Source: Nitrospira moscoviensis
GTDB lineage: Bacteria > Nitrospirota > Nitrospiria > Nitrospirales > Nitrospiraceae
NCBI RefSeq assembly: GCF_001273775.1
Contig: NZ_CP011801.1
Coordinates: 930,001-994,000 of the forward strand
Length of the DNA: 64,000 bases
Reading direction: 5' to 3'
Shown here one piece after another: positions 1 to 64,000 of this stretch (positions are counted from its first letter, which is position 1; the number at the start of each line of letters is the position of its first letter). Below the pieces are notes generated by a model that worked only from the letters and a program-made list of their open reading frames with translations, ran no database searches and was not told where the DNA came from. A program made the position numbers and the translations under genes.

Positions 1-1
1 G

Positions 2-946
2 TACTGCCTGAACATGCTCTCCATCGCGCTGGAGCTGGCCCGTGGGAACCGCGCCTACGAGGACGTCGCGAGCAAGTTCTTCGAACATTTCGTCTACATC
101 TGCCGGGCGATGAACAACATCGGCGGCGAGCAGATCGAGCTGTGGGACCGGGAGGACGGCTTCTTCTACGACGTGCTGCATTTGCCGGACGGCAAGACCT
201 GCCATATGAAGGTGCGGTCGATGGTCGGCCTGATCCCCCTGTTCGCGGTGGAAACCCTCGATTCTGATTTGGTGGACAGCCTGCCGCGGTTCAAGCACCG
301 GATGCAGTGGTTCATCGAGAACAAGCCCGATTTCAGCGCGCACGTGGAGACGCAAAGCCACGACGGGGGCGTGCGGCGCTTTCTCTCCCTCGTCGACCGC
401 CATCGGCTGCGGTCCGTACTGCGCTATATGTTGGACGAGCAGGAATTCCTCTCGCCCTACGGCATTCGCGCCCTCTCCCGCTACCACAAGGACCACCCGT
501 ATGTGCTCTCGGTGATGGGCCGCGAGCATCGCGTCGATTATGAGCCGGCCGAATCCGGCACCGGTTTGTTCGGCGGCAATAGCAACTGGCGGGGGCCCAT
601 CTGGTTCCCGGTGAACTATCTGTTGATCGAATCGCTGCAGAAGTTTCACTATTTTCTCGGCGACGGCTATACGGTGGAGTACCCGACGGGGTCGGGCCGG
701 GCCATCCCCCTCAATCAGGTTGCCGCAGAGCTCTCGCGCCGGCTGACGCATCTCTTCCTGTTGGATCGGCAAGGGCGGCGGCCGGTGTTCGGTGGCGCCA
801 AAAAATTCCACGCTGATCCGCTCTGGCGCGATGCGATTCCCTTCCACGAATATTTTCACGGCGACAACGGAGCCGGCATCGGCGCCAGCCACCAAACCGG
901 GTGGACGGGATTGGTGGCGAAGCTCATCCAACAAAGCGGCGAGTGA
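2..946 (+). CDS. GH63/MGH1-type glucosidase, C-terminal part (cut by window edge)
   Basis: The reading frame is already open at base 2, so only the last ~314 residues are present and the true start lies outside. The visible part is the C-terminal (alpha/alpha)6 toroid of GH63-like glucosidases (MGH1/mannosylglycerate-hydrolase type). Supporting motifs are [19 protein letters not shown], where a substrate-facing tryptophan and proline cluster is typical, and the closing [11 protein letters not shown] block. These enzymes hydrolyse alpha-glucosides. An amylo-alpha-1,6-glucosidase follows 19 bp later, suggesting a shared alpha-glucan or trehalose/glycogen function. No signal peptide can be judged. 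The family call is firm, the substrate is not. Confidence 0.82.
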
Positions 947-965
947 AGCATCCTTAGGGCGCAGG

Positions 966-2975
966 ATGAAAATCGCAGAACCAGAGTGCCAGAACCTCGA
1001 TCATGCTCTGAGCTTGGAATGGCTCGAAACGAATGGCCGGGGCGGCTTTGCGTCCGGGACGGTGGCGGGAGCCAATACCCGCCGCTACCATGCGTTGCTG
1101 CTCGTCGCGCGAAAGCCGCCGAGCGAGCGGATCGTCCTGGTCAATCACCTCGAGGAATGGCTCGAGATCGGTGAGCAGGCGTTCCCGCTCACGACCAATC
1201 TCTATCCGGGTGCGATTCACCCCGCGGGCTATATTCACTGCACGTCGTTCGAATTGAATCCCTGGCCGACGTGGGCATACCGCATCGGCGGAATCACGGT
1301 CCAACGAGAAATTCTCTGCGTGCGGGGCCGCGATCTGATCCTGCTTCGATGGTCCCTGAAGGGGAAGACGAAGAAGCCGATCCGGCTCCGTCTCCGTCCG
1401 AAGCTGACCGGTCGCGACTATCATGCGCTGCATCGCGAGAATGAAGTCTTGAAGAACGAAGCGCGGGTTCAGAAGAGGGGCGTCGAATGGCAGCCGTATC
1501 AGGATCTGCCCGCCGTGCGGGCGTTTCATGCCGGAATCTATCGGCACGCGCCCGAATGGTATCGACGCATCGAATTGCCGATGGAGCGGCAGCGGGGACT
1601 CGACTATGAGGAAGATTGGTGGTCGCCCGGTGAATTCATCGCCGATCTGTCGTCCGCTACTCCGGCCTTTCTCGCGTTGACCAGCGAGCCGATGGCGCCG
1701 GTCGACGTGGACTCGCTCGTCCGTTCGGAAAAAGCCAGGCGCCGGAAGGTACAGGCCGCCATCCCAACCAAAGACGATCTGGCTCAGCGGCTCTGGCTCG
1801 CCACCGAGGCCTATCTCTGCGAGCGGGGCTCCGGACAGACCGTCGTCGCCGGCTATCCGTGGTTCACCGATTGGGGGCGCGACACCTTCATGTCGCTGCC
1901 GGGTCTCTGTCTGGTGACCGGACGGTACGATGTCGCCCGGCAGATCATCGAGTCCTTCGCGGCTCACGTTTCCGAGGGCATGATCCCGAATCGATTCCCC
2001 GATGTGGGGGAGCAGCCGGAGTACAATACGATCGATGCATCCCTCTGGTTCATCCAGGCCGTGGATCGCTATCTCGCGTATTCAAAAGATATGCACCATG
2101 TGCGAAAGACGGCATGGCCGGCGGTCAAACACATCCTCGACGGCTATCGGACCGGCACGCGCTACGGGATTCGGATGGACCACGATGGCCTCATCACCGG
2201 CGGCGTGCCGGGGGCGAACTTGACGTGGATGGACGCCAAAGTCGTCGACTGGGTCGTCACGCCGCGCCACGGCAAGCCGGTGGAGATCCAGGCCCTCTGG
2301 ATCCGGGCCTTGGAGGTCGGCGCGCGCCTGGCGAGGCGGTTTCGGGAAGCGGAGTTGGCCGAGCGATGCGCCATCGATCGGCGTATGGCTGTGACCTCGT
2401 TTCAGCGCCGATTCTGGTATCAGGCCGGCGGCTATCTCTACGACGTGGTGGACGGTCCGGAAGGCGACGATCCGTCGTTGCGCCCGAATCAGCTGTACGT
2501 GCTGGCGCTGTGTCCCGATCTGCTGACGAAGGAACAGGGGGAACAAGTGCTGCGCGCGGTCGAGGATCATCTGGTGACGCCGGTCGGGCTGCGCACCCTG
2601 TCGCCGAAAGACGAGCGCTACCGCGGCCGGTACAACGGCGCCCCGGCGGAGCGCGATGCGGCCTATCATCAGGGCATCGTGTGGCCGTTTCTACTGGGCG
2701 TATTTATAACGGCTTATATGAATGTGCACGGCAGGACGGCTAGACACAAGGCGCAGGCCAGGAAGTTTTTGGTAGGACTGCAGCGGCATCTTGACGACAC
2801 CTGCCTTGGCCAGGTCTCCGAGCTCTTCGAGGGAGAGGCTCCGCATGAGCCTCGCGGTTGCCCCGCGCAGGCCTGGTCGGTGGCCGAGCCGCTCCGGGCG
2901 TTGATCGAAGACGCCGGGATCACGAAGCAGGCTGAACGGTCAGCAGGCTCCGTTCGTGCCGCCCGCCGCCGCTGA
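966..2975 (+). CDS. Amylo-alpha-1,6-glucosidase (glycogen debranching enzyme family)
   Basis: 669 residues. The N-terminal ~200 residues match the bacterial debranching-enzyme N domain, with the hallmark LEWLETNGRGGFASGTVAG near residue 15 followed by a beta-rich region. The C-terminal ~350 residues are the GH133-type catalytic toroid, with GYPWFTDWGRDTFMSLPGL carrying the expected acidic residue, and NQLYVLAL and HQGIVWPFLLG near the end. The enzyme should remove alpha-1,6 branches from glycogen-like glucan in the cytosol. I chose the ATG at 966, in the same frame as an upstream extension from 792, because homology begins here and the extension overlaps the preceding gene. The gap to the upstream glucosidase is 19 bp, so co-transcription is likely. 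Confidence 0.9.
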   Translation: MKIAEPECQNLDHALSLEWLETNGRGGFASGTVAGANTRRYHALLLVARKPPSERIVLVNHLEEWLEIGEQAFPLTTNLYPGAIHPAGYIHCTSFELNPWPTWAYRIGGITVQREILCVRGRDLILLRWSLKGKTKKPIRLRLRPKLTGRDYHALHRENEVLKNEARVQKRGVEWQPYQDLPAVRAFHAGIYRHAPEWYRRIELPMERQRGLDYEEDWWSPGEFIADLSSATPAFLALTSEPMAPVDVDSLVRSEKARRRKVQAAIPTKDDLAQRLWLATEAYLCERGSGQTVVAGYPWFTDWGRDTFMSLPGLCLVTGRYDVARQIIESFAAHVSEGMIPNRFPDVGEQPEYNTIDASLWFIQAVDRYLAYSKDMHHVRKTAWPAVKHILDGYRTGTRYGIRMDHDGLITGGVPGANLTWMDAKVVDWVVTPRHGKPVEIQALWIRALEVGARLARRFREAELAERCAIDRRMAVTSFQRRFWYQAGGYLYDVVDGPEGDDPSLRPNQLYVLALCPDLLTKEQGEQVLRAVEDHLVTPVGLRTLSPKDERYRGRYNGAPAERDAAYHQGIVWPFLLGVFITAYMNVHGRTARHKAQARKFLVGLQRHLDDTCLGQVSELFEGEAPHEPRGCPAQAWSVAEPLRALIEDAGITKQAERSAGSVRAARRR

Positions 2976-3045
2976 CCTTGACACCGTCATCGAGCCCTTC
3001 GTACCTTCATCTGGATCATCAGTCTCCATTTAACCAGGAGGGACC

Positions 3046-3594
3046 ATGAAGGGCGTGAAGGGGCAGACTGTTGGAAGAAAGTGCATGGCAGGGGGTGTGA
3101 TCGTGGCCGTCGTTGCCGCGCTGTGCGGAGCGGCGAACGGCGCTGCGGAAGATCTCCCGAAAGAATCCGTCTTGCCGCTTCAGATGGCGACGCGTGCCGC
3201 GCAGACGGCCATCGAGTCCTGCAAGAAGGACGGGTATCGCGTCAGCGCTTCCGTCGTGGACCGCGCCGGCATCCTGCGTGCGATGGGACGGGCCGACGGA
3301 GCGGGACCCCACACGGTGGACAGCAGCAGGAAAAAAGCCTACACGGCGGCGAGCCTTCGGCGGCCGACGACCGAACTGGCCGAGATGCTCGCCAAGGTGC
3401 CGGCGCTCCAGGCGCTGCGGGACATGAACAACGATATTCTGATGCTCGGCGGTGGGTTGCCGATCGAAATCGGCGGCGACGTGGTCGGCGCCATCGGCGT
3501 CGGCGGCGCGCCTGGCGCGCATCTGGACGACGCCTGCGCCCAGGCCGGGCTCGATGCCATCGGCGCGGCCCCCAAGGTCTCCGCGCCCAAGTGA
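3046..3594 (+). CDS. Secreted GlcG/HbpS-family haem-binding-like protein
   Basis: 182 residues. There is a basic start, a hydrophobic stretch (GVIVAVVAALCGAANGAA) and a probable signal-peptidase cleavage after AANGA, so it is exported to the periplasm. The mature part follows the GlcG/HbpS fold (PF03928): an initial helix containing ALQMAT-like residues, VSASVVDRAGILRAMGRADGA, then the KKAYTAASLRRPT segment, and a glycine-rich GGGLPIEIGGDVVGAIGVGG block. Family members bind haem or act as small-molecule sensors, and the ligand here is unknown. A strong AGGAGGG site lies 3 bp before the ATG. Its stop overlaps the GTG start of the next gene by 4 bp. Confidence 0.8.
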   Translation: MKGVKGQTVGRKCMAGGVIVAVVAALCGAANGAAEDLPKESVLPLQMATRAAQTAIESCKKDGYRVSASVVDRAGILRAMGRADGAGPHTVDSSRKKAYTAASLRRPTTELAEMLAKVPALQALRDMNNDILMLGGGLPIEIGGDVVGAIGVGGAPGAHLDDACAQAGLDAIGAAPKVSAPK

Positions 3595-4046
3595 GACGGA
3601 CGTTCCTGGCGGCCCTGTTCGCAGGGGCAGGGCTGCTTGGCGCCGCCTGCAACAGCGGCGCCCCGGAGCCGGCGTCGGTCGAAATCCCGTCCACAGGGCT
3701 CCGGTTGACGATCGTGCGCATCGCGACGGATCCGTTCCTCCCTCGCCACAATCTGACCTTGTCGATCCAGGGCCCGGGAGGCTGCGTTGCCTCCGCTGAC
3801 CTCTTTCCTGACACCGGCTATGCGGGGCGGCGGAATATCTATCTTGCCGGCCGCGGACAGGTCTATGTGGTCGGCCAATTCGATGCGCGGGTGATCGAGC
3901 CGGCGAGTTGCCGCATCACGCTCTCCGAATTTCGCCATCTCGACCGCGAGGTCGTCTTCATCGGCAGTTTCGATGAAAACGAGGAGAAGCGGTGGACCTA
4001 TTTCCCGGCCGCTTTGCGCCCGGAGCAGCCATTGGCTTCCCGGTAA
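3591..4046 (+). CDS. Putative lipoprotein of unknown function
   Basis: 151 residues from a GTG start that overlaps the upstream stop as GTGA, the usual arrangement for coupled translation. The N-terminus (RRTFLAALFAGAGLLGAAC) is a lipoprotein signal with the lipobox ending at Cys, so the mature protein should be anchored to a membrane after lipidation. The remainder alternates hydrophobic and polar residues as expected of a beta-sandwich and contains three further cysteines. I do not recognise a family. Co-translation with the GlcG/HbpS protein suggests they work together outside the cytoplasm. Confidence 0.65.
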   Translation: MRRTFLAALFAGAGLLGAACNSGAPEPASVEIPSTGLRLTIVRIATDPFLPRHNLTLSIQGPGGCVASADLFPDTGYAGRRNIYLAGRGQVYVVGQFDARVIEPASCRITLSEFRHLDREVVFIGSFDENEEKRWTYFPAALRPEQPLASR

Positions 4047-4065
4047 GACAGCCCGCGTGACAGCC

Positions 4066-4260
4066 ATGGAACAGCCGATTGTCGGCTATCACCAAGACGA
4101 GCACGGCGATTGGGTCGCGGATCTGGCCTGCGGGCACGGCCAGCATGTGCGGCATCAACCGCCGTTCACCAGCCGGCCCTGGGTGCTCACGGAAGCGGGC
4201 CGCGTGCAACACCTAGGCACCAAATTGAACTGCAAGAAATGTGAGGAGGGGGGCGGTTAG
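4066..4260 (+). CDS. DUF3565 small cysteine/histidine protein
   Basis: 64 residues. It reads as a typical DUF3565 protein: IVGYHQDEHGDWVADLACGHGQH, then RPWVLTEAGR and a final CKKC. The conserved CGHGQHVRHQPP block plus the C-terminal CxxC suggest a metal (probably zinc) site, but function is unknown for the family. ATG 4066 is preferred; an in-frame GTG at 4057 is possible. It ends tail to tail with the epimerase on the other strand, their stop codons overlapping by 4 bp. Confidence 0.75.
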   Translation: MEQPIVGYHQDEHGDWVADLACGHGQHVRHQPPFTSRPWVLTEAGRVQHLGTKLNCKKCEEGGG

Positions 4261-5363
4261 CTGATCGTGACGGCTGCCTGACCGACCGGCGTACTCATGT
4301 CGAGTCCCGGTTCGTGCCAAGGCTTGAGCAGCGGTCCCTCGTAACGATACCCACCTTCGACCAGATCCTGCGCGAGCAAGAGCGGCGTGTCGAGGTCCAA
4401 GACGTCAAAGCCTGCCATCCCGAGCACCAGGCTGAACGAGCACCCCATCGCAATTCGGGTCTCGACCATCCCGCCGATCATGAGTTTGAGCCCAGCGCGG
4501 AGCGCGAACGCGGCGATCTCCGCCGCCTCCAGCACGCCGGTCTTCATGATTTTGATGTTGATGTAATCGGCCGCTTGGGCCTCGACGACTCGCCGGGCGT
4601 CGGCGATCGACCGGACCGATTCATCGGCTGCGACCGGGATGCCGGTCTCCCGCCGGATTGCGGCGAGGCTGTCCAGATCCTCCCGCACGACCGGCTGCTC
4701 CAATAGAACCAGCCTGCCTCCAAAACCAGTCACGCCGCGCGCGAAGTGGAGGCAGTCAACTCGGCTGAATCCCTGGTTGCCGTCGCCGATGAATGAGACA
4801 TCCGGCAACTTGCTGTGAACAGCCTTGAGGCGGCAGATATCAAGATCGACATCCTGGCCGACCTTCATCTTGAACAGGCGGAACCCGCGCTTATACCAGC
4901 CTTGCGCCAGTCGAACGGTGTCGTCCAGGCTGGCAATCGGGATCGTGATGTCGGTTTCCCGCTCCCGCACATCCGCGCCACCCCAGAGCCGCCACAGCGG
5001 CATGCCCTTCGCGCGGCAGAAGGCATCGAGCAGCGCGGTTTCCAGCGCGCAGCGAGCGGCCGGCTGGGTCGGCGCCGACTCAGCCATCTCCTCTGCGAGA
5101 GGGCGGTAATCGCCGATCGGCCGGCCGATCAATGTCGGCGACAGTCGAGACAGGCTGCTCAGACAAGACGCCCGGTCTTCGCCGCCCACTTCGGGAAAGG
5201 GCGCCGCTTCTCCGTAGCCTATGGTTCCGTCGCCGAGTGTGATCTGCGCGAAGACATTCTCCGCCACCACGCGCGCGCCCGTCGCCACGACGAACGGGTC
5301 GGTGATCGGAATGTCGATCGGCCAGAAGGTCACGTGCGTGATGGTATGGGCAAGACGGCTCAT
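4257..5363 (-). CDS. Dipeptide epimerase (enolase superfamily, MR/MLE type)
   Basis: 368 residues. An N-terminal capping domain (to ~130) precedes a TIM barrel with all catalytic landmarks of muconate-lactonizing/L-Ala-D/L-Glu epimerases: the KMKVG strand with the acid/base lysine, metal ligands in GDGNQGFS, LLEQPV and VAADES, and the second-side lysine in INIKIMKTG. These enzymes epimerise dipeptides such as L-Ala-D-Glu, often in murein-peptide recycling; the exact dipeptide cannot be read from sequence. The start is 9 bp downstream of the stop of the beta-barrel gene, so it may be the last gene of the polysaccharide operon, though a functional tie is not evident. Confidence 0.88.
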   Translation of the reverse strand: MSRLAHTITHVTFWPIDIPITDPFVVATGARVVAENVFAQITLGDGTIGYGEAAPFPEVGGEDRASCLSSLSRLSPTLIGRPIGDYRPLAEEMAESAPTQPAARCALETALLDAFCRAKGMPLWRLWGGADVRERETDITIPIASLDDTVRLAQGWYKRGFRLFKMKVGQDVDLDICRLKAVHSKLPDVSFIGDGNQGFSRVDCLHFARGVTGFGGRLVLLEQPVVREDLDSLAAIRRETGIPVAADESVRSIADARRVVEAQAADYINIKIMKTGVLEAAEIAAFALRAGLKLMIGGMVETRIAMGCSFSLVLGMAGFDVLDLDTPLLLAQDLVEGGYRYEGPLLKPWHEPGLDMSTPVGQAAVTIS

Positions 5364-5372
5364 GCGCGTCGG

Positions 5373-6953
5373 TCAGTAGAACGTATACACCAGCAAGGCA
5401 TTGCACTGAAACCGCATGTACACGCTGGCGATTTGCGTGTAATCGGCCATGATCTTCAGCAGCCAGGGCTTGGAGAGCCGCGCCGTGTAGGCGGCATGGG
5501 CGTCGCCGCCGATGCGGAAGACCGAAGCCTGTGTGGCTTCGTCGATGTACTGAAGGGCCGGACCGGCGGCGAACGACAGATCCTGCTTCTCGTCGATCGT
5601 GTAGGTCGCGGCGAGCCGGGGAATCTGGTTCACGAAGACTTGCGGGCTGAAGTAGCCGCCCGGCAGCGGCTCGGCGGCGCCGGGCCGGAAGCCGCCCTGA
5701 TTCTCCCCGTAGTGGGTGAGGTAGAAGACATACTCGGCGGCGAAATCCCAGTCGCCCGCCTGCGTGAGCGGCATCGATGCGTTCGCCGTCAGGCCCACTT
5801 GATCGTTGCTGCTGAGCGATTCCGCCGTGACCCATCCGACGAACGGCATCACGTCGAGATGGACGGACCCGACATCGAACGCCACGTCGGTGTAGAAGAG
5901 CGTCGACCGCGCCAAGCCGAGCAGCTGCCCGCTCGCGCGCGATCCCACCAGCGAGGTAAAGGAATCGTATCGAAACTCCCGCCTGACGCCGGGACGAATC
6001 GAAACCGCGGGGCCGTCATACACGTACTCGAACTTGTAGGCCAGCCCGTCGCCGCGCGGCGCGTCATGGTACTCGAGCAGGAGATCGAATCGGTGCGCCG
6101 GATTAAACCGCAATTGATTGCCGAACGACAGGTAGCCGCCGGCGCGGTTCTCCGACGAGTTCCAGAAATGCTCGGCCCCGACCTCGAGCGTCGTAGTCGT
6201 AAAAGGGCTGAGGTCCATCTTGCCGCGCGAGCCCAGGCGCAGGCCATACAGCTCGAACGGCTTCTCCGGCTGAGCCAATACCGACAACAGGCCTTCGACG
6301 GCCGGCTCCCGCCCTTTGAGCATGTCGCGGCGCAACGCCGTCATGTCACCGGGCTCGCGCCGGGACGCCTGCCGCGCCAGATTGGCATGGTACAGGGCCA
6401 GGTCGTTTTGCCCGAGCCAGGCATAGGCCTTGGCCAACCCTTGATGCGCCTGGGGGTTGCGCGGTTGGGCCGCCAACACCTTGTCGTACTGTCCGATCGC
6501 TTCCTGCGCCGTCTCTTTGCGGCCGGCCAAGTGCGCGGCGTACTTCAACCGCATCGTGGCGTCGTCTTTCCGCTTCAGTCCCATGCGGTAATACTTCAGC
6601 ATGTCCTTTTCGCGATACGCGTAGCGCGACCATTCGAGCGCCTGCGCCTGTTTGAACGCGATCTCCGGATCGTCGTCGTACTGCGCGAGATAGCGGTCGA
6701 ACGTGTCGATGGATTTGTCCTTCAATCCCTGCCGCTCGTAGGCGAGGCCGAGGCTCCGCAACGCTTCCCGGTGCGCCGGATTGTGCTCGACGACCTTTTC
6801 AAACGCTTCGATGGCGGCCTTGTAGTTCTGGATTTCCATGTTGGCTCGGCCGCGGGACAGATACCAGGATTCCATGAAATCCACGGCGGACGATGCAGCG
6901 GGAGCCGCGGCGCTATACAGAACCAGACACAATCCTACGATTCGGAGGTACAT
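5373..6953 (-). CDS. TPR plus outer-membrane beta-barrel export protein (BcsC-like)
   Basis: 526 residues. A signal peptide (MYLRIVGLCLVLYSAAAPA) is followed by about five TPR units up to residue ~220 (for example NYKAAIEAFEKVVEHNP) and then a ~290-residue region with alternating amphipathic strands ending in an aromatic residue (LLVYTFY), the terminal signature of outer-membrane barrels. This is the BcsC/PgaA/AlgK-E arrangement: periplasmic TPR scaffold plus export pore. It is shorter than classical BcsC (~1150) because it has far fewer TPRs. It starts 19 bp after the cellulose-synthase fusion, so it is the likely exit channel for that product. ATG 6953 was preferred over an upstream in-frame start because it opens the signal peptide. 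Confidence 0.82.
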   Translation of the reverse strand: MYLRIVGLCLVLYSAAAPAASSAVDFMESWYLSRGRANMEIQNYKAAIEAFEKVVEHNPAHREALRSLGLAYERQGLKDKSIDTFDRYLAQYDDDPEIAFKQAQALEWSRYAYREKDMLKYYRMGLKRKDDATMRLKYAAHLAGRKETAQEAIGQYDKVLAAQPRNPQAHQGLAKAYAWLGQNDLALYHANLARQASRREPGDMTALRRDMLKGREPAVEGLLSVLAQPEKPFELYGLRLGSRGKMDLSPFTTTTLEVGAEHFWNSSENRAGGYLSFGNQLRFNPAHRFDLLLEYHDAPRGDGLAYKFEYVYDGPAVSIRPGVRREFRYDSFTSLVGSRASGQLLGLARSTLFYTDVAFDVGSVHLDVMPFVGWVTAESLSSNDQVGLTANASMPLTQAGDWDFAAEYVFYLTHYGENQGGFRPGAAEPLPGGYFSPQVFVNQIPRLAATYTIDEKQDLSFAAGPALQYIDEATQASVFRIGGDAHAAYTARLSKPWLLKIMADYTQIASVYMRFQCNALLVYTFY

Positions 6954-6972
6954 CGGTGGTGAAGCCTTTCGG

Positions 6973-9900
6973 TTACGTTTGGTCAGTGGCCGAGGCGGCA
7001 AGCTGAGGAGGCGTCTCGGCAATAAGGACGGACGGTCGGGCGCCGTAGCGCCAGACAAAGGGAACAAGCCGGGTGCGGTAGCAGACCGTGTAGGAAGCGA
7101 GCGAGCCGTCCGGGCTTGTCACGGTCCAGCACTGATCGGCGGGAAGGGGCCGGCCCATCACGATGAGGCCGATCCCGCTGGCCGAGTGGTCTCGGACGAT
7201 GGCCAGTCGCTGCATGGTTCCCGTGCCGATCGTGGTGCGGCGGATGGCGGTGGTCCGCGGAGTCCTCCGGCGACTCCGGCGGGCTGCGACAAGGCGTTTC
7301 AGAAGTCCGGCGATCAGGTGGGCCGCCATGACCAGGTTGTTTCTGACTCTGGCGTTGTGGCCGCCGGCCCATGTGGATGGGTCGGAGAAAATCGTGAGTA
7401 CCATGCGTCGATGAAATTCTCGGTCCGTCTCGATCCAGCGCAAGCCGCACCGGGCGCCGGTTCGGGAAAGCCGCTCATGATAGACGACCTGCGCCCGGCA
7501 GGTGAAGGGGGGATCGGTGAGAAAAGTCAGAGACACTTCCGAAGGCAGCGCCTCGGTCGTCTTGGTCGTAAAGGAACAGCCGGCCGGGCTGATCTCATCG
7601 GTGCGGCCCTCGAATGAACGGCTCTCGGCCTCCAGCCGGAAAGGGATCGGCTTTCGTATCCGTTCCTCGGCTCGCCGCTGCGGCCGTTCCCAGGCCATCA
7701 GCAGACCGGCCGACAGGCCCACCAGGTTGATGCCGGCCCAACTCAGGTTGAAGAAGTAGGCGTCCTTCTCGATGCCGAAGTACCAGAATTCCCACAGGCC
7801 CTTCGCCATCGCGCCGAGGGTCAGGGCGGTCGCCGCCACCAAACTGAAACTGGACCGCCAGTCGAACCTGTGGCGATGGCTCACCAGGCCTTTCGGCGTC
7901 ACGCTGAAGCCGAGGCGCTTCGGCAGAAACAGGTCGAACATCGAGCGGAACAGCGGAAAGCACACCGTGCTCTCGTACACCGTGGACCAAAGGAGGCGCG
8001 GCCAACCGGGCAGCAGGGCGGACGACATCATCGGAAGCAGCAGGAGGAACGGCAGCAGGTAGGCCATCAGGACGGAGACGTCCGAAAAAATGGGATGCAG
8101 ATGGAACAGGAGGAAGTACAGCGGGGTGATCCAGAAGACGACCCGCGCCGCCGGAAAGAAGAAGTAGTAGAGCGAGGCGAAATAGCCCAGCCGGTGCCGG
8201 AGCGAGAGCCCCCGGCACAACAGCGGATTGTCTTTGAAAAAGATTTGCAGGCAGCCGAGCATCCAGCGCCGGCGCTGGATGAGGTAGGATCCCAGCGTTT
8301 CCGCTGTCAGGCCCACAGCCAGATCCTTGTCGAGGAACACCGAGCGCCAGCCCCGCGCATGAAGGTGCTGGCTGGTATGGATGTCCTCCGTAATGCTCAG
8401 CAGCTTGAAACCGCCCAGGTCCATGATGGCCGCCCGGCGGAAGACCGCGCCGCTGCCGACGAAGAACGATCCGCCCCAGGAATGTCGTCCGCCCTGGATC
8501 GCGTGGTTGAACATATCCTGCTCGTTCGGAATGCCGGGGCCCGTACGGAGCGCGCGCTGAAAAATGTCCTGATTGTAAAAATGGTGCGGCGTCTGGACGA
8601 AACCGACGCGGGGATCGGCAAAGAAGGGGACGGTCTCGCGAAGGAAGGTCGTGACCGGAATATGATCCGTGTCGAAGACGACGACCAACTCTCCCGCTGT
8701 CTGAGCCAGCGCCCGGTTCAGGTTGCCCGCTTTGGCATGGCGGCGAGGCCCCTGCAGATACTGCGCGCCGTAGCGATGGGCCAGCTCGCGCACCTCGTCC
8801 CGGTGGCTGTCGTCGAGGACGTAGATCCGTTTCGGCTCATACGCCATCGCCGCGGCGCCGATGAGCGTGCGCTCCAAGATGGCGCAGGACTCCGAATAGA
8901 TCGGGATGAGGACGTCAACCGAGGGGGTGAAGTCGGGACTCGGTGTCGCCGCAGGGGAAGGCCGATGCCCGGATCGCACGCCGACTTGGACCAGCAGCAG
9001 CAGGATGGTGGAGAAGGCATAGCATTCCGCGATCCACAGCGAGAGGCTGATGAACAGGCCGCCCGGCTCGATGACGTTCAGGGTGTTGAATAAGCGCCAC
9101 CAGAGATAGCGCAGGCAGAGCGCGCCGGCGCAAACGAGAAAGGCGATGTTCAGCAGCGGGTGCCGGCGGGCGAGGAAGAAGAGAACCAGCGCGACGGCGA
9201 AGGGCTCCAGCGGGAAGTGCGCGAGGAAACCCGTCACGTCGAACGGGCGGAGAAAGCCCAGGAACTCGTCGTAATGGCGCGCCTGCTGGAGGGCGCTCGC
9301 TTCGCTGAACCACAGCCAGTTGTGCAGATAATACGGCGTCGCTTTGCCCGCCAAGGCTTGGCGTTGGAGCGCCGTCAATTTGCGTTCGCGGATCCGGCGC
9401 GCCAGATCCGGGTCCGTCTCGAGCGCCAAGGCCTGGACGGTCGCATACAGCGGTAACGCTTCCAGTGACGACCGGGGCGTGCCGTCCACTTGGTACCGGT
9501 CCAGAAAACGGCCCTGTGCCTTCCATTCCCGTTCGAAGAAGGCCAGCATCGCCTGCCTGAGCGGGCCTTCCGCTCGGCCAAACCACCGCACGTCCTGGGC
9601 GACCCGCCAGAAAATCGGAAAGGCATCATAGCTGAAGTCGGCTATCCGGCCGCTCTTTGGATGGCGCAGCGACAGTCGCTGAGTGGTCTTATTCCAATAG
9701 ACGAGTTCAGGAGGAAGGGCGACACGTTCCTCGTCGTAAAGCCAGTGCAGGAGGGCGTAGCTATCCGCGATCACCTGCCGCCATGGATGGCCGGGATCGA
9801 CCGACGCAAACACCTCATAGGCGTAGGGAGCCAGATAGGCCACATGAATGACGGGCGCCTCTTCGTGCCGCGCCCAGTTGCCGGCCGTCACATAGACATG

Positions 9901-10419
9901 ACCGTCGACATGGAGCAGGTCCACATCCCAGATCGACGTCAGAATGGCAAGCGCCTCGCGCTCGTAGGGCTGATGGTCAAACCGCCGGGCGGCGAGGATC
10001 AAGGCCAGCGCGATGTCGGTGTCCGCATCGGTGGCCGAGTTGGCGGAGACGACCTGGTCTTTCCATTTCCAGGCGAACAGCTTGTCTTGTCTGATTTGCA
10101 GATGCTGGTTCGTCCATGTCCAGACGCGATCGAACGTCGCGCGGTCGCCGGACCAGACGGCGCGCAGCATCGCATAGCCCTGACCCTCCGACGTGGTGAT
10201 GCCCTGCTCGTCCCAACTCACGACCCGTCCATCGACGATGTACCGCTGTTTGTAGTAGCTCCAGAGCGCCGAGAGGTCGTCCAACTGGCGGATGTAGCGG
10301 TCGCTGGATCGTTCGGCGGAGGGCAGGGACCCGACCGCCGGGGTGGTTCCGAACAGGAACGCCAGACTGAGCAGGCAGGCGGAAAGCCCGGCCCGGGATA
10401 CGGCAGAGCCGGGTCTCAT
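6973..10419 (-). CDS. Fused GH8 endoglucanase - cellulose synthase catalytic subunit - two PilZ-like domains
   Basis: 1148 residues. Order: signal/anchor 10-28; GH8 (BcsZ-like) ~45-395, with the catalytic acid in TTSEGQGYAM (E78) and base in SYDAF (D265); membrane helices ~402-478; GT2 BcsA core ~500-720 with DVLIPIYSE, LDDS (536-539), DTD (583-585), TED (677-679) and QRRRW (715-719); more helices ~742-905; a PilZ region ~912-1012 with RAEER but EISPAG where the family has D/N-x-S-x-x-G; and a second PilZ-like region ~1048-1125 with RRTPR and DHSASG, a complete c-di-GMP motif. It should polymerise UDP-glucose to beta-1,4-glucan and trim it in the periplasm. The start overlaps the upstream stop as ATGA. 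Confidence 0.88.
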   Translation of the reverse strand: MRPGSAVSRAGLSACLLSLAFLFGTTPAVGSLPSAERSSDRYIRQLDDLSALWSYYKQRYIVDGRVVSWDEQGITTSEGQGYAMLRAVWSGDRATFDRVWTWTNQHLQIRQDKLFAWKWKDQVVSANSATDADTDIALALILAARRFDHQPYEREALAILTSIWDVDLLHVDGHVYVTAGNWARHEEAPVIHVAYLAPYAYEVFASVDPGHPWRQVIADSYALLHWLYDEERVALPPELVYWNKTTQRLSLRHPKSGRIADFSYDAFPIFWRVAQDVRWFGRAEGPLRQAMLAFFEREWKAQGRFLDRYQVDGTPRSSLEALPLYATVQALALETDPDLARRIRERKLTALQRQALAGKATPYYLHNWLWFSEASALQQARHYDEFLGFLRPFDVTGFLAHFPLEPFAVALVLFFLARRHPLLNIAFLVCAGALCLRYLWWRLFNTLNVIEPGGLFISLSLWIAECYAFSTILLLLVQVGVRSGHRPSPAATPSPDFTPSVDVLIPIYSESCAILERTLIGAAAMAYEPKRIYVLDDSHRDEVRELAHRYGAQYLQGPRRHAKAGNLNRALAQTAGELVVVFDTDHIPVTTFLRETVPFFADPRVGFVQTPHHFYNQDIFQRALRTGPGIPNEQDMFNHAIQGGRHSWGGSFFVGSGAVFRRAAIMDLGGFKLLSITEDIHTSQHLHARGWRSVFLDKDLAVGLTAETLGSYLIQRRRWMLGCLQIFFKDNPLLCRGLSLRHRLGYFASLYYFFFPAARVVFWITPLYFLLFHLHPIFSDVSVLMAYLLPFLLLLPMMSSALLPGWPRLLWSTVYESTVCFPLFRSMFDLFLPKRLGFSVTPKGLVSHRHRFDWRSSFSLVAATALTLGAMAKGLWEFWYFGIEKDAYFFNLSWAGINLVGLSAGLLMAWERPQRRAEERIRKPIPFRLEAESRSFEGRTDEISPAGCSFTTKTTEALPSEVSLTFLTDPPFTCRAQVVYHERLSRTGARCGLRWIETDREFHRRMVLTIFSDPSTWAGGHNARVRNNLVMAAHLIAGLLKRLVAARRSRRRTPRTTAIRRTTIGTGTMQRLAIVRDHSASGIGLIVMGRPLPADQCWTVTSPDGSLASYTVCYRTRLVPFVWRYGARPSVLIAETPPQLAASATDQT

Positions 10420-13400
10420 TGCGTGAGGAAATAATCCAAGAGGGCGAGCGCGCTGAACCCGCCCGAGGGCAAGAGCAGCGCCTGGAACACGGGATGTTGT
10501 GACCAGTGAGCGAAGGCGCCTTGCCGGACTCCTTCGATATCCCGCAGCATCTGGTCGATCTGCGCGATCTGCTGGGTGCACCGTTCGCCTTGTCCCGGCT
10601 CCTGCGCCTTCGCGCGGAGGAAATAGATCTGGTCGCGCAGGCGCTTCACGGCGCTGCCGCGCGCTTTTTCCGCGGCGAAGCTGAGCAGCACGGCGCAGGC
10701 CAGGATGTAGGCGGCGGTGACGGCGAAGATCACCAAGAGGCCGGGCGGATAGGACCAGTCGTCGAAGATCCGATTGCGGGCCGCGACGATGAGAAACAGC
10801 GCGATGAGCGGATAGTGAATCAGCGAGCCGACGACCTTGGTGCGTTCCGCGATGAACGTAATGTCGAGCCACTCGCCGATCAAGTCGGCCGGCAGCTTGC
10901 GCTGCTCGCTGAGCGGCGTGATGATCTCCGCCGGCCACTGCGTTTGCTCCAGCGCGAATTGATGGATGAACCCCGTGCAGACCCGGATGGCATCCACCAC
11001 ATAGAAGACGAGCAAGCCCAGCGTCGCGGTGGACAGGACCCACACGACCGCGTTCACCCACCAGGCGACGGAGCCGCGGGCCGGGGTATGGGGCATGCCG
11101 AAGAGGATCAAGAGCAAGCCGCCGAGCATGCCGAGCACGGTTGTTTGCGGAACGATGCGGTGCCACTGCGTGCGAGCGTAGGCATCGTGCTCCCGCCACA
11201 GCGCGGCCAGATGCTTGGCGCTGCCGCTGAACGAGACGGCCCAGGACGCCGGATGAAGCCGGGTAAGCCACTGGGCCGCTGTGGAAGGGGTGGACCGCTC
11301 ATAGGCTTCCGATTCGGTCAATCCGTATCGGGATGTCAAGGCCGCCTGGTTGGCCGCGAGCAGCCCGTGCCCCAGGCGGAAGAAGGCGATGCAAAGAATG
11401 GCGGTGAGCAGGCGGATGAGCTCCGTGGGCCAGATGCTCACCCCTTCGAGCCAGAACAGCGGTTCGCCGTTCGGCTGCGCCGCCGCCCAGGCAAAGCCCA
11501 GCACCGCGACCACCGCGGCCAGCGCCAAGCCGACGCCGGCTTGCAAGATGAACTGCGCCGTCTCCCGCGAGAGGATTTCTTCGGGGATCGAGCGGAGGAC
11601 GGGCACGATCAAACAAAAGGTGAAGAAGATGGTCATGGCGATGGGCAGCCAGCGGGAGGTCGCCAGTCGCCGGGCCCAATGCACGTCCGGCGCGCGCGGC
11701 GCGGCGGGCGCCGGCCCGCGCGTCATCATCGTCGTCGCCGGATTGAGAGCCTGCATGGTGCTGCCGAGAGGAACCAGCAGCGTCCGGCCCACTTCATACA
11801 CAGCCGGAACCGCCGCGATGTCGAGCGCGGCCGAATCCGCCCCTTTGATCTCATAGGGACAGGCGGGGCAGGTCCGATAGACGTGGCCGAGCGCCTGCAG
11901 GACGGCGAAGAAGGTCGAGCTTTGATAGTTGTTGCGGAAGGGCGGACTCTCCTGCTGCAGGCGCGGATGCAACTCCAGCCCGAAGTGCGACGCGATCAGG
12001 AGATTGTGCGTCCATTCATATTGGCTCGGATGCAGCAGCCGGGCGTCGAGATCGGTCGTGAAGAACAGCGTGTCGGGAAAACGCTTCCTGAGCGCTTGCA
12101 AGATCAGCAGCTTGTCGTAGACGTCGCTGCCGAGGATGCCAATGGCCTTGAACCGCCGCCCGTCCGAATCTTCCTCCATCCGATCGGCCAAGCGCCGCAC
12201 GTAATCGAGCTGGCTCTCCCCCTCCGGCCGTTCCAGCTCGTCCAACGACCGGTCCGTCTCTTTCCCATCCTTCCTGGCCTTCCTGGGAGCCGCGCCTCCG
12301 GATTCCCCGCCGGGCAACTCGCCGTCCAGCCCGCGCAAGTAGGTGTAGTGATGAATCCAGGGCACGGTCTCGCGCTGGACTTGCGGGTTCGCGAGGAGAC
12401 GCAAGCCTTGCAAGTGCGAGCTGCAGCGGGACGCCGGCCCGCCGCGATGGTCGTTCAGACAGGCGGCGACGGAAAACTCCAGCGGCAGGTTGCGTCCGTA
12501 GAACGTGTCCCATTCCGCGATGATGGCGATCGGGTCTCCTTCCCGGACTCGGCGGAGATGCAGTTCGTTCAGCAGCGTCTGCGCGAGCGCAAAATCAGTC
12601 GGGGGACGATAGACGAGGTCGAGGCCCGCACGCCGTAGTTGATCGCGGACCCACTGGTCCGGGTCCACTTCTTCGCGGGCGCGGGCTCCTTCGATGCTCT
12701 GATAGATGATGGAAGACGAGACTGAGGCCCAGGGCGAATAGAGAGGAACCAGCCCATCGGTGTCGTCTTGATGCGTCGCCGGCCAGCTCAGTGCTGGCCG
12801 ATTCTCTTTGGCTTCGCTCACCATGCTGCGCAACATGGCCGATCCAGGAGGACCGACAATCCGGAAGGCCACCCGCGCCATGGGTTTCACGCCCGGAGCC
12901 ATTGGCGACTCCTCGACCAGCCGGGTCAGCTGGTTCGCCAGGGCGGCGAGATCGTGCAACGGCCGGTCGCCGAACAGTTCATCGCTTAGCCACAACACCA
13001 GCACGTCGCTGAAGAGGGTGGAAGCCGGCGCGCCTGGATCACAATCCCGCAGCTTGCGCGGCCGATACCATTCGAAGGGAATGGAGGACGGAGGATCGGA
13101 CCGGTTCCACATGACGTACCCGACGTGGTCGCCGTCTTCCGGCACATAACAGGCGGCGCCCAGTGCGGCGCCCACGGCATAGCGATCGCGGATGCGCTGC
13201 TCCGTGCCTTCGACGTAAGGGCTGCCGTCGGTCATGACGAGCAGTACCGACAGAAGCGGCGCCGACGACGGCTTGGCGATGAGCTTGCCGGCGATTTCTT
13301 CGGCCAGCTCGGCCCAGCCGCGCGCCACCGACCCGGCGCCCCGCGCCTTTTGCGTTTTCAGATGCGCGTCGACTGCGGCGAGCGGGTCCTGCCAGAGCCG

Positions 13401-13568
13401 GGCGAGCGCTCGTTGTTCGATCACCGCCTCGTGCCGCTCCAGTCCGGGATTGGCCGGCCGCGAGCTCTTGAGCGGCGCCTGCGACCAGAGGTAGCCGCCC
13501 AGAGCCGCCACGAGGATGACGGCGCCGGAGAGCGCCAGGGTGGACAGATCTTTGTCGTTCGTGCTCAT
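10416..13568 (-). CDS. Large membrane protein of unknown function, first gene of the cellulose-type unit
   Basis: 1050 residues. One N-terminal helix (~11-28), then ~600 residues that should lie in the periplasm, then from ~640 to the end six to eight helices separated by short soluble loops. The soluble part looks like alternating alpha/beta segments: LLSVLLVMTDG near 107, AIIAEWDTFYGRN near 350, and IGILGSDVYDKLLILQAL plus FPDTLFFTTDLDARLL near 475-515. This recalls type-1 periplasmic-binding or caspase-like Rossmann folds, but I cannot name the family. It does not read as BcsB. It is translationally coupled (ATGA) to the endoglucanase-synthase fusion, so a role in that complex is a fair inference. 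Confidence 0.6.
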   Translation of the reverse strand: MSTNDKDLSTLALSGAVILVAALGGYLWSQAPLKSSRPANPGLERHEAVIEQRALARLWQDPLAAVDAHLKTQKARGAGSVARGWAELAEEIAGKLIAKPSSAPLLSVLLVMTDGSPYVEGTEQRIRDRYAVGAALGAACYVPEDGDHVGYVMWNRSDPPSSIPFEWYRPRKLRDCDPGAPASTLFSDVLVLWLSDELFGDRPLHDLAALANQLTRLVEESPMAPGVKPMARVAFRIVGPPGSAMLRSMVSEAKENRPALSWPATHQDDTDGLVPLYSPWASVSSSIIYQSIEGARAREEVDPDQWVRDQLRRAGLDLVYRPPTDFALAQTLLNELHLRRVREGDPIAIIAEWDTFYGRNLPLEFSVAACLNDHRGGPASRCSSHLQGLRLLANPQVQRETVPWIHHYTYLRGLDGELPGGESGGAAPRKARKDGKETDRSLDELERPEGESQLDYVRRLADRMEEDSDGRRFKAIGILGSDVYDKLLILQALRKRFPDTLFFTTDLDARLLHPSQYEWTHNLLIASHFGLELHPRLQQESPPFRNNYQSSTFFAVLQALGHVYRTCPACPYEIKGADSAALDIAAVPAVYEVGRTLLVPLGSTMQALNPATTMMTRGPAPAAPRAPDVHWARRLATSRWLPIAMTIFFTFCLIVPVLRSIPEEILSRETAQFILQAGVGLALAAVVAVLGFAWAAAQPNGEPLFWLEGVSIWPTELIRLLTAILCIAFFRLGHGLLAANQAALTSRYGLTESEAYERSTPSTAAQWLTRLHPASWAVSFSGSAKHLAALWREHDAYARTQWHRIVPQTTVLGMLGGLLLILFGMPHTPARGSVAWWVNAVVWVLSTATLGLLVFYVVDAIRVCTGFIHQFALEQTQWPAEIITPLSEQRKLPADLIGEWLDITFIAERTKVVGSLIHYPLIALFLIVAARNRIFDDWSYPPGLLVIFAVTAAYILACAVLLSFAAEKARGSAVKRLRDQIYFLRAKAQEPGQGERCTQQIAQIDQMLRDIEGVRQGAFAHWSQHPVFQALLLPSGGFSALALLDYFLTQ

Positions 13569-13742
13569 CGCGTACCTTGCAGGCTGCGCAAGGCGCGCCT
13601 ATGTTAGCGAGAACGACGGCGCGATACCACAGCAAACGTCCGGTCTGCGCCTCGCTCGTGCAGCACGGTCGGCTTGACAGGACCGGGGCAGGTAGTCGAC
13701 AACGGTCCACGATGCGTCCGGCCCGGCTCGGGCGGGATACGT

Positions 13743-16544
13743 ATGGCACGACGGATGGTTCGATATCGGCGACTTCTGTTGGTCGGCCTGACGGCGGCGG
13801 CGATTCTCTATCTGGTGTTGCCGCTCGCAGCATCCTACGTCCTCGCGCGGGAACTGCGCGCCCAAGGCTATCAACAGGTCATCATCCAACTCGGCTACCC
13901 CGGTTGGCGCAGGATGCACATTCCCGTCGTGTCCTTCCAACAGGATGTCGGGCAGGAACGCGTGATGGTTTCCCTCACCGACGCCGAGGTGGATTATCGG
14001 CCGATCCAGCTCTTGAAGGGACACGTGAATCGGGTGTCGCTGCCCGAAGTAGCGGTGCAGATTCTGCACACGAAACCCGGTGGAATCGATGAGTCGGGGG
14101 GAGGACCCAAATCCGACGAAGAGGGATCGCCGTGGGCGCTGCTGACCGCCGGGGATCTGTTGCGCCGGCTGCCCATCCTGCCCTTCGATGAGCTGCGGCT
14201 GGATCGGCTGACGTTGTTTCGCGAGCAGGCCACGGGGCCGCTTCGGAAAGTGACGATCTCCGGCGTGCTGATCCAGCAGGAGGGCGAGCTGGGCGGGCAT
14301 CTCTCATTTCAAGGCCAACATACCGCTCCCTATGGTCTGACGGTGGCGGGTCATTCGGCCAGCACCTGGTCGGCGACCTTGGCCTCGCAGCGGCCCCAGG
14401 CGGCTCCAATCATTTCGTGGCAGTCCTCCGCCCATCCCAGCGGCACTCAGATCAAGATGGAAGGTCGGTTGGAGGTCAACGTGCGGGAGCTCGCGCCCTT
14501 TATCGCCCTGCTGGTTCCGATCGGCCCCGAATTGGGAAAGGTCACGGGACAGGTCGTGATGAGCTGGACCGGGATGGCTGCGGCCGACGCCAGCTTGCTG
14601 TCGATCTGGGAAGATCCGCGGACGCAAATGGACGGCCAGGTGCGGGCTGCAATGACGTTGCCTGCGCTGCAGGGTATGGCGAAAGACATCGCCCTGTCCT
14701 GGGAGGGGCGGTTCTCCGCCACGGCCAGCCAGGTGGCCTGGACGCTCGATCCGGGCGTCCTGCTGACGGCGACGGTGAACATGCCGCCGCAACGGATTCC
14801 CGAGGCGGTCCGGGCGCTCTTGCCTCGCGGCGACCAGCCGCTGCGTATCGAGCAGAAGCAGCCGGTTCAGGGCCGGTTGATGTGGGCCGAGTCGCCGTTG
14901 CGCATGGTGGCCGAGGGGCCGGTGCACGTCACCTATGGACGGACGCCGGGACCGCTCGTCGTGGAATTCGAGGCGGCCCGCGCGGAAAGCGTGGGACAGG
15001 AGTTGGTCGGAGCCGAGGGGACGTTTCGCGTCGAGGGCGAGCTCTCCAAAACGGTGACCGATCAGTTGGCCGCGAAGGAAGCGATGGGAGGCTTTCACGG
15101 CGCGCTGTCCCTTGCCGGCAGCCAGCTCCAGGGGAAGCTGTTTCCGTCTTCCCTGGTCACGGTCAAATATGTGGAGCACGGGACGGTGTCGATCCCGCGC
15201 GCGACGCTGCAATTGGTGGATCCCTTGCCGCTGCACTGCGATGTCGGTGCGCGCCGCTGCCGGGTTGGCTCCGCTTCCGTCGCGGTTCGTGTGCCGGCCG
15301 TGCATGTCGCGGGACGGGACGTACGGATCGCCCAAGGCATCCTGACGATCCAGCAAGGGGAGACGGCCGGCGCGTCGTGGAACCTCCGTGCGACGCTCGA
15401 CGCGGGGGGCGTGACCGTCGATCTGCCGTACGGCGGAGTCGCGGCCGGCGACTGGTCCGTCAAACTTGCGGCGAACGAAGCGGGGCTCAAGGCCGAGCTC
15501 CGCGCCGATGCGCCGGCCCACGAGGAATGGCTGACCGCCGGCCTCGAGCAGCCGTTGGGAGCCGGACGGGGAATACTCCACGGCAGACTGGACCTCCTGT
15601 TCGATGCCGGCCTGCGGCGGCTCAGCCGGTTCATGGCCCTGCCGGTGCCGATGGACCTCACCGACGGCCGATTGACTGTCGCGGTGGACGCCTCCTGGTT
15701 TGGCATGCCGGGGCGGGGATTCGACATGACAAGCGGCTCCGCGACGGTTACGGCGGAGAAGCTCTCCGGCCGCTATCTCGACTATGAGATGAAGGGGCTG
15801 AGCACCACGATGGTGCTCCGCAGCGGGGGGCTGCACTCCATCGAGATGGCGGAGCCCGCGACCGTGACGGTAGCCTCCGTTCAGACGGGCGTCGAGCTGA
15901 CGAATCTCGGGATGGCCGTACAGGGATCCTGGAACGCGTCGGAGACGTTCCCCGTGATCGACATTAAAGATATCCAGTGTGATCTGTTCGGGGGAGCCGC
16001 CACCAGCCCCGGCACCCATATCGATTGGACGAAGCCGCCTGCGCGCATGACGTTTTCCCTGCGGAAGCTCGATTTGGCGAGAGTCTTACGCGTCGAGCAG
16101 CAGAAAGGTCTCCAGGGCAGCGGGATCCTCAACGGCACGCTGCCGGTCAGCCTGACGGCCGCCGGCGTCTCGGTCGATGACGGGGCGCTGGAAGCGGAAT
16201 CTCCCGGCGGCGTCATTCGCTACGGGTCGATGCCGGAGTCCTCGAAGGTGATCACCGAAGCGGACAGCCACCTCCATCTCGTCGCCCAAGCGCTCAACAA
16301 TTTCCACTATACGGTCCTGCGCGTCGGCGTCGACTATGCCGACAGCGGGCTGTTGAATCTCAACATCCGCTTGGAAGGCAAAAACCCCGACCTGAAAAAA
16401 AGCCCGCCGATCCACTTCAATCTCGCCGTGCAGGAACATGTGCCGACTCTTCTCAAGAGTCTTCGTCTGGTCCGGGATCTTGAGGACTCGATCCAGAAGA
16501 AGTATAAAGGCTCGGATTCGACGAGGACCGGCCGCGGTACGTGA
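13743..16544 (+). CDS. ydbH: YdbH-family intermembrane (AsmA-like) protein
   Basis: 933 residues. One N-terminal helix (LLLVGLTAAAILYLVLPLAA) anchors it in the inner membrane, and the rest is a long beta-rich periplasmic body with repeating strands. The C-terminal ~150 residues match the YdbH/DctA-YdbH domain (GVIRYGSMPESS, ALNNFHYTVLRVGVDY, LNLNIRLEGKNPD, PIHFNLAVQEHVP). In E. coli, YdbH acts with TamB and YhdP in phospholipid delivery to the outer membrane. The ATG at 13743, preceded by GGCGGG, was preferred over 13674 because it opens just before the basic/hydrophobic anchor. It is followed by ynbE and ydbL, the E. coli order. Confidence 0.88.
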   Translation: MARRMVRYRRLLLVGLTAAAILYLVLPLAASYVLARELRAQGYQQVIIQLGYPGWRRMHIPVVSFQQDVGQERVMVSLTDAEVDYRPIQLLKGHVNRVSLPEVAVQILHTKPGGIDESGGGPKSDEEGSPWALLTAGDLLRRLPILPFDELRLDRLTLFREQATGPLRKVTISGVLIQQEGELGGHLSFQGQHTAPYGLTVAGHSASTWSATLASQRPQAAPIISWQSSAHPSGTQIKMEGRLEVNVRELAPFIALLVPIGPELGKVTGQVVMSWTGMAAADASLLSIWEDPRTQMDGQVRAAMTLPALQGMAKDIALSWEGRFSATASQVAWTLDPGVLLTATVNMPPQRIPEAVRALLPRGDQPLRIEQKQPVQGRLMWAESPLRMVAEGPVHVTYGRTPGPLVVEFEAARAESVGQELVGAEGTFRVEGELSKTVTDQLAAKEAMGGFHGALSLAGSQLQGKLFPSSLVTVKYVEHGTVSIPRATLQLVDPLPLHCDVGARRCRVGSASVAVRVPAVHVAGRDVRIAQGILTIQQGETAGASWNLRATLDAGGVTVDLPYGGVAAGDWSVKLAANEAGLKAELRADAPAHEEWLTAGLEQPLGAGRGILHGRLDLLFDAGLRRLSRFMALPVPMDLTDGRLTVAVDASWFGMPGRGFDMTSGSATVTAEKLSGRYLDYEMKGLSTTMVLRSGGLHSIEMAEPATVTVASVQTGVELTNLGMAVQGSWNASETFPVIDIKDIQCDLFGGAATSPGTHIDWTKPPARMTFSLRKLDLARVLRVEQQKGLQGSGILNGTLPVSLTAAGVSVDDGALEAESPGGVIRYGSMPESSKVITEADSHLHLVAQALNNFHYTVLRVGVDYADSGLLNLNIRLEGKNPDLKKSPPIHFNLAVQEHVPTLLKSLRLVRDLEDSIQKKYKGSDSTRTGRGT

Positions 16545-16550
16545 GGGGGA

Positions 16551-16757
16551 ATGAGGGCAGGAAGCGCAGGACACATGTTGGGAGGAGCGATCGCCGTGCT
16601 GCTGTCCGGTCTGGCGGCCTGTACGCCGCGTGTCGAAGTGGCGGCGCCGGACAAGCCGATCACGATCAATCTCAACGTGAAAATCGACCATGAGATCAAA
16701 GTGAAGGTCGACAAGGATTTGGATCAGGTGCTGTCCAAAGACAGCGGCTTGTTTTAG
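16551..16757 (+). CDS. ynbE: YnbE-family outer-membrane lipoprotein
   Basis: 68 residues. A signal with lipobox LSGLAAC is followed by the family signature PRVEVAAPDKPITINLNVKI and a charged heptad-like tail (KIDHEIKVKVDKDLDQVL). In E. coli YnbE is the outer-membrane partner that contacts the C-terminus of YdbH to complete an intermembrane bridge. Here it starts 6 bp after ydbH. The next gene, ydbL, is separated from it by a repeat element, so ydbL may be expressed at a different level. Confidence 0.88.
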   Translation: MRAGSAGHMLGGAIAVLLSGLAACTPRVEVAAPDKPITINLNVKIDHEIKVKVDKDLDQVLSKDSGLF

Positions 16758-16759
16758 CG

Positions 16760-16857
16760 GGATGCTGAAAAAGGCCTCTCTCTCACCCACCCGCCCCCGC
16801 GCGCCGAGACGCGCTTTTCACCGAGGCGTTCTCGCCTCGTCAACATCCTCAGCATCC
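16760..16857. repeat. Inverted-repeat element with GGATGCTGA ends
   Basis: A ~98-bp intergenic element bounded by GGATGCTGA at 16760-16768 and its exact complement TCAGCATCC at 16849-16857. The left end continues as AAAAAGGCC, which recurs with one change (GGATACTGAAAAAGGCC) at 30771-30787 and inverted at 31799-31815. The interior holds a hairpin-capable GAGGCGTTCTCGCCTC. It lies between ynbE and ydbL and may be a transcript-stability or attenuation element, or simply a dispersed miniature repeat. Confidence 0.6.
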
Positions 16858-16893
16858 CCGAAGCTCCTGATTTGAGGGAAGGAGAAAGTACGT

Positions 16894-17226
16894 ATGCGCT
16901 TCATTGGCTACACAATAACCGTCATCATCTTCTTGGTTTCATTGGCGGCCGTCCCGCTCTGGGCGCTGTCGCTGGAGGAAGCCAAGGCCAAGGGGCTGGT
17001 CGGCGAGCGGGCGAACGGGTATCTCGGAGTCGTGAATGCCGCCGATCGGGAAGCGCAGGCGCTGGCCCAGGAGATCAACCAGAAACGCCGGCAGGCTTAC
17101 GAAGAGATCGCCAAGAAGAACGGGACGCAGTTGAACGCGGTCGAGACCCTGGCAGGCGAGAAAGCGATTCAGAATACCAGACCCGGCCAGTTCGTCGAAG
17201 GCCCGGGCGGGTGGGTGAAGAAGTAA
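16894..17226 (+). CDS. ydbL: YdbL-family (DUF1318) periplasmic protein
   Basis: 110 residues with an N-terminal signal (YTITVIIFLVSLAAVPLWAL) and the DUF1318 core: LEEAKAKGLVGERANGYLGV, then AQEINQKRRQAYEEIAKKNG and a final PGGWVKK. In E. coli YdbL modulates the YdbH-YnbE interaction. The start has a good GGAAGGAG site 11 bp upstream. It completes the ydbH-ynbE-ydbL trio and ends next to a ~125-bp repeat element that separates it from the convergent sulfite-oxidase-like gene. Confidence 0.88.
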   Translation: MRFIGYTITVIIFLVSLAAVPLWALSLEEAKAKGLVGERANGYLGVVNAADREAQALAQEINQKRRQAYEEIAKKNGTQLNAVETLAGEKAIQNTRPGQFVEGPGGWVKK

Positions 17227-17233
17227 TTCTTAC

Positions 17234-17358
17234 GCGGACGCTCAAAAACTTTTCCAGCAAGGCCGCAGGTGAGTCAAAACCGGAGGCGTACCCTCTGGGG
17301 TATGTTGAGGATTTTGACGAGCCGAGAACTGCGCTGGAAAGGTTGTTCAGCGTCCGTT
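17234..17358. repeat. Dispersed ~125-bp inverted-repeat element, copy 1
   Basis: The ends GGACGCTCAAAAAC and GTTGTTCAGCGTCC are imperfect inverted repeats. The interior (GGCCGCAGGTGAGTCAAAAC through GAGGATTTTGACGAGCCGAG) is nearly identical, on the opposite strand, to the interior of the element at 49331-49453. The space between ydbL (stop 17226) and the convergent gene (stop 17359-17361) is filled by it exactly, so it may serve as a bidirectional terminator or 3'-end protector. Confidence 0.75.
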
Positions 17359-18003
17359 TTAGCCATACCGGTCGTTTTGCCATGGCAGCGCCGTATTGGA
17401 ATACCCGCGCACTTCCCAGAACCCCTTCACGTCCCGGTCGGAAAACGTGATCTCTTTGATCCACTTCGCCCCTTTCCAGGCATAGCGCTTTGGGACGATC
17501 ACGCGGACCGGCCCTCCATGCTCCTTGGTCAGCGGCTTCCCGTTCCACTTGTGGGCCAACAGCACGTCGGCGTCATCGCAGGCGTCGAGCGGCAAGTTCG
17601 TCGTGTACTCGTCATAGGACTTGAACAGGACGAATTTTGCGAGCGTCAACGGCTGCACCACCGAGAGGAGATGCGTGAAGCTCACGCCTTCCCATTCGTT
17701 GTCATACCGGCTCCACGATGTGACGCAGTGAAAATCCGAGATGTCCCGAAACGGCGGTTGCGCCATGAAATCCTCCCAGGTCCAGGTGAGGGGATTGGTG
17801 ACGAAGCCGCCGACGGTGAGCCGCCATTCTGCCAAGGGGATGTCGGGTTTGAACCCCAGATCGAGCACGGGGAAGGTTTCGACAAGATGCTGTCCCGGCG
17901 GCAGGCGGTGGTCGCCTTCGAAAAAGACCTCCCGTTCCTCACCTCCGCGCCGAGCCTTGGCCCACTGTTCTTTGGTCTTGATCAACCGCTCGTTCTGTTC
18001 CAT
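17359..18003 (-). CDS. Sulfite-oxidase-like molybdopterin oxidoreductase
   Basis: 214 residues, the usual size for single-domain (PF00174) sulfite-oxidase-like proteins. The molybdenum-ligating cysteine is in DFHCVTSWSRYDNEWEGV. Other conserved pieces are EWRLTVGGFVTNPL, the DADVLLAHKWNGKPLT segment, GGPVRVIVPKRYAWKGAKWIKEI, and the closing GFWEVRGYS. There is no signal peptide, so it is cytosolic unlike MsrP. The substrate is unknown. It stands alone, convergent with ydbL across a repeat element. Confidence 0.85.
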   Translation of the reverse strand: MEQNERLIKTKEQWAKARRGGEEREVFFEGDHRLPPGQHLVETFPVLDLGFKPDIPLAEWRLTVGGFVTNPLTWTWEDFMAQPPFRDISDFHCVTSWSRYDNEWEGVSFTHLLSVVQPLTLAKFVLFKSYDEYTTNLPLDACDDADVLLAHKWNGKPLTKEHGGPVRVIVPKRYAWKGAKWIKEITFSDRDVKGFWEVRGYSNTALPWQNDRYG

Positions 18004-18143
18004 CTCAGGGCCTCCAAGAAGAGAGAGTACGGGACTCGCGGTTCCGTGGCAAGTGAGTTCTAGCTATGTCCGGCCGGCGTGCCGTTTCTGACACAAAACG
18101 ATTTATCGTGAAGAATCATGGACCTACAACACGTGCCGGCGCC

Positions 18144-18152
18144 TGCTACACT
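18144..18152 (+). promoter_or_regulatory. Extended -10 box predicting a leaderless mRNA for the EF-hand protein
   Basis: TGC followed by TACACT, an extended -10 (TGn-TAnnnT). The hexamer ends 9 bp before the ATG at 18162, about where transcription would start. No Shine-Dalgarno sequence lies between. The same layout is seen before four other genes in the window. Confidence 0.45.
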
Positions 18153-18161
18153 TAAAAAGCC

Positions 18162-18695
18162 ATGCGTACCCTAACGAACATCACGCTCTTTTCGCTGGCC
18201 GTCGTGTTGGGGGGCGGCCTTGTTGCCATCAAACCGATTGAGGCGGCCGGTCTTCCGAAGCCCGGTCCCGATCAAAAGCCGGCCGTCGCGGCAGCCGATG
18301 GCAGTCGGTCTCGGCGGGCTTCGGTTACGCCTCGAACGGTCAAGCCGGCGGGCCCCATGGCGGCCGGTGTTTCGCCAGACCGACTGTCCAGGAAGCCGGC
18401 TGAATCGCATCCGCGCAAAACCAGCCGGCACAGGCGCGCGATGAAGAAAGCCCAGGCCAAGCTTCAGGCCAAGCCCGATCTTTCCTATCACGGGATCTTG
18501 CATCAGCCCCAGCGCTACGACCCGAGCCAAGGCCGTCGCGGGAGCGGGGGAGCGCCCAATCCCCATGCCGTCGAGCTGTTGCACGACCATTTCCAGGAAT
18601 TGGATAAAAACCGCGATGGAGTAATCGATCCTTTCGAGCGGATCTCCGGCAGACTCGATATCGACCGGGATCTCGCGAACCATCGGTGGCAGTAG
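18162..18695 (+). CDS. Secreted EF-hand protein
   Basis: 177 residues. A hydrophobic N-terminus (ITLFSLAVVLGGGLVAI) serves as signal peptide or anchor, followed by ~100 residues of Pro/Arg/Lys-rich low-complexity sequence. Near the C-terminus is one canonical EF-hand loop, DKNRDGVIDPFE, preceded by a helix (VELLHDHFQELD) and followed by a second helix with a degenerate calcium-loop remnant. It probably binds calcium outside the cytoplasm. No partner gene is obvious. Confidence 0.65.
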   Translation: MRTLTNITLFSLAVVLGGGLVAIKPIEAAGLPKPGPDQKPAVAAADGSRSRRASVTPRTVKPAGPMAAGVSPDRLSRKPAESHPRKTSRHRRAMKKAQAKLQAKPDLSYHGILHQPQRYDPSQGRRGSGGAPNPHAVELLHDHFQELDKNRDGVIDPFERISGRLDIDRDLANHRWQ

Positions 18696-18851
18696 CCGCC
18701 TCGATCAGTCTGCTCACACCGAATCTTCGCCCATCTATCCTCTCGGTCCATCCGTAGTGCTCAACAACAGGGTTCGGTCCTCCGGACTGTAAGAAGTCGG
18801 AGACCGGATCGACCTACCTCCATTACATTGACAGCCACGGGAGGAGTCCCC

Positions 18852-19589
18852 ATGATACGCCACGAGGTCACGATGTCGACCCCCGCATCTTCCACCACGG
18901 CCGGTGCTCAGACCAACATGGGTAAGCTCGTCATCGTCGCCGTCGTCGCCGTGGCCATCGGCGCCTTTTTCTTTTTCGACCTGGGGCGGTTTCTGTCGCT
19001 GGCGGCCCTCAAGGAGAATCGCGACAATTTGCTCGCCTTTACGCAGGACCATTACGCCGCAGCGGCCGGCTTGTTTATCCTGTCGTACATCGCCGTCACC
19101 GGATTGTCTCTGCCGGGGGCGGTCATCATGACGCTCGCCGGCGGATTCCTGTTCGGCGGGGTCGTCGGAACGCTCTTCGTCAACATCGGCGCGACGACCG
19201 GCGCGACGCTGGCCTTTCTTGCGGCGCGGTATGTGTTGCGCGACGCGGTCGAGCAGAAGTTCGGCAAGTGGCTTGGGCCGCTCCAGGAGGGGTTCGCCAA
19301 GAACGCCTTCAGCTATCTGATGACGCTGCGGCTGATTCCGCTCTTTCCGTTCTTCGTCGTGAATCTGGTGTCGGGGTTGACGCGGGTGAGCGTCGGGACG
19401 TACGTGGCCGCCACGGCGCTCGGCATCATTCCCGGTTCATTCGTCTATGCCTATGCCGGCCGGCAGCTCGGAACGATCAACTCGCTGAAAGAGATCGCTT
19501 CGCCGAACGTGATCGCGGCCTTTGTCCTGCTGGGCCTGTTGGCGCTGGTCCCGATCGTCTACAAGGCAGTGTCCGGTAAGCGGGCGTGA
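18852..19589 (+). CDS. VTT-domain (TVP38/TMEM64, DedA-related) membrane protein
   Basis: 245 residues. Helix at ~25-43, then the VTT (SNARE-associated) core with LSLPGAVIMTLAGGFLFG, GATTGATLAFLAARYVLRD, the re-entrant RLIPLFPFFVVNLVSGLTRV segment and GIIPGSFVYAYAGRQL, ending with a last helix. The family is linked to lipid scrambling and transport in the inner membrane. GGGAGGAG 6 bp before ATG 18852 decides the start. A flavoprotein of the MerA/Lpd family follows 77 bp later, an association often seen for TVP38-like genes. Confidence 0.85.
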   Translation: MIRHEVTMSTPASSTTAGAQTNMGKLVIVAVVAVAIGAFFFFDLGRFLSLAALKENRDNLLAFTQDHYAAAAGLFILSYIAVTGLSLPGAVIMTLAGGFLFGGVVGTLFVNIGATTGATLAFLAARYVLRDAVEQKFGKWLGPLQEGFAKNAFSYLMTLRLIPLFPFFVVNLVSGLTRVSVGTYVAATALGIIPGSFVYAYAGRQLGTINSLKEIASPNVIAAFVLLGLLALVPIVYKAVSGKRA

Positions 19590-19595
19590 TCACGG

Positions 19596-19616
19596 CGTGA
19601 AGCGTGAAGCGTGAAA
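19596..19616 (+). repeat. Heptamer repeat (CGTGAAG) x3, intergenic
   Basis: Three head-to-tail units CGTGAAG, CGTGAAG, CGTGAAA between the VTT gene and the flavoprotein gene. The reverse complement CTTCACG is the unit found inside the Lhr gene at 54721-54748, so both belong to one dispersed heptamer family. Confidence 0.6.
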
Positions 19617-19666
19617 AAGAGGGGACGTCGCGCGATGATCGGCTCCGTTCAGAGAGGACTATTTCG

Positions 19667-21220
19667 ATGAGCCAGCCTGAAGAGACCCTTGTCCTGCCGA
19701 ATGACGAGCACAATCGGACGTTGGTGGCAAACGTCCATCCGCGCGACTGGATCAATCCCCAGCCGGACGGGCGCTACAACATCGTAGTCATTGGCGCCGG
19801 CACAGCCGGCTTGGTGACGGCCGTGATTGCCGCCGGTCTCGGTGCCAAGGTGGCGTTGATCGAGCGGCATTTGATGGGCGGCGATTGTCTGAATGTCGGC
19901 TGTGTGCCGTCGAAAGGCATCATCCGGGCGGCGCGCGCCTGGGCCGATCTCAAGCAGGCGGACGAGTTCGGCGTTCATATCCCGCCGGGCATCAAGTACG
20001 ACTTCGGTGCGGTGATGGCCCGTATGCGGAAGCTGCGCGCGCGCATCAGCCATACGGACTCCGCGCATCGCTATAAAAGTCTGGGGGTGGACGTCTATAT
20101 CGGCGACGCGACATTCGTCGATCGCGGGACGATCCGGGTGGAAGGGCCGGCCGGCCATCGATCGTTGAAATTCGCGAAAGCGGCCATCTGCACCGGAGCG
20201 CGGGCTGCGGCGCCGCCGACGCCGGGACTCCAGGAAGCGGGCTACCTGACCAACGAAACGGTCTTTTCGCTCACCGAGCTGCCCCCGCGTCTCGGCGTGA
20301 TCGGCGCCGGCCCCATCGGCTGCGAGCTGGCGCAGGCGTTCGCGCGCTTCGGCAGCCGAGTGTACTTGGTCGAGGCGATGCACGGCATCATGCCCAATGA
20401 AGACCGGGACGCGGCGGCGATCGTGGAACAGGCGATGAAGCAGGACGGCGTCACGTTGCTCTGTTGCGGAAAGGAACTGAAGGTTCAGAAGACTGAGGCC
20501 GGCAAGCGGCTCACCGTCGATTCGCACGGACAGCACTATGATCTCACCGTCGATGAAATCCTCGTCGGGGTCGGCCGGACGCCGAACACGCAGGGCCTGG
20601 AGCTCGAAGTCGCCGGTGTCGAGTACGACAAGACCGGGGTGAAGGTCAACGCCCGACTGCAGACGTCCAACCCGCACATTTTCGCTGCGGGCGATGTGTG
20701 CTCGAAGTACAAGTTTACGCACGCGGCCGACGCCATGGCGCAAATCGTCATCCAGAACGCGCTGTTTCCCCATCCCTTCGGGTTGGGCTACGCGAGCATG
20801 GATCAGCTGATCATGCCCTGGTGCACCTTCACCGAGCCGGAAGTCGCCCATGTCGGCCTGTACGAGGCGGAGGCCAAAGCCAAGGGATTGGACGTCGAAA
20901 CCTACACGTACAAGCTCGATGAGGTCGATCGCGCGATTCTCGACGGGGAGGAAGAAGGCTTTGCGCGGGTGCACATCCAGAAGGGCAACGACAAGATTTT
21001 GGGCGCTACGATCGTCGCCGCCCGTGCCGGCGAGATGATCGGGGAATTTTCCGTGGCGATGAAAGCGGGCGCCGGCGCTAACACCATCGCGGCGACGATT
21101 CATCCCTATCCCACGCAAGCCGAAGTCAATAAGAAAGCCGTCAATCTCTGGCGGAAAGCCCATTTTACGCCGAGGACGAAGCACATCCTGACGAAGCTCT
21201 TTGCATGGATGAGACGGTGA
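19667..21220 (+). CDS. MerA/dihydrolipoyl-dehydrogenase-like FAD disulfide oxidoreductase
   Basis: 517 residues. FAD-binding VIGAGTAGLVTAVIAAGLG, the redox disulfide in GGDCLNVGCVPSKG, the NAD(P) GxGxxG in GVIGAGPIGCELAQAF, the second FAD motif IFAAGDVC, and the dimer-interface HPYPTQAE are all present. It is often annotated as mercuric reductase, but it lacks an N-terminal metal-binding domain and the C-terminal vicinal cysteine pair needed for Hg(II) handling, so mercury reduction is not supported. AGAGAGGAC precedes ATG 19667. Its stop overlaps the DUF3047 gene. Confidence 0.85.
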   Translation: MSQPEETLVLPNDEHNRTLVANVHPRDWINPQPDGRYNIVVIGAGTAGLVTAVIAAGLGAKVALIERHLMGGDCLNVGCVPSKGIIRAARAWADLKQADEFGVHIPPGIKYDFGAVMARMRKLRARISHTDSAHRYKSLGVDVYIGDATFVDRGTIRVEGPAGHRSLKFAKAAICTGARAAAPPTPGLQEAGYLTNETVFSLTELPPRLGVIGAGPIGCELAQAFARFGSRVYLVEAMHGIMPNEDRDAAAIVEQAMKQDGVTLLCCGKELKVQKTEAGKRLTVDSHGQHYDLTVDEILVGVGRTPNTQGLELEVAGVEYDKTGVKVNARLQTSNPHIFAAGDVCSKYKFTHAADAMAQIVIQNALFPHPFGLGYASMDQLIMPWCTFTEPEVAHVGLYEAEAKAKGLDVETYTYKLDEVDRAILDGEEEGFARVHIQKGNDKILGATIVAARAGEMIGEFSVAMKAGAGANTIAATIHPYPTQAEVNKKAVNLWRKAHFTPRTKHILTKLFAWMRR

Positions 21221-21969
21221 CACAGGCGCCGCGTCATCGCCGGATCGCGCGGGCCTGGTTGGCCGTGATCGTGGTGACTCTGCCGGCGCTTGTCCTGGCC
21301 CAGAACGAGGCCACGCTGGAGGTGGGCCGCTTTTCCACCGCCCCGCCGGGCGCGGCAGCGCCGCCGGGCTGGAAGCCGCTCAGCTTTAAGAAAGTCCCGC
21401 GGCAGACGCAGTACAAGCTGGTCAAGGACGGTGATCGGACGGTCGTCCAGGCGGTGAGCGACGCCTCGGCCTCAGGTCTGATCACAGAGGTGACGATCGA
21501 TCCGCGCGACTATCCTATCGTGCGGTGGCGCTGGAAGGTCGAAAACTTGTTGACGCACAGCGATGTGCGCCGCAAGGACGGCGACGATTATCCGGCCCGG
21601 CTGTATATTACCTTCGAATACGATCCGGACAAGGTCAGCTTCGCCAAGAAACTCAAGTACAAGGCCGGGCGGGTGCTCTTCGGCGATATTCCGATTGCGG
21701 CGCTGAATTATATCTGGGAGACGGCCACGCCGGTCGGGGCCATCGTTGAAAACGCCTATACGGATTTTGCCCAGATGATCGTCGTGGAAAGCGGGGTTGG
21801 CAGAGTCGGCGAGTGGGTGGACGAGGAGCGGAACGTGTATGACGACTATCGGAGGGCCTTCGGCGAAGAGCCGCCCCTGATCAACGGCGTGGCGATTATG
21901 AGCGATACCGACAACACGAAGGAGCGCGCCACGGCCTACTACGGGGATATCGTCTTTGCGAAGCGATGA
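21205..21969 (+). CDS. DUF3047 exported protein
   Basis: 254 residues with a signal peptide (ARAWLAVIVVTLPALVLA, cleavage near AQN) and a DUF3047 body: WKPLSFKKVPRQTQY, SGLITEVTIDPRDYPIVRWRWKV, DDYPARLYITFEY, NAYTDFAQMIVVESG and a final ERATAYYGDIVF. The fold resembles a beta-sandwich of carbohydrate-binding type, and the role is unknown. The ATG at 21205 overlaps the flavoprotein by 16 bp; the in-frame GTG at 21217 (GTGA overlap) is a realistic alternative. It is the last gene of the VTT/flavoprotein unit and ends before a strong hairpin. Confidence 0.78.
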   Translation: MDETVTQAPRHRRIARAWLAVIVVTLPALVLAQNEATLEVGRFSTAPPGAAAPPGWKPLSFKKVPRQTQYKLVKDGDRTVVQAVSDASASGLITEVTIDPRDYPIVRWRWKVENLLTHSDVRRKDGDDYPARLYITFEYDPDKVSFAKKLKYKAGRVLFGDIPIAALNYIWETATPVGAIVENAYTDFAQMIVVESGVGRVGEWVDEERNVYDDYRRAFGEEPPLINGVAIMSDTDNTKERATAYYGDIVFAKR

Positions 21970-21991
21970 CGGCTGGACCGACAAAACAAAA

Positions 21992-22016
21992 GGGCCGGCC
22001 TATGCAGGGCCGGCCC
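21992..22016. terminator. Hairpin terminator between convergent genes
   Basis: A perfect 9-bp stem (GGGCCGGCC, 21992-22000, with GGCCGGCCC, 22008-22016) around a 7-base loop. On the minus strand it is followed by a T-rich stretch, so it reads best as the terminator of the 22064-22465 gene, with likely activity in both directions. Confidence 0.7.
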
Positions 22017-22063
22017 CCTCGAAGACACCCGCGCCGGGTGGGTGCGCGGATTCGAATACGGGA

Positions 22064-22465
22064 CTACTGAATGGAATTCGCGAAGCCACCCCGCGTGATT
22101 TCGGCGCGAACGGTGTCCCCGACCTTCTTGTTCCCGCGAAGATGTTTGGTGCCCTGTCCGACGTACAGCTGCACCTGGTTGCCTTCGTAATCTTCGACCA
22201 GGTACATGTCGCCATGGATGCTCTTCACCGTGCCCCCGACCGTCTTCCAGGCCGGACCCGGCTTGGTATCATGCTGGCCGGACTTGGGAGCGTGGCCCGG
22301 ATCGGAGATATGGGCTCCGGCAGCCGCTGCTGCGGCGCTGGCGGACTTATGGCCGGCCGGTTTTTTCGATTCCTTCTTGGAATCCTTGGCCCACGCCGGA
22401 CCCATGGCCAACGCCAAAATCGCGAGGGCGCCCACCATGACCGGCATCGTCTTCGTCGTCTTCAT
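22064..22465 (-). CDS. Small secreted protein of unknown function
   Basis: 133 residues. A clear signal peptide (VMVGALAILALAMGPAWA) is followed by a Lys/Ala/His-rich linker (GHKSASAAAAAAGAHISD) and a compact C-terminal ~60 residues, TVGGTVKSIHGDMYLVEDYEG and QVQLYVGQGTKHLRG, which looks like a small beta-barrel (OB-like). A textbook AAGGAGG site lies 8 bp before the ATG. I cannot assign a family. It is monocistronic, with a terminator just behind it. Confidence 0.65.
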   Translation of the reverse strand: MKTTKTMPVMVGALAILALAMGPAWAKDSKKESKKPAGHKSASAAAAAAGAHISDPGHAPKSGQHDTKPGPAWKTVGGTVKSIHGDMYLVEDYEGNQVQLYVGQGTKHLRGNKKVGDTVRAEITRGGFANSIQ

Positions 22466-22624
22466 CGCAATGCCTCCTTATTGGAAATCACCTAGAATAG
22501 GTTGATCTCTCAGCAAGGCGTATGCCATTGAAGACGAACCGCAGACCGAGCGTTTTTCTCGCCGCTTATGCGCAGGCGCGCCGGGGGAGATGCGTGGAAG
22601 TGCGTAAAAAGGAAAAAAAACGTC

Positions 22625-23476
22625 ATGTGGCCGTGCAAATCTGGCCAACGGTCTGATCACCCACGTAAAAAGTGGGTGTTGGCTTGGGGACTTCTTGGGG
22701 CGACGGGCTTCCTTCAAGCCGGTTGTGCCGCGGTCCCGGATCGGTTTTCTCCGGCCGAGCCGGTGGATCCCACCTCGTTCAGCCAGGCGCAATGGAATGC
22801 GGTGTTGCAGGCTCATGTCCGCGACGGGCTGGTCGACTATCCCGCCATGCAACGCGACCAGCGGTTCCACGGCTATCTCAGCATGCTCGATCGCGTCGAC
22901 CCCGGCTCATTGCCGACTGAGCAAGCGCGGCTGGCTTTCTGGATCAACGCCTACAACGCCTTTGCCGTCCAAGGCATCCTCGACGGCGAAAGGCCGGCTC
23001 CCTATGTCGGCTGGTATCGCTACTTCAAGCTGCGCCGTTATGGGGTGGGCGGCCAGCGCATCACGCTGTCGGATCTGGAGCATGAAGTGCTCCGCCGGCA
23101 GTTCCGCGAGCCGCGGATCCACTTTACGATCGTCTGCGCATCCTCCTCCTGTCCGAAGCTGCAACCTTGGGCGTTCGAGCCGGATCGGCTGGAGGCGCAA
23201 CTCGACCAGGCCGCGCGCGACTTCATCAACGACCCGCGCCGCAACCGGTTCGATCCGCACGCCAAGATCGCCTATCTCTCGAAGATCTTCGACTGGTTCG
23301 AAGACGATTTTTCCGCTGCCGCGGGTGATGTGTTGCACTATGTCGCACGGTATGTGAATGATCCCGAGGTCGCGCAGGACGTGGCCGCCGCCCGCTATCG
23401 CATCGAGTATCTGGAGTACGACTGGTCCCTCAACGGCATCCCGCCCACGGAGGCTTCGCATGCTGATCCGTCCTGA
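22625..23476 (+). CDS. DUF547 lipoprotein
   Basis: 283 residues. The start at 22625 gives a signal with lipobox GFLQAGC; AAGGA lies ~10 bp upstream within an A-rich tract. DUF547 features follow: LVDYPAMQRD, ARLAFWINAYNAFAVQGIL, HEVLRRQFREPRIHFTIVCAS-type core with SSCPKL, and YLSKIFDWFEDDF near the end. The conserved Asn/Tyr and Cys residues resemble a thiol-protease-like fold, but function is unknown. The next gene starts inside its last 17 bp, indicating coupled expression with the ferritin-like protein. Confidence 0.85.
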   Translation: MWPCKSGQRSDHPRKKWVLAWGLLGATGFLQAGCAAVPDRFSPAEPVDPTSFSQAQWNAVLQAHVRDGLVDYPAMQRDQRFHGYLSMLDRVDPGSLPTEQARLAFWINAYNAFAVQGILDGERPAPYVGWYRYFKLRRYGVGGQRITLSDLEHEVLRRQFREPRIHFTIVCASSSCPKLQPWAFEPDRLEAQLDQAARDFINDPRRNRFDPHAKIAYLSKIFDWFEDDFSAAAGDVLHYVARYVNDPEVAQDVAAARYRIEYLEYDWSLNGIPPTEASHADPS

Positions 23477-24113
23477 CGAACAGGTACCGATCGCTCGGCT
23501 GCTCACGTTTCTCGAATACGGCGAGCGGCTGGCGCACGACTGTGCGGCCAAACAGGCGGCCCTCGTGGACGAAGCGGGCGCCGCCCGCTTTCTGAATGGC
23601 CAGGCGCGGCAGGAACGCCTGCATGCCTGCGTGTTTCAGGGCGCCATCGCCTGGCTGGCTCCGCGCCATCTGGGCGCCGCGCCGTTTTTGCCGGCGCTGG
23701 AAGAATACCGGCGAAAACTGGACGATCGGCTGTCCCGGAGAGATCTGTATGAAACGTTCCTGGCGGAACAGATTATTCTCGAAGGGCTCGGCGAGGCGAT
23801 TCTCCATCGCATCGAAGCCGGGCTCGTCAAGCGCGGCGCGCCGTTCGGCCGGCTCCGGCGCGTCCTCTTACACCAGGAGGAGGCGCATCATGCGTTCGGG
23901 TTGCGGATGATCGAACGCGGCGTGGCCGCCGGACGGGCCGATCGAGATCGGCTCCGCCATGCGGCGCAGGAGTATCTCGATCTGACGCACCGGATGGTCC
24001 TGACGCTGGCCGACCTTTTCAGCAGCATCCATGAGGATCCGGCCGCCTGGGCCGGCGATGTGAACACGTATGTACCGGCGTGGTTGGCGTGCGGGCCGTT
24101 GGAAGCGAGCTGA
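23460..24113 (+). CDS. Ferritin-like di-iron protein
   Basis: 217 residues, nearly all helical. It carries the pattern of carboxylate-bridged di-iron helices: EYGERLAHD, QERLH (ExxH), an EQIILEGLGE helix and HQEEAHH (ExxH). These suit a ferritin-like or membrane-associated oxidase/hydroxylase fold. No signal peptide. The substrate is unknown. The ATG overlaps the end of the DUF547 gene by 17 bp and the following glycosyltransferase starts 7 bp after its stop, so the three genes form one operon. Confidence 0.7.
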   Translation: MLIRPDEQVPIARLLTFLEYGERLAHDCAAKQAALVDEAGAARFLNGQARQERLHACVFQGAIAWLAPRHLGAAPFLPALEEYRRKLDDRLSRRDLYETFLAEQIILEGLGEAILHRIEAGLVKRGAPFGRLRRVLLHQEEAHHAFGLRMIERGVAAGRADRDRLRHAAQEYLDLTHRMVLTLADLFSSIHEDPAAWAGDVNTYVPAWLACGPLEAS

Positions 24114-24120
24114 GGCCTTC

Positions 24121-24834
24121 ATGGTGTCCGTCATCATCCCGGCTTATAACGAAGAGAAAGCGCTGCCGTCCACGCTCGATGCGCTCTTCCGGCAGACCGG
24201 CGACTATGAAACCGTCGTCGTCGACGGCGGCAGCACCGATGGCACGAGGCAGGTCCTCCGAAACTACGGTGTTGATTTCAACGCATCACCCGTCACGCGT
24301 CATCCATCACGCGTTCTTTTGACTGCTCCCAAAGGCCGCGCATCTCAGATGAATGCGGGCGCGAAGGCCGCGCGAGGCGAGTGGCTCTTGTTTCTGCACG
24401 CCGATACGGTGCTGCCGGTCGGCGCCATTCCACGCTTGAATGCCATGGAAATGGACCACATGATTCAAGCCGGCGGGTTTCTCCATCAATTCTCCGGCGA
24501 CAATTGGCGGTTGCGGCTGATTTCGTTTCTCGATAATTTCCGTTGCACCCGCAGCCGGATTATCTACGGCGATCAGGCGCTCTTTGTCCGCCGGTCGTTG
24601 TTTGAAGAGCTCGGGGGATTTCCGGAACAGCTCATCCTGGAAGATGTGGCGTTCTGCGAGCGATTGATCCGGCGCACGAACCCGATGCTGTTGTCTCCCC
24701 CCGTGGTGACGGACTCGCGCAAGTTCGTGCAAATGGGTGTCTGGCGCAGCTTCGCCCGTGTGCTGGCCATCATCCTCCATGTCGAATGGGGCCTCCCGAC
24801 GCTTCCCCGTTCGTTTTTTTCCGACGTGCGCTAG
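24121..24834 (+). CDS. GT2 glycosyltransferase (TIGR04283 type)
   Basis: 237 residues. VSVIIPAYNEE opens the nucleotide-sugar fold, VVVDGGSTDGT and LLFLHADTVLP (DxD equivalent HADT) follow, then YGDQALFVRRSLFEELGGF and the catalytic LEDVAFCERL. This is the short GT2 group often named TIGR04283, with unknown acceptor. Residues ~55-64 are encoded by a heptamer array (24284-24311) that looks inserted, since the ASPVTRHPSR segment has no counterpart in the usual GT2 layout. Third gene of the DUF547/ferritin-like operon. Confidence 0.85.
   Translation: MVSVIIPAYNEEKALPSTLDALFRQTGDYETVVVDGGSTDGTRQVLRNYGVDFNASPVTRHPSRVLLTAPKGRASQMNAGAKAARGEWLLFLHADTVLPVGAIPRLNAMEMDHMIQAGGFLHQFSGDNWRLRLISFLDNFRCTRSRIIYGDQALFVRRSLFEELGGFPEQLILEDVAFCERLIRRTNPMLLSPPVVTDSRKFVQMGVWRSFARVLAIILHVEWGLPTLPRSFFSDVR
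24284..24311 (+). repeat. Heptamer array inside the glycosyltransferase gene
   Basis: Four tandem 7-bp units: CATCACC, CGTCACG, CGTCATC, CATCACG. The reading frame remains open across it. It shares its consensus (CNTCACN) with the arrays inside the Lhr gene. Confidence 0.65.
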
Positions 24835-25017
24835 CCGATCCTCCGCGCAACGCCGACCTGTCCGGTCACCACTCCCTGAATCTTCCGTAGCCACTGCGTT
24901 TACCTTTTTTGTCCTTCCCCGTCTAACCCCTCAGCGACGGATCGGGTGACAGCGATTTGAACGTCCGCCGTCCGTTGGCAAGGGCTTCGGCATTGTTCCT
25001 TAACCAGGAGTGTTCTT

Positions 25018-26424
25018 ATGAGACCGTCATCGTTATTCGTATCAGTCATGGGTGTCTTGGGATTGGTGGGACTCCTGAGCGGTTGCGGCGGCGGGGAGTC
25101 ACCGACGGCCGGCGGCAGTGCCACCGGCACTGCCGCGGCATCCGGCACGATCACCGGATTCGGCAGCGTGTTTGTGAACGGCAAGAAATTCGAGACGAGC
25201 GGCGCCTCGTTCATCGTCGACGGCGAAGCCGGACGTGGCCAAGGGGACTTGAAACTCGGCATGACGGTAACAGTGACCGGTTCATTCAGCGGCGGTCAGC
25301 GATTCGCCAACTCCGTGCATCAAAAGGATGCCGTGGAGGGAGTGGTGCAATCGGTGGCGGCGGATGGACTGAGCCTCGTGGTGATGGGGCAGACGGTGCT
25401 CATCGACAGTACGACCATTTTCGACAATAACGTCGCTTCTGCGGTCGGGGACACGGTCGAGGTCAATGGCCATATCAGGCCCGGCGGCGTGATTCAGGCG
25501 ACCTTCATAGAAAAGAAGGCGGCTCAAGGGACATCGGAAGTCCGCGGCTTCGTACACAATCACAACGACGGGACGAAGACCTTCCAGATCGGCGCGCTCA
25601 TCATCAACTATGCGACAGCGCTCATCAACGACATGCCGAATCCGGCCGGCGATGCCTGGAACGGGCTTTTGGTCGAAGTGAAAGGTACGTTGTCACAAGG
25701 AACACTGGTGGCGTCGAAAGTCGAACCGGAGAATCCGGGCGTCCGACAGGCGGACGAGTTTGAAGTCGAGGGATTCGTGACGCAGGTGCTCGGCACCGGG
25801 GATTTTTTCATCGGTGGCACTCATGTGCAAACCACCTCGGGGACGGAGTTCCGCGGCGGCACGATTGATGAGATCGTCGTGGGCACAAAGCTCTCGGCAG
25901 AAGGCCGTTTGGCCAACGGCATCTTGACTGCCAAGCATGTGAAGTTCCATGAGAGCACGCGGCTGGAAGGGAACGTCGCGACGATCGACCTGGCGGCGAA
26001 GACCTTCACGATCGCCGGGCTGCCCGGCGTAACGGTCACGGTGAACAGCCAGACGGAGTTCAAGGCGAACGGCGGCACAGCGATCACCGGTCTGGGTGAC
26101 CTGGCGGTGGGCAATCACGTGCGGGTGCGTGGGCGCGCGAGCGGCACTACGTCGATCATCGCCACGCGCGTCGAGCGACGCCAGGCGGACGATGATGTCG
26201 TACTGCAGGGGCCGGTGCAGGTGCTGGCCGGTCCGAACATCACGATTCTCGGCGTCACGGTCGATACATCCGGTATCGACGAGTTCGACGGAGTGAACGA
26301 CGCTCCTATCAGCCGGACCGCTTTCTTCAATGCCGTGAAGGTCGGGGCAGTGGTGAAAGTGAAAGGCCGGTTGAACGGCGGAGTCGTGACGTGGCGTGAA
26401 GCGGAGTTGGAAGATGAAGAGTAA
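25018..26424 (+). CDS. DUF5666-repeat lipoprotein
   Basis: 468 residues. Lipoprotein signal with lipobox GLLSGC. The mature protein consists of about five DUF5666-like beta modules of ~70-80 residues, each with a GTITGFGSVFVNGKKFET-like opening and a closing GTLVASKVE-like strand (compare GRLANGILTAKHVKF and GVVTWREAELE). The modules are small OB-like barrels of unknown function, probably surface or periplasmic. AGGAG sits 9 bp before the ATG. The next, Arg-rich, gene starts 34 bp after its stop. Confidence 0.8.
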   Translation: MRPSSLFVSVMGVLGLVGLLSGCGGGESPTAGGSATGTAAASGTITGFGSVFVNGKKFETSGASFIVDGEAGRGQGDLKLGMTVTVTGSFSGGQRFANSVHQKDAVEGVVQSVAADGLSLVVMGQTVLIDSTTIFDNNVASAVGDTVEVNGHIRPGGVIQATFIEKKAAQGTSEVRGFVHNHNDGTKTFQIGALIINYATALINDMPNPAGDAWNGLLVEVKGTLSQGTLVASKVEPENPGVRQADEFEVEGFVTQVLGTGDFFIGGTHVQTTSGTEFRGGTIDEIVVGTKLSAEGRLANGILTAKHVKFHESTRLEGNVATIDLAAKTFTIAGLPGVTVTVNSQTEFKANGGTAITGLGDLAVGNHVRVRGRASGTTSIIATRVERRQADDDVVLQGPVQVLAGPNITILGVTVDTSGIDEFDGVNDAPISRTAFFNAVKVGAVVKVKGRLNGGVVTWREAELEDEE

Positions 26425-26458
26425 GGACGGAACCGAAACCTACACAAGGAGATCGACG

Positions 26459-26992
26459 ATGAAGATTCAGCGCCGACACGAAATGCTCTTGGGCCTCCTC
26501 ATCGGCTTCTTCGCCGCCGTCTCGCCGGCGGCGGGGCAATCGACCGACACGGAGCGCACTCCGCTGCCCCGCACGGACAATCGCGGACCTGGCTCCATGA
26601 ACAGCGGGCCTGGATCCCTGAACCACGGGCCCGGATCGGTCAACAGCGGATCGGATCGAAGAGACCACAGCGGTCGCCGCGGCGATGATCTGCGTGTCGC
26701 CCAAGCGGGCGAGGTCAGGCAGGACGATCGCCGTGAAGATCGTCGAGAAGACCGGCGAGCCGATCGCCGCGAGAACCGCCGGGATAATCGAGGCGGCGAA
26801 GTCCGCGGGCTCGACCGGGCCGATCAAGTCGCCGGCGAGCATGGTCGAGAGGGCCGTGACAACGCCCGGGCTGCCCAGATGGACCGGCCGAACCGGCCGG
26901 ACCGGATGGAACGGCCGCAGAGACCGGAACGGCCCGAGCGACCCCAACGGCCTGAACGTCCGGAACGACCGGAGCGCGGCGGCAGAAACTAA
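26459..26992 (+). CDS. Secreted Arg/Asp/Pro-rich low-complexity protein
   Basis: 177 residues. Signal peptide MLLGLLIGFFAAVSPAAG, then a GPGSMNSGPGSLNHGPGS repeat, a run of DRRED/DRRAD/ENRRDN units, and a tail of RPERPERP repeats ending RGGRN. AAGGAG lies 8 bp before ATG 26459. The same kind of tail ends the 29870-30766 protein, so the two share a module. Composition suggests an intrinsically disordered, positively and negatively mixed polyampholyte outside the cytoplasm. No known domain. Confidence 0.6.
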   Translation: MKIQRRHEMLLGLLIGFFAAVSPAAGQSTDTERTPLPRTDNRGPGSMNSGPGSLNHGPGSVNSGSDRRDHSGRRGDDLRVAQAGEVRQDDRREDRREDRRADRRENRRDNRGGEVRGLDRADQVAGEHGREGRDNARAAQMDRPNRPDRMERPQRPERPERPQRPERPERPERGGRN

Positions 26993-27022
26993 GCCACTCA
27001 GCCGTACGGTGGTGGGTGATAT

Positions 27023-27060
27023 GCAGACAGCGGCGTTGCGCGCGCAACGCCGCTGTCTGC
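27023..27060. terminator. 38-bp perfect palindrome (strong hairpin)
   Basis: Two 19-base arms that are exact complements, from GCAGACAGCGG at the left to CCGCTGTCTGC at the right, meeting at the central GCGC without a spacer. It lies 31 bp past the stop of the Arg-rich gene. No T-run follows, so it may be a terminator of unusual type or a cruciform/protein site. Confidence 0.6.
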
Positions 27061-27139
27061 TATTGGGGCCGCCGGCAGCCGATCTTGCGGCCTTGCCGGG
27101 CATGGGGTACCTTGGGCCCCAAAACGGAGGGAGAACGCG

Positions 27140-28072
27140 TTGATACGGATGGGGGCCATCGCAGTAGGGGTTGCAATGATGATGTTCGGAATCGAGCAAG
27201 CGGGCATCGCAGCAGACAAGGTCGAGCAGGCGCCGCTGCCGCCTGACCGGCTCTGGCAGATCGGGTTTACGCCGTCGTATTCGTCGGGCAACTTTGGAAC
27301 GAACACGACCAGCACTTTTTTCTACGCGCCCCTCTCCGTCCGCCGGCTGTTCCGGGACGGGGATGTGACGGTGATCGTTCCGTTCGTCACCGCGACGACG
27401 GATGGACGGACGACCCTCGTGGGCGGGACTGCGATACGAGTCGATGACAGCGGAGGGAGCAATTCGGGATCCGGCGGGGGCGGCGGGTCCGAGGACGATG
27501 GGGGATGCAGCGGGAAAGGGTCCAATGTAAGTGGGAAGGACCGGGTCTGCGGGACGACGACGCGTGCGCCGGGTCAAAAAGTCACCACGGCCGGTCTGGG
27601 CGACATCATTCTGCGAGGCCGGTACTACGCTGTGGAAGAGACGGAGTATCGGCCGTTGATTGCCGTGACCGGCCGGATCAAAGTCCCGACGGCGAACGAA
27701 AAGCTCGGCCTCGGGACCGGTGCCCTTGATTATGGGGTCGGCGTGGAAATGTCCAAGTTCATCGGCGACGCATGGATCGTGTTTCTGGATGGCGGCTACA
27801 ATATCATCGGCGATCCCGAGGGGCTCGAGCTCCAAAACCAGCATTGGTACGACCTCGGGGCCGGGTACTATGTGACAAGGGATCTCCTTGCCAGCGTCTA
27901 TTTTGAAGAGTACCGGGCGATTCTGCCGGGCTTCGTGAACGCGCGCGATTTCTTTTTCGCCGTCAATTACATCGCCTCCGCCGCCTGGCGGTTCAACGGC
28001 GGTGTGACCGTCGGCGTGTCGAACGGGGCGCCCGATTATCTGGTGTCGGTGGGCGCCAGCCATCGCTTCTGA
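27140..28072 (+). CDS. Outer-membrane beta-barrel protein (phenol-MetA/transporter type)
   Basis: 310 residues. Signal peptide (GAIAVGVAMMMFGIEQAGIAA) then a barrel of alternating strands ending in ...ASHRF, the C-terminal Phe of outer-membrane proteins. The pattern (LWQIGFTPSYSSGNFGTNT, GRIKVPTANEKLGLGTGALDYGVGVE) fits the PF13557-type barrels annotated as meta-pathway phenol degradation or transporter. A Gly/Ser-rich loop with two cysteines (~105-140) is probably external. The TTG start at 27140 is chosen because GGAGGGAG lies 6 bp upstream; ATG 27149 is the alternative. Confidence 0.75.
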   Translation: MIRMGAIAVGVAMMMFGIEQAGIAADKVEQAPLPPDRLWQIGFTPSYSSGNFGTNTTSTFFYAPLSVRRLFRDGDVTVIVPFVTATTDGRTTLVGGTAIRVDDSGGSNSGSGGGGGSEDDGGCSGKGSNVSGKDRVCGTTTRAPGQKVTTAGLGDIILRGRYYAVEETEYRPLIAVTGRIKVPTANEKLGLGTGALDYGVGVEMSKFIGDAWIVFLDGGYNIIGDPEGLELQNQHWYDLGAGYYVTRDLLASVYFEEYRAILPGFVNARDFFFAVNYIASAAWRFNGGVTVGVSNGAPDYLVSVGASHRF

Positions 28073-28157
28073 TCCGTCAAGGGTTGGTTTACGAAACCGG
28101 TATGGCGCCGTCTAATGAATCAGGTCAGCCCATGCGGACAGCGGCGAGTGAGGACCG

Positions 28158-28760
28158 ATGAGCGCGCCGCTGGATGAAAGCCGAGCGACGGACGAGGCGC
28201 AGCTTGTTGCCCGCTGTCTCCAGCGGGACCCCGAGGCCTTCGGGCTGTTGGTCGAGCGCCATGCCGGTGTCGTGCTGAACTTGGCCTATCGCATGGTCGG
28301 CGATCGTGTGCAGGCGGAAGATCTGGCGCAGGAGACCTTTCTGGCGGCGTTCAAGGCGCTGCCGACGTTTCGGGCCGAGGCGAAGTTTGCCACGTGGCTC
28401 TACCGCATCGCGGCGAACAAGTGCAAGGATTGGCTTCGGGCCAAGCGCCCGGGAGAAGGCCCGCTGGATGTCGATGCCGAGACGGCGCTGGACGAGCGCG
28501 TCGCCGATGAGCGCACGCCCGAACGGGCCTTGTCGCAGCAGCAAGTGGCCGGTCATTTGGATCGAGCCATCCAGCGGCTGCCGCCGCTCTATCGGGAAGC
28601 CTTTGTGCTGAAGCACGTCGAAGGGCTGAGCTATGAAGAGATGGAACCGATCCTGGACGCGAAGGCCGATACGTTGAAGATGCGGGTGTATAAAGCCCGC
28701 GTGCAACTGGCCCGGGAGCTGGCGGCCCTGAACGAGGGATCGTCGGCGACGGCGAGGTGA
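28158..28760 (+). CDS. ECF RNA polymerase sigma factor (RpoE-like)
   Basis: 200 residues. Sigma-2 region: EAFGLLVERHAGVVLNLAYR and DRVQAEDLAQETFLAAFKAL, followed by FATWLYRIAANKCKDWLRA. Sigma-4 region: AIQRLPPLYREAFVLKHVEGLSYEEM and a recognition helix with KADTLKMRVYKARVQL. This is a group IV (ECF) factor. It is followed 4 bp later by a transmembrane protein with anti-sigma features, so it should be held inactive at the membrane until a signal is received. Confidence 0.92.
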   Translation: MSAPLDESRATDEAQLVARCLQRDPEAFGLLVERHAGVVLNLAYRMVGDRVQAEDLAQETFLAAFKALPTFRAEAKFATWLYRIAANKCKDWLRAKRPGEGPLDVDAETALDERVADERTPERALSQQQVAGHLDRAIQRLPPLYREAFVLKHVEGLSYEEMEPILDAKADTLKMRVYKARVQLARELAALNEGSSATAR

Positions 28761-28764
28761 GCGG

Positions 28765-29445
28765 ATGACGGAACAGGAACGGCTCGTTCAACGGTTCATC
28801 GATCAGGAGCTGGCGCCGCGAGAGCGCGTGCAGTTTTTACAAGCCGTGGAGGAAGACGGGACGCTCCGGCGGCAGTGGCTTGCAATGGAGTTGGTGGCGG
28901 CGGAAGCGGCTCAGCTTCCGCGCCTGGCTCCCTCCGCCCGCTTCGTCGCCCAAGTCTGCGCGAAGGCCATGGCCGACAGGCCGAGCCTGGGTCGGCGGTT
29001 CATGACATTCGTGACCGCCCCCCGTGTGATCGAGTGGAACCTGGCCGGCGCGGTCGTCGCCGCCTCGATCGCAGGGTTGGCGATCTGGGGCCTGTTGCGC
29101 ATCGTGCCGGAGCGAACCGGCGAAGTGGTCGTGACGACTCAGGCGACTCAGGCCACGGCTGCGAACGAGGCGCAGGAGCCGACGGTGTTCGTCCGGCTCG
29201 TCCTGCTGCAGCCGCAGGCGCAGTCCGTCTCGGTCGCCGGCGATTTCAACGGGTGGAATCGCGCGCTCACCCAATTGGAGCGGACTGACGGCGGCATGTG
29301 GACCGCCACGATTCCGCTCAAGCCGGGCCGGTATCAATACATGTTTGTGATCGACGGCAAACACTGGATCGCCGATCCGCTGGCATCCGAGGACGCCGGC
29401 GACGGATTCGGCTCGACCAATGCGGTGCTCGATGTGTCGATCTAA
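28765..29445 (+). CDS. Anti-sigma factor with periplasmic CBM48 glycan-binding domain
   Basis: 226 residues. The cytosolic N-terminus (~1-80) resembles anti-sigma domains: LVQRFIDQELAPRERVQFLQAVEED. One transmembrane helix follows at ~95-113 (LAGAVVAASIAGLAIWGLL). The C-terminal ~90 residues are a CBM48/AMPK-type glycogen-binding module: VSVAGDFNGWNRALTQLE, GMWTATIPLKPGRYQYMFVIDG and WIADP. The aromatic residues at the glycan site (W in FNGW, W in HW) are kept. It should bind the sigma factor inside and a glucan or related signal outside. Functions are inferred from domain order. Confidence 0.8.
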   Translation: MTEQERLVQRFIDQELAPRERVQFLQAVEEDGTLRRQWLAMELVAAEAAQLPRLAPSARFVAQVCAKAMADRPSLGRRFMTFVTAPRVIEWNLAGAVVAASIAGLAIWGLLRIVPERTGEVVVTTQATQATAANEAQEPTVFVRLVLLQPQAQSVSVAGDFNGWNRALTQLERTDGGMWTATIPLKPGRYQYMFVIDGKHWIADPLASEDAGDGFGSTNAVLDVSI

Positions 29446-29498
29446 GGCGCCGGCATGGTCCCTTGCATCGGACTTGTTCGTCGGCTACCCTCGCCCGT

Positions 29499-29873
29499 AT
29501 GGGAAGAGGACTTACGGGATTACGTGCGGGGGCCGCCGTGGTGGCGGCGCTCTGCGCCTTTCTTCCGAGTTGCGCGCAGATCTGGAAGCCGGAGCCGCCT
29601 CGGCCGATCGGCGGCGCTGTGCGGTTCACGCTCTCGGCGCCCGAAGCGAAGACAGTCTTCGTCATCGGCTCCTTCAATGGGTGGGTCAAGGGCGCCACGC
29701 CGATGGCGGCGGTCGGCTCCTCCGGCCTGTGGTCGGTGGACGTGCCGCTGAAAGAAGGGGAATACACGTTCATGTATCTCGTGGACGGGGTACGGTGGGT
29801 GACGCCGCCGCTCGCGGACGATTTTGTGACGGACGGGTTCGGGCAGACTAACGGCGTGGTGATCGTACGATGA
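29499..29873 (+). CDS. CBM48 lipoprotein
   Basis: 124 residues. Lipobox LPSC after a short hydrophobic segment, then a single CBM48 module: FTLSAPEAKTVFVIGSFNGW, GLWSVDVPLKEGEYTFMYLVDG and WVTPP. It is clearly paralogous to the C-terminal domain of the preceding anti-sigma protein but is anchored by lipid instead of a helix. ATG 29499 gives the lipoprotein signal. The next gene overlaps its stop (ATGA), so the sigma, anti-sigma, CBM48 and secreted-helical genes form an operon. Confidence 0.78.
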   Translation: MGRGLTGLRAGAAVVAALCAFLPSCAQIWKPEPPRPIGGAVRFTLSAPEAKTVFVIGSFNGWVKGATPMAAVGSSGLWSVDVPLKEGEYTFMYLVDGVRWVTPPLADDFVTDGFGQTNGVVIVR

Positions 29874-30766
29874 TGCATGGACGCATGAAAAGCGGTTTCG
29901 TATCCGTGGTCCTGCTGTCGGTGCTGTGCAGGGGTCCCGCTTTGGCCGAGTCGCTCTCCGTGCAAGATCGGGACGAGATCAACCGGCTCCGGGTCGCCCA
30001 GGGGCACAGCGCGGAAGCGGTCGAGCCGCTCATCGAACAGGTCAACAGGGCCGGTGAGAAAGGTATTCCGCCGGAGCCGCTTGCCAACAAAGTCAAAGAA
30101 GGGTTGGCCAAGGGTGTCGACCCGAAACGGATCGAACCGGTGTTGCGGCAGCTCACGTCCCATTTCGAAGCCGCGCAGGATCTGCTCCGTGAAGCCGGAA
30201 CCCGCGGCGCCATCGAAGGCAATCGCCAGCGGGCGATGGAGACGATGGCCGAGGCCCTGGCGCGCGGCGCGACCGTCGACGAAGTGCGTGAGCTGGCGCG
30301 CGTGGCGCAGGACGGCAAACAGAAAGTGACGCAGGACCTGTTGGCGGCCGGCGCCAAGAGTTTGGCCGTGATGAAAGAAGGAAAGATTCCGTCTAAAGAC
30401 GGAGCGGCGTTGGTCAGCGAAGGCATCCGCCAGGGCTATCGTCCGTCGGAGCTGCTGGATCTCAGCCGGGAAGTCAAGCGGCGGGGAGCCGAATTTCAGG
30501 AAGGCCGCGCCAATCTCCGGACGCTGCGCGAGCAAATCAGCCGCGGCGAGCGGGGCGACCGGTTGTTTCGAGAAGACCGCGGCGGTACCGGCGGCGGCGA
30601 CCGCGGCGGCCGCGGAGACTCCGGCCGGGACCGGCTCGACCGGCCGGATCGCTCCGGCCACGGCGATCGGCCCGACAGGGTGGAGCGTCCAGAAAGGCTG
30701 GACCGCCCGGATCGACCGGAGCGACCTGAGCGTCCTGATCGGTCGGGCAGCGGCCGTGACCGCTAG
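29870..30766 (+). CDS. Secreted helical protein with Arg/Asp/Pro-rich tail
   Basis: 298 residues. A signal peptide (SGFVSVVLLSVLCRGPALA) precedes ~200 residues of helical sequence with two internal similarities, AGEKGIPPEPLANKVKEGL and AEALARGATVDEVRELARV, resembling tandem short helical hairpins. The last ~70 residues are DRGG, RLDRPDRSG and PERPERPDR repeats like those of the 26459-26992 protein. Family unknown. The ATG overlaps the upstream CBM48 gene's stop. A hairpin at 30838-30859 follows. Confidence 0.6.
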   Translation: MMHGRMKSGFVSVVLLSVLCRGPALAESLSVQDRDEINRLRVAQGHSAEAVEPLIEQVNRAGEKGIPPEPLANKVKEGLAKGVDPKRIEPVLRQLTSHFEAAQDLLREAGTRGAIEGNRQRAMETMAEALARGATVDEVRELARVAQDGKQKVTQDLLAAGAKSLAVMKEGKIPSKDGAALVSEGIRQGYRPSELLDLSREVKRRGAEFQEGRANLRTLREQISRGERGDRLFREDRGGTGGGDRGGRGDSGRDRLDRPDRSGHGDRPDRVERPERLDRPDRPERPERPDRSGSGRDR

Positions 30767-30767
30767 A

Positions 30768-30787
30768 GCAGGATACTGAAAAAGGCC
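30768..30787. repeat. Left arm of the interrupted GGATGCTGA-type repeat
   Basis: The 20-base arm GCAGGATACTGAAAAAGGCC begins 1 bp after the upstream stop codon. Its inverted partner, with one mismatch, lies at 31799-31818, ~1 kb away, with the IS110 relic between them. In the intact element at 16760-16857 the arms are only ~80 bp apart. Confidence 0.65.
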
Positions 30788-30837
30788 GCCAGCGGGGGAC
30801 ACGGGGCGCTCACCATCTCGCGCCCGTGCGCAAACCT

Positions 30838-30859
30838 GAGGCGACTTATTCGTCGCCTC
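30838..30859. terminator. Hairpin downstream of the sigma-factor operon
   Basis: A perfect 8-bp stem (GAGGCGAC/GTCGCCTC) with loop TTATTC, 72 bp past the operon's last stop codon. No long T-run follows. It could be part of the repeat element. Confidence 0.4.
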
Positions 30860-30959
30860 GCGCACCTCAGTCGCCTGCCTCCCTGTGACGTACCGTTTCC
30901 GGGAAGCGAGCCGTCTCGGCGGCTCGGGGGTTGGGCGGGTGAGAATGGTACGCCTTGTA

Positions 30960-31132
30960 TCATGGACAGTGGTACATGAGACGCACGGAATGTGACAGAT
31001 CGATACGCCTCCGGTCCAACGAGACCGTGACTGAGCCAGGTCGTCACATTCCTCCAGTCCACAAGCCCGGACAGTTGCCAGGGCCAGCGAGCCCGCATCA
31101 TGACAAGGACGGGCTTCACCAAGGAGGGGGCG
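30960..31132 (+). ncRNA. Possible IS110 bridge-RNA region (5' non-coding end of the relic)
   Basis: About 170 bp without a convincing gene directly upstream of the IS110-family transposase start. IS110-group elements encode a structured bridge (seek) RNA here, between the left end and the transposase gene, which directs target choice. I cannot fold it or define its ends by eye. The call rests on position and on the known layout of this family. Confidence 0.3.
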
Positions 31133-31749
<617 letters not shown>

Positions 31750-31798
31750 CAATCAAGACAGTTGCTCAGTCGTCAGGCTCCCTGCGGCCTTGCTGGAA

Positions 31799-31818
31799 GG
31801 CCTTTTTGAGTATCCTGC
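31799..31818. repeat. Right arm of the interrupted repeat
   Basis: GGCCTTTTTGAGTATCCTGC is the reverse complement, with one mismatch, of the left arm at 30768-30787. Confidence 0.65.
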
Positions 31819-31942
31819 AAGAGTGGACGCGTCGGTCTTAACCTGCTACATAAGCGCCACGCCGCATGCCTGCCCTGTCAACCGAGACCTCTCGCGGGCG
31901 TTGTAGGAGGCAGGTGTCGCAGTTCCACTTCACAAGGAGGCA

Positions 31943-32269
31943 ATGATGAGGCAGATGTTGCTCGCCATCAGCACAGTGGTCCTTACCGCCGGCATGGCCT
32001 ACGCGCAGGCCGACACGCCAGGGATCGATCAGCGGCAGGCCAACCAGGAGCGGCGGATCGATCAGGGCATCGCCAGCGGCCAGTTGACCCAACGCGAGGC
32101 GGCCCGCCTGGATCGCCAGCAGGACCGCATCGACCGTATGGAAAATAAGGCGAAGGCCGATGGAGTCGTCACCGCTAGGGAGCGGGCCCGCCTCCATGCC
32201 GCGCAGGATCGGGCCTCCCGCAACATTGCTCGTGAGAAGCACGACGCGCAAGGGAAGCGGCATCGCTGA
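31943..32269 (+). CDS. Small secreted charged helical protein
   Basis: 108 residues. Signal peptide MLLAISTVVLTAGMAYA, then a highly charged helical region with recurring units: IDQRQANQERRIDQGIASG, LTQREAARLDRQQDRIDRM and VTARERARLHAAQDRASR. It matches a widespread group of small uncharacterised exported proteins. AAGGAGGC lies 3 bp before the first ATG and 6 bp before a second ATG at 31946, which may be the actual start. A 12-bp hairpin follows the gene. Confidence 0.7.
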   Translation: MMRQMLLAISTVVLTAGMAYAQADTPGIDQRQANQERRIDQGIASGQLTQREAARLDRQQDRIDRMENKAKADGVVTARERARLHAAQDRASRNIAREKHDAQGKRHR

Positions 32270-32282
32270 CCGGTCGTGAGAT

Positions 32283-32310
32283 CAGGCGCCGTCCTCCGGG
32301 ACGGCGCCTG
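32283..32310 (+). terminator. Hairpin terminator
   Basis: A perfect 12-bp stem, CAGGCGCCGTCC and GGACGGCGCCTG, with loop TCCG, beginning 14 bp after the stop codon and followed by a weakly T-rich stretch. Confidence 0.65.
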
Positions 32311-32372
32311 CCGTCTCTTCATCCGTCCATCCGTTCTTTCCGAGCCGCCGCATTTCCCGCCTCAGAGGACCC

Positions 32373-32381
32373 TGCTAGAAT
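32373..32381 (+). promoter_or_regulatory. Extended -10 box predicting a leaderless mRNA for the nucleotidyltransferase
   Basis: TGC-TAGAAT with the hexamer ending 6 bp before ATG 32388, so transcription would start at or beside the A of ATG. The nearest AGGA is ~20 bp upstream of the ATG, beyond the box, and cannot be in the mRNA. Confidence 0.5.
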
Positions 32382-32387
32382 GCGCCC

Positions 32388-35045
32388 ATGGAGATCATCG
32401 CCACGCATAGCCATGCCGATTTCGACGGCCTGGCCTCCATGGTCGCCGCGCGCAAGCTCTTTCCGGAGGCCCAGCTCGTGCTGCCGGCCGGCGGCCAAGA
32501 GGCCGTGCGCGATTTCCTCGCCGTTCACGATCTCGGGCTCGCCAAACTGAAAGAGCTCGACCTCTCCCACGTGCGAAGACTGATCCTCGTCGATACGCAG
32601 GAGCCCGACCGCATCGGCGCGCTCAAGGTCTGCATCGAGAATCCCTCCGTCGAAGTCGTCGTGTTCGATCATCATGTGGACGAAGCATCCATCTGTGCAG
32701 GCCGCTCGCCGCACTCCGTCATCGACTCCGTAGGCGCGACCACGACGATTCTCGTCGAGCAACTGCGCCGGCAGAAGATCGCTATTACGCCGTTCGAAGC
32801 GACGGTGATGGCATTGGGGCTCTATGAAGAAACCGGGTCGTTCGGGTTCGCCTCCACGACCAGTCGGGATTTGGAAGCCGGGGCGTTCCTCATCGCGTCC
32901 GGCGCCGACGTGAATCTGGTGACGGAAACGTTGCGGCGCCCGCTCGATCCCGACGCCGTCGCCTTGCTCAACGATCTGCTCGAGCACAGCGAGGTGCATT
33001 ATTTGGAAGGCCGAAAAGTCCTCGTCGCCACGAGCACGCTCGATCGGCGCCGCGGGGAGGCGGCCGATGTGGTGCACCGGCTCACCGAATTGGAGGGGGT
33101 CGATGCCGTGATCGTCGCCGTCACGATGGAGGACAAGGTCCAACTCATCGGCAGAAGCCGGCGGCCCGAAATCGACGTCGGCTGGATCGCGCGCGAGTTC
33201 GGCGGGGGTGGGCATGCGGTGGCCGCCGCCGCGAGCGTCAAAGGCCAGCCGCTGGCCGAGGTGCACGAGCGGCTGGTCCACCTGCTCACGACCCGGTACC
33301 GGCCCACATTGCTCGCGCAGGATGTCATGACGAAACCCGTGAAGGCGATCGCCCAGGACACCACGATCGCCGAGGTCGGCCAGCGGATGACCACCTATGG
33401 CTTGAACGTGTTTCCGATTCTCGACGAGAAAGACCGGTACGCCGGGCTGGTGAGCCGGGAGTCGATTCAAAAAGCGCTGTTCCATCGATTGGGGAAGAGA
33501 TCCGTGCGGGAGATCATGCAGACCGACGCCTACTCCGCCCGGCCGGAGACGCCCTTTCACGACATCGAAACGGCGATGATCGAGCGCAACCAACGGTTCG
33601 TGCCGGTGATCAGCGGCACGAAGATCGTGGGGGTGATCACCAGGACGGATTTGCTGCGGACGTTGCACGACGATGTGCTCGGCGGCGCCAGGGTGCGCGC
33701 GCGACGGCCGGGACAGGCCGAGGACCAGTCTGCGGGGCGCCACCGCAATGTGCAGGGCCTGGTGCGGAGCCGGCTGCCGCATCGGCTCGTCGCCTTGCTG
33801 GAGGAGGCGGGGCGCCTGGCCGATCGTTTGAACGTGTCGCTGTATGTCGTCGGCGGGTGTGTCCGGGACCTCTTGCTGGGCATCGAGAATCTCGATCTCG
33901 ATCTGGTCGTCGAGGGCGACGGGATCCTGTTCGCCAGGAAATTGGCCGAGGCGAAACAGGCCCGCGTGAAGGCGCACGACCGCTTCGGCACGGCCATCGT
34001 GCTCCTGCCGGACGGATTCAAGCTCGACGTCGCCACGGCGCGAACGGAATACTACGAGTATCCCACGGCGCTGCCCACCGTCGAGCAGAGTTCGATCAAG
34101 AAAGACCTGTACCGCCGGGATTTCACGATCAACGCGCTCGCCGTCCGTTTGAACGCCAAGGGTTTCGGGGAAGTGCTGGATTTTTACGGAGGCCAGCGCG
34201 ATCTTCACGACAAGATCGTGCGCGTCCTGCACGGCCTGAGTTTCGTCGAAGATCCCACGCGGGTGTTTCGCGCCATCCGCTTCGCCGTGCGATTCGGCTT
34301 CCGTCTGGGCCGGGACACCGAAGCCTTGATCGAAGGCGCGGTGAAGATGAATCTCTTCCATCGATTGTCCGGCCATCGGCTGCTGGAAGAGCTGAAATTG
34401 CTGTTGGCCGAACGGGACGCGATGCAGGCCGTCAAACGCATGGCGGACTTCGGACTGCTGCGATTCATCCATCCGAAGCTCGGCTGGTCGTCGCGCCTGC
34501 AAGCGGGATTGCGCGCCGCGGAACAGGCGCTGGGTTGGTACCGGCTGCTCTATCTCGACCGAGAGATCGCGGGCTGGCTCGTCTACGTGGTGGCGCTGCT
34601 GGAGGTCTTGCCCGAGCGGGCGGTGGCCGACGTGCTCAAGCGGTTTCCCTTTACACAAGCGGAAGCCGCGGTGATCCGAGCCGCTCGGCTGAACGGCCAG
34701 GCGATCGTCCGGCAGTTGAGCCGACGCCCGCCGCCCAAGCCCGCTCAGGTCTATCGACTTCTGTGCGGCCTGTCCGACGAAACCCTACTGGGGTTGATGG
34801 CGCGCAGCAAGGCCGAGGCGATCATGCGCGCGATCTCCGCCTTTTTGACGACCTATCAGCATGTGAAGCCGTTATTGACCGGAGCGGATCTGAAAGCGAT
34901 GGGGCTCAAACCCGGCCCGCAGTTCAAGCAGATTCTGGATCGGCTCTTGGATGCCCGTCTCAACGGGGAGGTGCACACGGAGCTTGACGAGCGCGACCTC
35001 GCGGCCCGTCTTATGAAGCAGAATGCGCCGCCGCCGTCTCGCTAG
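32388..35045 (+). CDS. tRNA nucleotidyltransferase (A-adding/CCA type) fused to DHH and CBS domains
   Basis: 885 residues. A DHH phosphoesterase domain (~1-305) has THSHADFDGLAS, LVDTQEPDRI, VFDHH and the DHHA1 FGGGGHAVAAAASV. Two CBS repeats (~312-430) follow: AQDVMTKPVKAIAQ and VREIMQTDAYSARP. Then comes the class II poly(A) polymerase/CCA head: LYVVGGCVRDLLLG, NLDLDLVVEG, KDLYRRDFTINALA and DPTRVFRAIRFAVRFGF. This DHH-CBS-PAP architecture is known from A-adding tRNA nucleotidyltransferases of deep-branching bacteria, where CC- and A-adding activities may be split. It should mature tRNA 3' ends. A predicted leaderless start. Confidence 0.9.
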   Translation: MEIIATHSHADFDGLASMVAARKLFPEAQLVLPAGGQEAVRDFLAVHDLGLAKLKELDLSHVRRLILVDTQEPDRIGALKVCIENPSVEVVVFDHHVDEASICAGRSPHSVIDSVGATTTILVEQLRRQKIAITPFEATVMALGLYEETGSFGFASTTSRDLEAGAFLIASGADVNLVTETLRRPLDPDAVALLNDLLEHSEVHYLEGRKVLVATSTLDRRRGEAADVVHRLTELEGVDAVIVAVTMEDKVQLIGRSRRPEIDVGWIAREFGGGGHAVAAAASVKGQPLAEVHERLVHLLTTRYRPTLLAQDVMTKPVKAIAQDTTIAEVGQRMTTYGLNVFPILDEKDRYAGLVSRESIQKALFHRLGKRSVREIMQTDAYSARPETPFHDIETAMIERNQRFVPVISGTKIVGVITRTDLLRTLHDDVLGGARVRARRPGQAEDQSAGRHRNVQGLVRSRLPHRLVALLEEAGRLADRLNVSLYVVGGCVRDLLLGIENLDLDLVVEGDGILFARKLAEAKQARVKAHDRFGTAIVLLPDGFKLDVATARTEYYEYPTALPTVEQSSIKKDLYRRDFTINALAVRLNAKGFGEVLDFYGGQRDLHDKIVRVLHGLSFVEDPTRVFRAIRFAVRFGFRLGRDTEALIEGAVKMNLFHRLSGHRLLEELKLLLAERDAMQAVKRMADFGLLRFIHPKLGWSSRLQAGLRAAEQALGWYRLLYLDREIAGWLVYVVALLEVLPERAVADVLKRFPFTQAEAAVIRAARLNGQAIVRQLSRRPPPKPAQVYRLLCGLSDETLLGLMARSKAEAIMRAISAFLTTYQHVKPLLTGADLKAMGLKPGPQFKQILDRLLDARLNGEVHTELDERDLAARLMKQNAPPPSR

Positions 35046-35053
35046 CCAGGTGT

Positions 35054-35740
35054 TCACTTCACGGGGATGATGGTCGCCGTCACTTCGTTGGGCAGCAGCA
35101 GAGTCACCAGCGCGCGGTGCCGTTCATCCGGCTGAATCAGCGCGAACAAAGGGATCGGCTGCGGAACTGATCCCGGCGGCAACGCCAACAGGGCCGGGAA
35201 GTCGATGAGCGGCGACAGAGTCGCCTGATTCGCGAGGCGCAGGCGAAAGGCCATCAGCACGTCGCGTAAGCGGTGCGCTTGTTCTTGTTCCGAGACCGAT
35301 CCGCTCGTGGCGATGCCCACGTCCCATAAGGGCCTCGTCAGCGTCACGGGAAACGTCAATCCCACTTTCTTCGCCTCGTCCGTCACATCGATCAAAAATC
35401 CGGATCGAATGGCTTCTTCGCGTTTGGCTCGAATCGTCTCGGCCGATTCCGGCCCGTCACCGGAGGGCATGGAGTCGGAAGCAACCGATTGCGCCGCCGT
35501 GACCGGTTCCGAAGCGTCCTGTGTGGTCGGTTCGGCTGCTTGCGGGAGCTCAGCTCGCTCCGGCGAGGGCGAGAACGACCCGGCGGATTCAGGCTGTTGC
35601 GGGAGAGCCCGGCGTAAACCCTCGTATACTTTTTGGGCCGAGGCGGACCATGCGGGGTTGAAGGGCCGGCCGACGAAGGCGGCTTCCGCCGCCTTTTGCT
35701 CGTCATGGGTGAGCGCCCGGGGAGTACGTGGCTGTTCCAT
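35054..35740 (-). CDS. Uncharacterised protein, DUF6573-like C-terminal part
   Basis: 228 residues, no signal peptide. The first ~110 residues are low-complexity (Pro/Ala/Glu/Ser). The second half, SGFLIDVTDEAKKVGLTFPV with LTRPLWDVGI and LPLFALIQPDERHRALVTLL-like strands, resembles DUF6573, seen in plasmid and phage-associated proteins of unknown role. A good -35 (TTGACT, minus strand) lies upstream and no ribosome-binding site is visible. It ends 8 bp from the end of the convergent nucleotidyltransferase gene. Confidence 0.55.
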   Translation of the reverse strand: MEQPRTPRALTHDEQKAAEAAFVGRPFNPAWSASAQKVYEGLRRALPQQPESAGSFSPSPERAELPQAAEPTTQDASEPVTAAQSVASDSMPSGDGPESAETIRAKREEAIRSGFLIDVTDEAKKVGLTFPVTLTRPLWDVGIATSGSVSEQEQAHRLRDVLMAFRLRLANQATLSPLIDFPALLALPPGSVPQPIPLFALIQPDERHRALVTLLLPNEVTATIIPVK

Positions 35741-35870
35741 GAGTCAGTAAATAAGACGAGGCGGGGAAAAGTCAAGGGAACCTCCCAGGTCTGTGGGACA
35801 TAGCGGGATGACCATGCGACGCGGCGAGGGGCGTTCACACTTGATCGAGGTGAAGCGCGTGGAAACGCCG

Positions 35871-35879
35871 TGCTATAGT
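35871..35879 (+). promoter_or_regulatory. Extended -10 box predicting a leaderless mRNA for the DnaJ protein
   Basis: TGC-TATAGT with the hexamer ending 8 bp before ATG 35888. No Shine-Dalgarno sequence between. Confidence 0.5.
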
Positions 35880-35887
35880 CCTGCGCC

Positions 35888-36526
35888 ATGGCCCGCATGG
35901 ACTACTACCGCATCCTCGGCGTCTCCCGCGAAGCGTCCGACGACGAGATCAAGAAGGCCTATCGCAAGCTCGTCTTTCAACATCATCCCGATCGCAATCC
36001 CGACAGCAAGGACGCGGAGGCCAAGATCCGGGAGATCAACGCCGCCTACGAGATCGTCGGCGATGTCGAAAAACGCCGGAGCTACGACCGGCTGTTCTGG
36101 GGCGACGAACCGCGCGCCGAGGCCCTGGATCCGGGCGTCATTCTGGATCAGATGGAGCAGAAGCTCTTCGACGAAGGCCGCAAAGAGCTTTTCGCCATCT
36201 TGATGAAAGACGTGCAGCGGGTGAAGGCCGAGCTGGGCGTGATTCGGGAGCGCACGGTGGCGGCGCAGGGGTACGATTCGTTCGTCGAGAAGATCGTGGC
36301 CGCGCGCGCGGGCGAGATCATGGACGACTTGGTGACCGAGGAGATGGAAGGCCGCCGGCGGCGGCTGATCGAAGTGGCGACGGAAATGATGGTGTCGCAG
36401 GGGGTCGTCAAGCGCGGCGACGAAGGCGGCATCCGGTCGCTCCGGAATCGGCTCGACGAGAGCTTCCGCAACGGCCGCGTCCACGGCATCGCGTCGGCGT
36501 TGGAGCTGTTCTATGAACGGAGATAA
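35888..36526 (+). CDS. DnaJ-domain protein
   Basis: 212 residues. The N-terminal J domain (~4-68) is complete: [32 protein letters not shown] with the HPD motif, and [19 protein letters not shown]. The remaining ~140 residues are helical and contain none of the G/F, zinc-finger or substrate-binding regions of DnaJ itself, so it is a type III J protein that should recruit DnaK to a specific client. The client is unknown. Monocistronic, followed by a stem and heptamer repeat. Confidence 0.85.
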
Positions 36527-36531
36527 GGCTG

Positions 36532-36590
36532 AATGTTGAATTGGCTCGGGGATTTCCGGCAATTCAACATTGAGCGTTCAACGTTGAACA
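36532..36590. repeat. Hairpin plus TTCAACA-type heptamer array
   Basis: AATGTTGAATT (36532-36542) pairs perfectly with AATTCAACATT (36561-36571). The right arm continues as 7-bp units TTCAACA, TTGAGCG, TTCAACG, TTGAACA (36563-36590). It sits between the DnaJ gene and the convergent FadL-like gene and could terminate both. The unit differs from the CNTCACN family. Confidence 0.55.
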
Positions 36591-36654
36591 TTATTGTAGC
36601 CGTGCCCGGCGGTTCCCGTCACGGACGCGCCTATCTTCTTGTAAGAACACGGGA

Positions 36655-38031
36655 TCAGAAATTGACCCGCATGGTGATGGCTCCGGCGTGAGTCGTCGTC
36701 TGGTAGATGCCGTTCACGGCGGCGATGGGGTTGCCGGTGACCGACCGCGATTCGAACAAGAACACGTGATACGCCAAATCCAGCCCGAGCATGGTACTGC
36801 TGAACCGGCTTTCTTTAGAACCGCCGCACGTGATCAGCCCCAGAAACCTGCCGTTTTCTTTGCAAAGGAAGCCGAGTCCGACTGACAGAACGTGAACCGG
36901 TGCATCCGGCGCGGCGGGGTTGAAATTCACATCGGGAATTGCGGCCTCTGAATGGAGGTACCCGGTGCGAATGGCGACGCTCCAATCGGGATGATTCGGG
37001 ATCGACAGCCATTTGTATTCGGTCCCGATTCCCACGCTGACGGCATTGTTCCACCGTTGGGGATTTGCGATGGTCGTGCCGTTTGAGAGACGGACGTCGA
37101 AGTCGCGAATCGACTGCCAGCGTGCGTAATCCACGTCGACCTCAACTTTCCACTGCCGATCCCGATTGCGCACCGGCCATACGGCCAAGCCCCAGGTGTA
37201 GATTTCCGGGAGGCGAATCGAGGAGCTTGCGTCTGCCATCAGCGCTCCGTTCACCCGCAATTCTCCGTTGACCGGCAACACCGCCTGGCTACGCCACACA
37301 AAGGCGAGATTGAGCAGCGGCTCGCCGTCTTCCGTCTGCAGAACCTTGTACAGGAGACTGGCGTTGAGCCCGGCGGTCGTGCCCTTGCCGTTCAATTCGA
37401 CGGTCGTGCCGCCTTGTATCGACCGCTGTTCCAAGTGGCCTTCCCCAAGGAAACTCGCGAACGTGAAGATGTCTGCGCCGAGGCCGACGGACAGGCGATC
37501 GGTCACCTTATAGGCCAGCGTCGGTTTGATATCGAGGAGCGGGAATTGGGCGAATGTCACGGCACTGGCAAACGGACCATCCCGGGGGTACTTGGCCGCG
37601 AATCCAAAAAGATTCTGCAGCCCAAGACCGACCGAGAGATCGCCGAGTGCGTGAACGCCGAGGTCCTTCAAATTCGCGGTGACGAACAGTTGTCCAGGCG
37701 GCGGCAGACCAATCGGAAAGGGGCGCTCGTTTGCGACCGAGCCGCCGGTCTGACTGGTGAAGCGCGTATTGACGCTGACGAACTGAACACCGACGGTGTG
37801 TTGAACACCGTGCAACTGTGTCATGCCGGCGGGATTGTAGAACACGGCCGTGGGATCGTCCGCCTGCGCCGCGAAGGCGTTGCCTTGTGCAATGGCGGCG
37901 GCGCCTTGAAACGGATTGCGAATGCCGTCGGCTTCCGTCCGTTGAGGTGTGGTCAATCCTATAGCAACGATGAGCGTGAGAGGGAGAAGGGCGAGGTAAT
38001 AAGGCAAGTGACGGTTGCTCTTGTGTGGCAC
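36655..38031 (-). CDS. FadL/OmpP1/TodX-family outer-membrane porin
   Basis: 458 residues. Signal peptide (YYLALLPLTLIVAIGLTTPQ). The FadL-type hatch segment is seen in GAAAIAQGNAFAAQADDPTA and VFYNPAGMTQL, the best conserved block of the family, followed by ~400 residues of alternating barrel strands (SVGLGADIFTFASFLG, TAGLNASLLYKV, VEVDVDYARWQSIRDF) and a terminal Phe (MRVNF). Members import long-chain fatty acids or aromatic hydrocarbons across the outer membrane, and the substrate here is unknown. Stands alone; a decayed BTAD regulator begins ~140 bp upstream on the other strand. Confidence 0.85.
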   Translation of the reverse strand: MPHKSNRHLPYYLALLPLTLIVAIGLTTPQRTEADGIRNPFQGAAAIAQGNAFAAQADDPTAVFYNPAGMTQLHGVQHTVGVQFVSVNTRFTSQTGGSVANERPFPIGLPPPGQLFVTANLKDLGVHALGDLSVGLGLQNLFGFAAKYPRDGPFASAVTFAQFPLLDIKPTLAYKVTDRLSVGLGADIFTFASFLGEGHLEQRSIQGGTTVELNGKGTTAGLNASLLYKVLQTEDGEPLLNLAFVWRSQAVLPVNGELRVNGALMADASSSIRLPEIYTWGLAVWPVRNRDRQWKVEVDVDYARWQSIRDFDVRLSNGTTIANPQRWNNAVSVGIGTEYKWLSIPNHPDWSVAIRTGYLHSEAAIPDVNFNPAAPDAPVHVLSVGLGFLCKENGRFLGLITCGGSKESRFSSTMLGLDLAYHVFLFESRSVTGNPIAAVNGIYQTTTHAGAITMRVNF

Positions 38032-38169
38032 CGGCCGCTCCTAGATGGGCGGAAAGGAAGGTAACCAGTGGAGAAGCGGGTATCACAAGGGATGAACCGA
38101 GTCAACGGACGTATTGAGGTTTCTACGGCCATCGTGGGATGATGGATGCCGTCCGCCGAGTCGCAATAG

Positions 38170-38801
38170 GTGGAGGCGCCAGTGCCACGCACCTTGCTTG
38201 CGAAGAAGCGTCCCGCCTCTCTGGCCAAGCTCAGTCCTCCGCGTCTTCCAGCCATTGTCGGGCGCACCTGCCTCTACCGGTTGCTTGATCGTGCTCGCCG
38301 GCGTCCCGTCGTGTGGATCGCCGCCCCGCCGGGCTTCGGCATGTCGATGCGCTGTGGCCTGATGCGGATGGGGACATTGGCCAAGAGACGTTTAACAAAA
38401 CGCTCCAGCGGCTGCGGCGGTTGTTGGTGCACGAACAGGTCGTGCAGGTCCGAGACGGCAAGGTTTCGCTCAATCCGTCGCTCTGCTGGGTTGACGCCGT
38501 AGCCTTCGAGAGGCTTCTCAGCTCCGACGGAGCGGATAGCCGCCGACCGATGTCTGACACCGCATGGGTCTCGCCATGGGAACGTGCGATGGCACTTTAC
38601 CGCGGGCCATTCCTGGTCGAGGAAGACGGCGCAGGATGGGCGAAATTACGGCGGGAGCGCCTGCATAATCGGGTTGTAGAGGTCGGGCAACGGCTCATAG
38701 ACCATTGGAGCCGCACAGGCGATGCGATAAAAGCTCAAGGAGTTCGTCGATGGATTCATGCGGTAACACTGGAATCATTCGATGTCCGATCGCCGAGATA
38801 A
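38170..38801 (+). pseudogene. Decayed tandem copy of the STAND/BTAD regulator
   Basis: The first ~50 residues (LAKLSPPRLPAIVGRTCLYR, then RRPVVWIAAPPGFG) match the N-terminus of the next gene (GKLSPPRLPAIVERSRLYR, RKRPVVWINAPPGFG). At ~38340 the sequence jumps, in another frame, to the C-terminal BTAD region (DALWPDADGDIGQETFNKT, VQVRDGKVSLNPSLCW), matching the region near residue 875 of the neighbour. So ~2.5 kb encoding the ATPase and TPR parts was deleted. The C-terminal end (after WSRTGDAIKAQGVRRW) has also diverged. No functional product is expected except perhaps an isolated BTAD fragment from 38313. Confidence 0.85.
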
Positions 38802-38842
38802 TGTGGCCGGCATGTGCCTGAGGAGCCCTCGACTAAACCGCC

Positions 38843-41800
38843 ATGAGCCATTCTCGAAGTGCTCCAATCGGGAAACTCTCTCCACCGCGCTTGCCCGCGA
38901 TCGTCGAGCGGTCGCGCCTCTACCGGCTGCTGGATCGAGCGCGGAAACGGCCGGTCGTCTGGATCAATGCGCCTCCTGGATTTGGGAAAACGACAGTGGT
39001 CGCCGGGTATCTGCGGGCGCGCAAACTTCGTCCGCTGTGGTACCAAATGGACGAGGGGGACCGGGATCTGGCCACCTTCTTCCACTATATGGGCCTGGCT
39101 GCGCGGCACGCTGCGCCTCGATATCGGCGACCGCTTCCCCATTTGACTCCCGAATATCTACAGGGACTGCCAACCTTCACTCGGCGCTTTTTTGAAGAAT
39201 TGTCTCAACGGCTGCGTACCGCCAGCCTGCTGGTGTTGGACAACTATCAGGAAGTGTCTCCGGACGCGCTCTTTCATGAGATGGTGGCGCTCGGCGTGGA
39301 GGCGGCATCGGCAGGGATTGGCGTGATGATTATGAGTCGCGAGCTTCCTCCGCCGGCATTCGCGCGGTTGCAGGCGGCTCAGATCATCAGCTTTATCGAC
39401 GAAGAAGATCTCCGGCTGACGAAAACGGAAGCAAGGGCCGTCGTGCGGCTCCATACGGGATCAAACAAACTTCCTAGACTCGCACAGATCGACACGTTGC
39501 AGAACAAGTTCCACGGCTGGGTGGCGGGTTTTGTGCTCATATTGGAGCAGGTCAAAACAGTCAGGGCAGACCAGATAGCGGCAGACCAACAGACGCCCCA
39601 AGTGATCTTCGATTACTTGGCGCGTGAGGTCATGCGGCGGCTCAGTCCCGAGACGCAGAGGTTCTTATTGCGCACGGCCTTTCTGCCAAACATGACGGCG
39701 GCCATGGCGACGCGACTGTCTGAAGAAGCGTCGGCCGGTGACATGTTGGCCAGGCTGTATCAATCCCGCTCTTTTACTGAACGGCGTGCGGGAGTCGAGT
39801 CCCTCTACCAATACCACCCCTTGTTCCGAGAGTTCTTGCGCGCTCAGGCACGAGCGGTTCTGCGTCCAGATCAAGTGGCGGATATCCAGCGGGCTGCGGC
39901 CTCTCTCTTGGAAGAAGCTGAGCGAGTTGAGGACGCTGTGGCGTTGTACGCCGAGGCCGGCCAGATCCAGGAGATCGTTCGATTGGTGATGGCGCGAGGT
40001 CCGGAATTACTTCAACAAGGACGCAGCCAAACGTTGGAAAGTTGGCTCACACAAGTGCCGGCAGGCTTGTATGAGCAAGAACCTTGGCTTTTCTATTGGC
40101 TGGCCTCTTGCCGCCTGGTGACGGCTCCGCTTGAAAGCGAAGCCATTTTTGAAAAAGCCTTCGAGCGATTCAAGGCTCAAGACAATATGGCCGGCATGCT
40201 GCTGTCGTGGGCCGGAATTATTTCGTCTATCCAATTCTCGTGGATCGATCTCAGCCGGTTCGATCGCTGGATCGACATCATGCTGAAAATGGTCCAGCCC
40301 GGTGCGGCCTTTCCTTCAACGGAGATCGACATTCAGTTTACGTTTTGCATGGTGAATGCCCTCATGTGGAGACGTCCGTACGCCTCAGTTGTGGTACCGT
40401 GGATTGATCGCGCGAAAAACCTGCTTGAAGGAGTGCCAGGCATCGAAACGTATTCGCCTCTCGTCGCGCAGATGTCCAACTTCTGCGCATGGCTTGGAGA
40501 TCTCGATGCCGCCGACAAATATGCAAAAATTCTGAAATCCGCCGCTGAATGTGAGACCAACTTACCATTGATGCGCCTCACCTATTATGCGAATACCACG
40601 CCGTTGGCCTGGCTTCGGGGACATCCCAAGGAAACGTTACGACTTGTCCAGGAGGGCTTGGCGATCTCGGAGAAAACCGGCGTGTATGTCTTTGACAGTG
40701 CTCTTTTGGCTGCGGGTTTTTACGGTTCGTTATTTCTGAATGAGCTGTCGTCCGCCGAACACTACCTCAAACGAAGTGCCTGCTTAGTCGAACATCCCGC
40801 CCATGTCATGCGCGCCAACTTTCTTCTTATGCAAGCGTGGATGCTGCGCATCAAAGGAGATCTGTCAAAGGCGTGGGGGCTCCTTCAGGCTGGGCTGGAA
40901 GTAAGGGGGTTACACGGGAGTCCCTATCCTGAAGCGCTCCTCAGTTGCGCGGCTGCTGAATTATTGCACGGACTCGGAGAGGAGGAACGGGCGGACCAGT
41001 ACCTTAGCCATGCCCTGCGTATCGCGAAGGGCATGGGAAGTCGCGTCCTCCAGTTCATGGGGAATCTCTTCCAGTCTCAGTTCGCATTCGATCGGGATCG
41101 CCGAGAGGAGGCTCTATCGGCCTTACGGGAAGCGCTTGCCGTTGGCAAACAAAGCGGGTTCAGCTTCTTTGCCTGGTTTGTACCGGAGAACGTGGCCCGG
41201 CTCTGTGCCAAGGCGTTGGAGGCCGAGATCGAGACGGAGTACGTGCAAGAGCTGATTCGGATAACTCGGTTGGCACCAACGGAAGAATCTGTCTGGCTGC
41301 CGGAAGCCTGGCCTTGGCCGGTCAAGATTTACACACTCGGCCGCTTTGAGATTCACTTGGATGGGATACCGTTGGCTCCGAGAAGGAAAGCGCCCTATCG
41401 AGTGCTTCATCTGCTGAAATTGCTTATTGCATTAGGGGCCAAGGATGTCTCGATTTCACGGCTTGTCGATACCCTCTGGCCCGAGGCGGAGGGGGACACG
41501 GGGCAGGAGACGTTCAGCAAAACCGTCCAGCGATTGCGTCGGCTGTTGGCGTCTGAACAGGTGATTCAAGTCCGAGACGGAAAGGTCTCGCTGAACCGCG
41601 CTTTGTGCTGGACGGATGTCCTGGTTTTTGAAGAGCTCGCCAAAGAAACCGCCTTGAGCCGAGGGCAGCTCGACGGTCTAGTGCCACTCTACGAACGGCT
41701 GATCGAGCTTTATCGGGGTCCCTTTTTAGGAGAGGACGAAGTGGAAGGATGGGCGGATGACCGCCGGCGAGCCGCGCGCGAGCGATTTATACAGGCGGTA

Positions 41801-42046
41801 GACGGCCTCAGTGCCTCTTACCGGGAGGCAGGCCAGGCGGAACAGGCGCTGAGCTGCCTGGAGAAGGCGCTGGATGTGGATCCATTCGCTGAACTGCTGT
41901 ATGGGCGTCTGATTCAGCTATTTCAATCTCTTAGCCGACCGGCGGAGGCGAAATCCGTATGGGTTCGGTACCGGAGACACGTCGTCGAGCGCGCCGGACG
42001 CGATCCCTCCGAAGCTATGCAACGTCTTGCCAAAACCCTCGTGTAA
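38843..42046 (+). CDS. STAND ATPase-TPR-BTAD transcription regulator (MalT/AfsR-like)
   Basis: 1067 residues. Opening IGKLSPPRLPAIVERSRLYR is the MalT-type start; Walker A is APPGFGKTT (~44-52), Walker B is LLVLDNYQEV, and the helical NB-ARC-like part runs to ~330. TPR-like helices fill ~340-810. The C-terminal ~240 residues have an OmpR-like winged-helix region (KIYTLGRFEIHLDG, KAPYRVLHLLKLLIALG, VSISRLVDTLWPEAEGD) and a BTAD domain (FEELAKE... LIELYRGPFLGEDEVEGW, ALDVDPFAELLYGRLIQLF). Large STAND regulators of this kind are ligand-activated and often act on secondary metabolism or uptake. A thioesterase-methyltransferase gene lies ~560 bp downstream. Confidence 0.88.
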   Translation: MSHSRSAPIGKLSPPRLPAIVERSRLYRLLDRARKRPVVWINAPPGFGKTTVVAGYLRARKLRPLWYQMDEGDRDLATFFHYMGLAARHAAPRYRRPLPHLTPEYLQGLPTFTRRFFEELSQRLRTASLLVLDNYQEVSPDALFHEMVALGVEAASAGIGVMIMSRELPPPAFARLQAAQIISFIDEEDLRLTKTEARAVVRLHTGSNKLPRLAQIDTLQNKFHGWVAGFVLILEQVKTVRADQIAADQQTPQVIFDYLAREVMRRLSPETQRFLLRTAFLPNMTAAMATRLSEEASAGDMLARLYQSRSFTERRAGVESLYQYHPLFREFLRAQARAVLRPDQVADIQRAAASLLEEAERVEDAVALYAEAGQIQEIVRLVMARGPELLQQGRSQTLESWLTQVPAGLYEQEPWLFYWLASCRLVTAPLESEAIFEKAFERFKAQDNMAGMLLSWAGIISSIQFSWIDLSRFDRWIDIMLKMVQPGAAFPSTEIDIQFTFCMVNALMWRRPYASVVVPWIDRAKNLLEGVPGIETYSPLVAQMSNFCAWLGDLDAADKYAKILKSAAECETNLPLMRLTYYANTTPLAWLRGHPKETLRLVQEGLAISEKTGVYVFDSALLAAGFYGSLFLNELSSAEHYLKRSACLVEHPAHVMRANFLLMQAWMLRIKGDLSKAWGLLQAGLEVRGLHGSPYPEALLSCAAAELLHGLGEEERADQYLSHALRIAKGMGSRVLQFMGNLFQSQFAFDRDRREEALSALREALAVGKQSGFSFFAWFVPENVARLCAKALEAEIETEYVQELIRITRLAPTEESVWLPEAWPWPVKIYTLGRFEIHLDGIPLAPRRKAPYRVLHLLKLLIALGAKDVSISRLVDTLWPEAEGDTGQETFSKTVQRLRRLLASEQVIQVRDGKVSLNRALCWTDVLVFEELAKETALSRGQLDGLVPLYERLIELYRGPFLGEDEVEGWADDRRRAARERFIQAVDGLSASYREAGQAEQALSCLEKALDVDPFAELLYGRLIQLFQSLSRPAEAKSVWVRYRRHVVERAGRDPSEAMQRLAKTLV

Positions 42047-42180
42047 CCCCCAGCCCAGTCGGTCTTTCCAAGAGAGAGGCGCGAGAATTTCCTGCCCACT
42101 TTGGTCAATATGTCCCCGTATCTGTCCGCCGCCTTATGCTGAAATAGCCGCACTTGGAAAGTAGTGTGAGCGGCAAAGCG

Positions 42181-42372
42181 ATGGTCGTCTTCTGGTGCAA
42201 AATGGGCCTGTTGATGACGGTAGCACTGATGGTCCCGACATCTGTGCCTATCGCGGATGACCTGCGATCTCCTGTGGTGCCGGAATTGGCTCTCGGGTCT
42301 CACCCCACCGACAAACTTGAGCAGGAACTACGACTCATACAGGAAGAGCAAAGTGTCCCTCCGCCCGACTGA
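42181..42372 (+). CDS. Possible small secreted peptide
   Basis: 63 residues from ATG 42181, or 72 from a TTG at 42154. A hydrophobic N-terminus (KMGLLMTVALMVPTSVPIA) resembles a signal peptide, followed by an acidic tail (LEQELRLIQEEQSVPPPD). The ribosome-binding site is weak and I know no homologue. It lies in the ~470-bp gap between the BTAD regulator and the methyltransferase gene, where I see nothing else convincing. Confidence 0.35.
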   Translation: MVVFWCKMGLLMTVALMVPTSVPIADDLRSPVVPELALGSHPTDKLEQELRLIQEEQSVPPPD

Positions 42373-42602
42373 TTCATTCTCTTGTTGGTCGCCCGTGTTG
42401 AAGCGAAGCCCATCTGAAATACGGGCATTTCGCTGTATGTGTCCTGCTATGTGTCCTCTCCTATGTGCTATCAGAGAACCTGGAGTGTAGTACCGAAAGA
42501 GAGTGCGAACGGCGGTAAGCCATGTTGGACCAGTGTGAGCAAGAACGGCGACCTGTGCAGCCAAGAGTCGGACAAACTGAAGAGAAACGGTATGGAGCAG
42601 AG

Positions 42603-43964
42603 ATGCTGTCTGTTCCGTTTGAAGAATTCTATAAACCGCTCAGTGATATCCCCAGCCCCGAAGACCTGGCGCTGACGCGCCACAACCGCAGCCCCGAGTT
42701 GCTCACCGCTCGCTTACGCGAGCTCGTGCCGTTGTTGCGGATGCTGGAGTTCAGCTTGGTCTCCGTCTCGGATAGAGAAACCGTCGGAGTGGTGCCATTG
42801 CTGGCCTCCACCATGAATCAGAACGGCACTCACCAGTCCAGTGTCTTCTACATCATGTCGGACTACATCGCCGGGACGGCAGTCTATGCAGCTTTGGCGG
42901 GTACCTACGCCATCGGTCTGCACGATCGCGGACCGGGCCAACCTGTGCAGCTCTGGTTGAAAGCGAATGCGGTCAAACATCTTAAGCCTGGCACGGGTCT
43001 GATTCGAGGTCGAGCGGAACTGGTAGAAAAGCAGGTCAGCGAATTGAGAAGCAGACTGCTCGAAAAGGGCCGGTGTGAAGTGCAAATGCATGTCGATATC
43101 TTTCAGGGGGACGAATTGATAGCCATCGCAGAGCCGCTGATCGGAGTGTACGAGTACAATCCGCGGTTCATCGAAACCAAACTGGACATCTTCCAGCGGG
43201 AGAACATCAAGCTTTCTGCGAAACTCATCGCCGCTTTACGTGACGACGAGACGTCACGGCGTCTGGCGGGCGAACAGGGACGAGTCCTTGCCCAGCGTTT
43301 TGGAGAGATCAGCCCGCAACTGCGTACCTGTGTGGAGACCCGCAGCATGCATTTGGAGCAACACCTGGCGTCGAGACGCATGCAGTATCGACAGGTGGTC
43401 GTCATCGGTATCGGGCTCGATACCCGTGCCTGTCGGCATGCGTCTCAAACGCAGCGGTGGTTTGGTGTGGATGTCCGCCAAATGTGTTCCTATCGAACCG
43501 AGCAATTCGCGTCGCTCGGCGGCGACACGTCGTGTCTGACCCTCGTCCCGTGTGACGTGCGCTCCCCTCAATGGGGCTCTGCGCTGCAAGCGGCGGGCTT
43601 CGATCGGCACTTACCGACGCTCTTTATCGTCGAAGGCTTATCTATGTACCTGACAGGTCCCGATCTGGCCAACTTGTTTCAGACCGTCCGGATGCTTGTT
43701 CAGCACTCAGACAGTCGAATCTGGATCGATCATGTGACCCCGGACTTCTACAGGCTCGACAGCCAGGAAGTAAAAGATTTTCTCAACAACATCGGCAGGC
43801 TCGGGGAACCCTTTATTACCGGCTTCACCCGCGCCGAGGCCTTCACCCGGGATTGGGAGACTGTGGCGCAACACACATCGGCCGACATCTTGGCCGAGGA
43901 TATCCCTATGCATCCGGTCTATGCGAATCACATGCTTTCATTAGTGGCTCCCAAAATGGAGTGA
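42603..43964 (+). CDS. Hotdog thioesterase-like domain fused to LCM/PPM-type methyltransferase
   Basis: 453 residues. The N-terminal ~155 residues resemble a PaaI/DUF4442-like hotdog fold: VVPLLASTMNQNGTHQSSVF, IAGTAVYAALAGTYAIGLHD and MHVDIFQGDELIAIAEPLIG. The C-terminal ~260 residues are a leucine-carboxyl-methyltransferase type SAM enzyme (PF04072): RQVVVIGIGLDTRACRHA (SAM loop), WFGVDVRQM, LVPCDVR and LFIVEGLSMYLTG. Such methyltransferases esterify carboxyls on small molecules, often in polyketide-like pathways. GGAG lies 5 bp before ATG 42603; an earlier ATG at 42522 would add 27 residues. The substrate is unknown. The HEAT gene starts 4 bp after its stop. Confidence 0.8.
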   Translation: MLSVPFEEFYKPLSDIPSPEDLALTRHNRSPELLTARLRELVPLLRMLEFSLVSVSDRETVGVVPLLASTMNQNGTHQSSVFYIMSDYIAGTAVYAALAGTYAIGLHDRGPGQPVQLWLKANAVKHLKPGTGLIRGRAELVEKQVSELRSRLLEKGRCEVQMHVDIFQGDELIAIAEPLIGVYEYNPRFIETKLDIFQRENIKLSAKLIAALRDDETSRRLAGEQGRVLAQRFGEISPQLRTCVETRSMHLEQHLASRRMQYRQVVVIGIGLDTRACRHASQTQRWFGVDVRQMCSYRTEQFASLGGDTSCLTLVPCDVRSPQWGSALQAAGFDRHLPTLFIVEGLSMYLTGPDLANLFQTVRMLVQHSDSRIWIDHVTPDFYRLDSQEVKDFLNNIGRLGEPFITGFTRAEAFTRDWETVAQHTSADILAEDIPMHPVYANHMLSLVAPKME

Positions 43965-43967
43965 GGC

Positions 43968-44462
43968 ATGCGGCTTTGTCACTGGTCTTGCTTCGACAGA
44001 ACTTTGGAGGGTTATCCCCGGCCCGGCCGCCGAAGCGCATACAATCGAGGCACTCCAGTTCTCCTGCTCTTCGTGGGACTGCTATTCGCGCATGGATCCG
44101 GCGGCACGGGCAATTCCGCGGTGCTCACCGCGGCGGCGAATAGTCCAGGACCTAAGGGGCATGTTCCCACGCTCGTAGCAAGCGGCGCGCCTCTTGCCTC
44201 TCCCAATTCCCCTCAGCACAACGATCATCCGGATGAAAGCCGCCTTGTGCTGGACTGGATGGCTCAGGCGCTCGCCTCGCCGGATGTTCAAGTTCGGCTC
44301 AATGCGCTGGAGACGTGGGCGCGCGAAGGAGAAAGGAGTGCGGTCGATCCGTTGATGCTGGCCTTGAACGATCCGGACACGCGGGTGCGTGAGCGAGCGA
44401 TGCAGTTGATCGAGCAGGATTGGCTGGCCGAGCAGGCCTTATTATCCAACGCAGCCCGTTGA
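43968..44462 (+). CDS. Membrane-anchored HEAT-repeat protein
   Basis: 164 residues. A basic N-terminus with one hydrophobic helix (~29-42, TPVLLLFVGLLFAHGSGG), a ~45-residue Ala/Pro/Ser-rich linker, then two HEAT-like helix pairs: DWMAQALASPDVQVRLNALE, RSAVDPLMLALNDPDTRVRE. Probably a protein-binding scaffold outside the cytoplasm. GGAGTGAGG precedes the ATG and the gene starts 4 bp after the methyltransferase, so it is likely in the same operon. Confidence 0.65.
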   Translation: MRLCHWSCFDRTLEGYPRPGRRSAYNRGTPVLLLFVGLLFAHGSGGTGNSAVLTAAANSPGPKGHVPTLVASGAPLASPNSPQHNDHPDESRLVLDWMAQALASPDVQVRLNALETWAREGERSAVDPLMLALNDPDTRVRERAMQLIEQDWLAEQALLSNAAR

Positions 44463-44486
44463 TCCCGAATTGTTGGTTCTTATCTC

Positions 44487-44640
44487 TTGCTCCCGGCACC
44501 CCGGCTGCTCCTGTTCTCTTCGGGCAAAGCGGGTCCGGCAGGTCCGTGACATTGACGTGGACGTACAACTGGGCTGGGCTCGCCAGCACAGCGAACGGAT
44601 ACGAGCTGCAGGAACCGACCGTCTGGGCGACGACCGGTTT
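44487..44640 (+). pseudogene. Relic of a fibronectin type III domain protein
   Basis: In the frame of an open stretch from 44420, residues coded at ~44490-44614 read GTPAAPVLFGQSGSG and SVTLTWTYNWAGLA, then NGYELQE, a clear FN3 start with the conserved Trp and Tyr. The frame then runs into sequence that is the antisense of the amidohydrolase gene, so the domain is cut short. No signal or start codon belongs to it. It probably remains from a longer protein lost by deletion. Confidence 0.5.
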
Positions 44641-44673
44641 TACCGTTCTTCCCCGCAGAACACTATGGAAGGA

Positions 44674-45882
44674 TTACAACAACACCAGCGGTCCAGCCAC
44701 GAATCGCCCCGCCTGCATCACACCCATGATCCGGCTTCGGTCGCGGAGCACCTCGATGCGGCGGAGGGGGTTGCCTTCGATGACGAGGAGGTCGGCCTGC
44801 ATGCCTTTTTTCAGCGTGCCGACGGACTCGTGAATGCCGACGAGTCGGGCGGCGGCCCAGGTGGAAGCCACGATGGCTTCCATCGGCGCCATGCCGAGCG
44901 CGACCATTCGTTCGAGCTCTTGCGCGTTCTCTCCGTGATAATTGAACGGCGTGCCGGCGTCGGTGCCCATCGCGATCAGGAGGCCGCTGCGAAGGGCCTT
45001 CTTGAAGCTGGCTTGATGGCGCTTGGTTATCGACTTGGCCTTGTCCAAGGCGCTCTCCGGGATGCCGCAGCCCGGCCGTCCCGCGGCGGTGGTGGCGAGC
45101 GCCGACAGCGTCGGCACCATGTAGACGGCGCGGCGTTTCATCAATTCGCCCGCCTCGTCATCGAGCAGCGTCGCATGTTCGATGGAGTGGACGCCGGCCT
45201 GAATGGCGTTCTTCATGCCCGATGCCCCGTGCGCATGGGCCGCCACTTTTTTCTGTGCCCGGCGAGCCGCCTCGACGGCCGCGGACAGTTCTTCCAACGT
45301 CATCTGCGCCTGATCCGGCGACGTGCCGGGCGTGAGCACGCCGCCGGACGCGATCACCTTGATGACGCCGGCGCCGGCGGCGACTTGCGCCTCCACCGCC
45401 TGGCGGACTTTCTCCGGCCCCTCCACTTCCTGCCCGATGAACCGCGCATGTCCGCCGATCATGCAGATCGCCAGCCCTGCGCCGACGATGCGGGGGCCCG
45501 GCAGGATGCCGGCGTCGATGGCCCGCTGCAGCGTGAAGATCGAATGATCCCGGGACCCCACGTCGCGCACGGTGGTGATGCCGGCTTCGAGGGTCGCCTT
45601 CGCGTGGGCGGCGGATTTCAGGAGCGTGTAGGAGGGGCCTTCAGATTCCACGGCGGCGACGACATCCGGTTCGGCGCCCAGGCAGAGATGCACGTGGCAA
45701 TCGATCAAGCCGGGCAGGACCGTCAAGCCGCGTCCGTCGATGCGTTTGGAGCCCTTCGGAATCGCCACCTCACGGCTCGGCCCGGCGGCGGCGACGGTGG
45801 TCCCTCGGATCAGCAGGGTGGCCGGTTCGAGGACAGCTCCGGTCCCGTCGATGAGACGGACATGGTGAATCGCGATGACCAC
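44674..45882 (-). CDS. Amidohydrolase family protein
   Basis: 402 residues. Metal-dependent hydrolase of the prolidase-/imidazolonepropionase-like amidohydrolase group: GLTVLPGLIDCHVHLCLG (HxH), GVIKVIASGGVLTPG (lysine position that may be carboxylated), KVAAHAHGASG, GVHSIEHATLLDD and MGTDAGTPFNYHGE (terminal Asp). No signal peptide. Related enzymes hydrolyse X-Pro dipeptides or cyclic amides; the substrate cannot be read. It starts 3 bp after the stop of the haem-domain gene (45886), so it is the last gene of a three-gene unit. Confidence 0.85.
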   Translation of the reverse strand: MVIAIHHVRLIDGTGAVLEPATLLIRGTTVAAAGPSREVAIPKGSKRIDGRGLTVLPGLIDCHVHLCLGAEPDVVAAVESEGPSYTLLKSAAHAKATLEAGITTVRDVGSRDHSIFTLQRAIDAGILPGPRIVGAGLAICMIGGHARFIGQEVEGPEKVRQAVEAQVAAGAGVIKVIASGGVLTPGTSPDQAQMTLEELSAAVEAARRAQKKVAAHAHGASGMKNAIQAGVHSIEHATLLDDEAGELMKRRAVYMVPTLSALATTAAGRPGCGIPESALDKAKSITKRHQASFKKALRSGLLIAMGTDAGTPFNYHGENAQELERMVALGMAPMEAIVASTWAAARLVGIHESVGTLKKGMQADLLVIEGNPLRRIEVLRDRSRIMGVMQAGRFVAGPLVLL

Positions 45883-45885
45883 GGG

Positions 45886-46479
45886 CTATTCTCCGACGGG
45901 AAAGGTGATGATGATGCCGCCCATCACGTCGTTCAGCTTGAAATCCCGGCGGGGGCTGTTCGGGTGGGCATTGTGGCAGTCGACGCAGGCCTGCGAGACG
46001 GCCCGGTCGGCATAGACGGCTTGGAACATGCGGACGCCGTTCTTCTTGATGTAACCGAAGTGCGGCTGCGACGGATCTTTCTCTACCGATGCCAGTCCCT
46101 GGCGTTCGAGGTCGGTATTGGCGCCGTTCCAGACGTAGATCGGGGTGAGGCTCGCCAAACGAAACGTGAAGTTTAAGTTCTTCAGCGAGACAAGGCGGCC
46201 GGATTCCATGAGGTATTGCGCCGGCAGCGGGACGCCCCGTTCATCCTTCCAATGTTCGTGCGCTTCGATCCCGTCCCGCTGCAGCTTGACGACGACGTTG
46301 TCCGTGTAATTGTTGCGGTTGGCTTCGAGAATGGCATGGACGAAGGCGGCCACTTTCTCGGCCGGCACCATGTCGGTCTTCATGTGATCGAGCATCGTCA
46401 CTTTGAAGATCCAAAAGAAGACGACGCTGAGAAACGCGAAGGTGGCGGCCCCCAGCACGACCAGCAATGGGCGACTCAT
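45886..46479 (-). CDS. DUF3365/Tll0287-like c-type haem protein
   Basis: 197 residues. N-terminal membrane anchor (LLVVLGAATFAFLSVVFFWI), then a Tll0287-like domain with one haem-binding CVDCH followed by NAHPNSPRRDFKLNDVMGG, the diagnostic end of DUF3365. Such domains are used as periplasmic haem sensors or redox proteins. ATG 46479 overlaps the upstream stop (TGATG on the minus strand); a TTG at 46482 is the alternative. Its position inside an aminotransferase/amidohydrolase unit is unusual and the link is unexplained. Confidence 0.85.
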   Translation of the reverse strand: MSRPLLVVLGAATFAFLSVVFFWIFKVTMLDHMKTDMVPAEKVAAFVHAILEANRNNYTDNVVVKLQRDGIEAHEHWKDERGVPLPAQYLMESGRLVSLKNLNFTFRLASLTPIYVWNGANTDLERQGLASVEKDPSQPHFGYIKKNGVRMFQAVYADRAVSQACVDCHNAHPNSPRRDFKLNDVMGGIIITFPVGE

Positions 46480-47675
46480 CAAACTCCGTCCTTTTCTAGT
46501 GGTGTGTGGCTATAGGCACGCGCGGCCGCTTGAAGCGCGACGCCGGGCGTCGAGAGCCAGCCGGACCGGATGCCGATTTCTTCCAGCGCGTTCAGGAGCG
46601 TCAGCACGTTGGCTTCGGTGGAGGACTCTCCCATGAGTCCGATGCGCCAGACTTTGCCTTTGAGCGGCCCCAATCCGCCGCCGATCTCGATGCCGTACGC
46701 CTGCAGCAACTGAGCGCGGACCACCGCATCATCGATATGGGAGGGAACCGTCACACAGGTGAGCATCGGCAATTGCCGGCCGGCCGGCGGCAGCAGAGTG
46801 AATCCCAGGGCTGCGAGCCCGGCGACGAGCGCGGCGCTGTTCAGGCGATGGCGGGCAAAGCGGGCCGGCAGGCCCTCTTCCTCCACCAGGCGCAGCGCTT
46901 CACGCAACGCGTATACCATCGAGATCGGCGCGGTGTGGTGATAGGCGCGCGAGCCCTCCTCCCAATAGGCGGCGATGAGCGAGAAGTCCAGATACCAGCT
47001 CTGACAGGGCGTGCGGCGGCGGGTGATCGTCTCCAGCGCCCGCTCGCTCACTGTCACGGGCGCGAGCCCCGGCGGACAGCTCAAGCATTTCTGCGTACCG
47101 CTGTAACAGACGTCGATCCCCCAGGCGTCCACCTCCACCGGAATGCCGGCGAGCGACGTGACGGCGTCCACGATGAAGAGGGCATTATGCGTGCGGCAGA
47201 GCGCGCCGACGGCGTCGAGCGGCTGCCGGGCGCCTGTGGAGGTTTCCGCATGCACCAGCGCGACGGCCTTGACCGGCCCCGATCGGCTCAACGCCGCTTC
47301 GATGGCCGCCGTTTCGATGATCCGGCCCCATGGCGCTTCGACGCGGATCGCTTTGCCGCCGCAGCGTTCCACCACCGTCGCCAGCCTGGTGCCGAAGACG
47401 CCGTTGACGCCGACGACGACGGCATCGCCCGGCTCTACGACGTTCACGATCGCGGCCTCCATGCCGGCGGACCCTGTGCCGGAGAGGGCGATCGTAAAAC
47501 GGTTGTTCGTGTGAAAGATCTCCCGCAACAGTGTCTGGATATCCGTCATGACCGTCAGAAAGGCCGGATCGAGATGGCCGAGCAGCGGAGTCGCCATCGC
47601 GCGGAGCACGCGAGGGTGCACCAGGCTGGGACCGGGCCCCAGCAGTAATCGGCGGGGTGGCAGGAATTCCTGCAT
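46479..47675 (-). CDS. Serine/alanine-glyoxylate aminotransferase family enzyme
   Basis: 398 residues. Class V PLP aminotransferase: LLLGPGPSLVHPRVLRAM, SGTGSAGMEAAIVNVVEPGD, HAETSTGARQPLDAV, FIVDAVTSLAGIPVEVDAWG and the Schiff-base lysine in CYSGTQKCLSCPPG. It should move amino groups between serine or alanine and glyoxylate, as in serine-cycle or photorespiratory metabolism. ATG 47675 has GAGGAGG 10 bp upstream; an upstream in-frame extension to 48017 runs antisense to the protease gene and is not coding. First gene of the unit; its stop overlaps the haem gene's start. Confidence 0.9.
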   Translation of the reverse strand: MQEFLPPRRLLLGPGPSLVHPRVLRAMATPLLGHLDPAFLTVMTDIQTLLREIFHTNNRFTIALSGTGSAGMEAAIVNVVEPGDAVVVGVNGVFGTRLATVVERCGGKAIRVEAPWGRIIETAAIEAALSRSGPVKAVALVHAETSTGARQPLDAVGALCRTHNALFIVDAVTSLAGIPVEVDAWGIDVCYSGTQKCLSCPPGLAPVTVSERALETITRRRTPCQSWYLDFSLIAAYWEEGSRAYHHTAPISMVYALREALRLVEEEGLPARFARHRLNSAALVAGLAALGFTLLPPAGRQLPMLTCVTVPSHIDDAVVRAQLLQAYGIEIGGGLGPLKGKVWRIGLMGESSTEANVLTLLNALEEIGIRSGWLSTPGVALQAAARAYSHTPLEKDGV

Positions 47676-47824
47676 GCGCGAAAGCCTCCTCAAAATCGGG
47701 AGGTTAGTATAAGCCAAATGCGAGGCCCGAGGCCAAGTGATAATCGCGGGCGAGGACCAGAGGCCGACAACCGCAGAGGCCTCCGATCTAGCTATTTCGA
47801 GGGGTATGGGGGCGAAATCCTGCA

Positions 47825-47833
47825 TGGTATTAT
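47825..47833 (+). promoter_or_regulatory. Extended -10 box predicting a leaderless mRNA for the CAAX-type protease
   Basis: TGG-TATTAT with the hexamer ending 8 bp before ATG 47842. No Shine-Dalgarno sequence between. The match supports 47842 as the start codon. Confidence 0.5.
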
Positions 47834-47841
47834 CCGTCGTC

Positions 47842-49329
47842 ATGAATCTGGACGCCTCTCCGATCCGGCAGCCGCCGGGCATGTCCTCCTGCTTTCCGGC
47901 CAATGACCGAGCAGAACCGTTCTCCTCGCCGGCCTCGGTCATCGTCTCCGTCTTATCGGCGCTCGTGTTGTTGGCGTCTTTCGGCGCGATTGTCTGGTTC
48001 TCCGCCGCGCTTCCCAAGGTGCAGCGATTCGAAGATCCCGTCCGGGCCCTGGACCTGATGGTGAGCCGGACGATGGAGGCACAAGACGGCCTGCGCGAGG
48101 CTCCGGCATGGCAACAATGGGTGACGGAATGGTCGTCCGGGGGCAGCGACGCGGAACGGGCCCAAGCGATTCAGTGGTACAGGGAGCTGGTGGAGGAAAC
48201 CGACGACCCACTCTCCCGGCTGCGCCTGGCGATCCTGCAAGGAGAGTCGGACCGGGCGCAGGACGCGCTCGCAGCCGCAGCGGCGTGGCGCACGAGGGCC
48301 GAGATCCAGCCCCTCTATGCGGACCTCATCGAAGCGGCCTATGGCGCGGCGGTATTGGACCGCGTTCATGAGGGCGAACTGCAGGCGGGGTTGGCCGAGT
48401 TGCTGCCTGCGGGGTGGTTTTACAATGCGCTCGCTGCGCGGCTGGCCCTGCGGGCCGGCGATCAAGCGCTCTTGGCCACCGTGGAGCAGCAGCGCGCGGA
48501 GCGGGGGGAACGGATCCAAACATGGTCGGGGAATGTGATGCTGGTCGAGTTGACCTGCCTCATGGTCGGCTCGGTGATGCTGTCGGGAATCGTGCGGCTC
48601 AGGCGGCAGCGGATCGATATCATGCGCCTGCACCGGCCCGGTGTGCCGCCTCCCTGGCCAGGCGGGATCGGCACGGCGGTGTTGCTGCGGGGCGGCGCGC
48701 TCGGCGCGGTGCTGACGGTGGCGTTTCTGTCATTCGCCCCGGCTGAGCATGTCTCGCTGCGCGCCCTGGCGATCCCCGTGGCGAATCTTCCCCTTCTAGG
48801 CCTCGCCTACATGTACTTGCTCAAGCCGGCCGGCTTGACGTTCCGTGAAGGCTTCGGCCTGTTCATCAGTCGGGCGGACTTCGGCAGGCTTGCCGGAATT
48901 GTCTTGGCCGCCGTGGCGGCGGGCCTGTGGGGCGAATGGGTGATGGGGCAGGCGGCCGAAACGTTCAATTTGACCAACCATTGGACGGAATGGTTCGATC
49001 CCGATTTGGTCTGGGGGCCGCCCTCCGTGCTCGCCTTCAGCCTCTTGGAATACGTCGTCTTGGCGCCGATCTTCGAGGAGCTCGCGTTTCGCGGGCTGCT
49101 CTATGCGATCCTCCGCCGCCGCCTCGGCTTTCTGCCCTCCGCGCTGCTCAGCGCCGGCATCTTTGCGCTGGCTCATGGCTACGGGTTGATCGGCTTCGTC
49201 AGTGTGCTGTGGAGCGGCTTGCTGTGGGCCTGGCTCTATGAACGGACCGGGAGCTTGATCCCCGGCATGATCGCGCATGCGACGAACAATCTGTTGGTAT
49301 GCTTGGCCGTGATGGCGCTGCTGAGATAG
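47842..49329 (+). CDS. CPBP-family (CAAX-type) intramembrane glutamic protease
   Basis: 495 residues. One helix at ~30-50, then a ~200-residue Ala-rich soluble region, then six or seven helices. The Abi/CPBP motifs are present: FEELAFRGLLYAIL (EExxxR), FALAHGYG and the last MIAHATNNLLV. Members cleave or process prenylated or other peptides within the membrane; bacterial roles are mostly unknown. The start at 47842 agrees with the promoter position; in-frame starts also exist at 47824 and 47737. The gene ends beside a repeat element. Confidence 0.85.
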   Translation: MNLDASPIRQPPGMSSCFPANDRAEPFSSPASVIVSVLSALVLLASFGAIVWFSAALPKVQRFEDPVRALDLMVSRTMEAQDGLREAPAWQQWVTEWSSGGSDAERAQAIQWYRELVEETDDPLSRLRLAILQGESDRAQDALAAAAAWRTRAEIQPLYADLIEAAYGAAVLDRVHEGELQAGLAELLPAGWFYNALAARLALRAGDQALLATVEQQRAERGERIQTWSGNVMLVELTCLMVGSVMLSGIVRLRRQRIDIMRLHRPGVPPPWPGGIGTAVLLRGGALGAVLTVAFLSFAPAEHVSLRALAIPVANLPLLGLAYMYLLKPAGLTFREGFGLFISRADFGRLAGIVLAAVAAGLWGEWVMGQAAETFNLTNHWTEWFDPDLVWGPPSVLAFSLLEYVVLAPIFEELAFRGLLYAILRRRLGFLPSALLSAGIFALAHGYGLIGFVSVLWSGLLWAWLYERTGSLIPGMIAHATNNLLVCLAVMALLR

Positions 49330-49330
49330 T

Positions 49331-49453
49331 AGGCTTGTGAAAACGGTCCCAAACTTCGTTCTCGGCTCGCCAAAATCCTCAACGTGCCCCGGAGGGTACG
49401 CCTGCGGTTTTGGCTTACCTGCGGCCTCGTTGGATGACCGTTTTGACAAGCCT
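49331..49453. repeat. Dispersed ~125-bp inverted-repeat element, copy 2
   Basis: The ends AGGCTTGTGAAAACGG and CCGTTTTGACAAGCCT are inverted repeats with one mismatch. The interior, read on the minus strand, nearly repeats the element at 17234-17358 (GGCCGCAGGTAAGCCAAAAC, GTACCCTC, GAGGATTTTGGCGAGCCGAG). Like the other copy it starts at a stop codon (49329) and separates convergent genes. Confidence 0.75.
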
Positions 49454-49473
49454 GGAGGTTTTGAACCACGCTG

Positions 49474-50256
49474 TTACAGGCCAAGTAACTCTTTGAAAAG
49501 ATCGGGATGCTGGATGGTGTAGCCGAGCTGCTCCGTGAGCTTGGAAATGGAGATGCGTTTGCCGGTTTCTCTGACGTCGGGTGCCGCGATAAGAGAGAGC
49601 TCGCAATGCGCTCGGCTCCAGTCGAAAATCTCATTCCATGTCCGTGGGCTGCCGTCGCTGACGTTGTAAGTTTCGCCCGGGATTCCTCGTTCCAGCGTAG
49701 CGAGGCAGATGGCGGCGAGATCTTCTACATGAATCAAGTTCACGTATTTGCGGGATGGACGGACACGGCCGGTTTTGAGCCACGTAACAGGATTGCGACC
49801 GGGTCCATAGATGCCGGCCACGCGCAGGATGATGGCGCCGCAGTGCAGTCGCAAGAATTCCTCGCCGCGCACACGGGGTTTCGTCAGATCGACCGGCGCC
49901 GTTTCGTCGATCCACGGCGGAGGATAGTCAGTCGAACGACCGACATCGTAAGCCGACGTACTGCCAAGGACGCCGATGCGCCGGGAAGAAGGATTTGCAG
50001 CGGCAGCGAACTGCTGCACCGCCTCCGGCGGCGTGGCAGGAAAGCACCAGAGGAGATCCGCGCGTTCGGGAATGTTCCGCCAGGTGTCCGGTTGCGCGAG
50101 GTCGAATTGGAGACGCTGGTCCGGAGCAACAGTGGGAAGGTTTTTCGCCGGCTCACGACTGGTGGCAAAAACCTGCACGTAGCGGCGAGAGGCAAGGGGA
50201 AAGACAACGCGCGCGGTATACCCGGCACCCAGAATGACCAGCGTATCGTGTTCCAC
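49474..50256 (-). CDS. SDR/NAD-dependent epimerase (YeeZ-like)
   Basis: 260 residues from GTG 50256, which has GGAG 9 bp upstream and opens directly into the Rossmann strand LVILGAGYTARVVF. Downstream are RIGVLGSTSAYDVG with the active-site Ser/Tyr region, AIILRVAGIYGPGRNPV, YVNLIHVEDLAAICLATLER and GETYNVSDGSPRTW. It is an extended-type short-chain dehydrogenase acting on a nucleotide sugar or small alcohol, of unknown substrate. An extension upstream to 50439 overlaps the promoter region of the divergent propeller gene and is not favoured. Confidence 0.8.
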   Translation of the reverse strand: MEHDTLVILGAGYTARVVFPLASRRYVQVFATSREPAKNLPTVAPDQRLQFDLAQPDTWRNIPERADLLWCFPATPPEAVQQFAAAANPSSRRIGVLGSTSAYDVGRSTDYPPPWIDETAPVDLTKPRVRGEEFLRLHCGAIILRVAGIYGPGRNPVTWLKTGRVRPSRKYVNLIHVEDLAAICLATLERGIPGETYNVSDGSPRTWNEIFDWSRAHCELSLIAAPDVRETGKRISISKLTEQLGYTIQHPDLFKELLGL

Positions 50257-50408
50257 TATGCAAGCTCCGACTGAAATGGACGACAGTGTGCCAGCCACGG
50301 TTCGAAGATGTCTATGCAAATCACGCGCTTTCCATTGGCACATGTTTTTCATGGTGCTATAAGTTGAGCGACCGACTCTCCTGCGGAACACGAACCAGAG
50401 GACCAACA

Positions 50409-51548
50409 ATGAGCACACGATTTCTATCTTGGTTGGCACTGCCGCTGCTGATGCTGCTCACCGGGTGTCCGAGTGATGGAGGGGGAGGCGGGGGAGTTGG
50501 TGAAGGTACGGTTGCGCCGCCGGTCCTTTACACGGCGAATGATGGGTCTAATAACATTTCTGGCTTTACAGTTGGGACTGGGGGTGTTTTAACTCCAACC
50601 ACTCCAGCGAGTTTTTCCACAGCTGGAACGAGTACGGAATGGATTGCTGTATCTCCTAATGGGCAGTTCCTCTATGCGTCGAATCAAGGCCCGGGAACTG
50701 TATCCGGATATACCATTAATTCCACCACTGGCGTTCTCACTGCTATGACTCCGGCGACCGTTACTACTGGCGTTGGATCTTCGCCAAGAGGAATTACTGT
50801 TACGCCAAACGGTCAGTTTTTATATGTGGCAAATAGCGTGACAAATACAGTGGCTGGTTTTTCCATTGGAGCTGGTGGTGTATTGTCACCGACCGCTCAA
50901 GGAACAATCGGGACTAGTGGTACTTTGGCAAGAGGTATTGCAGTTTCGCCTAATGGGCTGCTCCTTTACGTCGCAAATGCCGGGAGTAACAATATTTCGG
51001 GGTTTGCGATTGGTGCAGGCGGTACATTGACAGCTACCAGCCCGGCTACATTTTCTACGGGGGTTGGATCAAGTCCCGAAGGAATTGCGATATCTCCTAA
51101 TGGTTCATTTCTGTATGTTGCAAGTAGCGGAACGGACCAAATAGCTGCCTTTACGATTGGAGCTGGCGGGGTGTTAGCGCCCGCCACCACACCAACCTTC
51201 TCTACAGGCCTTGTAGGATCAAGCCCTCAGCGTATTATAATTTCGCCAAACGGTTTCTTCCTCTATGTAACGAACGTCGGTATGAATGAGATAGCCGGCT
51301 TCACGATCGGCGCGGGCGGCCTTCTCACGCCGACAACTCCAGCGGCCTTTCCAACTGGTGCAACATCGGCGCCCGTCGGGATCACTGTGAATACGACTGG
51401 TCAATTTGTATATGTCGCCAATAGTGGGACAAACGAAGTAGCGGGATTCAGCATTGGAACAGGAGGAGTGTTGTCGCAAACTACGCCTGCCACTTTTTCA
51501 ACCGGAGCCAATATTCCAGTTGGCATTGCCACTCCAGGCCGGCCATAA
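50409..51548 (+). CDS. Seven-bladed beta-propeller lipoprotein
   Basis: 379 residues. Lipobox MLLTGC, a Gly-rich linker, then seven blades of ~47 residues. Each follows the pattern IAVSPNGxFLYVAN, xxTNxVAGFSIGAGGVL and SPT. Examples are FLYVANSVTNTVAGFSIG and FLYVTNVGMNEIAGFTIG. It belongs to the YVTN/lactonase-like propellers of uncertain function, probably exported and membrane-anchored. Base composition is visibly more A/T-rich than the flanking genes, and repeated Gly/Thr/Ala codons dominate. The gene stands alone. Confidence 0.8.
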   Translation: MSTRFLSWLALPLLMLLTGCPSDGGGGGGVGEGTVAPPVLYTANDGSNNISGFTVGTGGVLTPTTPASFSTAGTSTEWIAVSPNGQFLYASNQGPGTVSGYTINSTTGVLTAMTPATVTTGVGSSPRGITVTPNGQFLYVANSVTNTVAGFSIGAGGVLSPTAQGTIGTSGTLARGIAVSPNGLLLYVANAGSNNISGFAIGAGGTLTATSPATFSTGVGSSPEGIAISPNGSFLYVASSGTDQIAAFTIGAGGVLAPATTPTFSTGLVGSSPQRIIISPNGFFLYVTNVGMNEIAGFTIGAGGLLTPTTPAAFPTGATSAPVGITVNTTGQFVYVANSGTNEVAGFSIGTGGVLSQTTPATFSTGANIPVGIATPGRP

Positions 51549-51590
51549 AAACTTCTTCCAACCCTACCAATAGAGCCTTCTCCATCGGCG

Positions 51591-51599
51591 TGGTAGAAT
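51591..51599 (+). promoter_or_regulatory. Extended -10 box predicting a leaderless mRNA for lhr
   Basis: TGG-TAGAAT with the hexamer ending 8 bp before ATG 51608. No Shine-Dalgarno sequence between. Confidence 0.5.
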
Positions 51600-51607
51600 C
51601 CCACGCC

Positions 51608-54600
51608 ATGCCGCTTTCCCGGTTCCACCCCCTCATTGCAAACTGGTTTCACTCCCGCGTCGGTGAACCGACGGACGTCCAGCAGCAGGCTTGGCCGGTG
51701 ATTCAGTCGGGCGTCGATGCCTTGATCGCGGCCCCGACCGGGTCGGGCAAGACGCTCGCGGCCTTTCTGTCGTGCATCGACAGTCTCTTCCAGCAAGCCC
51801 TTGCGCGCGAGCTCGACGATGTGACCCAGGTGCTCTACGTCTCGCCGCTCAAGGCCTTGAGCAACGATGTGCAGAAGAATTTGCAGAAGCCGCTGGCGGA
51901 GATCGGCCAGGCGGCGCTGCAGGCCGGGTTGCTCATGCCGGAGCTGCGCGTGCTGGTCCGGACCGGCGACACGCCGATGGCGGATCGCCAGCAGATGCTC
52001 AAGCGGCCGCCGCACATTCTCGTCACCACGCCGGAATCGCTGTTCATCCTCCTCACCGCGGAGAAGAGCCGCCGCATGTTGCAGACGGTGCGGACGGTGA
52101 TCGTCGACGAAATCCATGCGCTGGCGCCGAACAAGCGCGGGGCTCATTTGGCCTTGTCGTTGGAACGATTGGAGGCGCTGACGCTGCGGAATCCGCAGCG
52201 GATCGGCTTGTCCGCGACGCAGCGGCCGATCGAGCTCGTGGCGCAATTCTTGGTCGGCGCCCCCTCACCCACCCCTCTCCCTCCAGGGGAGAGGGGATGC
52301 ACCATCATCGACGTGGGCCACCGGCGCGAGTTGGATCTCGCGATCGAAGTGCCGAAAGATGAGCTGAGCGCCGTTGCGACGAACGCGATCTGGGCGGATG
52401 TCTACGATCGCGTGGCCGAATTGGTCCGGGAACATCGATCGACCTTGGTGTTCGTGAATACGCGGCGTCTGGCCGAGCGGGTGGCGCACTATCTCGAAGA
52501 CCGGCTTCAAGACTTGGGTCCCGATGTCGTGGCCGCGCATCATGGCAGCCTGTCGCGCCACATTCGTCTGTCGGCGGAGGAGCGGCTCAAGAGCGGCAAG
52601 ACGCGGGTGGTGATCGCGACGGCGTCGTTGGAATTGGGCATCGACGTGGGGACGGTGGATCTCGTCTGCCAGATCGGCTCCCCCCGCGCGATTGCGACCG
52701 CGCTGCAGCGGATCGGCCGGGCGGGCCATTGGATCACGGCGATTCCGAAAGGCCGGCTCTTCGCGATGACGCGGGATGAGCTGCTGGAATGCGCGGCCTT
52801 GGTCCGCGCCATTCGCGCCGGCACGCTGGATCGCATCGACGTGCCGATTGCCCCGCTCGATATTCTGGCGCAGCAAATCGTGGCGGCGTCGGCGACCCAG
52901 AGCTGGACCGAAGACGAGCTGTTCGCTCTCTGCCGCCGGGCCTATCCGTATCGCAATCTGGCACGGGCGGATTTCGATCACGTCGTGCGGATGTTGGCGG
53001 ACGGTATTGCGACCAATCGCGGGCGCGGCCATGCCTACCTGTTTCACGATCGGATCAATCATCGCCTGAAAGGCCGGCGTGGCGCCCGGCTGGCGGCGAT
53101 TACGTCGGGGGGCGCCATCCCGGATACGGCGAACTATGCCGTGATCGCCGAGCCGGACGGCACGGTGGTCGGGTCGGTGGATGAAGATTTCGCCGTCGAG
53201 AGCTTGGCCGGCGACATCATGCTGCTGGGCAATACGTCGTGGCGCATCAAGGGCATCGAAGCCGGGAAAGTCCGCGTCGAAGACGCGCAGGGCGCGCCGC
53301 CTAATATTCCATTTTGGCGCGGCGAGGCGCCGTCTCGGACCGCCGAGTTGTCGGCAGAGGTGTCGTCGTTGCGGGGGGAGATCGCGGATCGGCTTTCAAT
53401 CTCGGCCATCAACCATCAGCCGTCAGCTATCAGCTCGGAGTCTTTACCCATCACCCATCACGCATCACTCATCACTTGGCTGAAGCAGGAATGCGCGCTG
53501 GATCGGCGGGGCGCCGAGCAGGTGATAGCTTACGTGGCCGCAGGGATGGCAGTGCTCGGGACGGTGCCCGCGCAGCGCCGCATCGTCGCCGAGCGGTTCT
53601 TCGACGAGAGCGGCGGGATGCAGTTGGTCCTGCACGCGCCGTTCGGCGGCCGGATCAATCGCGCCTGGGGGCTCGCGCTGCGCAAGCGATTTTGCGTGAC
53701 GTTCGACTTCGAGTTGCAGGCGGCCGCGACCGACAACGGCCTCGTCATCTCCCTCGGGGAGAAGCACAGTTTCCCGCTCGATTCCGTCTTCGGCTACCTC
53801 CATGCTGCGACCGTGCGGGAGGTGCTGATCCAAGCCGTCCTGCTGGCCCCGATGTTCTCGACGCGGTGGCGGTGGAACGCCTCCCGATCTCTGGCCCTGC
53901 TCCGATTCGCCAACGGCAAGAAAGTCCCGCCGCAGATTCAACGCATGCGTTCCGAAGATCTCTTGGCCGCCGTCTTTCCCGACGCGATTGCCTGCCAGGA
54001 GAATCTCACCGGCGCGCGGGCGGCGCGGCAGATCCCAGAGCATCCGTTGGTGCAGGAGACGCTGCGGGATTGCCTGACAGAGGCGATGGATATCGACGGG
54101 CTCACGGCCGTGTTGCGCGCCATCGAGCAAAAAGAGATCGAATGTGTCGCCGTGGATACGCCGGTGCCGTCGCCGTTCTCGCACGAGATTCTCAACGCGA
54201 ATCCCTATGCCTTTCTCGATGACGCTCCGCTGGAAGAGCGCCGTGCGCGAGCCGTGGAAATGCGGCGGACGTTGCCCCCTGACTTGCAGGGGCAGGTCGG
54301 CGCCTTGGATCCTGCGGCGATCGAAGAAGTGGAGCGCGAAGCCTGGCCGGTCGTGCGCGATGCGGACGAGCTGCACGACGCCTTATTGACGCTGGTGTGG
54401 GTGCCGGTGGAGCAGGCGGAAGCATGGGCGGCGTTTCTGCCGCGCTTGATCGAAGAGGGGCGCGCAGCGGAAATCGAGGGGAGAGGACATGCTGAGGGGA
54501 GAAAAGCGAGAGGATTGGTCACGGCGGAGAATCGGGATCGCATTGAAAAACTGTTCGCGAGCGGTGACGACGCGACGATGGATGCCATCGTGCAAGGCTG

Positions 54601-55963
54601 GATGGAAAGCATCGGACCCACGACGGTGGAGCAGTTGGCTGCGCGGCTGCACTTGCCCGCAGATCGGATCAATGCCGCGATGCTGCGGCTGGAGGCGCAA
54701 GGGCAGGTGCTTCGCGGTCGCTTCACGCTTCACGCGTCACGCTTCACGAACGACGAGACGGAATGGTGCCATCGCCGCCTGCTGGTCCGCATCCATCGCC
54801 TCACGATCGGGGCGCTGCGGAAAGAAATCGAGCCGGTCACGGCAGCGGAGTTCATGTCGTTCCTGCTACGCTGGCAGCATGCGGCGCCGGGAGCCCGGCT
54901 GCACGGCGAAGCGGGATTGGCCGAGGTGATCGGGCAGCTCGCGGGATTCGAGGCGGCGGCGTCCGCGTGGGAGCCGCATCTGTTGCGGACGCGTCTGGCG
55001 AAGTATGAGCCGGCCTGGCTCGATCGGCTCTGCCTCAGCGGAGCGGTGGCATGGGGACGATTGTCCACGCCGGTACGGTCGACTGGAATCGGAGAGGAGA
55101 CCGCCCGCCGCATCGTTCCGACAAGCGCCGCGCCGGTGAGCCTCTTTCCCCGCGAAGCGGCCGAATGGCTGATCACCGCCGCCGACGGCACGATCCCGAC
55201 TTGGCTCAGCGGCGTCGCGCAGCGTGTACTCCAGTGCTTGCGGCAGCGAGGCGCCAGTTTCTTTAGCGAGATCACAAGGGAGACGGGCCGTCTGGCGGCG
55301 GAAGTCGAACAGGGTCTGTGGGAATTGGTGGCGGCCGGGCTTGTAACGGCCGATGGGTTCGATAATCTACGCGCGTTGTTCGATCCGCATCGGCGGCGCG
55401 CGGAAGGGCGGGATCGCTTTCGGAGCCCCCGCCACGCCGGCGGACGCTGGTCGCTGCTCAGAAACGCCGTCAGCCCTCCGCCCTCAGCTGTCGGTCCCCA
55501 ATCGCCGGACGCATCACGCATCACCCATCACTCATCACGTTCGATTGAGCCGCTTGCCCGCCAGCTCCTGCGCCGTTACGGTGTGGTGTTCCGGGATGTG
55601 CTCGGCCGGGAGTCCTCATCGATCGCCTGGCGGGATCTGTTGATGCAGTACCGGCGGATGGAGCTGCAAGGCGAGGTGCGCGGCGGGCGCTTCGTGTCGG
55701 GATTCGTAGGCGAGCAGTTCGCCTTGCCCGACGCGCTGGAATCGCTCCGCGCGTTCCGCAAAACCGGATTCAACCTCCCGCAGGAGGTCAAGCTCTCGGC
55801 GGTCGATCCGTTGAATCTCGCCGGGGTGATCCTGCCCGGCCCCCGCATTCCGGCGGTGCCGACGAATTTCCTCGTGATCAAAGACGGGGTCGTTGTTCGC
55901 ACCGTGATCGGACGTGCGCGGGAAATTCGGGAATTGGGATTGGCGAAGGCAGAGTCGGTTTAG
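51608..55963 (+). CDS. lhr: Lhr-type large superfamily 2 helicase with inserted repeats
   Basis: 1451 residues, near the size of E. coli Lhr (1538). Helicase core: APTGSGKT, LYVSPLKALSNDVQ, LVTTPESLF, VDEIHALAP, GLSATQRP, LVFVNTRRLAER, IATASLELGID and the motif VI QRIGRAGH. The Lhr-specific winged-helix and DUF-like C-terminal parts follow, ending AVPTNFLVIKDGVVVRTVIG. Lhr proteins are 3'-5' DNA/RNA helicases acting in DNA repair. Four short in-frame insertions seem to have entered this gene (52272-52296, 53413-53475, 54721-54748, 55467-55538), all in linker-like places. ATG 51608 fits the predicted leaderless promoter. Confidence 0.9.
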   Translation: MPLSRFHPLIANWFHSRVGEPTDVQQQAWPVIQSGVDALIAAPTGSGKTLAAFLSCIDSLFQQALARELDDVTQVLYVSPLKALSNDVQKNLQKPLAEIGQAALQAGLLMPELRVLVRTGDTPMADRQQMLKRPPHILVTTPESLFILLTAEKSRRMLQTVRTVIVDEIHALAPNKRGAHLALSLERLEALTLRNPQRIGLSATQRPIELVAQFLVGAPSPTPLPPGERGCTIIDVGHRRELDLAIEVPKDELSAVATNAIWADVYDRVAELVREHRSTLVFVNTRRLAERVAHYLEDRLQDLGPDVVAAHHGSLSRHIRLSAEERLKSGKTRVVIATASLELGIDVGTVDLVCQIGSPRAIATALQRIGRAGHWITAIPKGRLFAMTRDELLECAALVRAIRAGTLDRIDVPIAPLDILAQQIVAASATQSWTEDELFALCRRAYPYRNLARADFDHVVRMLADGIATNRGRGHAYLFHDRINHRLKGRRGARLAAITSGGAIPDTANYAVIAEPDGTVVGSVDEDFAVESLAGDIMLLGNTSWRIKGIEAGKVRVEDAQGAPPNIPFWRGEAPSRTAELSAEVSSLRGEIADRLSISAINHQPSAISSESLPITHHASLITWLKQECALDRRGAEQVIAYVAAGMAVLGTVPAQRRIVAERFFDESGGMQLVLHAPFGGRINRAWGLALRKRFCVTFDFELQAAATDNGLVISLGEKHSFPLDSVFGYLHAATVREVLIQAVLLAPMFSTRWRWNASRSLALLRFANGKKVPPQIQRMRSEDLLAAVFPDAIACQENLTGARAARQIPEHPLVQETLRDCLTEAMDIDGLTAVLRAIEQKEIECVAVDTPVPSPFSHEILNANPYAFLDDAPLEERRARAVEMRRTLPPDLQGQVGALDPAAIEEVEREAWPVVRDADELHDALLTLVWVPVEQAEAWAAFLPRLIEEGRAAEIEGRGHAEGRKARGLVTAENRDRIEKLFASGDDATMDAIVQGWMESIGPTTVEQLAARLHLPADRINAAMLRLEAQGQVLRGRFTLHASRFTNDETEWCHRRLLVRIHRLTIGALRKEIEPVTAAEFMSFLLRWQHAAPGARLHGEAGLAEVIGQLAGFEAAASAWEPHLLRTRLAKYEPAWLDRLCLSGAVAWGRLSTPVRSTGIGEETARRIVPTSAAPVSLFPREAAEWLITAADGTIPTWLSGVAQRVLQCLRQRGASFFSEITRETGRLAAEVEQGLWELVAAGLVTADGFDNLRALFDPHRRRAEGRDRFRSPRHAGGRWSLLRNAVSPPPSAVGPQSPDASRITHHSSRSIEPLARQLLRRYGVVFRDVLGRESSSIAWRDLLMQYRRMELQGEVRGGRFVSGFVGEQFALPDALESLRAFRKTGFNLPQEVKLSAVDPLNLAGVILPGPRIPAVPTNFLVIKDGVVVRTVIGRAREIRELGLAKAESV
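52272..52296 (+). repeat. Palindromic PSPTPLPPGERG-type insertion in lhr
   Basis: A perfect 10-bp stem (CCCCTCTCCC / GGGAGAGGGG, loop TCCAG) encoding TPLPPGERG between helicase lobes. It resembles the known C-rich dispersed repeat with this peptide signature and is out of keeping with neighbouring helicase sequence. Confidence 0.6.
53413..53475 (+). repeat. Nine-unit heptamer array in lhr (63 bp)
   Basis: Units: CCATCAG, CCGTCAG, CTATCAG, CTCGGAG, TCTTTAC, CCATCAC, CCATCAC, GCATCAC, TCATCAC. Nine units are 63 bp, so the array adds exactly 21 codons (PSAISSESLPITHHASL is part of its translation). Confidence 0.7.
54721..54748 (+). repeat. Four-unit heptamer array in lhr (CTTCACG type)
   Basis: Units CTTCACG, CTTCACG, CGTCACG, CTTCACG, read as part of RFTLHASRFT. 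The same unit, reverse complemented, occurs at 19596-19616. Confidence 0.65.
55467..55538 (+). repeat. Heptamer array in lhr (degenerate start, then GCATCAC type)
   Basis: CCGTCAG, CCCTCCG, CCCTCAG, CTGTCGG and weaker units, then a 2-bp slip and GCATCAC, GCATCAC, CCATCAC, TCATCAC at 55511-55538. The frame stays open (DASRITHHSSR). Confidence 0.65.
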
Positions 55964-56003
55964 CTGGTACGAAAAACCCCTGTACTTGTCGAAGGGCCTG
56001 CTG

Positions 56004-56849
56004 TTACACCGGCAGCGCCAGCAGCGGACACCGCGCCCCCCGCAGCACCCGTTCCATCGTGCTGCCTTTGAGCATATCCGATATGGATTGATGCCCCTCG
56101 GTGGTCATCACGATCAAGTCGACGTCGAAGTCGGCGCCCATCCCCAGGATCACATCCACGACATTTCCCCGGCATGTCAGCGTATGCCACAGCCACCCGT
56201 TGCGCGACGGATAGCGGATGGTGTGTAACGTGGCATCATCGCCGACGTGCATGAGGATGCCGGTGAAATTGTCGCAGCCCAATGCGGCCGCCAGCTGCGC
56301 CGCCGTTTCGACGGCCGGCTGGGGGGTGGGTTGTGCGCTGACGGGGATCAGGACCCGCCGGAGCCTCGGTTGACCGCTCTCCTTCACCACAAACCCTTCG
56401 ACGTGCGTGGGGACAAACAGCGTGGCGGTCCGGCTGCTGCGGGCGACCGGCTCCGCAACCAACCGGTGTTGCCAGCGCGCGAGCCCTTCGTATTGGTGCG
56501 TGGCCATGACCAGGAGATCGGCCGGATGTTCGGCGAGATAGGCCAGAAAGGCGTCTGCTGGACTGGCGGCGGTGGCGCGCGCCTTCTTGATGGTCAGTCC
56601 CAACTGCGCCACGTGGGCTTTCGTGCTGTTCGCCGGCAGGAGACCCCATTGCTCCAGAATCGGCCGGATGCGCGGAAAGTCTTCGAAGTCGGACCGTGGG
56701 ACCGCCGGATCGATATGCATCATGGACAACTGCCCGTTGGCGAGGACGGCGAGCTTCAGCGCGTGGATGAGGGCCGTGTGGCTGTCGGCGGAGAAATCCG
56801 TGGGATGAAAGATCGTGCGAAAGGGAAACCCGCTCGCCCTCATCTGCAT
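56004..56849 (-). CDS. Tandem universal stress protein (UspA family)
   Basis: 281 residues with two Usp domains. Domain 1: FRTIFHPTDFSADSHTALIH through HPADLLVMATHQYEGLARW and ATLFVPT. Domain 2 begins LRRVLIPVSAQPTPQPAVET and ends VDLIVMTTEGHQ, then GSTMERVLRGARCPLLALPV. The second domain keeps the G-x(9)-G-ST-like nucleotide loop (LKGSTMERVL); the first is degenerate there (HRLVAEPVARSSRTATL). Usp proteins help tolerate stress, some binding ATP. The start at 56849 (MQM) is uncertain by 2 codons. Confidence 0.85.
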   Translation of the reverse strand: MQMRASGFPFRTIFHPTDFSADSHTALIHALKLAVLANGQLSMMHIDPAVPRSDFEDFPRIRPILEQWGLLPANSTKAHVAQLGLTIKKARATAASPADAFLAYLAEHPADLLVMATHQYEGLARWQHRLVAEPVARSSRTATLFVPTHVEGFVVKESGQPRLRRVLIPVSAQPTPQPAVETAAQLAAALGCDNFTGILMHVGDDATLHTIRYPSRNGWLWHTLTCRGNVVDVILGMGADFDVDLIVMTTEGHQSISDMLKGSTMERVLRGARCPLLALPV

Positions 56850-56859
56850 CTGATCTCTC

Positions 56860-57264
56860 TCAGCGAAGGAAGGGGTGCGCCGTCTCCCGCAGGGTCGCAA
56901 GGACGCGGTGCGGCGTCTCCCACGCTCCGGGGTCCGCTTCAGCATGACGCCTTTGGACCGCGGAAAAAAACCCGGGCTGCCGATCATCCGGCACGCCCAG
57001 AAGCCGGCTCACGGATCCAAGATACTCGCCCTGGCCGGCGGCCAAGTCCTGGAGCAGATCGGCTTGGTTCACGGACACAAAGGCGACCGCTTGGAACTCG
57101 GGACGGATCAGGCCCTCTTCGGTGAACCAACTGCGCGCCGACGACGTGGTGCCGGTCATGTTGGAGGTCGTGTCGGTGGTCTGATTCAGCGTGGCCTTAA
57201 TCGAACAGCCCATCGCCTGCAACAGCAGCACGGCGAGAGCCATGTTCCGGAGAGTGAGTCGCAT
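56860..57264 (-). CDS. DUF3015-like lipoprotein
   Basis: 134 residues. Lipobox LQAMGC. The mature part follows the DUF3015 pattern: IKATLNQTTDTTSNMTGTTS, then WFTEEGLIRPEFQAVAFVSV, ADLLQDLAAGQGEYLGSVSR and LLGVPDDRQPGFFSAVQ. The family is periplasmic and of unknown function. GGAGG lies 6 bp before ATG 57264. The UspA gene starts 10 bp downstream of its stop, so they may be co-transcribed. Confidence 0.8.
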   Translation of the reverse strand: MRLTLRNMALAVLLLQAMGCSIKATLNQTTDTTSNMTGTTSSARSWFTEEGLIRPEFQAVAFVSVNQADLLQDLAAGQGEYLGSVSRLLGVPDDRQPGFFSAVQRRHAEADPGAWETPHRVLATLRETAHPFLR

Positions 57265-57402
57265 AGGACGCCTCCTTGGCTGGCGATCGTTCCGACGGAC
57301 CGGGTGGCCCAACTATAGCACTAAGTCGGCTCAAGTTCAGCCGCCGTGATGCCGATAGGCATCATAGCGAAACTCATTAGAGCTGGTACCTTGGAGACTC
57401 CT

Positions 57403-58359
57403 ATGCCGGTCGCATCCTTACGTCCATTCGATCCCGCGCAGTTGATTCATGCACCGTCGACGGCCGGCGTTCCCGCCCGGCGACTGGATACTCATATCGG
57501 CGCAATCGCGGTGTCTCATGAGCTGGCCGGACAACTGTCCGTCACGACGGCCGAAGGCGACAGGGTGACGCTGAGCGCGCAACTGGCCGAAAGCCTGCGA
57601 GCCGTGAGCTATTCGGGACAGGCCCGTCAAGAGGGGGCCTCGGTCGAGGTTGATGCCTATCAGGCGGAATACTCGTTCAGCCGCACGCTCGGGCTCAGCG
57701 TCGAGGGGGATCTGAACGATGAGGAAATTCGGGATTTGAGCAAACTGTTCAGAAAAGTCGCCGGCATCTTCAAGAAGCTCTTCAATGGCCAGGATGACGC
57801 CGCGCTCGCCAAGACGGCCAAGCTCGCCGACCGGTTCGAGCACTTGTCCAGTCTCGCCAGCCTGGATCTCGACGTGGAGGTCGAGCGCTCCGTCACCGTG
57901 ATGGCGGCTCGGCTCACCGCCACCGGCGGGGGCGCAGCGACGCCGGCAGCTCCAAGTGAGTCATTCGAAACCCCGGGTGTGGCGCCTTCGACGACGGCGG
58001 CGATCCCGCCGTCGCCAACCGGTACCGCGGCGCCCACCCGACAGTCAGAAACCGGCACCGAGGTCGGCATCCGAGGCGGCCTGCGGCTCGCCGTACCGGC
58101 CGCCGAGGAACACCGGAAGTCGCTGGTCGATCGCGTGCTGGACGCCGTGCACGAGTCCAAAGTCGAAGGGCGTAAGTTGCGCAAGTATCTTCCCCGGCTG
58201 CTCGACCGCGTCCGAGAGGAGTTGGAACAGGGGCGCACCCGCCGGGACAGCCGGGAATCCGCGCCGGGTGCGGAAGCGGCCGTTCCATCCCACTCGGCGT
58301 TGTTCGTCGCCTCTCAATCCTACCGGCAGACCTCGGTCACCCTGTCGATCCGCTCATGA
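57403..58359 (+). CDS. DUF5610-like cytosolic protein
   Basis: 318 residues, no signal. The core is a beta-rich block (GDRVTLSAQLAESLRAVSYS, SVEVDAYQAEYSFSRTLGLS) then VEGDLNDEEIRDLSKLFRKV and AGIFKKLFNGQDDAALAKTA, typical of DUF5610 proteins. A Pro/Thr/Ala linker (~185-235) precedes a last helical pair (SLVDRVLDAVHESKVEGRKL). Function unknown. GGAG sits 7 bp before ATG 57403; an in-frame GTG at 57346 is less likely. It ends by a 13-bp hairpin shared with the convergent DUF2330 gene. Confidence 0.65.
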   Translation: MPVASLRPFDPAQLIHAPSTAGVPARRLDTHIGAIAVSHELAGQLSVTTAEGDRVTLSAQLAESLRAVSYSGQARQEGASVEVDAYQAEYSFSRTLGLSVEGDLNDEEIRDLSKLFRKVAGIFKKLFNGQDDAALAKTAKLADRFEHLSSLASLDLDVEVERSVTVMAARLTATGGGAATPAAPSESFETPGVAPSTTAAIPPSPTGTAAPTRQSETGTEVGIRGGLRLAVPAAEEHRKSLVDRVLDAVHESKVEGRKLRKYLPRLLDRVREELEQGRTRRDSRESAPGAEAAVPSHSALFVASQSYRQTSVTLSIRS

Positions 58360-58399
58360 ACAACACACGTCAGCCGCAGGGCTGGCGTCAGGTCCGACG

Positions 58400-58429
58400 A
58401 CGGCGAGGCGGCTTGCGCCGCCTCGCCGT
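58400..58429. terminator. Bidirectional hairpin terminator
   Basis: A perfect 13-bp stem (ACGGCGAGGCGGC, 58400-58412, with GCCGCCTCGCCGT, 58417-58429) and loop TTGC between convergent genes ending at 58359 and 58439. Confidence 0.7.
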
Positions 58430-58438
58430 GCCGTTGTG

Positions 58439-59782
58439 CTAGTCGGCCCACAGGCGCTGATACCACTTCTTCTCTTCGGCGACCGGCAAGGCGGTGAGGT
58501 GCATCCGCTTGCGGATGTCGTCGATGTTCCAGCCGGTCAAATGCGCCAGCGTCTGCGCTTCCTTCTCATAACGTTCACGCAGCTGTTGCCGGTACGCGAT
58601 CGCGGCGGGGCACTCGTCCTGTCCGGTCCATGGATGGCGGAGGATGTACCGTGCCTGGAAGTTCGACCGATCGGTGGTTTCTTGGAACAGCAGATCTTCC
58701 GGGAAATGCGCCTGGTCATAGCGCACGTGGAGGCGCGTCAGAAACACGTTGTGCGCCATCGGCAAGCCTTTGCCGATCCGACCCGCCGGCTCCTGCCAGA
58801 AGACCCCCAAGCTCCGGAGCTCCTCGGTGGACAGGGGATTCGCCGCGCAGGGATCGCACCAGGTCATGTCCCAGGCATATTCGAGGAAGACGCCGCGCTC
58901 GCTTTCCCGCTTCACTTGCTGCGTGAACAAGTCCCGGTAGAAATCGCCGAACTGGTCCTTGACGTACAGCGGAATCTCCTGCGCTTCCGGCAGGCGCACG
59001 GTTCGGTAGTTGGTCGTTTCCACGCGGCCCTGCTTCGTCAGGAAGTAGATAAAGAGTTCCTGCGCGCCGTCGGCATTCACCGTGCCGAGCCGGATCGGCA
59101 GCATGAACTTGGGCGACTCAAACACGATCTGCAGCGGGCGCAAGTGGGTGAGGCCCAGTTTGGCTTGCTCGCCGAGATTGACCTTCGCCACGAAGAACTT
59201 CATCCCCTGTTTCAGATAGCTCTTGAGGACGGAGGAAGCGCCGGTGGGAATCCGATAGCCGTTCTCCGTGAGCCAGGTTTCCAAGCCCGCGCTCTCCTTC
59301 GCGGAGAGGATCAGGATGTCGTATTCGCCCACCGTGTACTGGGCTTCGATCGTCACGCCGAGGGCCTTGCCCCGTTCACGCGCCGCGGCCGAGGCCGGCA
59401 ACCGGTCCTGCAGCGCGCCCAGCTTCTGCTCTTCGAATTGGTACCGCAGGCAGGGATTCTGATCGAAATACTCCACCAGGCGCGGGGCGCTGTAGTCGGC
59501 CAGATGCCGCAAGACCGCCGCATCGCCGATGTGAATCTGATCCTTCTCCAAAACCGTCGGCACCGGCACGACCATCGCAAATTCTTTCACATCGCCTTTG
59601 AAGTCGTTCGCCATCGTGATGACGGTTTTGTCGTCATGGCGGACGATGGCGACTTCCGAGGCCTTGTTGAAGAGCTTCGTGTCGGCTTTCGCGACATAGA
59701 AGCCGCAAAACGCCGAGGCTGAACCGCTCCAGGCGAGCAGACCGGTCAGGAATGTGAGGACAAGCACAAGCGAGCGTGTCAT
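58439..59782 (-). CDS. DUF2330 exported protein
   Basis: 447 residues. Signal peptide LVLVLTFLTGLLAWSGSASA, then DUF2330: FCGFYVAKADTKLFNKASEV, VTMANDFKGD-like segment, FAMVVPVPTVLEKDQIHIG, YSAPRLVEYFDQNPC and YTVGEYDILILSAKES. The C-terminal ~110 residues are Trp/Arg-rich and include CDPC. Function unknown. The strong AAAGGAGG site 5 bp before ATG 59782 fixes the start, although the frame is open from upstream (see next entry). Confidence 0.85.
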   Translation of the reverse strand: MTRSLVLVLTFLTGLLAWSGSASAFCGFYVAKADTKLFNKASEVAIVRHDDKTVITMANDFKGDVKEFAMVVPVPTVLEKDQIHIGDAAVLRHLADYSAPRLVEYFDQNPCLRYQFEEQKLGALQDRLPASAAARERGKALGVTIEAQYTVGEYDILILSAKESAGLETWLTENGYRIPTGASSVLKSYLKQGMKFFVAKVNLGEQAKLGLTHLRPLQIVFESPKFMLPIRLGTVNADGAQELFIYFLTKQGRVETTNYRTVRLPEAQEIPLYVKDQFGDFYRDLFTQQVKRESERGVFLEYAWDMTWCDPCAANPLSTEELRSLGVFWQEPAGRIGKGLPMAHNVFLTRLHVRYDQAHFPEDLLFQETTDRSNFQARYILRHPWTGQDECPAAIAYRQQLRERYEKEAQTLAHLTGWNIDDIRKRMHLTALPVAEEKKWYQRLWAD

Positions 59783-60667
59783 GAGAACCTCCTTTGGTGA
59801 TGGAACAACCACAGAAACCGGGATCGCGTCGGGAGTGCGCACGCTGATTGGGCCCCCCGAAGGGCGTGACCACTCGTAACGCGAACCGGGAACCAGGCGG
59901 TCGAGCAACGGAACGAACGGAGAGCAGGCAATCAAACCCCATAACGGTCCATTCGGACGAAACAGGCCGAACTGCATGTACAGCGCGGTCACGGTGACGC
60001 ATAGCGCAAACACGATGCGCCCAGCGCGAGAATCCGGCGTTGTCTTGGGGTCCGAGATCATGAAAAAGGCAAAGATCAACAGCGCGCCGCTTTCGATCTG
60101 ATGCAGCGGGATCGTGAGCGGATCGCCCAGCCACAGGGCCCGGGCGAGCAGCAGCCCGAGATAGAAGATCAGAAAGGCGAACGTCACGTCGGCCCGCGCC
60201 GCGCGGGTGACGACGAGCGAGCCGAGGCAGGCGATCAAAAACCCGAACCAGGCGACCTGCCCCCATTGCCCCGGCGAGATCCAGCCCAAACTGCCGGCGA
60301 GTATGGCGACGAGCGCCAGGTTGGTCGGATTGAAGAGATGTTTGCCGTTCCAGCGAAGCACGAATTTGCTGCCGATCGCGATGACGGCGGCAAGCGCCGC
60401 GACGGCAAGATCATTCGTCCGAAGCAGAAGGCAGAGCGATAGGCCCGAGATCAGCGCGCTCTTGGGATCGAAGGTGGGAACCTGGAAGTACCGTGTGCTG
60501 GCGTATTGAGTCAGGAGGGCGGCGCTGAGCGTGACGACAATTTGCCAGAGCGAAATGTCGAAATGGAGGAAGGCGAGACCATAGAGAATCAGGGCCGAGA
60601 GGCTGGCGATTTGGTAGAGCCGGGGATCGAGCGAAGAAAGCAGGGTCTTGAGTCGGTCGAACTTCAT
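59783..60667 (-). CDS. RnfD/NqrB-like membrane protein running in frame into DUF2330
   Basis: From ATG 60667 (GAGGTG 5 bp upstream) about 280 residues form ~8-9 helices. Similarity to NqrB/RnfD-type proteins is seen in VPTFDPKSALISGLSLCLLL, KHLFNPTNLALVAILAGSLG and FFMISDPKTTPDS, the region around the flavin attachment site in the family (S/T-containing). There is no stop codon before the downstream ATG at 59782, so the frame continues through 15-20 linker residues, the ribosome-binding site and the whole DUF2330 gene. Either the gene's own stop was lost or the two are partly translated as a fusion. Confidence 0.7.
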
Positions 60668-60789
60668 CCGGCACCTCGTGAGTAGCGTGGTGTGACGTCC
60701 CTGCACACGTTATGGCGCCAGGGGAAGAATCCTTTCATGGGGGTGAGGGTATTGGAGGCTTCTTTGATAAGGCCTACCGGGGCGAGTCG

Positions 60790-60818
60790 TTGACAGTTCG
60801 GTGAGCCTGCGCAAGAAT
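60790..60818 (+). promoter_or_regulatory. Putative sigma-70 promoter of the toxin-antitoxin region
   Basis: TTGACA (60790-60795), 17-bp spacer, AAGAAT (60813-60818, 4 of 6 positions match TATAAT), ~53 bp before the start of the 60872 gene, which has its own AGGAGG site. Confidence 0.45.
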
Positions 60819-60871
60819 CACAGGCCTATGAGCGGTTATCGTTGGAGGGAGGTTTCTAACAGGAGGATCAG

Positions 60872-61099
60872 ATGTCCAATCTAGCCGAGGTTATCAAAGG
60901 CGCGATGAGCCTGGATGTTCGTGATCGGGCCATGCGCGCGGAAAAGCTTCTGGCCAGTCTAGAGGAGCTGAGCGAGGAGGAAGCGGAGCGTCTTTGGGCG
61001 GAGGAAGCACAACGGCGTCTGGAAGAGTATCGGGCGGGCCGGGCCAAGGGGGTGGAGGCGGGTGCCGTCCATGCCAAGGTGGATAAACTCTTTCGATGA
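60872..61099 (+). CDS. Addiction-module antitoxin-like protein (PF09720 type)
   Basis: 75 residues. Typical short alpha-helical antitoxin of ParE/RelE-type systems: AMSLDVRDRAMRAEKLLASL, ELSEEEAERLWAEEAQRRLE and GRAKGVEAGAVHAKVDKLF. AGGAGGATC precedes ATG 60872. Its stop overlaps the next start (ATGATGA). The partner toxin downstream is truncated, so this antitoxin probably has nothing left to neutralise here. Confidence 0.82.
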   Translation: MSNLAEVIKGAMSLDVRDRAMRAEKLLASLEELSEEEAERLWAEEAQRRLEEYRAGRAKGVEAGAVHAKVDKLFR

Positions 61100-61254
61100 T
61101 GCCTCTGCGATATCATGAGGCGGCGGAAGAGGAATTGCTGAACGAGATTGGATACCTTGAATTACAGGCCAATGGGTTAGGGCGACGATTCTTCAGCGAG
61201 ATTCGAAGAGCCGAAAGCCGCATTGCGCAATTTCCAGAATCATCCGAGGAGGTC
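61096..61254 (+). pseudogene. Truncated ParE/RelE toxin, in frame with the next antitoxin
   Basis: The first ~53 residues are a ParE/RelE-type start (LRYHEAAEEELLNEIGYLEL, GRRFFSEIRRAESRIAQFPE). About 40 residues of the normal ~95-residue toxin, including the catalytic C-terminal strand, are missing. The frame continues without a stop into the antitoxin at 61255. The whole open frame to 61488 would give a 130-residue chimera. Confidence 0.75.
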
Positions 61255-61532
61255 ATGAAAAAGACCACAACGACCCGTTATGACATCGCCGAGCATCTCC
61301 GAACGCCCGAAGACATGGTGGCGTATCTGGAAGCGTGCCTGGAAGAAGCCGGCGGCGACGCCGCGTTTATTGCCAAGGCTCTGGGTGATATTGCCCGGGC
61401 CAAAGGCATGGCGAAGATGGCACGTGATGCGGGCATGTCTTGCGAGAGCCTTTACAACTGTACGAAGAATGATCCCCGAACATCCTGAAGGTGGCCGGGG
61501 CATTAGGGCTCAAGCTGCACACCGAAAACTCA
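61255..61532 (+). pseudogene. HigA-like addiction antidote protein, frameshifted
   Basis: From ATG 61255 (GAGGAGG 1 bp upstream) it reads YDIAEHLRTPEDMVAYLEAC, then DAAFIAKALGDIARAKGMAK and ARDAGMSCESLYN, the TIGR02684-type antidote with a helix-turn-helix. After SLYN the expected continuation is replaced by TKNDPRTS and a stop at 61488. The missing NILKVAGALGLKLHTE segment is found in another frame at ~61479-61530, so a small deletion has broken the gene in its DNA-binding domain. Confidence 0.75.
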
Positions 61533-61768
61533 GTCGAGCGTCGCGTTCGTTCAGCTCCTCGTTCAGGCGGACGCGCAACAAAGGGACGAGCGGCCTGAAG
61601 TTGACGTCGTTCTGAAGACCCAAAAGTTCAAAATGATTCCCGATCCCTATGGTCGGAACGTGCCAGCACTTCATGTGATCTGCGTCCTGTCCCTGTAGAT
61701 AGCCACCGGCCTTGACAGGCTGACCGGCGGCTGCCATTCTGTTGAATATTTCAACAATGGAGCGAGAC

Positions 61769-62002
61769 ATGGCGACGGTCAATTTCAGCGTGCCGGCTGA
61801 TGTGAAGGAAGCCTTCGACAAAGAGTTCGCCCGTCAGAACAAGAGCGCGGTCTTGACCGAGTTGATGCGGCAAGCCGTGGAAGAGCGACGGCGCCGACAA
61901 CGGCGAGCGAAGGCCGTTGAGAAATTGCTGGTGCTCCGTAAGCAAACGCGTCCCGTCACGGATCGAAGTATCCGGTCGGCGAGGAGACGGGGAAGGCCGT
62001 GA
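61769..62002 (+). CDS. RHH-type antitoxin of the VapC module
   Basis: 77 residues. MATVNFSVPADVKEAFDKEF, then ARQNKSAVLTELMRQAVEER is a ribbon-helix-helix DNA-binding domain; the tail is Arg-rich (RRRRQRRAKAVEKLLVLRKQ) and would contact the toxin. GGAG is 6 bp before ATG 61769. Its stop overlaps the GTG start of the PIN toxin (GTGA), so the two are coupled and the antitoxin would repress its own operon. Appears intact. Confidence 0.82.
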   Translation: MATVNFSVPADVKEAFDKEFARQNKSAVLTELMRQAVEERRRRQRRAKAVEKLLVLRKQTRPVTDRSIRSARRRGRP

Positions 62003-62436
62003 CGACGGTGGTCCTCGACGCCAGCGTCGTCGTGAAATGGATCTTTGCAGACCGGGCCGAAGAATCCCATTCCCTTCAGGCGCTCCACATTCTCCGCGAC
62101 ATCCAGGAGTCTCGCGTCTCAGTGTTGCAACCGCCTCACTGGCTGGCCGAGGCGGCGGCGGTTATTGTGCGGCTGGACGATGAACGGGCTCGCCAAGCCG
62201 TCTTGCTCCTTCATGCCTTGGAGCTTCCCGTCGTCACCGGACCGGAGGTCTATCAAAAAGCGTGCGAACTGGCCGCGTCACACAACCAGCACCTATTCGA
62301 CACGCTGTATCACGCGGTGGCCTTGACCGAACCGGGAGCCACGCTTGTGACGGCTGATGAGCAATATTATCGGAGGGTCTATAAGGCCGGCGGCATGATG
62401 CGGCTGAAAGACTATAGCTCGATCGACCTCGATTGA
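61999..62436 (+). CDS. vapC: PIN-domain ribonuclease toxin (VapC family)
   Basis: 145 residues from GTG 61999. PIN fold with acidic active-site residues in place: VLDASVVVKWIF (first Asp), HWLAEAAAVI (Glu), LFDTLYHAVAL (Asp) and LVTADEQYYR (Asp). VapC toxins cut tRNA or rRNA and are held inactive by the co-translated antitoxin. The pair looks complete, unlike its decayed neighbours. Confidence 0.88.
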   Translation: MTTVVLDASVVVKWIFADRAEESHSLQALHILRDIQESRVSVLQPPHWLAEAAAVIVRLDDERARQAVLLLHALELPVVTGPEVYQKACELAASHNQHLFDTLYHAVALTEPGATLVTADEQYYRRVYKAGGMMRLKDYSSIDLD

Positions 62437-62586
62437 GGCGTTCTGCCGTTCGCGGTTCGAGGGCGCTTGTTCCCCTAGCAGTTGGTCATAGCCGTGCGCG
62501 AAGCCGAGAATCTTCTGTTGTCTTGCCAGTCTGTGCCGAGCGTGCAATCCTCAGTCATCTCAGCCCGTCCCATTTCTCGAACAGAC

Positions 62587-62955
62587 ATGAGCGACCGCAG
62601 TCCCGATTACGTGCCGGTTGTGGCATCCGCTCTGGGCGGATTCTTGGTATGCCTCGCCATTTCCATCGTTACGGGGCGCAAGGAAGCGTGGGATGCCGTC
62701 GCGTACTTTTCCATCGGCATCCCCATCATGTGCCTGCTCATCTTTGTCGTCGCCTTTCGCTATCCTCATCGGGCGTGGCGGTGGACGCTCTGGATGGCCG
62801 TCGGCCAGGCGGGCGCTATTTCGACGTCGGGCAACTCGTTATCGCTATGGCCCCTCGCCATCGTGGCGATGACGTTGGTGTCGATGCCACAGTTTGTGGC
62901 CGGGACGATTGCCAGTAAGCTGGCCCGAAAGCGCGCGGCGTTAGCGGTGAAGTAA
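62587..62955 (+). CDS. Small membrane protein of unknown function
   Basis: 122 residues and four predicted helices: DYVPVVASALGGFLVCLAIS, YFSIGIPIMCLLIFVVAFRY, WTLWMAVGQAGAI and SLWPLAIVAMTLVSMPQFVA. No family recognised. Upstream frame starts at 62482 (GTG) but homology-free and unlikely. The ribosome-binding site at 62587 is weak. It might pair with the following small membrane protein. Confidence 0.55.
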   Translation: MSDRSPDYVPVVASALGGFLVCLAISIVTGRKEAWDAVAYFSIGIPIMCLLIFVVAFRYPHRAWRWTLWMAVGQAGAISTSGNSLSLWPLAIVAMTLVSMPQFVAGTIASKLARKRAALAVK

Positions 62956-62989
62956 GCCGGCGGGTCGATCTCGTGGATGGAAGTCACGC

Positions 62990-63301
62990 ATGAATTTTGT
63001 GCTTGCCCTTCTGTTCTCTCCGCTACCACTGTTGATCGTGGGTTGGATCGTTTGCCGTCACGGTCCCATCCGGAATCGCTGGTGGCGCGGCGAGAACCCC
63101 ATTGGGTTCGCGTTCTTTGTCGGCGCGATCACGTTTCTCCTCGGCTTCGTCGGTCCCATGATTGTGGTCCCCCAAGCCAATCAAGGTCCGTTGCTGGGCA
63201 TCTTGTATACGGGTCCGATTGGGCTCGCTTTGGGGTTGCTGTGGGGACTTGCTCGCGCTCTGCGCCGGGGACAATGGCGTTCTACTTCGGCGGCTCAGTG
63301 A
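62990..63301 (+). CDS. Small membrane protein of unknown function
   Basis: 103 residues, three helices (VLALLFSPLPLLIVGWIV, FAFFVGAITFLLGFVGPMIV, TGPIGLALGLLWGLARAL). Starts 34 bp after the previous small membrane protein, with weak initiation signals. The C-terminal ~7 residues overlap the decayed HepT on the other strand. No family recognised. Confidence 0.5.
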   Translation: MNFVLALLFSPLPLLIVGWIVCRHGPIRNRWWRGENPIGFAFFVGAITFLLGFVGPMIVVPQANQGPLLGILYTGPIGLALGLLWGLARALRRGQWRSTSAAQ

Positions 63302-63552
63302 CTACCAATGCCGACGTGATGATGGACAGGTCCTTTAAGAGAACGAAATTCTCAGCCATGGTGGTGGGAGGCTGAACTTCGGTGTCAGCGATGAGATGGG
63401 CGGCGAGATCGACAGAGAGTTGGACCGCACGTTGGAGGTTCAATGCAATGATGTCTTGCAAGTCCGGATCGCGTTGCAGCTGCTCGCTGGAGGCGGGCGT
63501 TTTGGCGGCGATGCGCTCGACGCATCGCCGGAGTGATTAGGTCCCGATCCAT
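63282..63552 (-). pseudogene. hepT: HepT-like HEPN toxin, frameshifted and truncated
   Basis: ATG 63552 (overlapping the mntA stop) gives MDRDLI and then goes out of frame. In the next frame it continues CVERIAAKTPASSEQLQRDP, DLQDIIALNLQRAVQLSVDL and AAHLIADTEVQPPTTMAENF, typical of HEPN/DUF86 proteins. It ends at a stop at 63282-63284 before the R-x(4-6)-H catalytic motif. So there is both a frameshift near the start and loss of the active-site end. Confidence 0.8.
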
Positions 63553-63956
63553 GCTTTTCTTCTGGCGGCGAGGATTCGTCGGTAGTATGGCATGAAATCC
63601 GCCTCTTCGTAGATCATTCGGCGGATGAGCTCGGCATAGTGAACCCGGTCCCTGCACAGGATCTTACGACCCTGCGTCAGGATTTGCTGGAGAAGAGGGC
63701 CATGCGTCAGATCCAGATCGATCAAATCGACCGGGCGACCCACGGCTACGGCCAGGTCGCCGATAAGATCCATCCGACCTTGCGAAGTGAGTGGAGTCGT
63801 GGCGGCGAACGCCACGTCGAGGTCGCTGTCTGTTCGACCGCGTCCTGCCGCGAGCGAGCCAAACAGGAAGGCCATCACGATGGACGGATGGCGGTTCAAC
63901 ACGCGTAAGATCTCTTGGTCGATATCGCTGCTGTGCGGGGATGCTGATCGAACCAT
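63537..63956 (-). CDS. mntA: MntA-type minimal nucleotidyltransferase antitoxin
   Basis: 139 residues from ATG 63956 (a GTG at 63971 is possible). The nucleotidyltransferase signature AFLFGSLAAGRGRTDSDLDV keeps the G-S and D-x-D metal residues; the rest (VDLIDLDLTHGPLLQQILTQ, RMIYEEADFMPYYRRIL) fits MntA, which AMPylates a tyrosine of HepT to neutralise it. The HepT partner behind it is broken, so this antitoxin is an orphan here. Confidence 0.85.
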   Translation of the reverse strand: MVRSASPHSSDIDQEILRVLNRHPSIVMAFLFGSLAAGRGRTDSDLDVAFAATTPLTSQGRMDLIGDLAVAVGRPVDLIDLDLTHGPLLQQILTQGRKILCRDRVHYAELIRRMIYEEADFMPYYRRILAARRKAWIGT

Positions 63957-64000
63957 GTCCCTGAGTATCACGAATGGCGTAAAGCTGCAAGAACGCGCCT

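Follow-up and report, generated by a model that had tools for sequence, protein, structure and literature searches.

We describe a gene of Nitrospira moscoviensis that joins a GH8 endoglucanase, a BcsA-type GT2 synthase and two PilZ domains in one polypeptide, a variant form of the cellulose-type secretion machinery of bacteria that is not described in the literature searched. The main new point is that no BcsB is detectable and that the first helix of BcsA is missing from the fusion protein. The window, i.e., the whole stretch of 64,000 nt that was analysed, corresponds to bases 930001-994000 of a single-contig genome of 4,589,485 bases. An earlier note on this DNA had proposed the single polypeptide and placed it correctly at 6973-10419, leaving the strand, which is minus, unstated. 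The absence of BcsB, the loss of the first helix, the conserved TPR/barrel gene next to the fusion and the altered linkage-specificity residues were missed in that reading.

Architecture of the fusion protein

The gene runs from 10419 to 6973 as an uninterrupted ATG-to-stop frame of 1148 aa. Its product consists of a signal peptide, a GH8 domain, three membrane helices, a BcsA-type GT2 domain, more helices, PilZ1 and PilZ2, in that order. The features, in window coordinates with the evidence for each, are as follows.

6973-10419, minus strand: GH8-GT2-PilZ-PilZ fusion gene, 1148 aa (frame, Pfam, NCBIfam, AlphaFold, 31 related loci)
10330-10419, minus strand: signal peptide, residues 1 to about 30 (hydrophobic at 6-29; similar leaders in relatives; presumably cleaved)
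9280-10302, minus strand: GH8 endoglucanase domain, residues 40-380, acid E78, base D265 (Pfam PF01270, alignment, Foldseek)
8983-9237, minus strand: three transmembrane helices ahead of the GT domain, residues 395-479 (AlphaFold, hydropathy)
8257-8925, minus strand: BcsA-type GT2 catalytic domain, residues 499-721, with DD, DTD, TED and QRRRW (Pfam, NCBIfam, PDB matches, alignment of relatives)
7693-8202, minus strand: membrane and interface helices after the GT domain, residues 740-909 (AlphaFold)
7891-7908, minus strand: FSVTPK gating-loop motif (FxVTxK), residues 838-843 (alignment of relatives)
7402-7680, minus strand: PilZ1, residues 914-1006, with RAEER (916-920) and EISPAG (942-947) (Pfam 2.6e-13, motif table)
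7030-7272, minus strand: PilZ2, residues 1050-1130, with RRTPR, DHSASG and WRYG (profile comparison, fold, Foldseek, motif table)
5373-6953, minus strand: TPR and outer-membrane barrel protein, a putative BcsC-like exporter (TPR domains, weak BCSC_C match, neighbourhood, alignment)

Pfam searches placed GH8 at residues 53-302 (8e-36), GT2 families at about 499-789 (1e-19 to 2e-25) and PilZ1 at 914-1006, all above the gathering cut-offs; for the GH8 domain the score was 124 bits against a cut-off of 24. The NCBIfam CelA model TIGR03030 covered residues 409-1034 with an E value of 7e-152, and since its score of 506.9 bits is below the NCBI equivalog cut-off of 699.1, the synthase is BcsA-like rather than a strict BcsA. 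The GH8 domain gave 92.4 bits with the BcsZ equivalog model NF008305, below the cut-off of 299. The best PDB sequence matches were the E. coli and R. sphaeroides BcsA proteins and GH8 cellulases including CMCax. An AlphaFold model of the fusion (25 sequences) had a mean pLDDT of 81. In Foldseek comparisons the synthase part best matched E. coli and R. sphaeroides BcsA, and the N-terminal part matched BcsZ, CMCax and CelA.

Catalytic residues and topology

E78, D265, DTD, TED and QRRRW, all of which the earlier note saw as kept, are present in the fusion and conserved in relatives. E78 and D265 align with the GH8 catalytic pair of CMCax, the K. sucrofermentans endoglucanase and CelA, so that the domain combines a score above the Pfam cut-off with the catalytic Glu and Asp of GH8. 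The synthase carries the D, D, D, QxxRW signature of GT2 together with the FxVTxK gating loop of BcsA, and DD, DTD, TED, QxxRW and FxVTxK are conserved among the relatives. In E. coli the secretion of cellulose is reported to depend on the BcsZ catalytic pair, E55 and D243, and cellulases unrelated to BcsZ can take its place (PMC11379886).

The hydrophobic leader at residues 6-29 is signal-peptide-like, and relatives have similar leaders. AlphaFold places the helices ahead of the GT domain at 404-416 (with 395-401), 421-445 and 454-479, and hydropathy agrees. The N-terminus of BcsA starts inside the cell. Four helices are described as preceding the BcsA GT domain (PMC6821405). With the N-terminus of the fusion outside and three crossings, the GT domain comes to lie in the cytosol, as required. 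We infer that GH8 is periplasmic and GT2 cytosolic; this parity argument is independent of homology in the GH8 part. Thus the N-terminal position of the hydrolase, proposed earlier along with a periplasmic location, is given by the sequence, and the periplasmic location is deduced from topology.

Distribution of the fusion

A genome scan found 31 related loci with the same architecture, many of them from incomplete metagenome assemblies and a few on truncated contigs. The hosts include Nitrospira, Anaeromyxobacter, Desulfosudis, Bdellovibrio and Chromatiales, among others, with the taxon names of metagenome bins given as deposited. The nearest relatives are Nitrospira metagenome assemblies. 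Wherever a locus holds both GH8 and GT2, the two share one frame. GH8 was found in 12 of 79 Nitrospira genomes, each time within a frame of 1041-1441 aa; phylum-wide, frames with GH8 are either long like these (12 genomes) or hold GH8 alone in 346-457 residues, the exceptions being two fragments. GT2 relatives of at least 74% identity are always fused and those of 35-45% identity never, and no close unfused relatives inside the fusion clade were found among the 79 Nitrospira. In a maximum-likelihood tree of the GT2 domain, in which the reference rows are few and long-branched, 27/27 fused rows fell on a single branch with support of 100/100.

The earlier note had asked for a search for the same architecture elsewhere, and had raised the possibility that a frameshift merged two genes. 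Nothing in the window points to an assembly or frameshift artefact or to a decayed gene, and the one sign of such an event among relatives is a single frame break inside the GT domain of locus L004. The fusion recurs in unrelated genomes, including named Anaeromyxobacter isolates, and its catalytic residues are invariant or nearly so across relatives. Given the 31 loci, the single long frame in 12/12 GH8-bearing Nitrospira and the single GT2 branch, we rejected merged or decayed genes, an explanation to which we give next to no chance. The fusion is a conserved family and is probably functional. No description of a GH8-BcsA-type fusion was found in the open-access literature searched.

The partner gene

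The TPR/barrel gene starts 19 nt past the fusion stop, and where the contig extends far enough it follows the fusion immediately in nearly all loci. Its TPRs are clear; the BCSC_C match of 19.9 bits is below the cut-off of 23.5, and a PDB search with the exporter profile returned generic TPR proteins only. Since the genes around the fusion and TPR/barrel pair are arranged differently from genome to genome, this pair of genes seems to be the conserved unit, in which the TPR/barrel protein would export the glucan.

Two observations concern the surroundings. In a Myxococcota metagenome assembly (L022, 7977-12962, plus strand), a 1661-residue frame runs from GH8, GT2 and PilZ1 directly into the TPR/barrel protein, crossing that protein's apparent signal peptide and lacking PilZ2; either a misassembly or a cleavable super-fusion could account for the frame. 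In the window a YdbH-like intermembrane lipid transport protein is encoded in divergent orientation at 13674-16544, plus strand (Pfam 1e-69), and a YdbH-like gene likewise lies close to the fusion in L002, L004 and L005.

The two PilZ domains

EISPAG (942-947) in PilZ1, and RRTPR (1051-1055) and DHSASG (1077-1082) in PilZ2, are all present as the earlier note claimed. The Pfam PilZ model gave an E value of 0.18 with PilZ2 of the window protein, below the cut-off, and 0.0025 for the best of 19 relatives. In a profile-profile comparison PilZ2 matched PilZ1 with an E value of 1e-6 and a probability of 91%. The PilZ2 profile found no matches among PDB sequences, and structure comparison was therefore used. 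PilZ2 alone was predicted to form a six-stranded barrel with a pLDDT of 88, and its top Foldseek matches were the PilZ domain of BcsA, VCA0042, YcgR, Alg44 and other PilZ domains. Each of the five invariant columns of PilZ2 falls either on a PilZ motif position or within the closing R-x-G strand. With a six-stranded barrel, RxxxR and D/NxSxxG, the C-terminal segment is a second PilZ domain, as had been proposed.

The accompanying suggestion that c-di-GMP binding had moved from PilZ1 to PilZ2 fared less well. It draws on EISPAG in the window protein, an ExSxxG sequence where BcsA has D/NxSxxG, and on L020 and L028, which also have a broken PilZ1 motif and an intact PilZ2 motif. However, the D-to-E change is conservative and, among aligned members, confined to the window protein, and PilZ1 keeps RxxxR (R916 and R920). 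Further, E707 and R916 correspond by alignment to E371 and R580, reported as the autoinhibition partners of BcsA (PMC10374906), in which a salt bridge is involved; E707 does not vary and R916 hardly does. Among the 27 members aligned, the full D/NxSxxG motif is present in PilZ1 of 21 and in PilZ2 of 21 of the 22 with a complete domain; L022 and L029 lack PilZ2 but keep PilZ1, and three further contigs end early. A shift of c-di-GMP control to PilZ2 in this lineage thus seems quite improbable. Since the motifs and autoinhibition partners are kept and PilZ2 has the fold, we expect from the sequences that both PilZ domains matter. The motifs are no proof of c-di-GMP binding, since the PilZ domain of RiGT2 is reported to have both motifs, yet no binding was detected (PMC10374906). 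Nothing was found in the literature searched for tandem PilZ domains with cellulose synthase.

No detectable BcsB

Searches with PF03170 (BcsB) found no match at an E value of 1 in the genome of the fusion, none in the 79 Nitrospira (0/79), and none in 18 of the 19 fusion-bearing genomes reached through the loci. In the sole fusion-bearing genome with BcsB, that of L019, BcsB is at a separate locus, L039, beside a BcsA-like frame. Instead of the four N-terminal helices and BcsB partner of BcsA, the fusion has three such helices, the first BcsA helix being the one missing, and no detectable BcsB. In R. sphaeroides this first helix is described as coiling with BcsB, and the BcsB-less synthase RiGT2 also lacks it (PMC10374906). 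These results suggest that the fusion system works without BcsB; a BcsB too divergent for PF03170 is possible.

The fusion might instead be an ordinary cellulose synthase needing a BcsB-like partner unrecognised by sequence, either the 1050-aa protein encoded upstream or a divergent BcsB elsewhere. BcsB is required in well-studied systems (as cited in PMC10374906), and the upstream gene, which shares 4 nt with the start of the fusion, encodes a protein with a membrane anchor and a sizeable soluble portion. But the upstream protein is not beside the fusion in any relative examined, and its homologues are found elsewhere in 52/79 Nitrospira, mostly in genomes without a GH8 gene; on these grounds it was rejected as a BcsB substitute or part of the system. 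With the PF03170 search blank in the fusion's own genome and the BcsB-binding helix missing, we consider a hidden partner unlikely. The upstream protein (10416-13568, minus strand) is a membrane protein matching no Pfam family; its 4-nt overlap with the fusion start is seen here only, and in five cases examined its homologues are next to other genes.

The product

A related question is whether the product is cellulose. Because of the type of GH8 and the presence of PilZ, cellulose is our first guess, with another beta-glucan a live alternative. Five residues that in BcsA contact the growing chain or line its path are altered, N298Q, Y302N, L309R, C318V and N412A, where numbering is that of BcsA and the roles of linkage positions are those given in PMC6821405; C318 we added ourselves. 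H276 is kept in the family and residue 299 is acidic, as in BcsA. Most members have Q298 and R309, like the two BgsA-type proteins in the comparison, and N302, V318 and A412 are found in nearly all members. A beta-glucan other than pure cellulose, e.g., a mixed (1,3;1,4)-linked one made alongside a GH8 of matching specificity, would suit the BgsA-like Q and R at N298 and L309 and the unusual N and V at Y302 and C318. The three helices ahead of the GT domain and the lack of BcsB are also in keeping with CrdS and BgsA, as described in PMC6821405, and RiGT2, as described in PMC10374906, and the GH8 family includes 1,3-1,4-glucanases (5xd0). On the other hand, position 299 is Asp as in BcsA, whereas BgsA and CrdS have Arg, and H276 is retained. 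PilZ with motifs is present here and is reported absent from BgsA and CrdS (PMC6821405). Moreover, the GT2 tree, with its long branches, did not group the fusion with BgsA-type rows, and the GH8 structural matches are mainly BcsZ-type cellulases. We judge the other-glucan reading to be the less probable one, though worth keeping in view.

Comparison with known systems

The BcsA-BcsB-BcsZ-BcsC systems of E. coli and R. sphaeroides share with the fusion system the GT2 fold and motifs, gating loop, PilZ, BcsZ-type GH8 and a TPR/barrel protein, in the fusion system a putative exporter. The fusion differs in having GH8 at the synthase N-terminus, no detectable BcsB, one N-terminal helix fewer, a second PilZ and altered chain-contact residues. 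The BcsAB and BcsZC fusions of Zymomonas also combine Bcs components in one polypeptide, but other pairs are joined (PMC7112194). The GT-PgaB de-acetylase fusion of some pga operons likewise links a polymer-modifying domain to GT2, but it pairs a de-acetylase with PNAG synthesis rather than GH8 with a BcsA-type synthase (PMC7112194). The same survey, by Bundalovic-Torma and colleagues, assumed that a functional locus would have both bcsA and bcsB, and the sections of it consulted name no BcsZ-BcsA fusion (PMC7112194). The mixed-linkage glucan synthase RiGT2 is described as having no first BcsA helix, no bcsB in its cluster and a PilZ with both motifs; unlike the fusion it has a Gram-positive host, no GH8 fusion and one PilZ (PMC10374906). 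Nothing was found in the literature searched for Nitrospira with BcsZ or for Anaeromyxobacter with BcsZ.

Closer to home, the same genome encodes a BcsA-like protein that stands alone (L033/L055, 761 aa). This protein adjoins the fusion branch in the tree (95/81), but it has no GH8 and its GT2 is about 44% identical. It is encoded at 7964-10249 of L055 (G000 about 4,537,960-4,540,250), and by eye its C-terminus has two PilZ-like motif sets, the second being RRRTLR and DMSFTG. This unfused type, mostly in frames of 740-826 aa, occurs in about 20 Nitrospira genomes, in none of which is BcsB detectable.

Proposed mechanism and significance

On balance we favour a compact two-gene, c-di-GMP-gated system for beta-glucan synthesis, trimming and export that needs no BcsB. 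In this proposal the fusion would be a processive, inner-membrane, BcsA-type beta-glucan synthase with a periplasmic GH8 endoglucanase built in. The signal peptide would place GH8 in the periplasm, and the three helices would then lead GT2 into the cytosol, where it would polymerise glucose, probably from UDP-glucose, and drive the chain through its own membrane channel. As in BcsA, c-di-GMP would open the gating loop via PilZ1, with PilZ2 as a second c-di-GMP input. The chain would exit beside the tethered GH8, which would cut misdirected or jammed chains, and the neighbouring TPR/beta-barrel protein would take the chain up for export. The UDP-glucose donor, c-di-GMP binding, exact linkage and position of GH8 at the channel exit are predictions of this model. 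A bolder version, which we hold to be doubtful, is that GH8 replaces BcsB at the channel exit in a widespread minimal two-gene system, with one polypeptide synthesising, extruding and editing a product other than plain cellulose under dual c-di-GMP control.

With a cellulase covalently fixed beside a synthase where BcsB is undetectable, two general questions become testable with one protein: why a cellulase accompanies cellulose synthases, and what purpose BcsB serves. Judging from its motifs, the fusion may also provide a synthase with two c-di-GMP-type receiver domains. The lineage spans Nitrospira, Anaeromyxobacter and other Gram-negative groups, and in some members of Nitrospira, a group of nitrite oxidisers that matter for the treatment of wastewater, the fusion is likely a matrix polysaccharide machine.

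Follow-up and report, generated by a model that had tools for sequence, protein, structure and literature searches.

We propose that a locus of Nitrospira moscoviensis encodes an autoregulated ECF sigma factor whose anti-sigma partner uses a CBM48 module to sense a periplasmic ligand, likely a saccharide, with a set of envelope genes as the output, a reading to which we assign a probability of about 0.58. The locus lies in a window of 64,000 nucleotides (contig NZ_CP011801.1, positions 930,001 to 994,000), the whole stretch of DNA that was analysed and from whose first letter positions are counted here. A first-pass annotation had placed a sigma/anti-sigma pair with a CBM48 module, together with a CBM48 lipoprotein, at 28158-29873; these gene coordinates hold, and the description is confirmed at the level of sequence.

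The sigma factor gene (28158-28760, plus strand) encodes 200 amino acids with region 2 (PF04542, Sigma70_r2, 1.3e-22) and region 4 (PF08281, Sigma70_r4_2, 8.9e-12) as its only sigma regions, the sigma3 region being absent from its Pfam matches, as is typical of the ECF group; it also matches TIGR02937 (sigma70-ECF, 8.3e-31). Only 4 bp separate it from the start of the anti-sigma gene (28765-29445, plus strand), whose 226-residue product comprises an RsiW-like domain (about residues 1-72), a transmembrane helix (89-111), a disordered or flexible linker (114-135), and a C-terminal beta sandwich, the CBM48 module (139-226). The N-terminal part forms four helices (3-12, 18-30, 32-50 and 58-70), and the RsiW anti-sigma domain 5wuq_C matches the anti-sigma profile with an E of 1.4e-9 over profile positions 6-74. 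The identity of this domain rests on that profile match, because the matches listed by VIA-align for the anti-sigma model all went to its CBM48 part. Residues 89-111 are the single hydrophobic helix of the protein, and one hydrophobic stretch occurs at the same place in all full-length anti-sigmas of the neighbourhood set, so that the topology proposed earlier, one membrane crossing with the CBM48 outside, agrees with both the helix and the CBM48 model. An N-terminal anti-sigma domain, one transmembrane segment and a gene adjoining that of the sigma factor are features of the membrane anti-sigma factors of the RsiW/RseA fold group, and we infer that the N-terminal domain binds the sigma.

HxxxCxxC is the zinc motif of RsiW and of the ZAS anti-sigmas. 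In the alignment with RsiW, the His/Cys/Cys zinc ligands are absent from the Nitrospira protein, which places it outside the ZAS subgroup. Pfam matches at E<=0.1 contain no RsgI domain, and the partner is an ECF sigma, not SigI; similarly, RseA, RseB and FecR domains are absent from the Pfam matches of the sigma, the anti-sigma and the lipoprotein. One distant anti-sigma (L266) joins CBM48 to an anti-sigma domain of the zinc-finger type (zf-HC2, 2.1e-4, just under the cut-off), and is perhaps the ancestral form.

The arrangement of sigma, anti-sigma and CBM48 is conserved across genomes and loci, and is therefore not a chance juxtaposition. Among 395 Nitrospirota genomes, 149 match the anti-sigma at E<=1e-5, many of them through CBM48 alone, and 59 hold it at full length by a hand count of the listed rows. 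Ca. N. defluvii also has the system, with a copy that is 54% identical. We compared the best 80 of 441 related loci, taken from named genomes. Within this set, the sigma gene lies 5' of the anti-sigma in 79/80, another CBM48 no more than about 3.5 kb away in 75/80 and the exported helical protein (29870-30766 here) near the anti-sigma in 76/80, with several of the misses falling at contig ends. The beta-barrel column of this comparison, and of that of the twenty loci below, was left out of account, one of its queries (L052_8) being itself a sigma protein. The pair called in the first-pass annotation is thus borne out by the Pfam sigma domains, the RsiW profile match and the sigma gene upstream in nearly every one of these loci. 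Moreover, sequence comparison shows that sigma and anti-sigma are inherited together: no sigma above 38% identity was found in 20 same-genus genomes without the anti-sigma, against 68-70% in two genomes that have it. Gene order varies, the lipoprotein gene following the anti-sigma in Nitrospira and preceding the sigma in other Nitrospirota. In one Nitrospira genome (G088, locus L055) the system seems to have decayed: the cluster has no DUF5666, barrel or sigma gene, and what is left of the anti-sigma is fragments interrupted by a stop codon; the CBM48 lipoprotein and the helical protein are still encoded.

The pair is also present in L152, L156 and L129, which come from MAGs assigned to Rokubacteria, Deltaproteobacteria and Vicinamibacterales, respectively, assignments that may be in error. 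Of the genomes in the phylum of L156, 19/195 match at E<=1e-12, about nine of them over most of the anti-sigma, and in that of L152 the matches (23/95 genomes) run mostly through CBM48 alone. Twenty loci of these two phyla were examined. In L156 and L259, the ORF directly after the anti-sigma joins an outer-membrane-protein-like N-terminal part, so called from our reading of a sequence without a Pfam match, to a C-terminal CBM48, while four others (L257, L258, L260 and L261) have, about 1 kb downstream, a CBM48 ORF that begins like a lipoprotein.

The CBM48 module of the anti-sigma (29179-29442, plus strand; residues 139-226) is assigned by both family score and fold. Residues 149-225 match CBM_48 (5.5e-11) and AMPK1_CBM (1e-10), both above the Pfam cut-offs, and the model superposes on the AMPK beta1 CBM (1z0m_B) with a Z of 13.4 and an rmsd of 1.4 over 81/81 residues (Foldseek, VIA-align). 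By sequence profile, no solved structure is closer than the CBM48 module of a GH13 pullulanase (5ot1). The solved relatives also include feruloyl esterases and the dextran surface-binding protein BT3088, so CBM48 occurs beyond the cytosolic glycogen enzymes that the first-pass annotation had taken it normally to mark. We take W100, K126, W133 and N150 to be the positions of the AMPK glycogen-binding site, with their usual numbering and roles. Across 26 anti-sigmas, the equivalents of W100 and W133 (W164 and W201 here) are Trp in 26/26 each and that of N150 is Asn in 25/26; in 18 lipoproteins, the same three positions are kept in 18/18, 17/18 and 18/18, respectively. The K126 position is occupied by Met in 24/26 anti-sigmas and Ser in the other 2/26, and by Leu (9), Met (7), Ile (1) or Arg (1) in the 18 lipoproteins. 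Another CBM48 protein of the same genome, encoded near 3.66 Mb and apparently cytosolic, keeps the Lys in a YQYKF stretch; two further CBM48-matching ORFs lie close to it. Since the stacking site is kept and the Lys lost, the modules of the anti-sigma and lipoprotein look like a distinct subgroup, and AMPK-like glycogen binding cannot be assumed for a site with Met or Leu at this position. The CBM48 is probably the ligand-binding sensor of the ECF system, and that the ligand it senses is a glycan is plausible.

The second CBM48, which the earlier reading had put on a lipoprotein of the same operon, is indeed present: the gene at 29499-29873 (plus strand) encodes 124 amino acids that match AMPK1_CBM (4.9e-9) and CBM_48 (1.1e-8), with a lipobox at Cys25. 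Its stop codon is overlapped by the gene for an exported all-helical protein of no assigned family (29870-30766, plus strand), which has a low-complexity tail and a confident AlphaFold model (pLDDT 92.7), with no PDB match at E<=0.001 in a Foldseek search. On the 5' side, also on the plus strand, lie three genes for exported or outer-membrane proteins. The first (25018-26424, start at 25018 or 25048) encodes a secreted or lipoprotein-like DUF5666 repeat protein (PF18914, 1.9e-46), which the majority of Nitrospira loci have beside the sigma operon and which is a probable member of the regulon. The second, taken from the ORF list (26396-26992, start uncertain), is a low-complexity secreted protein without a Pfam match that ends in an RPERPERP tail, and a similar tail is found in the cluster protein c27 of two other loci (L043 and L048). 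The third (27140-28072, start TTG 27140 or ATG 27149) is an outer-membrane beta-barrel-type protein (Phenol_MetA_deg, PF13557, 1.7e-6), and every Nitrospira-family locus compared has a homologue of it directly 5' of the sigma gene.

Low-complexity tails are common to the exported proteins of the cluster, being of the RPERPERP type in Nitrospira (26396-26992 and 29870-30766) and Gly/Met-rich (GSGMGG) in other Nitrospirota (L058, L059, L063 and others). Directly 3' of the operon, an IS110-type transposase is split between two overlapping frames (31100-31405 and 31384-31749; Transposase_20 8e-18, DEDD_Tnp_IS110 4e-6, the latter just under the cut-off). Beyond it, a fusion of the DHH/CBS/tRNA-nucleotidyltransferase type (32388-35045; DHH, DHHA1, CBS, PolyA_pol) is a frequent 3' neighbour of the cluster, and a FadL/TodX-type outer-membrane transporter (36658-38007, minus strand; Toluene_X 1e-26) is encoded without the promoter motif described below.

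A bipartite sequence, GTTTAC-N16-CGTCTAA(T), at 28087-28115 (plus strand), 42 bp 5' of the sigma start codon, is the predicted ECF promoter, and is conserved across Nitrospirota: Nitrospira loci carry GTTTAC-N16-CGTCTAAT and other Nitrospirota TGTAAC-N16-CGTCTTAT 5' of the sigma gene. A strict version of the pattern precedes the sigma in 64/80 of the best 80 of 441 loci, the other 16/80 being without a strict match. A conserved motif in front of its own gene is the arrangement of an autoregulated ECF sigma, and autoregulation is predicted from it. In the outgroup order, where the lipoprotein gene lies 5' of the promoter, it would not be on the same transcript from that promoter. Searching the 4.59 Mb genome for exact matches with spacers of 14-19, and for N16 with <=1 mismatch, gave three copies at <=1 mismatch, all exact, against 0.0033 exact copies expected genome-wide under an order-3 model; the reversed control pattern gave one match, and for the window alone the expectation is 0.23 matches with <=2 mismatches. 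The second copy (24898-24926, plus strand) lies 5' of the DUF5666/beta-barrel operon, and the third, unlinked, at 865550 of the genome, 5' of the gene for a 129-amino-acid lipoprotein, homologues of which head the upstream (DUF5666/barrel) cluster in several relatives. All three thus precede envelope or system genes. The site before the sigma provides no independent evidence, because regions 5' of sigma genes were the source of the motif, and the other two sites do.

The motif largely follows the system across the family. Twenty same-family genomes with the system contain 56 motif matches (19/20 genomes; 45 with N16) and 20 without it contain eight (7/20 genomes; three with N16), while the reversed control shows no difference in the same genomes (41 versus 37); the Mann-Whitney comparison of 20 versus 20 treats related genomes as independent, and its p is not taken as a probability. 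Inspection of 30 motif loci found the motif before the sigma in four, the lipoprotein gene of the third copy in 12, the DUF5666 gene in one and one outer-membrane protein family in four (TraF_2, PF13729, an assignment tested for L181 only), with no recognised target behind it in 9/30. One genome (G197) has the system with no exact motif match. Three others (G258, G266 and G324; loci L191, L180 and L176) lack this sigma and keep an exact N16 motif before the unlinked lipoprotein gene, from which it follows that another sigma may use the motif; the copies there may reflect a second sigma of the same specificity or a relic. Among the outgroup Nitrospirota, motif matches occur in 21/30 genomes searched and precede the sigma, Gly/Met-rich exported proteins and others.

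No carbohydrate enzyme was found among these targets. Thus, judging from the genes behind the motif, the sigma seems to control a few genes for outer-membrane and secreted proteins, not genes for starch or glycogen enzymes. The first-pass annotation had linked the sigma to two alpha-glucan enzymes at the start of the window and suggested looking for the motif upstream of debranching genes. The gene at 966-2975 is a glycogen debranching enzyme (GDE_N/GDE_C), as had been said, and the one at 14-946 matches MGH1-like/GH63 glycosidases instead; both lie about 25 kb from the operon and lack its promoter motif, and the own-genome searches found no alpha-glucan enzyme behind the motif, leading to envelope proteins only. 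An alpha-glucan regulon was considered and rejected for this genome, as no glycan gene lies behind the motif, a judgement that leaves room for weak or non-canonical sites.

How the parts might work together can be outlined as follows. The RsiW-like domain of the one-pass anti-sigma would hold the ECF sigma at the inner membrane. The CBM48 of the anti-sigma would bind or lose a ligand in the periplasm, most likely a chain of saccharides, for example a glucan or an intermediate of a surface polysaccharide. This change would alter the anti-sigma, probably through regulated proteolysis by analogy with RsiW and RsgI, and release the sigma, which would then transcribe its own operon and a small envelope set comprising the CBM48 lipoprotein, beta-barrels, lipoproteins and exported proteins. 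The lipoprotein probably sits beside the outer-membrane barrel, where it could sample or buffer the same ligand. We infer the signal-carrying role of the CBM48, and with it the saccharide ligand, the proteolytic release and the role of the lipoprotein. A ligand role is favoured because the stacking residues of both CBM48s vary little or not at all while overall identity is about 30%, and because the module recurs in the partner protein. The lack of carbohydrate enzymes among the targets, in turn, suggests that the envelope is being surveyed, not that glucans are being consumed.

The main rival, and a live one even if we think it unlikely, is that CBM48 serves here as a protein-docking module: the CBM48 of the lipoprotein, the barrel or both would bind that of the anti-sigma, and loss of this contact when outer-membrane assembly fails would free the sigma, in a sugar-free, RseA/RseB-like manner. 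The presence of two CBM48s in one system, the fused outer-membrane-protein-like ORFs of L156 and L259, the loss of the Lys126 equivalent and the envelope nature of the targets all fit such docking, and the CBM48s of CE1 esterases clasp each other in the dimer and show no affinity to the glycans tested (PMC8040265). However, docking would not require the stacking Trp and Asn residues to stay nearly invariant at about 30% identity. It is improbable that the module is an inert stalk or protease-protection domain, with the signal entering through the transmembrane segment, linker or cytosol, since the binding site is conserved and the CBM48 recurs in partner proteins, even if the linker (114-135), being disordered, would be a suitable place for cleavage. 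That the system senses alpha-glucans in the periplasm and induces genes for their degradation is very improbable, for although the CBM48 fold, its pullulanase relative and the debranching enzyme at 966-2975 would suit it, none of the three genomic motif copies precedes a glycan enzyme and none lies by the CBM48 ORFs near 3.66 Mb.

If the saccharide-sensing reading is right, the envelope signalling of Nitrospira and its relatives includes a defined circuit for which the promoter and a handful of targets are known, and several phyla have turned a module familiar from AMPK and glycogen enzymes to signalling outside the cytoplasm. Moreover, the promoter would allow the signal to be tested in a heterologous reporter, with no need to grow the host. 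It is tempting to speculate further, tentatively, on a multi-phylum glycan surveillance of the outer membrane, in which the anti-sigma at the inner membrane and a lipoprotein or outer-membrane-protein-like fusion at the outer one bear the same AMPK-type module, so that the ECF sigma would sense the place to which an envelope saccharide is brought, or whether it arrives at all, and adjust the outer-membrane protein set.

Several known systems resemble this one in part. SigW and RsiW of Bacillus subtilis are an ECF sigma and an anti-sigma with one transmembrane segment; the anti-sigma domain is homologous (5wuq_C), but in Nitrospira the zinc ligands are replaced and the CBM48 ectodomain is an addition. 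RpoE, RseA and RseB combine an ECF sigma, a one-pass anti-sigma, a further extracytoplasmic partner and outer-membrane targets, all of which recur here; in contrast, the Nitrospira proteins have no Pfam family match to RseA or RseB and carry CBM48 modules instead. The claim of a new signalling logic was too strong, as anti-sigma factors with an extracellular carbohydrate-binding module have been published: RsgI1-6 of Clostridium thermocellum are anti-sigmaI factors with CBM3, PA14 and GH10 ectodomains (PMC4711584). Like the Nitrospira protein, RsgI is described there as crossing the membrane once, ending in an extracytoplasmic carbohydrate module and being encoded together with an autoregulated sigma. 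However, SigI is not an ECF factor, and the RsgI system has a Gram-positive host, CBM3, a cellulosome regulon and an RsgI-N domain, whereas the Nitrospira system has an ECF sigma, CBM48, no RsgI-N, envelope proteins as its output and a second CBM48. ECF52 (SCO4117; PMC8999054) likewise joins ECF signalling to an extracytoplasmic sugar-binding-type domain, with a carbohydrate-binding extension on the sigma itself, so that anti-sigma and sensor are fused to the sigma in one protein instead of being encoded by separate genes as in Nitrospira. Sugar-regulated ECF systems are also reviewed in PMC10766802. A CBM48 anti-sigma factor is not described in the literature searched, which was mostly open-access, ECF classification papers aside, and this is no proof of absence. 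Finally, AMPK beta, branching enzyme, pullulanase (5ot1) and CE1 feruloyl esterases carry a CBM48 of the same fold, and the main site residues of the AMPK module are also common to the Nitrospira modules, except for Lys126, replaced by Met or Leu. The system is, by its domains, a member of the ECF sigma, RsiW-type anti-sigma (without the zinc motif) and CBM48 groups, in which, unlike in those proteins, the CBM48 sits on an anti-sigma factor and on a lipoprotein.
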